From: a virus
Direction: 5' to 3' (one strand)
DNA length: 21,418 bases
IMG/VR virus record: IMGVR_UViG_3300046003_007668
Coordinates: 1 to 21,418 of that record
Of the stretch, positions 1 through 21,418 are shown in pieces (within the stretch, counting starts at the first letter, position 1; each line of letters starts with the position of its first letter). Both the position numbers and the translations under genes were made by a program. Below the pieces are notes generated by a model that saw only the letters and a list, made by a program, of their open reading frames with translations, was not told the origin of the DNA and made no database searches.

Positions 1-1
1 T

Positions 2-298
2 ACACTCTTAAAAAGAAAAGAATTCATTGATGAAGAATATAAGATTCTTGATATTGTTGAAGGTAATGGTAATCGTGCTGGTATGGCAGGTAGAATTACT
101 CTTCAGAAGGAAGATAAGCGTACCTTTGGTGCTGGGATTAAAGGATCACATGAATATTGTAAAAAACTATTACTTGAAAAAGATAAGTATCTCAACAATA
201 ATTCAGAGGCAACCATTCGGTATTTTAAATTAACACCAGATGGAATTCCTCGCTTTCCTGTTGCTGTTTATCTTTATGAAAATGGTAGAAAGGAATAA
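2..298 (+). CDS. ATP-dependent DNA ligase, C-terminal part (cut by window edge)
   Basis: The frame is open from the window edge and ends in TAA at 296-298, so only the C-terminal ~98 residues are present. They match the OB-fold end of phage ATP-dependent DNA ligases: EGNGNRAGMAGRI, then a GAGIKG turn, then KYFNLTPDG-like 'RYFKLTPDGIPRFP' close to the C-terminus. This is the domain that closes over nicked duplex DNA. The nucleotidyl-transferase domain with the catalytic lysine would lie upstream. An ATG at 83 is internal to the homology and is not the start. The stop overlaps the next ATG as TAATG, so translation is probably coupled. Family assignment is from recognised motifs, without a search. 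Confidence 0.82.
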   Translation, partial: TLLKRKEFIDEEYKILDIVEGNGNRAGMAGRITLQKEDKRTFGAGIKGSHEYCKKLLLEKDKYLNNNSEATIRYFKLTPDGIPRFPVAVYLYENGRKE

Positions 299-648
299 TG
301 AAAGTTATTATTGCTGGAAGTCGTAAAATAAAAGATCCTGAAATAGTTTTAAATGCTATAGAAAATTCTGGCTATAATATAACTGAAGTTGTTTCTGGTA
401 AAGCCAAAGGTGTTGATACCATAGGTGAGGCCTATGCTAATATGATGGAAATTCCAATAAAAGAATTTCCTGCAGAATGGACTAAATATGGTAAAACTAT
501 TGCTGGACCCATCAGAAATAAAGAAATGTCCTTATATGCTGATGCTGCAATTATAATTTGGAATGGTACCTCAACTGGTACTCATAATATGATCCAAAAT
601 ATGAAAAAAGTTAAGAAACCATATTTTTTAGTGAAAGTTAAACAATGA
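298..648 (+). CDS. SLOG-fold protein (DUF2493/YspA-like)
   Basis: A 116-residue protein starting MKVIIAGSRKIKD, followed by 'VVSGKAKGVDTIGEAYA' and 'GPIRNKEMSLYADAAIIIWNG'. The GSR near the N-terminus, the SGxAxGVD loop and the R-N-xxM segment are typical of the DUF2493 branch of the SLOG superfamily, a Rossmann-like nucleotide- or ligand-binding fold related to LOG and DprA. No catalytic role is established for phage members. A SLOG protein could bind or process a nucleotide or nucleotide sugar, but nothing here shows the ligand. It overlaps the ligase stop by one base and the following gene by four (ATGA), so it sits in a translationally coupled string. Confidence 0.75.
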   Translation: MKVIIAGSRKIKDPEIVLNAIENSGYNITEVVSGKAKGVDTIGEAYANMMEIPIKEFPAEWTKYGKTIAGPIRNKEMSLYADAAIIIWNGTSTGTHNMIQNMKKVKKPYFLVKVKQ

Positions 649-1121
649 ACTTAATTGAATATACAGACCCAATTTTAAAAGAAATTAGCAAACAATTTGA
701 TTTTCAAAATCCACCATTTGACGCTCTTGAGTTCTCTCAAGAGCTAGTTAAGACAATGTATGATAATAATGGGATTTGTCTTGCCGCTATTCAAGTTGGA
801 ATCCCTCTTAGAATATTTGCTATGAGAGGAACACCAGAGAATTTTGTTTGCTTTAATCCAAGAATTGTGCAACCCTCAGAACAAATGATTCGACTTGAAG
901 AAAAGTCATTGACATACCCTGGCTTATGTGTTAAAGTAAATCGACCACAACATTGCAGAGTAAGATTTGCTACTCCGAATGGTGAGGTTAGAACAGAAAC
1001 ATTTACAGGGATAACAGCTCGTGTATTTCAACAATCCATGGACTTTCTTGATGGGCAGCTATTTTACTCAGCTGCTAATTTTATTCATCGTCAGCAAGCT
1101 CTAAGGAAATGGAAGCGGTAA
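645..1121 (+). CDS. Peptide deformylase homologue lacking metal ligands
   Basis: A 158-residue protein that aligns over its whole length with phage and bacterial peptide deformylases. Motif 1 (GxGLAAxQ) reads GICLAAIQ at ~43-50. Motif 2 (EGCLSxPG) reads EKSLTYPG at ~86-93. Motif 3 (QHExDHLxG) reads QQSMDFLDG at ~129-137. Deformylase binds Fe/Zn through the Cys of motif 2 and two His of motif 3 and uses the motif 3 Glu as base. Here they are Ser, Gln, Phe and Ser, so deformylase activity is unlikely. The reading frame is intact and flanking positions are conserved, which suggests a retained non-catalytic role, for example binding nascent chains, ribosome or host deformylase (inference). The ATG overlaps the preceding stop as ATGA. 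Confidence 0.85.
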   Translation: MNLIEYTDPILKEISKQFDFQNPPFDALEFSQELVKTMYDNNGICLAAIQVGIPLRIFAMRGTPENFVCFNPRIVQPSEQMIRLEEKSLTYPGLCVKVNRPQHCRVRFATPNGEVRTETFTGITARVFQQSMDFLDGQLFYSAANFIHRQQALRKWKR

Positions 1122-1122
1122 A

Positions 1123-1662
1123 GTGAATATTTTCTATCTATCAACTGATGCAGCCGAAGCCGCACAATGGATGGTTGATAAACATGTTGTCAAAATGATT
1201 CTAGAATCAGCACAACTATTATCTACAGCACACCGTATTTTAGATGGACTTGAAGTTTCCGGTAAATCCAAGACCGGTCGTAATGTAAAGCGTTGGGTAC
1301 TAAATGATGGGCGTGAATCTATCATTTATACTGCTACTCATGTAAATCATCCTAGTGCTGTTTGGTGCCGGCAATCAATTGAAAATTATAATTGGCTTGT
1401 AGAGCATTTTCACGCTTTAGGTCAAGAATATACATATCGCTATGGTAAGACACACAAATGTTTTCAGGGTGATTTAGCATATATGCTATCTTCACCCCCA
1501 AACAATCTTAAGAACTATGAATGGACTAAAATGCCATCGGCTATGGCTGATGAGTATAAAATCAGCGATGATCCCTTGACAAACTACAGAAATTATTATA
1601 AAGTAGCAAAATCACGGATGCACTCGTGGAAAAATCGTCAACCCCCAGAATGGATTATATAA
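1123..1662 (+). CDS. Conserved phage protein of unknown function
   Basis: A 179-residue protein beginning with GTG, the only start giving the conserved N-terminus MNIFYLSTDAAEAAQWMVDK. I recognise the pattern 'DKHVVKMILESAQLLSTAHR', 'HVNHPSAVWCRQS', 'YTYRYGKTH' and a C-terminal 'YRNYYKVAKSRMHSWKNRQPPEW' as a family common in phages of Gram-negative bacteria, but I know no demonstrated activity. Conserved His, Lys, Tyr and Arg residues suggest a nucleic-acid or nucleotide enzyme rather than a structural protein (weak inference). There is no signal peptide or membrane segment. It starts two bases after the deformylase-like stop and is followed after one base by the next gene. Confidence 0.72.
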   Translation: MNIFYLSTDAAEAAQWMVDKHVVKMILESAQLLSTAHRILDGLEVSGKSKTGRNVKRWVLNDGRESIIYTATHVNHPSAVWCRQSIENYNWLVEHFHALGQEYTYRYGKTHKCFQGDLAYMLSSPPNNLKNYEWTKMPSAMADEYKISDDPLTNYRNYYKVAKSRMHSWKNRQPPEWII

Positions 1663-1663
1663 T

Positions 1664-1870
1664 ATGGCTAATTTTTTAGAAGAACATGGTTCTACTTTAA
1701 TTGTGTTTGTTACAGGAACAATTGTACTTGTATCGCTAATCATCGGTGTCTCTATTAGTACTATGAATGGTAATCAGCATTATTATGATGGTATGGAAAA
1801 ATGTATTAATGCAAAAGGAACATGGATCCCTCAACATAATGTTGGTATTTGTCTAGTAAATAAGGTGTAA
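1664..1870 (+). CDS. Small single-pass membrane protein, unknown
   Basis: 68 residues. After a short polar N-terminus (MANFLEEHGS) comes one clear hydrophobic span, roughly residues 11-33 (TLIVFVTGTIVLVSLIIGVS...). The remainder is polar, with two cysteines (~47 and 63) that could pair if exported. No signal-peptidase site is obvious, so it is more likely an anchored protein with its C-terminal half outside the inner membrane. It lies one base after the previous stop and four bases before the MazG-like gene. Many T4-like phages carry such small membrane genes between metabolism genes; roles in lysis timing or exclusion are only guesses. Confidence 0.7.
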   Translation: MANFLEEHGSTLIVFVTGTIVLVSLIIGVSISTMNGNQHYYDGMEKCINAKGTWIPQHNVGICLVNKV

Positions 1871-1874
1871 AAAA

Positions 1875-2243
1875 ATGACAAAATATTCACTCACATTTCA
1901 AGAAATTAATGCACTTACCAGTATTCAAAATAAGCTTTATGGTCAATCCAAGGAAATGGGTTGGCATGATAAACCACGTGAAATTGGAACTAGAATTGCA
2001 CTTTGTCATTCTGAGCTTTCTGAAGCACTAGAAGGTGCTCGTAAAAATCTAATGGATGATCATTTGCCTTCTCGCAAGATGCTTGAAGTTGAACTAGCAG
2101 ATTGTATTATTCGTATCTTTGATCTTGCCGGTAGTGAAGGTCTAGACGTTGCTGGTGCTATTGCTGAAAAGCATGACTATAATGCCAATCGTGCTGATCA
2201 CAAGCGTGAAAATCGTGCAGCAGCTGGTGGTAAAGCTTTCTAA
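1875..2243 (+). CDS. MazG-like NTP pyrophosphohydrolase
   Basis: 122 residues, all-alpha by composition. The signature of the MazG/all-alpha NTP-PPase superfamily is visible: an ExxE pair in 'HSELSEALEGAR' (~46-57) and the second ExxD in 'VELADCIIRIFDLAG' (~76-90). These acidic residues bind Mg and hydrolyse (d)NTPs to (d)NMP and PPi. The Lys/Arg-rich tail (~108-116) is untypical of the core. In phages such enzymes may remove unwanted dNTPs or affect alarmones. Beside a dCMP deaminase and sugar-modification genes, nucleotide-pool sanitation is plausible. An AAGGTG ribosome site lies at a normal distance before the ATG. Confidence 0.72.
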   Translation: MTKYSLTFQEINALTSIQNKLYGQSKEMGWHDKPREIGTRIALCHSELSEALEGARKNLMDDHLPSRKMLEVELADCIIRIFDLAGSEGLDVAGAIAEKHDYNANRADHKRENRAAAGGKAF

Positions 2244-2245
2244 AC

Positions 2246-2695
2246 ATGCTACACGATAGTGAGCGTAGAACAAAAACTGGTGCACTTGGTGAAAAATTGG
2301 TTGCACGTTACTATCGCTCACTTGGTTTCACAGTTGAAGAATCATTAAATCTTAATGATAGCAAAAAAGATATGCTTGTAGGTAATAAAACATGTGAAGT
2401 AAAAACACAACAAGTTTGGCATAAAGAAAACTCTTTTTCTATCAGGGTAAATCAACTAAAAAAATGTAATGATGTTGATATTCTAATATTTGTGGAAACT
2501 CCTTCTAAATACAATCAAAATACCGTTCGACTACATGAAATGCCAAAAGATAAACGAAAAGTCAAAACACTTACAACATCAGATGGTCGAACAATGCACT
2601 TATTCTCTAAGAATAATGCTATTCTATTAAAAACTATTACTGATGAAGATATCGTAAAACAATTTGAACGATATTCACTTTCAAAATGGAAATAA
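2246..2695 (+). CDS. PD-(D/E)XK nuclease-like protein
   Basis: 149 residues. The N-terminal half has the layout of a restriction-endonuclease fold: an alpha helix with Glu (GALGEKLVARYYRSLGF, ~12-28), then 'KKDMLVGNKTCEVKTQQ' (~40-56), giving D and ExK as the candidate metal-binding D-(x)n-E-x-K. The C-terminal third is Lys-rich and has no recognised domain. If active it would cut or repair DNA; relatives include Holliday-junction and lambda-exonuclease-type enzymes as well as inactive versions. No methyltransferase partner is adjacent, so it is unlikely to be a restriction enzyme of a standard pair. The assignment rests on motif spacing only. Confidence 0.58.
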   Translation: MLHDSERRTKTGALGEKLVARYYRSLGFTVEESLNLNDSKKDMLVGNKTCEVKTQQVWHKENSFSIRVNQLKKCNDVDILIFVETPSKYNQNTVRLHEMPKDKRKVKTLTTSDGRTMHLFSKNNAILLKTITDEDIVKQFERYSLSKWK

Positions 2696-2697
2696 AG

Positions 2698-3000
2698 ATG
2701 GAAATTAAAGACACATCAAAAGATTACGAGGACTTAATTGGCTTTAAATCAAAAGAAACAATCCCTGTAAGTCTTGCTGAATTTCTTGGCGAGGAAATTG
2801 ATACCAAACCAAGAATCAAACCAAAACCGGTGGATAAAGAATATCCAGAAGATTGGCAAAATCTTTTTGTGAATTTTAGATCGGAAGAAGATTATATTCA
2901 GTTCATGAAAAAAATCAATAAAAATCCAGATCCAAAAACATCTGTTTTTGTTTATACAAAAGATAAACAAAATAGTATCCTTGATTTTATGGAATCTTAA
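2698..3000 (+). CDS. Small phage protein with KT-(V/I) domain, copy 1
   Basis: 100 residues from the ATG at 2698. An in-frame ATG at 2686 overlaps the previous gene by ten bases; 2698 follows the upstream TAA directly and has AAAG before it, so I prefer it, weakly. The N-terminal part is charged and Pro/Lys-rich. The C-terminal half, 'NLFVNFRSEEDYIQFMKKI' then 'DPKTSVFVYTKDKQNSI', matches the next protein in pattern (hydrophobic-F-x3-ED-x3-F, then KT-x2-hydrophobic-x-Y-x-K/D). The domain resembles one found alone or fused to ParB-like and methylase proteins in phages; its function is unknown to me. Confidence 0.6.
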   Translation: MEIKDTSKDYEDLIGFKSKETIPVSLAEFLGEEIDTKPRIKPKPVDKEYPEDWQNLFVNFRSEEDYIQFMKKINKNPDPKTSVFVYTKDKQNSILDFMES

Positions 3001-3002
3001 TT

Positions 3003-3266
3003 ATGCTGTTAGCTGAAACCGTTGAAGATCTTCAAAATGAATGGCGCAATCCATACCTTCAATGGTATGCAGCAGGTATGCCAGCATTTAATACGTACGA
3101 TATTTCACCATATAAACAGATTAAACTTAAGTTTAAAACTATGGAAGATCGTCAAGCATTTGCCGACTATCTAGAATATCCATTGACAGAAAAAACAAAT
3201 GTGATATGGTATCCAGATAAGGGTAGAGAGAAGAATATTATGAACAGGATTATTGAAGATGAATGA
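3003..3266 (+). CDS. Small phage protein with KT-(V/I) domain, copy 2
   Basis: 87 residues. It contains 'WYAAGMPAFN', 'YKQIKLKFKTMEDRQAFADYL' and 'LTEKTNVIWYPDKGREK'. The W-x-GMPxF ... F-x3-ED-x3-FA ... TEKT-x2-IWYP pattern is a recurrent phage module, sometimes the end of larger ParB-like proteins. The C-terminal halves of this protein and the previous one line up, so they are probably tandem duplicates that diverged. Its stop overlaps the glycosyltransferase start region (ATG at 3259). No enzymatic motif is visible; a protein- or DNA-binding adaptor is possible. Confidence 0.72.
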   Translation: MLLAETVEDLQNEWRNPYLQWYAAGMPAFNTYDISPYKQIKLKFKTMEDRQAFADYLEYPLTEKTNVIWYPDKGREKNIMNRIIEDE

Positions 3267-4203
3267 TATCTATCATACTAGATTTCCAATTTATATTATT
3301 TCCAAAGGTCGGTGGGAGTCTAGGTATACTTCCAAGGCTCTAGAAAGCATGGGTGTTCCGTATTTCATTGCGGTTGAACCTCAAGAGTATGAGCAGTATG
3401 CTGCAGTCATTGATCCCAAAAAAGTTTTAACACTACCTTTTTCCAATCATGGTAAAGGTTCTGGACCAGCCCGTAATTGGTGCTGGGAACATTCGCAGGC
3501 TAATGGATTTAAACGCCATTGGCTAATGGATGATAATATTTTTGAGTTCTGGCGCTTTCATAATAACAAACGCTATAGAATTGGTCGTGGTTCTGCTTGT
3601 TTTAGATCAGTAGAAGATTTTGTTGATCGCTTTGAAAATGTTGCTCTAGCAGGACTTCAATACAAGTTCTTTTGTGTTGATGATTATCCTTATCCTCCTT
3701 ATATTCTAAATACACGAATTATGTCATGCTTTCTTATTGATAACGATTGCCCACATAAGTGGCGTGGTCGCTATAATGAGGACGTTGATCTTTCTATTCG
3801 AGTACTTAAGGAAGGTCTATGCACAATGCTTTTCTACTCTTTTCTATGTGGTAAAGCAAGAACCGGCACAATTAAAGGTGGTAACACTTCAGAAATTTAC
3901 AACAATTATCAAGAAGATGCATCACTAAAAAAGTCTCAAATGCTTCTAGAGATGCACCCTGATGTGGTGACTCTACAGGAAAGATATGGTAGAATCCATC
4001 ATCAAGTTGACCTTGAAGCAATCATTAATAAAAATGGTCAACCTGCTAGACTAAATCCACTTATTCTCAAAAAAGATGTAAAAATTGTGAATAAAAATGA
4101 TAACTACGGTATGAAACTAATTCGTGAGTTTGGCACTGATCAAGCTTATGAGGATACCGAATATTCAATTGAAAAATATCCAAGCGGTAGGAAAAACTTT
4201 TAA
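3259..4203 (+). CDS. TET-associated-type glycosyltransferase (TAGT family)
   Basis: 314 residues from ATG 3259; an earlier TTG at 3253 is less likely. The sequence follows the TET/JBP-associated glycosyltransferase family closely: 'RFPIYIISKGRWESRYTSKAL' at the N-terminus, 'VEPQEYEQYAAVIDP', 'LPFSNHGKGSGPARNWCWEH', the GT-A metal site 'HWLMDDNIFEFWRF', 'YNEDVDLSIRVLKEG' and 'TIKGGNT'. From the literature, members glycosylate 5-hydroxymethyl-pyrimidines in phage DNA. No TET oxygenase or hydroxymethylase is in this window, so the modified base must be made elsewhere. The stop overlaps the epimerase ATG (TAATG), tying it to sugar-nucleotide supply. An acceptor other than DNA is not excluded. Confidence 0.85.
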   Translation: MNDIYHTRFPIYIISKGRWESRYTSKALESMGVPYFIAVEPQEYEQYAAVIDPKKVLTLPFSNHGKGSGPARNWCWEHSQANGFKRHWLMDDNIFEFWRFHNNKRYRIGRGSACFRSVEDFVDRFENVALAGLQYKFFCVDDYPYPPYILNTRIMSCFLIDNDCPHKWRGRYNEDVDLSIRVLKEGLCTMLFYSFLCGKARTGTIKGGNTSEIYNNYQEDASLKKSQMLLEMHPDVVTLQERYGRIHHQVDLEAIINKNGQPARLNPLILKKDVKIVNKNDNYGMKLIREFGTDQAYEDTEYSIEKYPSGRKNF

Positions 4204-5159
4204 TGGCTCATATTTTTATTACAGGTATTGCTGGTTTTATTGGCTTTCATCTAGCACAAAAGCTACATGAAGCTGGTCATGAAGTTTCTGGGATGGATAA
4301 TTTTAATGATTACTATGATGTAACTCTTAAAAATACACGTGCTGATATTTTAGATAAAAATTATATTTTTGTTTATCGACGTAATTTACTAGATAAAAAT
4401 GATACTTTCTACACTTTAAAGAATGAAAACCCAGATATGGTCATTCATCTAGCTGCATATGCTGGTGTCCGACATTCATATGATCATGCTATGGATTATA
4501 TCCAAAATAATATTGTTGCTACACAGAATCTTATTGAAGTGCTTGAAGAACTTAATATCAATAAAGCAATCTATGCTTCTACTTCTTGTGTCATGGCAGG
4601 CAATCAACTACCATGGAAAGAAGATGAACCTACTGGGCATCAACTAAACCCATATGGATATACCAAGCGCACAAATGAATGTCAGTTTAAAACTTCCAAG
4701 ATCAAGCAAAATATTGGTCTAAGGTTCTTTACTGTTTATGGTCCATATGGTCGACCTGATATGGCGCTATTTCAGTTTGCCGAAGCTGCTGTAAAAGGTA
4801 AAACCATCGATGTTTATAACTACGGTGATATGAAACGTGATTTTACCTATGTAGATGATATTGTGAATGGAATTGAAATCTTGATGAATCATATTTTAAA
4901 TACTGAAGAATCACAAGCAGAAATCTACAACATTGGTCGTGGTCAACAAGTTCAGCTTATGGACTTTATTTCAGAGATCGAAAAGAATATGGGTCATGAA
5001 ATCAAGAAAAATCTAGTACCACGCCATCCTGCTGATACACTAGAAACTTGGTCAGATACCACAAAGCTCCAAGCACTTGGATGGAAACCAAAAGTTTCTA
5101 TTTCAGAAGGTGTTGCTAAATTTTGTGAGTGGTATAAGCAATATTATAAGGTGAACTAA
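4203..5159 (+). CDS. UDP-glucuronate 4-epimerase-like extended SDR
   Basis: 318 residues. Rossmann glycine motif GIAGFIG (~8-14), 'MDNFNDYYDVTLKNTR' and 'HLAAYAGVRHS' match UDP-glucuronate 4-epimerases (CapI type) more closely than GalE. Catalytic residues: the Ser/Thr of 'YASTSCV' and the YxxxK in 'PYGYTKR' (~149-155). 'LRFFTVYGPYGRPDMALFQF' and 'RDFTYVDDIV' are also family hallmarks. It should interconvert a UDP-hexuronic acid or related sugar nucleotide using tightly bound NAD. It begins inside the TAATG of the glycosyltransferase and ends in a TAATG with dCMP deaminase. The natural inference is that it makes the sugar donor for the upstream transferase; surface-glycan work is the alternative. 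Confidence 0.85.
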   Translation: MAHIFITGIAGFIGFHLAQKLHEAGHEVSGMDNFNDYYDVTLKNTRADILDKNYIFVYRRNLLDKNDTFYTLKNENPDMVIHLAAYAGVRHSYDHAMDYIQNNIVATQNLIEVLEELNINKAIYASTSCVMAGNQLPWKEDEPTGHQLNPYGYTKRTNECQFKTSKIKQNIGLRFFTVYGPYGRPDMALFQFAEAAVKGKTIDVYNYGDMKRDFTYVDDIVNGIEILMNHILNTEESQAEIYNIGRGQQVQLMDFISEIEKNMGHEIKKNLVPRHPADTLETWSDTTKLQALGWKPKVSISEGVAKFCEWYKQYYKVN

Positions 5160-5608
5160 TGAAATGGCACTGGAACTATCTAAATCTTGCTAAAGAGATT
5201 TCAACTTGGTCTAAGGACCCATCCACAAAAATTGGTGCTGTTGCGGTGGGTAAACATGGTCAGATATTAGCGACCGGTTATAATGGCTTTCCTCGTAAAA
5301 TTAAAGATACTGAGAAAAGACTTAATGATAAAGAAATTAAATACTCATACACAATTCATGGAGAAATGAATTGCATTTATAATGCAACGCTCACTGGTGT
5401 AAGTTTACATAAAGCAACTCTTTATGTACATGGATTACCAGTTTGCTCCGAATGTGCTAAGGGTATTGCGCAAGTTGGCATTAAGCGTGTTTTTGCTTGT
5501 CATCCAATAAATGTTAATGTTAAATGGGAACAATCAAACTACTTAAGTCAACAAATTTTCAATGAAGCTGGAATTGAATATAACAGCATAATCTCTGAAA
5601 GACAATAA
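5159..5608 (+). CDS. dCMP deaminase
   Basis: 149 residues of the deoxycytidylate deaminase family. 'WSKDPSTKIGAVAV' and 'GYNGFPRKIKDTEKR' are typical N-terminal segments. The zinc site is 'IHGEMNCIYNA' (H-x-E, with Gly in place of the usual Ala) plus 'PVCSECAKGI' (two Cys). It converts dCMP to dUMP, feeding thymidylate or a modified-pyrimidine pathway. It overlaps the epimerase stop by one base. Placement next to a TAGT glycosyltransferase fits a phage that lowers normal dCMP while making modified bases (inference). A second deaminase-family gene lies on the other strand at 10365-10760. Confidence 0.86.
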   Translation: MKWHWNYLNLAKEISTWSKDPSTKIGAVAVGKHGQILATGYNGFPRKIKDTEKRLNDKEIKYSYTIHGEMNCIYNATLTGVSLHKATLYVHGLPVCSECAKGIAQVGIKRVFACHPINVNVKWEQSNYLSQQIFNEAGIEYNSIISERQ

Positions 5609-5611
5609 AAT

Positions 5612-6004
5612 ATGAATTATGAAAATGATACATATCACTACTATAATGGTCTAAAAGCTTCTGATAATCCAGATCCACTAGATACTTCGGAATATACTTT
5701 ACAACAATATAAAACTTACAAGAATACCCCAAGCATTGATTATAAATACTCTGAAGATATGATTATTCAGGATCTATCTGAGTACATTAATTGTACCTAT
5801 GGTGAGCACTATAAAGCACAAGATGAAATTGAATGCTTTGATGCTTGGATTGCCCTAGGTACTGCTTCCGGCACATTTCGTGATAATGCAATGAAATATC
5901 TATGGCGATATGGCAAAAAGAACGGATCTAATAAAGATGATTTAATGAAAGCTTTGCATTATATCATGTTACTACTTCACAATGATTTTTATAAAAAGGG
6001 CTAA
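5612..6004 (+). CDS. DUF3310 protein
   Basis: 130 residues. The first ~65 are acidic and Tyr-rich without a recognised fold. The C-terminal half, 'HYKAQDEIECFDAWIALG' to 'FRDNAMKYLWRYGKKNG' and 'DLMKALHYIMLLL', is the DUF3310 domain, widespread in phages and sometimes labelled nucleotide-kinase-like without strong evidence. The domain is compact and helical. The gene follows dCMP deaminase by three bases and precedes a glycosyltransferase by four, so it belongs to the same transcription unit. I would not assign an activity. Confidence 0.78.
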   Translation: MNYENDTYHYYNGLKASDNPDPLDTSEYTLQQYKTYKNTPSIDYKYSEDMIIQDLSEYINCTYGEHYKAQDEIECFDAWIALGTASGTFRDNAMKYLWRYGKKNGSNKDDLMKALHYIMLLLHNDFYKKG

Positions 6005-6008
6005 ATGA

Positions 6009-6857
6009 ATGGAAATTAAAATTGATATGGATGTCCTCCGCCAGAGGAAGTTATTTGTAGCCACACCCATGTACGGTGGGCAATGCGCTGGTATGTTTAC
6101 CAAATCAGTAGCAGATTTAGCCGCTATTTGCTCTGCAAATGGTCTGGATCTTAGATCATATTTTCTCTTTAACGAATCTCTTATTACTAGAGCTAGAAAC
6201 TATTGTGTCGATGAGTTCATGCGCTCTGATTGCACACATATGATGTTCATTGACTCTGATATTGGATTTGATCCACGAGATATTATTGCAATGCTTGCCC
6301 TTCAATCAGAAGAATCTGAATATGATGTTCTTGCAGGACCATACCCAAAGAAAACAATTTCTTGGGAAAAGATCAAGATGGCAGTCGATAAGGGTATTGC
6401 GGATGAAGACCCATCGGTTCTAGAAAAGTTTGTTGGTGATTATGTTTTCAATCCAAAAGCCAATACAACACAAGTAAGAATTGATGAACCAGTCGAAGTT
6501 TCTGAAGTCGGTACTGGGTTCATGATGACCAGACGTTCAGCTTTTGAAAAGTTTGCAAAGGCTTATCCTGATTATTCTTATAGACCAGACCATGTTCGTA
6601 CCGAACATTTTGATGGTTCTCGTGAAATCATGCAGTACTTCCAAGCTGAAATTGATCCTGCTTCAAAGCGTTATCTATCTGAAGACTACTGGTTCTGCCA
6701 AAAGCTAATGGCTATCGGTGGAAAGATTTGGTATTGCCCATGGATGAAACTACAACATGTTGGTTCTTATATCTTTGGTGGATCACTTGCTGACCTAGCA
6801 TCTATTGGAGCCCCTGCTACTGCAGATCCTTCTCAACTCCGTAAAGGAAAGAAATAA
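6009..6857 (+). CDS. GT-A-type glycosyltransferase-like protein
   Basis: 282 residues, starting at ATG 6009 with AAGGG eight bases upstream. 'LFVATPMYGGQCAGMF' (~15-30) resembles the nucleotide-binding start of GT-A transferases, 'ITRARNYCVDEFM' follows, and 'HMMFIDSDIGFDPRDII' (~77-93) carries the DxD-type metal site. 'GTGFMMTRRSAFEKF' and 'YLSEDYWFCQKLMAIGGKIWYCP' match the acceptor-side region of family-2/Anp1-like enzymes. It is distinct from the TAGT protein. It could act on DNA bases already sugared by that enzyme, on virion proteins or on host glycans; the sequence does not decide. The C-terminus is Lys-rich. Confidence 0.75.
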   Translation: MEIKIDMDVLRQRKLFVATPMYGGQCAGMFTKSVADLAAICSANGLDLRSYFLFNESLITRARNYCVDEFMRSDCTHMMFIDSDIGFDPRDIIAMLALQSEESEYDVLAGPYPKKTISWEKIKMAVDKGIADEDPSVLEKFVGDYVFNPKANTTQVRIDEPVEVSEVGTGFMMTRRSAFEKFAKAYPDYSYRPDHVRTEHFDGSREIMQYFQAEIDPASKRYLSEDYWFCQKLMAIGGKIWYCPWMKLQHVGSYIFGGSLADLASIGAPATADPSQLRKGKK

Positions 6858-6861
6858 TATT

Positions 6862-7458
6862 ATGAATAAAGTTTATATTCTACTTGATCGTTCTGGTTCA
6901 ATGGCTTCAATGTGGAAGCAAGCCATTGACGGTATCAATTCTTATGTAAGGAATATTGAAAATACCCAAATTATGATTGCTGCTTTTGATACAGTTGATT
7001 ATACAGTTGTAAGAAATTGCACAAAGGAAAACTGGGATCCATTAAGTTATAATGAAATTACTCCCCGTGGTGGAACTCCACTTCTAGATGCTTCTGGTAG
7101 AATCATGTGGTCTATGCATGATTCTAAGGCTAAAAGAGCAATCTTAGTTGTAGTCACTGATGGGCATGAAAATTCATCAACCAAGTTCAAAGCATCTGAA
7201 ATCAAGGACATGACTAAGAAGTTGACAACTGATTTAAATTATGATATAGTCTTCCTAGGTGCTAATTTTGATGGCATTGGTGAAGTTGCAAATAAAAATT
7301 TCGGGTGGAGTGACCAATCTAGAATGGTGCAAACCTCTGTTAGAGGATTTGGTGATGTAATGGTTGGTCTAAGCGCTAAGACCTCAGATTATTTTACCAC
7401 TGGTGCAAAAGCCACTGCATTATATAATGCAGATGAATTAAGTAAAGCAAAGTCCTAA
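6862..7458 (+). CDS. von Willebrand factor A domain protein
   Basis: 198 residues from ATG 6862; an upstream in-frame ATG at 6805 lies inside the previous gene and lacks conservation. The MIDAS metal site is visible: D-x-S-x-S in 'LLDRSGSM' (~6-13), a Thr in 'TPRGGTPLLDA' (~69-79) and Asp in 'VVVTDGHENS' (~98-107). A vWA domain fills nearly the whole protein. Such stand-alone vWA proteins occur beside replication genes in several T4-like phages; they usually mediate Mg-dependent protein contacts. GGAAAG lies ~10 bases before the start. The partner is unknown; possible roles are chaperone-like assembly or inhibition of a host complex. Confidence 0.85.
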   Translation: MNKVYILLDRSGSMASMWKQAIDGINSYVRNIENTQIMIAAFDTVDYTVVRNCTKENWDPLSYNEITPRGGTPLLDASGRIMWSMHDSKAKRAILVVVTDGHENSSTKFKASEIKDMTKKLTTDLNYDIVFLGANFDGIGEVANKNFGWSDQSRMVQTSVRGFGDVMVGLSAKTSDYFTTGAKATALYNADELSKAKS

Positions 7459-7477
7459 TAGGAGATTATATTATATC

Positions 7478-8128
7478 ATGAAGCTAAGTGCCCGTACTCT
7501 ACATCTACTAAAGAACTTCAGCACAATCAATCCTTCCATTGTGCTGAAGCCGGGAGGGATTGCAACAACAATCTCTCCTAACAAGACTATTCTAGCCCGT
7601 GCATCCATTGGTGACGAAATTCCAAATGTTGTAGCAATTTATAATCTCAGTAGGTTTATTTCTACACTATCATTATTTGAAAATCCTGATTTGGATTTTA
7701 GTGATAAGTCCGTCCGAATTTCCGATGGAAATCGTAGTGTTGTGTATCATTATGCTGATGCATCTATTATTATGGTGCCACCTGAAAAGCAAATTAAGCT
7801 TCCATCAACAGATGCTGAATGCTTTATTACCAATAAGGACTTTCAGAATATCACAAAAGCACTTAGTGTTCTAGGTCTACCAGAAATTGCCATTGTTGGC
7901 GATGGTGAAAATATTTCACTGCAAGCAATTGATACCAAGAATCCAGCGGATACATTCAGTATTATTGTTGGTCAATCTTCAAATGTTTTTCGTGCCATTT
8001 TCAAGTCCGAAAATCTCAAAATTATGGATGGTGATTACACCGTATCTATTTCCTCTAAAGGTATTTCTCAGTTTGTTGGTACTGAGGTGTCTTATTGGAT
8101 TGCGGTTGAGGCTACTTCTACTTTTTAA
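7478..8128 (+). CDS. 45: Sliding clamp, DNA polymerase accessory protein gp45
   Basis: 216 residues, close to the T4 gp45 length (~228). 'MKLSARTLHLLKNFSTINPSI' aligns directly with the gp45 N-terminus, and 'VAIYNLSRFISTLSLF' and the C-terminal 'YWIAVEATSTF' also match. It forms a trimeric ring on DNA that tethers polymerase and, in T4, activates late transcription with gp33 and gp55. TATAAATA words elsewhere in the window are in line with that late system. GGAG lies 13 bases before the ATG with an AT-only spacer, a slightly long gap of the kind that T4 RegA can occupy (inference). A hairpin follows the stop. Confidence 0.95.
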   Translation: MKLSARTLHLLKNFSTINPSIVLKPGGIATTISPNKTILARASIGDEIPNVVAIYNLSRFISTLSLFENPDLDFSDKSVRISDGNRSVVYHYADASIIMVPPEKQIKLPSTDAECFITNKDFQNITKALSVLGLPEIAIVGDGENISLQAIDTKNPADTFSIIVGQSSNVFRAIFKSENLKIMDGDYTVSISSKGISQFVGTEVSYWIAVEATSTF

Positions 8129-8137
8129 TTGAATTGT

Positions 8138-8162
8138 GTGCCTAATCTTATGGATTAGGCAC
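8138..8162 (+). terminator. Hairpin between clamp and clamp-loader genes
   Basis: A perfect 10-bp stem, GTGCCTAATC at 8138-8147 with GATTAGGCAC at 8153-8162, has a 5-base loop and is followed by TTTATT. It sits in the only sizeable gap of the replication operon. It may act as a partial terminator or RNA-processing/stability element that lets clamp be made in excess over loader, which matches the known need for more gp45. The U-run is short, so termination is probably incomplete. Confidence 0.55.
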
Positions 8163-8181
8163 TTTATTATGGAGATTGTGA

Positions 8182-9120
8182 ATGCTTGAACATATTCAGT
8201 GGGTTGAAAAGTATCGTCCAAAGAAGGTAGCAGATACCATTCTTCCGTGCGAGCTTAAGTCAATCTTTCAGGGATTTGTAAATGCTGGTAATATTAATAA
8301 CATGACTCTAGCAGGCGGTGCAGGTGTTGGTAAAACAACTATTGCACGTGCCATGCTAGAGGAACTTGGTTGTGATTATATTGTTATCAACGGTTCAATG
8401 AACGGTAATATTGATACACTACGAAATGAAATTCTACAATTTGCTTCATCTGTTTCACTTATGGGTGGCAGAAAGTATGTCATTCTAGATGAGGCTGATT
8501 ATCTTAACCCAAACTCTACACAGCCAGCTCTTCGTAACTTTATGGAAGAGTTTTCTAAGAACTGTGGTTTTATTCTTACCTGCAATTATAAAGATCGAAT
8601 TATTAAACCACTACATTCTCGAGCACCAATTATTGAGTTTCGTATTCCAAAGAAAGAAATGCCAAAACTTGCTACACAATTTATGAAGCGAGTGGAGATG
8701 ATTCTTACTACTGAGAATGTAAACTATGATAAACAGGCAGTTGTGGAAGTCATCCAAAAATTCTTCCCTGATTGGCGCCGAATCCTAAATGAACTCCAGA
8801 CATACTCAATTAATGGTAAAATTGACTCTGGTATTTTTAGTTCTTTCACCACTTCCACAGTGAAGGAAGTGATTGGTCATTGCAAGACTAAAAACCTAGA
8901 AGGCATCCGTAAGTGGATTCATGATAATTCGGATTCTGATTCAACATCAATCTTTAGGGCTGTTTATGACAACTCTTGTGAACTATTCACAAAACGTTCT
9001 ATTCCAGCTTTAATTTTAAAGATTGCTGATTATCAGTACAAGGCGGCATTTGTTGCCGATTCCGAGATCAATCTCATGGCTTTCTTTGTTGAAATTTGCA
9101 TGGAGTGTGAATTTGTATGA
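8182..9120 (+). CDS. 44: Clamp-loader ATPase subunit gp44
   Basis: 312 residues, near the T4 gp44 length (319). 'WVEKYRPKKVADTILP' is the standard clamp-loader start. Walker A is 'GGAGVGKTT' (~45-53) and Walker B 'YVILDEADYLN' (~94-104). Sensor 1 is near 'FILTCNYKDRI'. The arginine-finger SRC motif reads 'HSRAP', keeping Ser-Arg but not Cys. The C-terminal third is the helical collar domain. Four copies with one gp62 open and load the clamp using ATP. GGAG lies seven bases before the ATG. The stop overlaps the next gene as ATGA. Confidence 0.96.
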   Translation: MLEHIQWVEKYRPKKVADTILPCELKSIFQGFVNAGNINNMTLAGGAGVGKTTIARAMLEELGCDYIVINGSMNGNIDTLRNEILQFASSVSLMGGRKYVILDEADYLNPNSTQPALRNFMEEFSKNCGFILTCNYKDRIIKPLHSRAPIIEFRIPKKEMPKLATQFMKRVEMILTTENVNYDKQAVVEVIQKFFPDWRRILNELQTYSINGKIDSGIFSSFTTSTVKEVIGHCKTKNLEGIRKWIHDNSDSDSTSIFRAVYDNSCELFTKRSIPALILKIADYQYKAAFVADSEINLMAFFVEICMECEFV

Positions 9121-9590
9121 GCCAAACATCAACCCTATTTGGGATTGTAGAGCATAGGGAAGAGCCAACTGAAAAATCCACCCTTAATGTGTGGACTTTC
9201 ATTGGTGATATCTCAAAGGATAAACAATATCTTTTAGATGATAATACAGCACGTCTATATGAGCCATGGATTGTAAATAAATCTTTTATGGCGCATCCAG
9301 ATACACTGGTGTTTGCAGAACAAGCAAATAGAATGCATCATTTAGATAAAAAGTTGCAACATGACTTCATGTTTTATTCCGTTGAAGCACGAGCCAAAAG
9401 GTATAAACCATGGCTCAAAAAGACTGAAGCTGAAAAGAAGGAGCTAAAACTCCTTCAGGATATTTCAAAAGTTGTCAGTCTCAATCTACAAAGAACCAAG
9501 CAATTTTGGAAAGTTCTTAATCAGGATCAGCGGAAAGAGTTTGTGAGTAAATTTATTACTCCGGATTCTAAAAATGATAAAAGATTATAA
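9117..9590 (+). CDS. 62: Clamp-loader small subunit gp62-like
   Basis: 157 residues, shorter than T4 gp62 (187). It is recognised by position (44-62-regA order, ATGA overlap with gp44) and by the pattern 'YEPWIVNKSFMAHPDTLVFA', 'MHHLDKKLQHDFMF' and 'KRYKPWLKK', which resembles gp62 of marine and other distant T4-like phages. The C-terminal part is Lys-rich and helical, as expected for the subunit bridging the gp44 tetramer. The first 25 residues are not obviously conserved. No catalytic motif is expected, because gp62 is non-ATPase. Confidence 0.85.
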   Translation: MSQTSTLFGIVEHREEPTEKSTLNVWTFIGDISKDKQYLLDDNTARLYEPWIVNKSFMAHPDTLVFAEQANRMHHLDKKLQHDFMFYSVEARAKRYKPWLKKTEAEKKELKLLQDISKVVSLNLQRTKQFWKVLNQDQRKEFVSKFITPDSKNDKRL

Positions 9591-9628
9591 AAAAATAAAT
9601 ATATAGTCTTTTATTGTGAGGAATGACT

Positions 9629-10024
9629 ATGACTATTTTAAATACATTTTTGGAAATAAAGCTAGCTGAAAACGAAGATTTCTTAAAGGTAAAAGAAACT
9701 CTGACTCGTATGGGTGTGGCTTCAAAGAGAGATAAGATTCTTTATCAATCTTGCCACATATTACACAAACAAGGGCGCTATTATATAGTGCACTTCAAAG
9801 AACTTTTTGCACTTGATGGTAAACCAACAGATTTTACTCATGAGGATTGCTCTAGAAGAAATACCATAGCTAGACTTTTGGAAGATTGGAATCTAATAAA
9901 AATTATAAACAAAGATATAATTGAAGATATGATTCCATTAAGTCAAGTTAAAATCATCTCATTTAAAGAAAAAGAAATGTGGACGTTAACTAGCAAATAT
10001 AGCGTTGGTAAAAAGAAATTTTAA
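9629..10024 (+). CDS. regA: RegA translational repressor
   Basis: 131 residues from ATG 9629. The track-like ATG at 9623 overlaps the GAGGAA ribosome site, while 9629 is seven bases from it, so 9629 is the better start. The match to T4 RegA is strong: 'EDFLKVKETLTRMGVASKRDKILYQ' (written in two parts: EDFLKVKETLTRMG, then DKILYQSCHIL), 'GRYYIVHFKELF' and 'ARLLEDWNLI'. RegA binds start regions of early mRNAs, including those for clamp and loader genes, and blocks ribosome entry. The N-terminus is ~10 residues longer than T4 RegA. It closes the replication cluster as in T4. Confidence 0.95.
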   Translation: MTILNTFLEIKLAENEDFLKVKETLTRMGVASKRDKILYQSCHILHKQGRYYIVHFKELFALDGKPTDFTHEDCSRRNTIARLLEDWNLIKIINKDIIEDMIPLSQVKIISFKEKEMWTLTSKYSVGKKKF

Positions 10025-10039
10025 TGGAAGCAATATATC

Positions 10040-10375
10040 ATGTTTTCTTGGTTTAAAAAGAAGCCCAAACAATTTGAGAGGAAAGAACTTGAGCTTATTG
10101 CCCAAATTCTTTTCCCCTCACTTGAGACTAGAATTGATAAAGATGGAAATGTCTATCAGATAGATAAGTCAGTAGACACTAATTTGGAATCAATTTTATA
10201 CGAACTTCAAGATGGCAATAATGATCGAGTATCGCATGACTCTTTAAATAGCGTCATAGGGCGACTTATTGAAGTACGTAAGATACTAGATGTCTATCCA
10301 GAATTGGATAAAAAAACTAAGTACATTATCGTTGATGATGACGTAAAAAGAAATATAGCTGACTCTATAGAGTAG
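10040..10375 (+). CDS. Hypothetical protein downstream of regA
   Basis: 111 residues, not recognised. The first ten are basic and aromatic (MFSWFKKKPKQ), then a mixed charged helix-rich body with 'LFPSLETRIDKDGNVYQIDKSVDTNLES'-type alternation (a short hairpin-like strand region) and an acidic C-terminus. No membrane span or enzyme motif. It is the last rightward gene of the block: its stop overlaps the end of the convergent deaminase gene by 11 bases, and a short palindrome (ACTCTATAGAGT) covers the end. Confidence 0.65.
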   Translation: MFSWFKKKPKQFERKELELIAQILFPSLETRIDKDGNVYQIDKSVDTNLESILYELQDGNNDRVSHDSLNSVIGRLIEVRKILDVYPELDKKTKYIIVDDDVKRNIADSIE

Positions 10376-10760
10376 CATATCCATCATCAGTTGAATAGAC
10401 TACATTCTTGATGTTAAAACTAACAATGGCTCGCATACATCCTACACAGGGTTTTGCGAGCCCATTTGTTTCAACTCCATTTACCTTCTTGCTCCGATAG
10501 ATGTAGAGAGTGCTGCGCTGCAAATCCTCAACACTAGTGCACTTGAGTGCATTCTTGATAGCATCAATTTCTGCATGAAGAAAAATACATTCCTCATTCT
10601 TACCAAACTTGGCTTGAAATGGGTGACTCTTTCGCTTATTAAAACCAAATGAAAGAATGTTGTTCTTAAGAACAACACACGAAGAAATCCTGGCGCCTGC
10701 TACCTTCTCAAGGGAAGTAGAAAGCTTAGCCAGGATACTCATATAATGATCATGCTTCAT
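10365..10760 (-). CDS. Cytidine/dCMP deaminase-family protein
   Basis: 131 residues on the minus strand. Zinc site: 'FLHAEIDAIKNAL' (HAE) and 'KPCVGCMRAI' (PCxxC), both intact, so activity is expected. It differs from the deaminase at 5159-5608 (HGE, no shared flanks) and resembles the broader tRNA/cytidine/dCMP deaminase group with an insertion 'FGFNKRKSHPFQAKFG'. The substrate could be dCMP, a modified dCMP or another cytosine compound; this cannot be decided by eye. An internal Met (residue 7) is an alternative start. It is the last gene of a leftward operon and converges on the gene ending at 10375. Confidence 0.85.
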   Translation of the reverse strand: MKHDHYMSILAKLSTSLEKVAGARISSCVVLKNNILSFGFNKRKSHPFQAKFGKNEECIFLHAEIDAIKNALKCTSVEDLQRSTLYIYRSKKVNGVETNGLAKPCVGCMRAIVSFNIKNVVYSTDDGYATL

Positions 10761-10766
10761 TTTATT

Positions 10767-10979
10767 TTAGTCCAAATATTCCATAGAACTAATGCGTGTT
10801 GGCCAACAACCATCATTATTTACCCAACCCCAGTGATTATCGGCTGGATTAGATTCATTCATACCATATTCATATCGTTGTTGCACAGTTAGTGCATCTT
10901 CTAAAGTGTATACTTCCATAATTTTAAGCCATCCATACCCATGGCAAGTTTTACCCCAACTTTCTATACTATAGTACAT
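10767..10979 (-). CDS. Hypothetical small protein
   Basis: 70 residues from the ATG at 10979, which follows the upstream gene's TAA by one base. A longer start at 11003 would overlap that gene by about 20 bases. The sequence is rich in Trp, Tyr and Gly ('MYYSIESWGKTCHGYGWLKIM', 'ADNHWGWVNNDGCWPTR'). A middle helix 'YTLEDALTVQQRYEYG' resembles small phage proteins with an EDA-type pattern. No family with known function is recognised. It is six bases upstream of the deaminase gene, in the same unit. Confidence 0.65.
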   Translation of the reverse strand: MYYSIESWGKTCHGYGWLKIMEVYTLEDALTVQQRYEYGMNESNPADNHWGWVNNDGCWPTRISSMEYLD

Positions 10980-10980
10980 T

Positions 10981-11136
10981 TTACTTACCCGAAATGCGTT
11001 CATTTGTAGCTGAACAAATCGTGATTCCGACGTTGCCAGTCATTATGTACATACTTACAATTGAAAAAAAAGATACAATATATGAAAGCATTACAACTGT
11101 GACAATAGTACTAAAGAAAATTTTAAGAAATGGCAT
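10981..11136 (-). CDS. Small membrane protein, 51 residues
   Basis: The ATG at 11136 comes directly after the stop of the upstream gene (TAAAATG). An upstream in-frame start at 11226 would lie inside that gene and is rejected. The protein is MPFLKIFFSTIVTVVMLSYI followed by a further hydrophobic run to about residue 34 and a polar tail ending NERISGK. This is one long or two short membrane spans. It could be an inner-membrane toxin-like, exclusion or lysis-modulating peptide; nothing identifies which. Confidence 0.65.
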   Translation of the reverse strand: MPFLKIFFSTIVTVVMLSYIVSFFSIVSMYIMTGNVGITICSATNERISGK

Positions 11137-11137
11137 T

Positions 11138-11509
11138 TTAATTCTCCAGTTCTGCAATCTCATTTTTGATGCGCTCGAGTTCAGCCTTAAGGTCCTTGAC
11201 TTTCTTATGATTATTCTTGAGTTCATTTACACTATCAGCAGTAATCTTCTTAATCTTCTTGGAAGAATAAGCCTCAATATTTCCACCAGAGCCCCAATTA
11301 TACCATCCGGGGAGTAGAACTACATAATTAATCACATCTTCGAGCTTACCCTCAAAGATACCAAGCTCCGGTAGGTTATGAGAACCACCCATATCACAGT
11401 TAGGATCTTCACCACGGGCTTTCCAAAACCCATAATCTGATAGACTATGCTTTTCAAGCAGTCGACTACCAGACCAACCGTTCATAAACTTCTTGACATG
11501 TTCGTTCAT
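11138..11509 (-). CDS. Conserved phage protein with C-terminal coiled coil
   Basis: 123 residues from ATG 11509. A longer start at 11527 would place the AAGGG ribosome site inside the coding region. The N-terminal ~75 residues contain 'YGFWKARGEDPNCDMGGSH', 'PELGIFEGKLEDVINYVVLLP' and 'WYNWGSGGNIE', a pattern I have seen in small phage proteins (RGEDPNxDxGG...EGKxxDVxxYAxxLPGxxxWGxGG) of unknown role. Residues ~92-123 form a heptad-like Lys/Glu/Leu coiled coil, suggesting oligomerisation. It shares its leader pattern (A-AGGG-ACACACG-ATG) with the gene at 12501. Confidence 0.7.
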   Translation of the reverse strand: MNEHVKKFMNGWSGSRLLEKHSLSDYGFWKARGEDPNCDMGGSHNLPELGIFEGKLEDVINYVVLLPGWYNWGSGGNIEAYSSKKIKKITADSVNELKNNHKKVKDLKAELERIKNEIAELEN

Positions 11510-11541
11510 CGTGTGTCCCTTATTCATTGTATTAAGCTTTA

Positions 11542-11760
11542 TTACCGTTCACTATAGTGCTTGGTGGCACACTTTTGCGCCCAGTCAATATTTTCGGTAA
11601 CAATTGTCTCAAGTGCAATCCGCTGCTTTTTGCTGAGCTTGATATCCTGGTTATGCATCAAATCATTAATCATCGACTGCATCCAACCTAGAGCGTAGTC
11701 GGAGCCGACGTCGCCACGGAGGATATCGGAAAGCTTTTCAAGCTGCGGAAGAATTGTCAT
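11542..11760 (-). CDS. Hypothetical small protein
   Basis: 72 residues from ATG 11760. The open frame extends back to 11865, but that stretch holds this gene's promoter (-35 at 11808-11813, -10 at 11785-11790), so it is not coding. AAGGG lies seven bases before the ATG. The protein is helical: 'LPQLEKLSDILRGDVG', 'LGWMQSMINDLMHNQD' and 'LSKKQRIALETIVTENIDWAQK'. I do not recognise the family. The gene has higher GC and less AT-biased codons than the replication genes. Confidence 0.7.
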   Translation of the reverse strand: MTILPQLEKLSDILRGDVGSDYALGWMQSMINDLMHNQDIKLSKKQRIALETIVTENIDWAQKCATKHYSER

Positions 11761-11784
11761 GTTCATTCCCTTGTTCATAGTCAT

Positions 11785-11813
11785 CTTATAATCCAATCTG
11801 GGATTAAAGTCAA
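11785..11813 (-). promoter_or_regulatory. Sigma70-like promoter for leftward gene 11542-11760
   Basis: On the minus strand TTGACT (11808-11813) is followed after 17 bases by TATAAG (11785-11790), then a leader with AAGGG before ATG 11760. It lies in the gap between two small genes and gives a second start for the leftward operon. Confidence 0.75.
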
Positions 11814-12013
11814 CCCACAATCGCAACGCCACGAAAGTGAAGTCCAGCCTGAACGGCACGCTCACCTACCGCAACCGGGATGAACCGACCTTCGGAAGAG
11901 ACCGCCACAAAGCACTGGATGCCGTGGCTAGTGATTTCCTTCTGCAGCTTACGCTGAGCAGCGGCATAGGTGGCGTAGCCCTTGATGCCCTCGAAGGTGT
12001 TCAGATTGGTCAT
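11810..12013 (-). CDS. Conserved small phage protein
   Basis: 67 residues from ATG 12013; an ATG at 12031 belongs to the shared leader that carries GAGG. 'LNTFEGIKGYATYAAAQRKLQKEI' then 'GIQCFVAVSSEGRFIPVAVG' and 'GLHFRGVAIVG' form a compact alpha/beta pattern (helix with YAT-x-AAA-xRKL, then 'RFxPVAVG') common in small proteins of phages and of no known function to me. It is the first gene of the leftward operon, with a strong promoter at 12038-12066, so it is likely made very early. GC is higher than in surrounding genes. Confidence 0.72.
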   Translation of the reverse strand: MTNLNTFEGIKGYATYAAAQRKLQKEITSHGIQCFVAVSSEGRFIPVAVGERAVQAGLHFRGVAIVG

Positions 12014-12037
12014 ATCTGCCTCATTCATCATAGTCTC

Positions 12038-12066
12038 TTTATATCCCTACCCACTTTAAAAGTCAA
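12038..12066 (-). promoter_or_regulatory. Early-type promoter, leftward, with shared leader
   Basis: TTGACT (12061-12066) and TATAAA (12038-12043) with a 17-base spacer. The bases after the -10, GAGACTATGATGAATGAGG, are identical to those after the rightward promoter at 12445-12473. The two promoters diverge around the repeat region. Confidence 0.85.
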
Positions 12067-12146
12067 TCCCAACAAAATCAATGTGTTAGACTTAAGTGGT
12101 TGATATGATTACCAAAAATTTTTCAACTTTTTTTGAAAAAAATCAG

Positions 12147-12318
12147 ACCTAATCTTTTCAATAGGTTAGGTAAGAATACGTCTAAGATCGTGCTAAGTGG
12201 GCTAGGTGGATAATCCATATGACTGAGGCGGCTTAGACTGCCGAGAAACGTCTTGAGCGCCTAACCCATTGATATGATTGGGTTTTGGTAAAGTGCTAAC
12301 CTATTGAAAAGATTAGGT
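12147..12318. repeat. 23-bp perfect inverted repeat pair
   Basis: Positions 12147-12169 are the exact reverse complement of 12296-12318, 126 bases apart. Each arm is itself a weak hairpin (for example CCTAATC with GGTTAGG at 12148-12170). Both contain the CTAACCTATTGA word; the 12296 arm runs into TTTT. The copy at 12261-12284 is a variant with CCCA/TGGG changes that keep its own hairpin pairing. Confidence 0.85.
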
Positions 12319-12397
12319 TTTACCGTCTAGCGGCGCCCACGGCATCAACGGCACGAAAAAATCTCAACTTTTTTGAAAAATTATTTTTGAATCTTTT

Positions 12398-12432
12398 CAA
12401 TGGGTTAGGTCCAATCCGATGCTAACCCATTG
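12398..12432. repeat. 11-bp inverted repeat upstream of promoter 12445
   Basis: CAATGGGTTAG (12398-12408) and CTAACCCATTG (12422-12432) pair perfectly around 13 bases. It ends 12 bases before the -35 box of the rightward promoter, a position suited to an operator or an upstream hairpin. Confidence 0.8.
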
Positions 12433-12444
12433 ATATCCTTGCCA

Positions 12445-12473
12445 TTGACTTTTAAATCAGGTGGTGGTATAAA
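12445..12473 (+). promoter_or_regulatory. Early-type promoter, rightward, with shared leader
   Basis: TTGACT (12445-12450), 17-base spacer, TATAAA (12468-12473). It drives the gene at 12501. Even the start of the spacer (TTTAAA) and the leader GAGACTATGATGAATGAGG match the divergent leftward promoter, so the pair was probably duplicated or is under the same control. Confidence 0.87.
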
Positions 12474-12500
12474 GAGACTATGATGAATGAGGGTCACACG

Positions 12501-12686
12501 ATGAACGTCTACCAGGTTGAACTGGCTATCTCTTTAAAGGATCGTTGGGCCATTCTGCTGATGGAGGTAAACGCCACCACTGAGAATGAGGCTATGGATT
12601 TTGCGGTAGCCCAAGCCGAGGAATCCGAACTGGTTGTGTCGGTCAACGGTTGCACTTATCTTTATCCTTGTGAAACCCTAAACTAA
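12501..12686 (+). CDS. Hypothetical small protein
   Basis: 61 residues from ATG 12501. Earlier ATGs at 12480 and 12483 lie in the conserved leader, whose GAGGG is the ribosome site. Sequence: 'MNVYQVELAISLKDRWAILL', 'VNATTENEAMDFAVAQAEE', 'LVVSVNGCTYLYP'. The beta-strand, helix (ENEAMDFA...AE), beta-strand order resembles small phage ferredoxin-like proteins, but no specific family is recognised. GC and codon use are closer to the leftward small genes than to the replication genes. Confidence 0.7.
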   Translation: MNVYQVELAISLKDRWAILLMEVNATTENEAMDFAVAQAEESELVVSVNGCTYLYPCETLN

Positions 12687-12689
12687 GGG

Positions 12690-12717
12690 TTGACTTTTTT
12701 CCCTGAGCGTGTATAAT
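12690..12717 (+). promoter_or_regulatory. Sigma70-like promoter
   Basis: TTGACT (12690-12695), 16-base spacer, TATAAT (12712-12717, consensus). It starts a transcript over the 32-residue membrane peptide and the genes to 13669. Confidence 0.85.
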
Positions 12718-12748
12718 GGTTAGTGACCAAATAAGGATGGTATAGGTA

Positions 12749-12847
12749 ATGACTCGCCAAGGTGATGCTAATGCCTGCTGGTTCCTGCTCCATATCCTGG
12801 TGGCAGGTGCCTTTGCCTTTACCATGGTTCTGATTGGAGGTATTTGA
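12749..12847 (+). CDS. 32-residue putative membrane peptide
   Basis: MTRQGDANACWF, then a continuous hydrophobic span to the C-terminus (LLHILVAGAFAFTMVLIGGI). The ribosome site AAGGATGG is eight bases before the ATG, and the consensus promoter at 12690-12717 is just upstream. The last codons contain the GGAGG that serves the next gene, whose ATG is one base after this stop. That arrangement supports a translated peptide, but at this length chance is not excluded. It is the kind of gene missed by length cut-offs. Confidence 0.5.
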   Translation: MTRQGDANACWFLLHILVAGAFAFTMVLIGGI

Positions 12848-12848
12848 T

Positions 12849-13130
12849 ATGGCTAGCCGAAAGACTTTTCCAGTTGATGAATATAGGGTTAGGGTAAATT
12901 ATACCCTAGCTACTAGCTATATGCCTGCTAGCTATAGGCAAGGTTTGATTGACCTGCTCGAGCATATTCTACAATCATCTGGTAATTATAAGGGATTTAA
13001 GTATCTAGGTAAGGATGAAATGGGTGAAATGATTAAGGATCATCCTCCTGGGATCAATACACCAATTGAAGATCTAAGTCATGAGGAGCGGTTCCAGGGT
13101 ACTGATGACACCCGCCGTTACTATTTTTAA
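12849..13130 (+). CDS. Hypothetical phage protein
   Basis: 93 residues from ATG 12849 with GGAGG eight bases upstream (12836-12840). A TTG in frame at 12834 overlaps the preceding peptide and is not needed. Features: 'FPVDEYRVRVNYTLATSYMP', 'YRQGLIDLLEHILQSSGNYKGF', 'YLGKDEMGEMIKDHPPGIN' and an Arg-rich tail ending DDTRRYYF. It looks like a soluble alpha/beta protein. I know no function. Confidence 0.72.
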   Translation: MASRKTFPVDEYRVRVNYTLATSYMPASYRQGLIDLLEHILQSSGNYKGFKYLGKDEMGEMIKDHPPGINTPIEDLSHEERFQGTDDTRRYYF

Positions 13131-13131
13131 T

Positions 13132-13305
13132 ATGATTTGGGTTCAAGATAAGGTTTGGAATTTACCTCGGGTTGAGGTATATCGTAAAGTTTGGTATCAA
13201 GTATCTGATGAACTATCGGTTGCATTATCACTTGAACTACCACAGCAAATACCACATGTATTTTCCGATCAAATTGTTCATCAAATTCATGAGGATGAAT
13301 TATGA
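13132..13305 (+). CDS. Small W/V-rich repeat-like phage protein, copy 1
   Basis: 57 residues from ATG 13132, directly after the previous stop. 'MIWVQDKVWNLPRVEVYRKV', 'WYQVSDELSVALS' and 'SDQIVHQIHEDEL' show short V/W/Q-D-based repeats typical of phage proteins with 'VWDQV'-type reiterations, of unknown role. Its stop overlaps the next start as ATGA (13302-13305), so the pair is translationally coupled. Confidence 0.65.
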   Translation: MIWVQDKVWNLPRVEVYRKVWYQVSDELSVALSLELPQQIPHVFSDQIVHQIHEDEL

Positions 13306-13478
13306 ATATTGTAAGATTTGAAGTTTGTCAGATGATTCGACATCAAGTTGAGTATTTAATCTGGGAACGGGTAAATTATATAGTCTGGGATCAAGTAATG
13401 GATCATTGTGTTGGCGATAAAATGATTGTGGAACCAGTTGATGATTTAATCTACCATCAACTCTGGGATCCAATTTAA
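13302..13478 (+). CDS. Small W/V-rich repeat-like phage protein, copy 2
   Basis: 58 residues: 'MNIVRFEVCQMIRHQVEYLI', 'WERVNYIVWDQVMDHCVGDK', 'PVDDLIYHQLWDPI'. The pattern R/H-Q-V-x-Y-L-I-W-E-R-V and V-W-D-Q-V is a clearer version of the repeats in the preceding protein, so the two are likely diverged duplicates. It starts in an ATGA overlap and ends in a TAATG overlap. It is too short for common length cut-offs, but coupling at both ends supports it. Confidence 0.67.
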   Translation: MNIVRFEVCQMIRHQVEYLIWERVNYIVWDQVMDHCVGDKMIVEPVDDLIYHQLWDPI

Positions 13479-13669
13479 TGGAATCAGTCATAGAGAATGT
13501 TTTATTTGCACCTCTAGACTTATCTATAGTTAAATCAAGAACTATCTTATCCAACGATCTTAGATATCAAATAAGAAAGTCAACTTTATATAAAGTTGAA
13601 AATTCTGCTCAAATTTTAAAATTTGATGGGAATTTAAATTTCATGGTTGACACATTAAGCCAACCATGA
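13478..13669 (+). CDS. Possible third member of the small coupled gene string
   Basis: 63 residues starting in the TAATG of the previous gene: 'MESVIENVLFAPLDLSIVKS', 'LSNDLRYQIRKSTLYKVENS', 'FDGNLNFMVDTLSQP'. It is more polar and less repetitive than its two neighbours. Its last bases overlap the promoter and inverted repeat at 13643-13675. Translation is plausible from the coupling. A reverse-strand frame over the same bases is the alternative but has no start signal. Confidence 0.5.
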   Translation: MESVIENVLFAPLDLSIVKSRTILSNDLRYQIRKSTLYKVENSAQILKFDGNLNFMVDTLSQP

Positions 13670-13675
13670 TATATT
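13643..13675 (+). promoter_or_regulatory. Promoter with operator-like inverted repeat
   Basis: TTGACA (13647-13652), 17-base spacer, TATATT (13670-13675). An 8-bp inverted repeat, CATGGTTG (13643-13650) and CAACCATG (13661-13668), overlaps the -35 box and the end of the spacer. The half-site recurs in the palindrome at 14108-14140. This placement fits repressor binding. Confidence 0.82.
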
Positions 13676-13702
13676 GATCATAACAACAAGGAAGACACTT
13701 AA

Positions 13703-13882
13703 ATGCGGTATATTCATTTTCAAATTCAGGATGGTTGGTCTTGGCGCACTGTAGGGTCTTCCGAGGAAGGCACACTGGATTCGGCAATTCTGATTGAAAT
13801 GCGGAACGTCAAGATGCGCTTTCCAGACCGTCGAATTCGTTGTGTGAATGATGATGGGCGTATTCTTGATATGATGGACTAA
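13703..13882 (+). CDS. Hypothetical 59-residue protein
   Basis: MRYIHFQIQDGWSWRTVGSS, then 'LDSAILIEMRNVKMRFPDRR' and 'IRCVNDDGRILDMMD'. AAGGAAG lies eight bases before the ATG, and a promoter with consensus -35 is 30 bases upstream, so expression signals are strong. The beta-strand / helix / 'FPDxRIRxVNDDGRILD' arrangement looks like a small folded domain (modifier of something that reads a sequence or structure is a guess). It falls just below usual length cut-offs. Confidence 0.72.
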   Translation: MRYIHFQIQDGWSWRTVGSSEEGTLDSAILIEMRNVKMRFPDRRIRCVNDDGRILDMMD

Positions 13883-14107
13883 ATCATTCAAGCATATGCT
13901 TGGTTTTAGATATTCTTTCAACTAAGATTACAACTCTTACGGTTTCGGATTATAGATTAGAACTTACTGCTCTAAAAATTGACCAAAAGTTTTGGTTGAC
14001 AGAGTTTCGGATATAGGATATACTAACTTTAAGGATTCCACTACCGACCGTGACCTTCACGAGTTATATGCGGATATGTGGACCTTGCATTATCAATATC
14101 AAAAATG
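13883..14107. other. Gap with terminator-like palindrome, promoter and possible gene remnants
   Basis: CAAGCATATGCTTG (13889-13902) followed by GTTTT could terminate the preceding transcript. Two short frames look protein-like but lack proper starts: 13900-14016 (TTG start, 'VSDYRLELTALKIDQKFWL') and ~13994-14106 ('DRDLHELYADMWTLHYQYQK'). They may be remnants of small genes like those at 13132-13669. Confidence 0.4.
13982..14024 (+). promoter_or_regulatory. Promoter with ACCAAAA/TTTTGGT palindrome at -35
   Basis: TTGACA (13996-14001), 17-base spacer, TATACT (14019-14024). The palindrome ACCAAAAGTTTTGGT (13982-13996) ends on the first base of the -35 box. The same half-sites flank the palindrome at 14108-14140. 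Confidence 0.8.
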
Positions 14108-14145
14108 ACCAAAAAAATGGTTGCAACCATTTTTTTTGGTATAAT
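14108..14145 (+). promoter_or_regulatory. Long palindrome and extended -10 promoter of the HTH gene
   Basis: A perfect 26-base palindrome covers 14111-14136 (A-run, TGGTTGCAACCA, T-run). With one bulged T it extends to ACC...GGT at 14108-14140. It runs into TATAAT (14140-14145), preceded by TGG, giving an extended -10 (TGnTATAAT) with no good -35. A protein bound here would block this promoter, which faces the helix-turn-helix gene at 14177. Confidence 0.75.
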
Positions 14146-14176
14146 ATGACTAAATAATGATGAGGGATGTATAAAT

Positions 14177-14383
14177 ATGAACACCGAGTCTAAAACTGAT
14201 AAGCTCTATCGCTCTATTATTCTGAAGCGCCAGCGACTTACTTCTCGCCAAATTGCTTCTCGATATCGTGTTTCTAATCCTTACGATCTTATCTATCGAC
14301 TTCGTAATGAAGGGCATGATATCTATAGCGATAAGATTGTAAACAGTCGTGGTAAGACTGTAGTTCGATATACTAGCTACTAA
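14177..14383 (+). CDS. Small helix-turn-helix protein
   Basis: 68 residues, basic. 'LTSRQIASRYRVSNPYDLIYRL' is a helix-turn-helix with the usual Ala in the first helix, and 'GHDIYSDKIVNSRGKTVVRY' is a following beta-hairpin wing, so this is a winged-HTH of a family common in phages. GAGGG is ~11 bases before the ATG. Its own promoter contains a long palindrome whose half-sites recur at two nearby promoters, so it may be an autoregulated repressor of the local early genes (inference). A hairpin GGTTGG/CCAACC at 14394-14417 follows the stop. Confidence 0.78.
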   Translation: MNTESKTDKLYRSIILKRQRLTSRQIASRYRVSNPYDLIYRLRNEGHDIYSDKIVNSRGKTVVRYTSY

Positions 14384-14393
14384 TTGACCTATC

Positions 14394-14417
14394 GGTTGGG
14401 AGCCAAAACTTCCAACC
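14394..14417 (+). terminator. Hairpin after HTH gene
   Basis: GGTTGG (14394-14399) pairs with CCAACC (14412-14417) around 12 bases. The downstream tract CACTTTGTTCTTTG is only moderately T-rich, so this is a possible terminator or another GGTTG/CAACC protein site. Confidence 0.4.
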
Positions 14418-14433
14418 ACTTTGTTCTTTGACT

Positions 14434-14441
14434 TATAAATA
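14434..14441 (+). promoter_or_regulatory. Late-promoter-like TATAAATA before tRNA-Lys
   Basis: The exact T4 late -10 word TATAAATA lies 11 bases before the 5' end of tRNA-Lys, a suitable distance for transcription start at or near the tRNA. It rests on one word, so it is tentative. Confidence 0.4.
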
Positions 14442-14452
14442 TGATAGAATAT

Positions 14453-14524
14453 GGACCGGTAATTCAGAGGTAGAATAGTGGACTCTTACTCCATATGCCG
14501 TCGGTTCGATCCCGACTCGGTCCT
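14453..14524 (+). tRNA. tRNA-Lys(CTT), no encoded CCA
   Basis: Full cloverleaf: acceptor GGACCGG/TCGGTCC, D-arm with GG, anticodon loop CTCTTAC (anticodon CTT, AAG codons), T-loop TTCGATC. Discriminator T73 is unusual for Lys but recurs in the other Lys tRNA here. Position 38 is C rather than A. The next bases are CATAAGCACC, the start of the homing-endonuclease cassette, instead of CCA. Confidence 0.92.
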
Positions 14525-14532
14525 CATAAGCA

Positions 14533-14581
14533 CCTCCGTTGTATAAATAGCAATGTCAATAAGACTATTTCACAACGGAGG
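14533..14581 (+). promoter_or_regulatory. RBS-sequestering hairpin with embedded TATAAATA, cassette 1
   Basis: CCTCCGTTGT (14533-14542) pairs perfectly with ACAACGGAGG (14572-14581), and AAATAG (14545-14550) with CTATTT (14565-14570). The right arm contains the GGAGG ribosome site of the endonuclease gene. TATAAATA (14542-14549) is in the left arm, so a transcript started from it would lack the left arm and free the ribosome site. T4 I-TevI is regulated in this way. Confidence 0.85.
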
Positions 14582-14592
14582 GTTAGCGCCAA

Positions 14593-15465
14593 ATGCACTA
14601 TACTATTTATAAAATAACTAATAAGATTAATGGCAACTTTTATATAGGAAAACATAAAACCAAGAATCTAAATGATAAATATATGGGTTCTGGTAAACTT
14701 ATACAAGCAGCCATAAAAAAACATGGTATTGAAAATTTTGAGAAAGAAATACTTGAGACTTTCAATACTGAAGAAGAAATGAATGAGGCCGAAAAAAGAT
14801 ATGTAGTTCTAGGTGAAGGTAGCTATAATCTTTGCCCTGGTGGACAAGGTGGTTGGGGTTATGTAAACACTAATAATCTTGGTGGTACCTTAGGATTAAA
14901 ACACACTGAAGAATATAAAAACAATCATTCATTAATAACAAAAAGAATATATGAAAATAGGGATGAAGAAACTAAAAAAGATATTTCTAAGAAAATAGCT
15001 GCTGGTTTAAAAGCTGTAAACTATGATCCAAGAAACTTTTTAGGTAAAAAACATACTCAAGAAGCAATACAAAAAATGTCCTTATCAAAGGAAGGACATG
15101 GACTTGGAGAAAAAAATAGTCAGTTTGGTACCATATGGATTTCTAATGGTATAGAAGAAAAAAAGATTAAAGCTTCTGATCAAATCCCAGAAGGATGGAC
15201 TAAACAAAGATTACAATCATTTAAAAATGATATATTAAAAGATATCAAGAAAAAAGAAAAAGAACAACAAAAAAATATTGCTCTTGAAACTAAAAAACAA
15301 GAACTACATAAACTTTATGAAATATATAAAGTTAAAGGTTTTGCAGGAGTTAGACAAGAAGACTATAAATATAGTCAACCATATTTAGTTATGAGTTTTG
15401 CAAAATATTTTCCTGATTTTACCCCACAAATGGGGAAGAAAAGAAAACAAAAATATTCCTCGTGA
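14593..15465 (+). CDS. GIY-YIG homing endonuclease (free-standing), copy 1
   Basis: 290 residues. N-terminal GIY-YIG nuclease: 'YTIYKITNKINGNFYIGKH' (TIY...YIG), with a catalytic-type Glu in 'EEEMNEAEKRYV'. Two NUMOD3-like segments follow ('LGLKHTEEYKNNHS', 'LGKKHTQEAIQKMSLS'), then 'FGTIWISNG...IPEGWTK', a DNA-binding end domain seen in T4 Seg proteins, and a Lys-rich helix. Such enzymes cut a phage lacking the cassette and drive gene conversion. GGAGG is placed nine bases before the ATG and is buried in a hairpin. The final two Ser codons and TGA lie within the 5' end of tRNA-Asn, so gene and tRNA overlap by nine bases. Confidence 0.92.
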   Translation: MHYTIYKITNKINGNFYIGKHKTKNLNDKYMGSGKLIQAAIKKHGIENFEKEILETFNTEEEMNEAEKRYVVLGEGSYNLCPGGQGGWGYVNTNNLGGTLGLKHTEEYKNNHSLITKRIYENRDEETKKDISKKIAAGLKAVNYDPRNFLGKKHTQEAIQKMSLSKEGHGLGEKNSQFGTIWISNGIEEKKIKASDQIPEGWTKQRLQSFKNDILKDIKKKEKEQQKNIALETKKQELHKLYEIYKVKGFAGVRQEDYKYSQPYLVMSFAKYFPDFTPQMGKKRKQKYSS

Positions 15466-15533
15466 TCCGAGCAAGCGAACGGACCCGGCTGTTAACCGGA
15501 GTTTGCCAGGGGCGGTACCTGGACGAGGAGCCA
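15457..15533 (+). tRNA. tRNA-Asn(GTT) with aberrant D- and T-loops
   Basis: Acceptor TCCTCGT/ACGAGGA, G73 and encoded CCA agree with Asn identity; the anticodon loop is CTGTTAA. The D-arm (TCCG/CGGA) has loop AGCAAGCGAA without the usual GG. The T-stem CCAGG/CCTGG is perfect, but the loop is GGCGGTA rather than TTCRANN. The base between D- and anticodon stems is missing and pair 27-43 is C/A. Its first nine bases are also the end of the endonuclease gene. Confidence 0.8.
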
Positions 15534-15541
15534 GTTTTATT

Positions 15542-15618
15542 GCTCCCTTAGCCCAACTGGTAGAGGCGTCTGACTTAAGATCAGATTAGTGCCAGTTCAA
15601 ATCTGGCAGGGAGTACCA
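15542..15618 (+). tRNA. tRNA with anticodon TAA (Leu), short variable loop
   Basis: Acceptor GCTCCCT/AGGGAGT, A73, encoded CCA, D-loop with GG, anticodon loop CTTAAGA, T-arm GCCAG/CTGGC with TTCAAAT. The variable loop is only five bases (TTAGT), whereas bacterial tRNA-Leu has a long variable arm. The anticodon reads UUA. G37 and A73 agree with Leu. Confidence 0.88.
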
Positions 15619-15622
15619 CTTT

Positions 15623-15707
15623 GGATCAGTAGCGTATATGTCAGGCAAGTGCTACAGCCGGGCTTTTAATCCGGTCGCAAGGGGAGCGTTACCTCACTGA
15701 TCCTCCA
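15623..15707 (+). tRNA. tRNA-Lys(TTT) with enlarged D-loop and aberrant T-loop
   Basis: Acceptor GGATCAG/CTGATCC is perfect, T73, encoded CCA. Anticodon arm CCGGG/TCCGG with loop CTTTTAA (TTT). The D-region is 28 bases: TAGC/GCTA around a 17-base loop. The T-arm is GGGG/CCTC with loop AGCGTTA, the same loop as tRNA-Met at 18819. Confidence 0.78.
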
Positions 15708-15713
15708 CTTTAA

Positions 15714-15789
15714 TGTCCTGTAGCTCAATTGGGAGAGCATTTGCTTGATAAGCGAAAGGTAGTTGGATCGAAACCAACCAGGACAACCA
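15714..15789 (+). tRNA. tRNA-Ile(GAT)
   Basis: Acceptor TGTCCTG/CAGGACA, A73, CCA; D-stem GCTC/GAGC; anticodon loop TTGATAA (GAT); T-arm GTTGG/CCAAC with loop ATCGAAA. It reads AUC/AUU codons. The spacer to the next tRNA (15790-15876) has an imperfect hairpin (CTCTTTCTATA with TATAGAAGAG) and no gene. Confidence 0.93.
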
Positions 15790-15876
15790 TTCAGTTCTTG
15801 TTTCTCTTTCTATAGAGAAATATAGAAGAGGCCTTCCAGTTGGGCTGATGAAATACACTGGATATATTCTAAGTTT

Positions 15877-15954
15877 GCGGTAGTCTTCTAATTGGACTAG
15901 GAACCCTGACTTTCAATCAGGCCAATGCGGGTTCGATTCCCGTCTACCGCACCA
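15877..15954 (+). tRNA. tRNA-Glu(TTC)
   Basis: Acceptor GCGGTAG/CTACCGC, A73, CCA; anticodon arm CCTGA/TCAGG with loop CTTTCAA (TTC); T-loop TTCGATT. Canonical. Confidence 0.94.
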
Positions 15955-15959
15955 AACTT

Positions 15960-16034
15960 GCTCTTAAAGCATAAGTGGCGATGCACGGGTTTTGTAATCC
16001 TGAGAACTTGGTTCGATTCCGAGTGAGAGCACCA
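15960..16034 (+). tRNA. tRNA-Thr(TGT)
   Basis: Acceptor GCTCTTA/TGAGAGC, A73, CCA; D-stem GCAT/ATGC; anticodon TGT in loop TTTGTAA, with a T-T mismatch at the top of the stem; T-arm CTTGG/CCGAG with TTCGATT. Confidence 0.9.
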
Positions 16035-16042
16035 AATATCTA

Positions 16043-16070
16043 TTGACTTTCCTTTAGTCTGTGATATAAA
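16043..16070 (+). promoter_or_regulatory. Promoter of the phosphatase-like gene
   Basis: TTGACT (16043-16048), 16-base spacer, TATAAA (16065-16070). Its expected start point lies near 16077, which makes ATG 16095 preferable to ATG 16080 for the following gene. Confidence 0.78.
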
Positions 16071-16094
16071 GATCATATAATGAGAGGTGATGAC

Positions 16095-16481
16095 ATGAGT
16101 ACAATGAACCGAATTGGTAATGCAGGCAATCGCTTCCAGGGCCAATTTAAACGGGTGCTATGTGTTTGCTCTGCAGGTCTTCTTAGGTCTCCAACCACAG
16201 CATTTGTTCTTTCACAAGAACCTTATAACTTCAATACTCGTGCTGTTGGTATTTCTCGTGAATATGCTCTGATTCCGATTGATTCCGTTCATCTCCATTG
16301 GGCTGATGAAATTGTGACAATGGAGAAAGCACATACTAAAGTTGTTGAAGAACTGATTAATACTTCTGGTCTAGGTTCAACTGGACCTAAAGTTATTCAG
16401 TTGAATATTCCCGACGATTTTGCATATCGTGATCCTCAGCTAATTGAACTTATCAAGAAGGCTTACGATTCACATAAATAA
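16095..16481 (+). CDS. Low-molecular-weight tyrosine-phosphatase-like protein
   Basis: 128 residues from ATG 16095 (GAGAGGTGATG upstream is its ribosome site). The P-loop C-x5-R-S is present: 'VLCVCSAGLLRSPTTA' (~22-37), as in LMW protein tyrosine phosphatases and arsenate-reductase relatives. The general-acid Asp may be in 'IPDDFAYRDPQLIELI' near the C-terminus, where LMW-PTPs have a DPxxxxxxxY-type loop. It is shorter than typical members (~150). It could dephosphorylate a host protein or a small phosphate ester. It has its own early-type promoter within the tRNA cluster, so it appears to be an independent insertion. Confidence 0.8.
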   Translation: MSTMNRIGNAGNRFQGQFKRVLCVCSAGLLRSPTTAFVLSQEPYNFNTRAVGISREYALIPIDSVHLHWADEIVTMEKAHTKVVEELINTSGLGSTGPKVIQLNIPDDFAYRDPQLIELIKKAYDSHK

Positions 16482-16507
16482 AAGTTGTGGTATTAAGCGA
16501 AAATCAA

Positions 16508-16536
16508 TTGACAGCTGATTATATCCATGGTATACT
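16508..16536 (+). promoter_or_regulatory. Strong sigma70-like promoter before tRNA(TAT)
   Basis: Consensus TTGACA (16508-16513), 17-base spacer, TATACT (16531-16536). It ends 11 bases before the tRNA at 16548, so transcription would start close to its 5' end. Confidence 0.87.
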
Positions 16537-16547
16537 ATCTTAGTTAA

Positions 16548-16638
16548 GGGCGTGAGGGCTGGTGCTCACCAGGAGCTTATACCTCCTTAGGCAGCTGATT
16601 ACTGTTGGGATAGGGTTCAATTCCCTACGTGCCTACCA
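16548..16638 (+). tRNA. Class II-sized tRNA with anticodon TAT (Ile AUA?)
   Basis: Acceptor GGGCGTG/CGTGCCT (with wobbles), A73, CCA; anticodon arm AGGAG/CTCCT with loop CTTATAC (TAT); T-arm TAGGG/CCCTA with TTCAATT. About 23 bases separate the anticodon and T arms, with a possible GCAG/CTGT variable stem, which is unusual for Ile. The D-region CTGGTGCTCACCAG forms a tight hairpin without a normal D-loop. The amino acid is uncertain. The spacer 16639-16725 looks tRNA-like (TAGCTCAGATTAGG) but does not fold convincingly. Confidence 0.72.
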
Positions 16639-16725
16639 AAATTTTGATCTAGCTCAGATTAGGAATTACCTGGTTTGCGATGATGCTAGACGGATAGACC
16701 AATACGTGAGGTTTATCAACAATTT

Positions 16726-16802
16726 GCTCCTGTTGACTAACTGGATAAGTTCACTGCCTTCTAAGCAGTTTTATGGGGGTTCGAATCCCTCCAGGAGTAC
16801 CA
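16726..16802 (+). tRNA. tRNA-Arg(TCT)
   Basis: Acceptor GCTCCTG/CAGGAGT, A73, CCA; anticodon arm ACTGC/GCAGT with loop CTTCTAA (TCT, AGA codons); T-loop TTCGAAT. Canonical; AGA is a frequent codon in these AT-rich genes. Confidence 0.93.
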
Positions 16803-16821
16803 CTTTTAAAGGATCTATACT

Positions 16822-16992
16822 ATGACAGGTAATGAAGATAACCAGCTTGCCGGATTAATTCTATTTGTAATTGGCATGTTTCTTTGTGGTTGTGCTGTAG
16901 GTGTATTTTTTGGTAAAGGATTTGGATTCTTATTTGTAGGACTTCCATTACTTGCCATCGGCATTTACGGTATACTTACAGGCCCAAAGTAA
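16822..16992 (+). CDS. Small two-span membrane protein
   Basis: 56 residues: a polar start (MTGNEDNQLA), a hydrophobic span ~11-30 (GLILFVIGMFLCGCAVGVFF), a short GKGFG turn, and a second span ~34-52 (FLFVGLPLLAIGIYGILTG). AAAGGA is upstream of the ATG. It lies alone between tRNA-Arg and a tRNA-like element. Two-span proteins of this size in phages include holin-like and exclusion proteins; no lysis gene is nearby, so I make no assignment. Confidence 0.7.
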   Translation: MTGNEDNQLAGLILFVIGMFLCGCAVGVFFGKGFGFLFVGLPLLAIGIYGILTGPK

Positions 16993-17001
16993 GTTCAGAT
17001 A

Positions 17002-17136
17002 TTGTGGTAAGTAAAGTCTACGCTAAATCGGCTAGCTAGCGATGATAAGGTAGAGTGGATATAATCAATCCATAAAAGGAGAATGGGCAGATAATATCTC
17101 ATAAATATTATTGGATACCTCACCTGCCACAAACCA
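17002..17136 (+). ncRNA. tRNA-like structured element (uncertain)
   Basis: The ends pair like an acceptor, TTGTGGT (17002-17008) with GCCACAA (17126-17132), followed by A and CCA exactly as in a tRNA 3' end. Inside, ATAATAT/ATATTAT (17091-17111) holds the loop CTCATAA, identical to the anticodon loop of tRNA-Met at 18819. TGGAT/ATCCA (17057-17073 region) holds another 7-base loop. The total (135 bases) is too long and no T-arm is evident, so it is not a standard tRNA. It could be an interrupted, decayed or unusual one. Confidence 0.4.
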
Positions 17137-17164
17137 GAACTTCTAATATAGAAAGGAATATATT

Positions 17165-17716
17165 ATGTCTTTCAACGTTCATGATCACTACAAGGATCTG
17201 AGTGTAGAAGATTTGAAGTTAATTTCTAATGCTACTCGACTACCATATGCAGTTTGTCTACTCAATTTAGAATATGACCTAAATATTGGCAACTGTATTC
17301 GAACTGCTCATATTTTTGGTGCTGAACAAGTCTTTATCTTTGGTCGTCGACGCTATGATCTAAGATCAACTGTTGGTGCTAATCACTATACTAATATTGT
17401 TAAGTATGATTTTGATGAACTTACTGATGATGAAGTGATTGTCAATCAGTTTGAAAATATGGTTTATGACTATAATCTTGAGCCCTTGCTGATTGATAAA
17501 ACAGCAGAATCAAGAGATATTTCTGAATCTCACATTTATAATAATGGCGATCTAACAACACCATGTTTAGTCTTTGGAAATGAAAATTCTGGTATTCCGA
17601 CTTGTCTAACGGATAAATATCCATGCTTTCATATTCCACAACGTGGTGTAATTCGTTCACTCAATGTTGCTTCTGCCGCTGCGGTTGCAATGTATGAGTT
17701 CTCTAAATATCTATAA
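17165..17716 (+). CDS. SpoU/TrmH-family RNA 2'-O-methyltransferase
   Basis: 183 residues of the SPOUT fold. Motif 1 'LNIGNCIRTAHIFGAEQVF' (N-x-G-x3-R-x-A), motif 2 'CLVFGNENSGIP' and motif 3 'IPQRGVIRSLNVASAAAVA' are all intact, including the Asn and Arg that bind substrate and the knot residues for SAM. It is close to the minimal size for TrmL/TrmH-like enzymes, with no extra RNA-binding domain. It should methylate a ribose 2'-OH in tRNA (positions 18, 32 or 34 in known relatives) or rRNA. Its position inside a 16-tRNA cluster makes phage or host tRNA the likely substrate. AAAGGAATAT precedes the ATG. Confidence 0.9.
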   Translation: MSFNVHDHYKDLSVEDLKLISNATRLPYAVCLLNLEYDLNIGNCIRTAHIFGAEQVFIFGRRRYDLRSTVGANHYTNIVKYDFDELTDDEVIVNQFENMVYDYNLEPLLIDKTAESRDISESHIYNNGDLTTPCLVFGNENSGIPTCLTDKYPCFHIPQRGVIRSLNVASAAAVAMYEFSKYL

Positions 17717-17722
17717 GAATAA

Positions 17723-17796
17723 GCGGAATTGGCGTAAAGGTAGCGTCTTTGGCTTCCACCCAAATGGCACGAGTTCGAATCTCGTATTCCGCACCA
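17723..17796 (+). tRNA. tRNA-Gly(TCC)
   Basis: Acceptor GCGGAAT/ATTCCGC, A73, CCA; anticodon arm TTTGG/CCAAA with loop CTTCCAC (TCC, GGA codons); T-arm ACGAG/CTCGT with TTCGAAT. Position 38 is C. Confidence 0.93.
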
Positions 17797-18018
17797 GAGA
17801 CCCGGTCTATAATCACGTAGCAATCAGTGGCTTGATTTGGTGAATCAAGATATTGTGGACAACCATCTACAGCTGAGTATGTTGAGTATAAATCGGTAAG
17901 AATTGATTCTTACGCTCGTGTGCAGGAACGACCTGCTAACCTTGTGTTTCAAGAGGTCTCGGCGCCTCGAGCTCCGTTCCGGGATTGCGAAACATAGTAA
18001 ACGTAAGAATCAAACAGT
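17797..18018. other. Structured non-coding stretch between tRNA-Gly and tRNA-fMet
   Basis: No convincing gene. Stems visible: CTTGATT/AATCAAG (17831-17849); GTAAGAAT/ATTCTTAC (17896-17913); GATTCTTACG (17905-17914) with CGTAAGAATC (18002-18011), which competes with the previous stem; and GGAACG/CGTTCC within the enclosed part. It may encode an unrecognised structured RNA or decayed tRNAs. Confidence 0.45.
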
Positions 18019-18094
18019 TGCAGGGTAGAGGAGCTCGGTCGTCCTCGCCTGGTTCATACCCAGGAAATCGTGGGTTCAAATCCCACCTCTGCTA
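18019..18094 (+). tRNA. Initiator-type tRNA-Met (fMet, CAT), no encoded CCA
   Basis: TGCAGGG pairs with CTCTGCT except at 1-72 (T/T), the unpaired end that marks bacterial initiators. D-stem pair 11-24 is A-T, another initiator mark. The anticodon stem has G30-C40 and G31-C39 but T29-A41. Anticodon loop TTCATAC instead of CTCATAA. T-arm GTGGG/CCCAC with TTCAAAT, A73. The following bases are CATAAGCACC of the second endonuclease cassette, not CCA. Confidence 0.88.
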
Positions 18095-18102
18095 CATAAG
18101 CA

Positions 18103-18151
18103 CCTTGATTATATAAATAGCAATATCAATAAGACTATTATATAATCAAGG
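18103..18151 (+). promoter_or_regulatory. RBS-sequestering hairpin with embedded TATAAATA, cassette 2
   Basis: CCTTGATTATATAA (18103-18116) pairs perfectly with TTATATAATCAAGG (18138-18151), which carries the AAGG ribosome site. TATAAATA is at 18112-18119. The outer stem differs from cassette 1 in sequence but keeps pairing, while the loop words TATAAATAGCAAT and CAATAAGACTATT are conserved. Confidence 0.85.
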
Positions 18152-18161
18152 GTTAGCTTAA

Positions 18162-18860
18162 ATGTACTATACTATATACAAAATTACCAATAAGATTAAT
18201 AATAAATTTTATATTGGTAAACACAAGACTAAAAAATTAGATGATGGTTATATGGGCTCAGGAAAACTTATCAAAGCCGCCATCAAAAAACACGGTAAAG
18301 AAAACTTTGAGAAAGAAATACTTGGTTTTTTTAATACCGAAAAAGAAATGGATGAAGCTGAAAAAATATATGTAGTTTTAAGTGAAAGTAGTTATAATCT
18401 TTGTCCTGGTGGGGAAGGTGGATGGGGATATGTTAATGAAAATAAATTATCTCCTATTATGAATCCTGAAACAAAAGTATATCAAAACGGTCGTAAAGCA
18501 ACTGATCTTATTTTAGAAAGTAAATATGGTGAAAATTGGAGATCTGTTCTTTCAAATATTGCTAATTCTAAACTAAAAGCAATCTTAGAAAAAGACCCAT
18601 TATATCTATCTAGTAAAATTGGTTCTTTAAACCATTTCTTTGGGAAAAACCACACATCACATACAAAACAAAAAATGTCTTTATCTCACAAACATAAACA
18701 CAATGGTGAGAAAAATTCACAATTTGGTACCATTTGGATAACTGATGGTACCAATAATAAAAAAATAAAATTAGATGAACCGATGCCTGATAATTGGTAT
18801 CGTGGTAGAAATATAAATGCCTTCAGATCAAGTGATCTCGGTCGTCTCATAAGCGACTAG
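18162..18860 (+). CDS. GIY-YIG homing endonuclease (free-standing), copy 2
   Basis: 232 residues, nearly identical to copy 1 over the first ~95: 'YTIYKITNKINNKFYIGKH', 'YMGSGKLIKAAIKKHGKENF', 'EMDEAEKIYVVL'. The middle differs: a 'VYQNGRKATDLILESKYGE' segment and one NUMOD3-like 'FFGKNHTSHTKQKMSLSHK'. It then shares 'GEKNSQFGTIWITDGTNNKKI' (given here as a 20-residue-class motif) and ends the family domain with 'PDNWYRGRN'. The remaining ~13 residues and the TAG are encoded inside tRNA-Met, so gene and tRNA overlap by 42 bases. The buried ribosome site and late-type word are as in copy 1. Confidence 0.92.
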   Translation: MYYTIYKITNKINNKFYIGKHKTKKLDDGYMGSGKLIKAAIKKHGKENFEKEILGFFNTEKEMDEAEKIYVVLSESSYNLCPGGEGGWGYVNENKLSPIMNPETKVYQNGRKATDLILESKYGENWRSVLSNIANSKLKAILEKDPLYLSSKIGSLNHFFGKNHTSHTKQKMSLSHKHKHNGEKNSQFGTIWITDGTNNKKIKLDEPMPDNWYRGRNINAFRSSDLGRLISD

Positions 18861-18890
18861 ATCGTGGAGCGTTACCACGTGAAGGCACCA
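18819..18890 (+). tRNA. tRNA-Met(CAT), elongator or Ile2 type, with minimal D-arm and aberrant T-loop
   Basis: Acceptor GCCTTCA/TGAAGGC, A73, CCA; anticodon arm GTCGT/GCGAC with loop CTCATAA; T-stem CGTGG/CCACG is perfect, but the loop is AGCGTTA. The D-region is 15 bases, GATC/GATC around AAGT, with no GG. The 5' 42 bases double as the end of the endonuclease gene. CAT could also be read as Ile if lysidine-modified. Confidence 0.8.
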
Positions 18891-18911
18891 ATTTGCTTTT
18901 AGGATAATGAT

Positions 18912-19607
18912 ATGAGTGTAGTTAGATTTTTTCTAGATGATTTATTCACAACCGATAGTTCGGAATATGAAATTTTACATAAAGCGGTTTTAGAGTGTAA
19001 AGATGTTCCTGGAGCTATAGTTGAAATAGGCACCAGAATGGGTGGTTCTGCTAGAATCATCATTGATTCTCTAGTATATAATTCAGATACGGATCGTTCA
19101 ATGTTTTGTATTGATCCTTATGGTAATATTGACTATATTAGTACAAATTTAAATGTAACACAACATTATCCAGGCACGCCAGTTTCTGGTGATCCTACTT
19201 CTAAAGATATAACTCAACCTATAAAACTTGATTATTCTAATGAAATGAGGAATAAAATTATTCCTTCTTTATATTATTATGCTTTTAGTAAAGGTATTAA
19301 TTTTACTTTCTTTTGTATGGAAGACAGTGAATTTTTTGCTAGATTTAGCGATGGTGTGCCCGTCTATAATCAATTTAAGAAACTAGAAAATCAATATGCA
19401 TTTGTTTTCTTTGATGGTCCACATCACAATGAAGCAGTTGAATTAGAAACAAAGTTCTTTGCAGAAAGATCAACCATCGGCACAGTTTTTGTTGCAGATG
19501 ATATCTGGATGTATAATCATGATTTATTTGAAAAAATTATTTTTGATCATGGCTTTACAGTCCTTGAAAAAGGTAATATTAAAGCTTCTTATAAGAAAAC
19601 ATCTTAA
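18912..19607 (+). CDS. Class I SAM-dependent methyltransferase-like protein
   Basis: 231 residues. 'GAIVEIGTRMGGSARIII' (~34-51) is motif I of a Rossmann methyltransferase, 'MFCIDPYGNID' (~64-74) the acidic motif II, and 'YAFVFFDGPHHNEAVELE' (~157-174) with 'VFVADDIWMYNHD' the C-terminal motifs. The DGxHxxxA-V pattern matches the CmcI/Methyltransf_24 group, which often modifies sugars, lipids or small molecules rather than DNA. AGGATAATG precedes the ATG at 18912. It may add methyl groups to a phage- or host-made glycan or nucleotide sugar, given the epimerase and transferases in the window (inference). Confidence 0.75.
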   Translation: MSVVRFFLDDLFTTDSSEYEILHKAVLECKDVPGAIVEIGTRMGGSARIIIDSLVYNSDTDRSMFCIDPYGNIDYISTNLNVTQHYPGTPVSGDPTSKDITQPIKLDYSNEMRNKIIPSLYYYAFSKGINFTFFCMEDSEFFARFSDGVPVYNQFKKLENQYAFVFFDGPHHNEAVELETKFFAERSTIGTVFVADDIWMYNHDLFEKIIFDHGFTVLEKGNIKASYKKTS

Positions 19608-19617
19608 GGTTTAAAAT

Positions 19618-20250
19618 ATGCTTGAAACGTGTTGTGACTTAATGGTTGAAGCCTATGAAAAAGGGCTTATGACTTCTAGAGATGGGAATGTATCTCTACG
19701 CTATAGAGGTCAAGACTTTTTCTATCTATCTCCAACAGATATGCGAAAACAGACTCTTAAGCCAGATCAGTTTAAGAAACTATCCACTTCACTAAAGGAA
19801 GATCGTTCACCAATTGCTCTTCCTTATACAAATATTTCTCTTGGTTTAAAGCCGTCGGGTGAGTTTCCATTGCACTACATGCTACAACGATTGCTTCCAA
19901 AGGATTGGGAAACTCGGGTAGTAATTCATACTCATTCAACTTATACAGTTGCCGCTATGCATGCTGGTCTAGAACTTCATCGGCTTAAAGATCACTTTCC
20001 TGAGATTGCTAGATATACTAAAGTAGCTAAAAGCACTGATGATGTTCCTCCTATTTCTTGGGATTTAGCTGAAGCTTGTATGGAAAACATGAAGCTAAAT
20101 ATGGCTACCGGTGAAACTGAGTTTAATATTGTCGGTATTAAAGGTCATGGTGTGGTTTCAGTTGATAAGACTCCTTGGAGAGCTTATGAGCATATCGAGA
20201 GGCTTGAACACATCTCTAAGATAATTTTGAGCTCAGGTAAAGGAATTTAA
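19618..20250 (+). CDS. Class II aldolase/adducin-family enzyme
   Basis: 210 residues, the usual length for L-fuculose-phosphate-aldolase-like proteins. 'TSRDGNVSLRYRG' (~19-31) binds phosphate, 'GLKPSGEFPLHYML' (~80-93) includes the catalytic-type Glu, 'VVIHTHSTYT' (~101-110) gives two zinc-binding His and 'GIKGHGVVSV' (~172-181) the third. Zinc ligands are intact, so it should be active on a phosphorylated sugar or sugar acid. The family also includes epimerases and dehydratases. It lies ten bases after the methyltransferase gene. Sugar metabolism is a theme of the window, but the substrate is unknown. Confidence 0.85.
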   Translation: MLETCCDLMVEAYEKGLMTSRDGNVSLRYRGQDFFYLSPTDMRKQTLKPDQFKKLSTSLKEDRSPIALPYTNISLGLKPSGEFPLHYMLQRLLPKDWETRVVIHTHSTYTVAAMHAGLELHRLKDHFPEIARYTKVAKSTDDVPPISWDLAEACMENMKLNMATGETEFNIVGIKGHGVVSVDKTPWRAYEHIERLEHISKIILSSGKGI

Positions 20251-20279
20251 TTGACACACTAACTATAGTGTGATATATT
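20251..20279 (+). promoter_or_regulatory. Promoter with spacer palindrome before tRNA-Tyr
   Basis: TTGACA (20251-20256), 17-base spacer, TATATT (20274-20279). CACACTA (20255-20261) and TAGTGTG (20266-20272) form an inverted repeat filling the spacer. It ends 11 bases before the tRNA. Confidence 0.85.
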
Positions 20280-20290
20280 AAATAAATAAT

Positions 20291-20379
20291 GGGGAGGCTG
20301 TTCCGACGGTGGTGGGACGGCAGTCTGTAAAACTGTTACATTAGAAACATTGTAGGTTCGAATCCTATCCTCCCCACCA
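20291..20379 (+). tRNA. tRNA-Tyr(GTA)
   Basis: Acceptor GGGGAGG/CCTCCCC, A73, CCA; anticodon loop CTGTAAA (GTA); long variable arm as expected for bacterial Tyr; T-arm GTAGG/CCTAT with TTCGAAT. It is directly downstream of a strong promoter. Confidence 0.94.
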
Positions 20380-20403
20380 TTTTTCAATGAAAAGGATATA
20401 AAT

Positions 20404-20913
20404 ATGAAGACTATTCTTATGGCTACAATTATGGCACTTGGTATGACTTCGGTTGCAATTGCCCAGAGTAAGAACGCTTCCGATAGTGGATTTTTTGTCG
20501 GTGGGCAGGTAGGATCATTTACAGGTAAGAATGATCAAGTTACCATTGGTTTAAATGGTGGATATCAAGTCAATCGTTTTCTCCGTGGTGAAGTTACTGT
20601 AGAAAATGCTTGGAAGACCGGAACAGGTTCTGGAACTATGGTATTTGCAAATGTTGTTCCGCAGTACCGAATCCCTGGCACTACTCTAACACCATATGCA
20701 GTGGCAGGTGTAGGTTATGCTTTTGATTCCCTAGGTGCAGTTAAGAGTGGTGTTGCTTCTCCGGTTTATAATCTAGGACTAGGAACACGTGTCATGATCA
20801 CTGATAATCTTGATGCTGATCTTCGCTGGCGTAATGTCCGTTCAATGAATGGTTCTAATGCTCGTGTTCGTGATGACCATATTTTTATGGTTGGTGCATC
20901 TTATAAGTTCTAA
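20404..20913 (+). CDS. Outer-membrane beta-barrel protein
   Basis: 169 residues. Sec signal peptide: basic start (MK), hydrophobic core TILMATIMALGMTSV, and an A-x-A-like cleavage site at 'AIAQS' (~19-22). The mature part has alternating amphipathic strands such as 'GFFVGGQVGSFTG', 'VTIGLNGGYQVNRFLRGEVTVENAW', 'YAVAGVGYAF' and 'VYNLGLGTRVMI', with a terminal 'HIFMVGASYKF' ending in Phe, the outer-membrane insertion signal. It resembles the OmpA-N/OMP_b-brl group with about eight strands. A phage copy could mask receptors, exclude other phages or alter the host surface. AAAGGATATAA precedes the ATG. Confidence 0.87.
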   Translation: MKTILMATIMALGMTSVAIAQSKNASDSGFFVGGQVGSFTGKNDQVTIGLNGGYQVNRFLRGEVTVENAWKTGTGSGTMVFANVVPQYRIPGTTLTPYAVAGVGYAFDSLGAVKSGVASPVYNLGLGTRVMITDNLDADLRWRNVRSMNGSNARVRDDHIFMVGASYKF

Positions 20914-20995
20914 AATAAATACGGGGACGTGGGATAAACACCCGACAATCCATGTCTTAATTTGAGAATTGGTAATCTCTCCCGAAACATTTTAT

Positions 20996-21071
20996 GGTGA
21001 GTGGAGTCAGTAGGTATGGACGGTGGTCTGTGAAACCATCTAAGCGGGATCAATACCCGTCACTCACCCCA
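20996..21071 (+). tRNA. tRNA-His(GTG) with encoded G-1
   Basis: G-1 (20996) faces C73; acceptor GTGAGTG/CACTCAC; CCA encoded; anticodon arm GTGGT/ACCAT with loop CTGTGAA; T-arm GCGGG/CCCGT with loop ATCAATA. G-1:C73 is the standard bacterial His identity. The spacer before it (20914-20995) has short inverted repeats but no tRNA I can fold. Confidence 0.92.
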
Positions 21072-21084
21072 ACTTAAATAATAC

Positions 21085-21177
21085 GGAGAGTGAACCGGAC
21101 AGGCGTACCGGGCTCGCCTTGAAAGCGATGCGAACCCTTAAAAAGGTTTGGACTTCGAGTGTACCCGCTCTCCGCCA
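21085..21177 (+). tRNA. tRNA-Ser(TGA)
   Basis: Acceptor GGAGAGT/GCTCTCC, G73, CCA; anticodon arm TCGC/GCGA with loop CTTGAAA (TGA); long variable arm (AACC/GGTT) as for Ser; T-loop TTCGAGT on a weak T-stem with two mismatches. D-arm CCGG/CCGG. Confidence 0.9.
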
Positions 21178-21193
21178 TTTTTTTAGGTCTACA

Positions 21194-21370
21194 ATGCAAG
21201 ATATAGATCAACATATAGACACTAAAGAATTCAATCAGTCATTTTGGGAATGGTTTGACAATCTTCCCGAGATTAAACGAAATCAATTCAACTATTATAA
21301 AAGTGATCTTGCTAAAATAAACTTTTATAATACACAATGGCGTTATCGACTCCATGGCTCGAATGGCTAG
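21194..21370 (+). CDS. Hypothetical 58-residue protein overlapping tRNA-Cys
   Basis: From ATG 21194 (TTTTTTTAGG upstream): 'MQDIDQHIDTKEFNQSFWEW', 'FDNLPEIKRNQFNYYKSDLA', 'KINFYNTQWRYRLHGSNG'. A longer frame back to 21119 would read through tRNA-Ser and is rejected. The body is helical and charged with an 'FWEWFDNLPEIKR' motif seen in small phage proteins of unknown role. The last 23 bases are also the first bases of tRNA-Cys, so the C-terminus is dictated by the tRNA. Confidence 0.58.
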   Translation: MQDIDQHIDTKEFNQSFWEWFDNLPEIKRNQFNYYKSDLAKINFYNTQWRYRLHGSNG

Positions 21371-21418
21371 GCAGAGGACTGCAAATCCTTTTAATCTCAG
21401 TTCAAATCTGGGTGGAGT
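21348..21418 (+). tRNA. tRNA-Cys(GCA), truncated by window end
   Basis: Acceptor 5' strand GACTCCA pairs with TGGAGT at the window edge (last pair, N73 and CCA missing). Anticodon arm GAGGA/TCCTT with loop CTGCAAA (GCA); T-arm CTCAG/CTGGG with TTCAAAT; D-loop with GG. Confidence 0.9.

Follow-up and report, generated by a model that had tools for sequence, protein, structure and literature searches.

SegB-type homing endonuclease genes in the tRNA array of a T4-like phage: a border at tRNA base 73/74 and probable replacement of the encoded CCA

Introduction

Why should two nuclease genes in a phage tRNA array begin at the very base where a tRNA ends, behind the only two complete tRNAs without an encoded CCA, and run into the next tRNA to find their stop codons? 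The question is raised by a stretch of 21,418 nucleotides (IMG/VR virus record IMGVR_UViG_3300046003_007668, positions 1 to 21,418; hereafter the window), which represents part of a T4-like phage genome and carries a tRNA array, with genes for a T4-type sliding clamp and clamp loader upstream of the array. SegB of phage T4 is a free-standing GIY-YIG homing endonuclease encoded between tRNA-Ile and tRNA-Arg (PMC2988022). The enzyme, its seat between these two tRNAs, its late-promoter hairpin and the frequent co-localization of its family with tRNA genes are already published. In the present work, we argue that the two cassettes of the window very probably belong to the T4 SegB family of free-standing homing genes and each consist of a leader and an ORF placed between tRNAs with the CCA replaced, and that they presumably spread by tRNA-directed homing.

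Results

Two CCA-less tRNAs precede two nuclease genes

The window contains 15 complete tRNAs, each of which was checked base by base. CCA is encoded in 13 of them and is missing only in tRNA-Lys(CTT) and tRNA-fMet, as the initial annotation had stated (Table 1); within the window, the chance that both CCA-less tRNAs are precisely the two before the cassettes is 1/105. ARAGORN called nine of the 13 CCA-bearing tRNAs. Of the other four, a custom cloverleaf search detected tRNA-Asn (15457-15530) and tRNA-Met (18819-18887), with 0 matches in 128 kb of shuffled sequence, and tRNA-Lys(TTT) (15623-15704) and tRNA-Ser (21085-21174) were read by hand. Directly after the discriminator base, T73 in tRNA-Lys(CTT) and A73 in tRNA-fMet, both cassettes begin with the same CATAAGCACC, and both reading frames end within the next tRNA, two observations of the initial annotation that held on inspection. 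The idea that downstream tRNAs with odd T-loops serve as cleavage-resistant partners was rejected, since such tRNAs stand behind 6 of 30 nuclease genes compared with 64 of 446 tRNAs elsewhere (p = 0.42).

Table 1. Positions in the window of the two cassettes and of their bordering tRNA genes
Feature	Position	Strand	Remarks
tRNA-Lys(CTT), bases 1-73, without encoded CCA	14453..14524	+	ARAGORN; Rfam tRNA 62 bits
Cassette 1 leader	14525..14592	+	Hairpin arms 14533-14542 and 14572-14581; TATAAATA 14542-14549; Shine-Dalgarno GGAGG in 3' arm
Predicted SegB-like GIY-YIG homing endonuclease 1, 290 aa	14593..15465	+	TGA stop = bases 7-9 of tRNA-Asn
tRNA-Asn(GTT) with CCA, unusual T-loop GGCGGTA	15457..15533	+	Custom search; cassette 1 downstream border
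tRNA-fMet, bases 1-73, without encoded CCA	18019..18094	+	ARAGORN
Cassette 2 leader	18095..18161	+	Hairpin arms 18103-18116 and 18138-18151; TATAAATA 18112-18119, overlapping the 5' arm end
Predicted SegB-like GIY-YIG homing endonuclease 2, 232 aa	18162..18860	+	TAG stop = bases 40-42 of tRNA-Met
tRNA-Met(CAT) with CCA, unusual T-loop AGCGTTA	18819..18890	+	Custom search; cassette 2 downstream border

The nuclease genes

Both ORFs carry a GIY-YIG domain (PF01541, 22.7 and 24.5 bits with a cut-off of 22.6), and both proteins match the homing-endonuclease family phrog_314 (2.7e-44). Across its full length (232 alignment columns), including the C-terminal NSQFG..WI part, the product of ORF 2 shares 44% identity with T4 SegB, and ORF 1 is 58% identical to ORF 2 over the aligned part. 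A search of solved structures returned only the I-TevI catalytic domain (E 0.055) plus spurious matches to designed proteins. Neither ORF lies within an intron or intein, as there is no Rfam intron match and tRNAs stand on either side; a group I intron or ribozyme as such was rejected, with no Rfam match at E<=1, and the overlap of the ORF with the following tRNA leaves no space for a 3' intron half. Judged by homology, the ORFs are SegB-type free-standing GIY-YIG homing endonucleases within a tRNA gene cluster. Double-strand cleavage of DNA in the tRNA region and homing during co-infection are known from the literature for the T4 and T6 SegB enzymes and are predicted here.

The leader hairpin and a putative late promoter

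The leaders behind both tRNAs have one layout, namely CATAAGCA, an arm, a near-constant ATAAATAGCAATRTCAATAAGACTATT, a second arm and the start codon. The arm sequences differ between the two leaders but complementarity is kept in each, and the Shine-Dalgarno sequence of leader 1 (GGAGG) is inside the 3' arm, that of leader 2 at the foot of the arm. Leader 1 folds at -22.4 kcal/mol (z -4.8 vs shuffles) and leader 2 at -19.2 kcal/mol (z -4.7), and without the 5' arm these scores change to +1.2 and +1.1, respectively. In 17 of 17 leaders from relatives, with 16 different 5' arms, all 10 of 10 base pairs form through compensatory changes, compared with an average of 6.3 of 10 pairs when arm partners are swapped between leaders. 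By this comparative evidence, the leader hairpin covaries and covers the Shine-Dalgarno sequence. The T4 late-promoter sequence TATAAATA, which occurs 8 times in the window against 2.9 expected, coincides with or spans the beginning of the loop in both leaders (14542 and 18112). The exact leader loop gave 0 matches among the bacterial genome contigs searched. In I-TevI, mobE and T4 segB, the ribosome-binding site is masked in a long early RNA, and translation takes place from a late RNA that begins inside the hairpin (PMC2988022, PMC3014915). From these matches to T4 sequences we infer a late promoter and late timing for the leaders of the window phage as well.

The border and the loss of CCA across relatives

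Scans of viral contigs yielded 80 loci with relatives of the enzymes, plus further leader-bearing loci, and the 59 enzymes that start no more than 100 bases from a detected tRNA served as the test set for the upstream tRNA. CCA is absent in 53 of the 59 tRNAs directly before such genes, as opposed to 48 of 506 other tRNAs at the same loci (Fisher p = 3e-39, computed without correction for relatedness), so the repeated geometry goes far beyond chance. The occupied tRNAs span 17 isotypes, and a quick tree of 58 enzymes, in which 17 of 55 branches are well supported, requires no fewer than 37 isotype changes. A single genome of 162 kb contains two identical leaders of 58 bases, which start at base 74 behind tRNA-Lys (L019) and tRNA-Val (L031), with zero shared bases immediately before them; this implies that the moving unit has its left end at base 74 and that any tRNA may precede it. 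At the right end, 18 of the 31 ORFs with a nearby detected tRNA stop inside that tRNA and the rest stop 0-9 bases before it.

There are exceptions. Under a permissive rule, CCA is present at the junction in 6 of the 59 relatives, one of them (L073) being ambiguous, and in Raoultella phage M21a the nuclease gene follows a tRNA-Gly that has kept its CCA; the loss of CCA is therefore not obligatory. Comparison across these loci and other phages, including T4, indicates that a seat at base 74 with a missing CCA is a usual footprint of the SegB family. Besides these members with CCA, the account in the initial annotation had missed both the SegB family and the hairpin leader with its putative late promoter.

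Filled sites, empty sites and scars

Three pairs of named phages offer the same site with and without a nuclease gene; in each, the tRNA ends are identical at 73 of 73 bases and CCA is found only where the nuclease gene is absent. In T4, A73 of tRNA-Ile is followed by TATTTTGAG and segB (A/TATTTTG), whereas in WG01 A73 of the same tRNA-Ile is followed by CCAACTAC (A/CCAACT); the downstream tRNA-Arg is identical at 75 of 75 bases, and segB takes the place of CCAACT. In p000v, A73 of tRNA-Met is followed by TATTTTGGG and segB (A/TATTTTG), and the identical tRNA of mobillu continues with A/CCAATC. In the third pair, T73 of tRNA-Met is followed by CTTTTGTTT (T/CTTTTG) in Klebsiella phage 15882-3-5 and by CCAACAA in Roth80, with the downstream tRNA-Gln identical at 75 of 75 bases. 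These comparisons support the view of the initial annotation that the cassette/tRNA junctions are insertion boundaries, and they likewise support removal of CCA by the insertion: in the kind of check proposed there, the uninterrupted tRNA ends in CCA in WG01, mobillu and Roth80. Leaders without a nuclease gene occur behind the CCA-less tRNA-Trp of L099 and tRNA-Gln of L004, from which it follows that scars form, and phage WFbE185 has a T4-type tRNA-Ile with neither CCA nor segB. T4 tRNA-Pro and tRNA-Ser are also CCA-less with no adjoining nuclease gene; with regard to a further scar there, Serratia phage X20 has a tRNA-Pro with CCA, and no nuclease-bearing relative was found.

At the two sites of the window itself, the relatives of the window phage consisted only of near-identical copies and of L012, which is the sole relative without cassette 2. 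In L012, A73-C of tRNA-fMet joins base 1 of tRNA-Met directly, with no CCA and no cassette. The direct joint places cassette 2 exactly between these two genes. However, the initial annotation had held that a cassette-free relative with the same CCA-less end would speak against it, and L012 is such a relative; at this exact site, CCA thus may or may not have been lost by insertion, while such loss stands in the three named-phage pairs. L012 may represent either a scar left by loss of the cassette or the state before insertion, and the data fit both; we favor the scar.

Discussion

Proposed mechanism

Comparison of related sequences establishes the leader/tRNA border, the loss of CCA in three pairs, the movement of near-identical leaders between different tRNAs and the covariation of the hairpin. 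In the mechanism that we propose, the mobile unit would be the leader hairpin plus the ORF, seated exactly between two tRNA genes of the array. On the left, the unit starts at base 74 of the upstream tRNA and thereby replaces CCA, and its right end would lie at or beside base 1 of the downstream tRNA, from which the ORF often would borrow its stop codon. By extension from T4 biology, read-through early RNA would fold into the hairpin and hide the Shine-Dalgarno sequence, and late RNA starting from the loop, without the 5' arm, would be translated late. The enzyme presumably cleaves the tRNA genes of phages that infect the same cell, and the cassette would be copied in when such a cut is repaired by recombination with a cassette-bearing phage. 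Loss of the nuclease gene would leave a CCA-less scar.

The CCA-less tRNA itself may be matured in two steps, namely cleavage of the tRNase Z type behind base 73 and completion by the host CCA-adding enzyme. CCA strongly impairs the action of bacterial RNase Z, by a factor of 1520 in the case of the B. subtilis enzyme, and the substrates of E. coli RNase Z/BN include tRNAs that end, for example, in CA or CU (PMC7479834). Because CCA hinders RNase Z, a CCA-less tRNA can be freed by a single cut after base 73; by analogy with these enzymes, the exact border at base 74 likely has a functional reason in tRNA release, although the few members with a retained CCA show that this route is dispensable.

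With regard to targeting, the T6 SegB study reports that the enzyme cuts inside tRNA genes and that the motif RAWTSGAAC is enriched (PMC13096335). The initial proposal that the enzymes target tRNA genes fits these cuts and the 17 occupied isotypes, to the extent that the T6 enzyme is a guide to those of the window. In our reading, the reverse complement of the motif, GTTCSAWTY, is similar to the T-arm, which lies 12-20 bases from the border. Nevertheless, TTC is missing from the T-loops of some occupied upstream tRNAs (L051 and similar), and a target in the T-arm is therefore not a full account.

Alternative explanations

It could be argued that the nuclease genes merely settle at junctions that were already CCA-less. 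The tRNA-fMet of L012, which has neither CCA nor cassette, and the CCA-less tRNA-Pro and tRNA-Ser of T4 are what such an order of events would predict. We nevertheless regard it as unlikely, given that the same 73-base tRNA end carries CCA at the empty site of three pairs, that the tRNAs listed for L012 include no CCA-less one other than tRNA-fMet and the two that bear cassettes, and that nuclease-less leaders behind CCA-less tRNAs indicate that scars form. It also appears improbable that there is no targeting and that the genes land at random in a dense tRNA array, only border insertions surviving because others break a tRNA. Such arrays are indeed dense and selection must partly fix the border, and SegB is described as acting by cuts at a distance that give rise to long conversion tracts (PMC13096335). 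Yet selection for intact tRNAs would keep CCA and permit a spacer of any length, while near-identical leaders begin at base 74 behind many isotypes and SegB cuts within tRNA genes.

There is very little to recommend reading the leader as a tRNA-processing or self-splicing RNA, such as an intron remnant, in place of a translation switch. The leader does abut the tRNA exactly and has a strong conserved hairpin, and the best NCBIfam match of the proteins is a group I intron endonuclease, below the cut-off. On the other hand, the arms vary freely with pairing kept, and the Shine-Dalgarno sequence and putative late promoter are placed as in the known switches of T4.

Relation to known systems and significance

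The cassettes resemble T4 segB in that their proteins are homologous over the full length, they sit between two tRNAs, the upstream tRNA is CCA-less, and the ribosome-binding site is covered by a leader hairpin that contains a late promoter in T4 (PMC2988022) and a putative one here. They differ from it in that their leaders (N73/CATAAGC...) are unrelated to those of T4 (N73/TATTTTG...) and form a longer hairpin, in that their ORFs use stops inside the downstream tRNA, T4 segB having a separate stop codon, and in that the window has two copies in one array. The regulatory layout proposed here, in which a long RNA would hide the ribosome-binding site and a putative late promoter in the hairpin would give an RNA without the 5' arm, is that of I-TevI and of mobE of phage Aeh1 (PMC2988022, PMC3014915). 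The setting differs, I-TevI being part of a group I intron and mobE of a nrd operon, whereas the window hairpins start at the tRNA border. As in the SegB-driven tRNA amplification of T6, a SegB-family gene stands beside tRNAs of any isotype, with the T6 enzyme cutting inside tRNA genes; that study scores co-localization within 1 kb, a text search found CCA nowhere in it, and the parts read do not describe a base-73/74 border (PMC13096335). The literature searched, which did not extend to the 2008 SegB paper, has no mention of the base-73/74 border, the CCA-loss footprint or the borrowed stop; part of this description may be found in that paper.

We tentatively extend these findings to a wider view, which we hold somewhat less probable than its negation: SegB-family genes might form a broad mobile class that inserts at base 73/74 of almost any tRNA gene, trading CCA for a leader that both frees the tRNA and times the nuclease, with the downstream tRNA supplying the stop codon. 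If this is true, the tRNA genes of T4-like phages that lack CCA would for the most part mark insertions, past or present. The natural filled and empty pairs explain why some phage tRNA genes, such as T4 tRNA-Ile, are without the CCA encoded by related copies, and they provide a base-exact signature for detecting past and present SegB-type insertions. It thereby becomes testable how the SegB family, which is relevant to tRNA-based counter-defence, picks its seat among many different tRNAs, and whether release of the tRNA competes with translation of the nuclease for one and the same RNA.

tRNA genes with unusual T-loops

Three tRNAs of the window, whose T-loops lack TTC (table), were detected neither by ARAGORN nor by the Rfam tRNA model. 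In our custom search of all the viral loci collected, such T-loops were found in 70 of 476 tRNAs, the commonest forms including ATCGTTA, AGCGTTA, and GGCGGAA, and shuffled sequence, used as a control, gave 0 matches. The table also lists a further gene located within the tRNA array.

Features of the tRNA array (window positions)
Feature	Position	Characteristic
tRNA-Asn	15457-15533	T-loop GGCGGTA, no TTC
tRNA-Lys(TTT)	15623-15707	T-loop AGCGTTA, no TTC
tRNA-Met	18819-18890	T-loop AGCGTTA, no TTC
SpoU-type RNA methyltransferase gene	17165-17716	PF00588 match

Probable cassette remnants and a second leader type

A leader hairpin follows a CCA-less tRNA-Trp in locus L099 (6410 onward) and a CCA-less tRNA-Gln in L131 (the L004 locus), in both cases with the nuclease gene absent downstream; these hairpins are likely remnants of lost cassettes. 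In the T4 tRNA region (L108), tRNA-Pro and tRNA-Ser (1139-1301) also lack CCA, and each is nearly fused to the following tRNA (spacers CT and TAATTTT). In Serratia phage X20, tRNA-Pro carries CCA. The two T4 genes possibly represent scars of older insertions.

A second leader type, CCCTTGAG...CAAGACTCGAAC...TATAAATA, is found in L036, L044, L047, L050, L062, and L070, with an inverted-T-arm-like sequence immediately 5' of the putative late promoter, which could be an operator resembling that of I-TevI.
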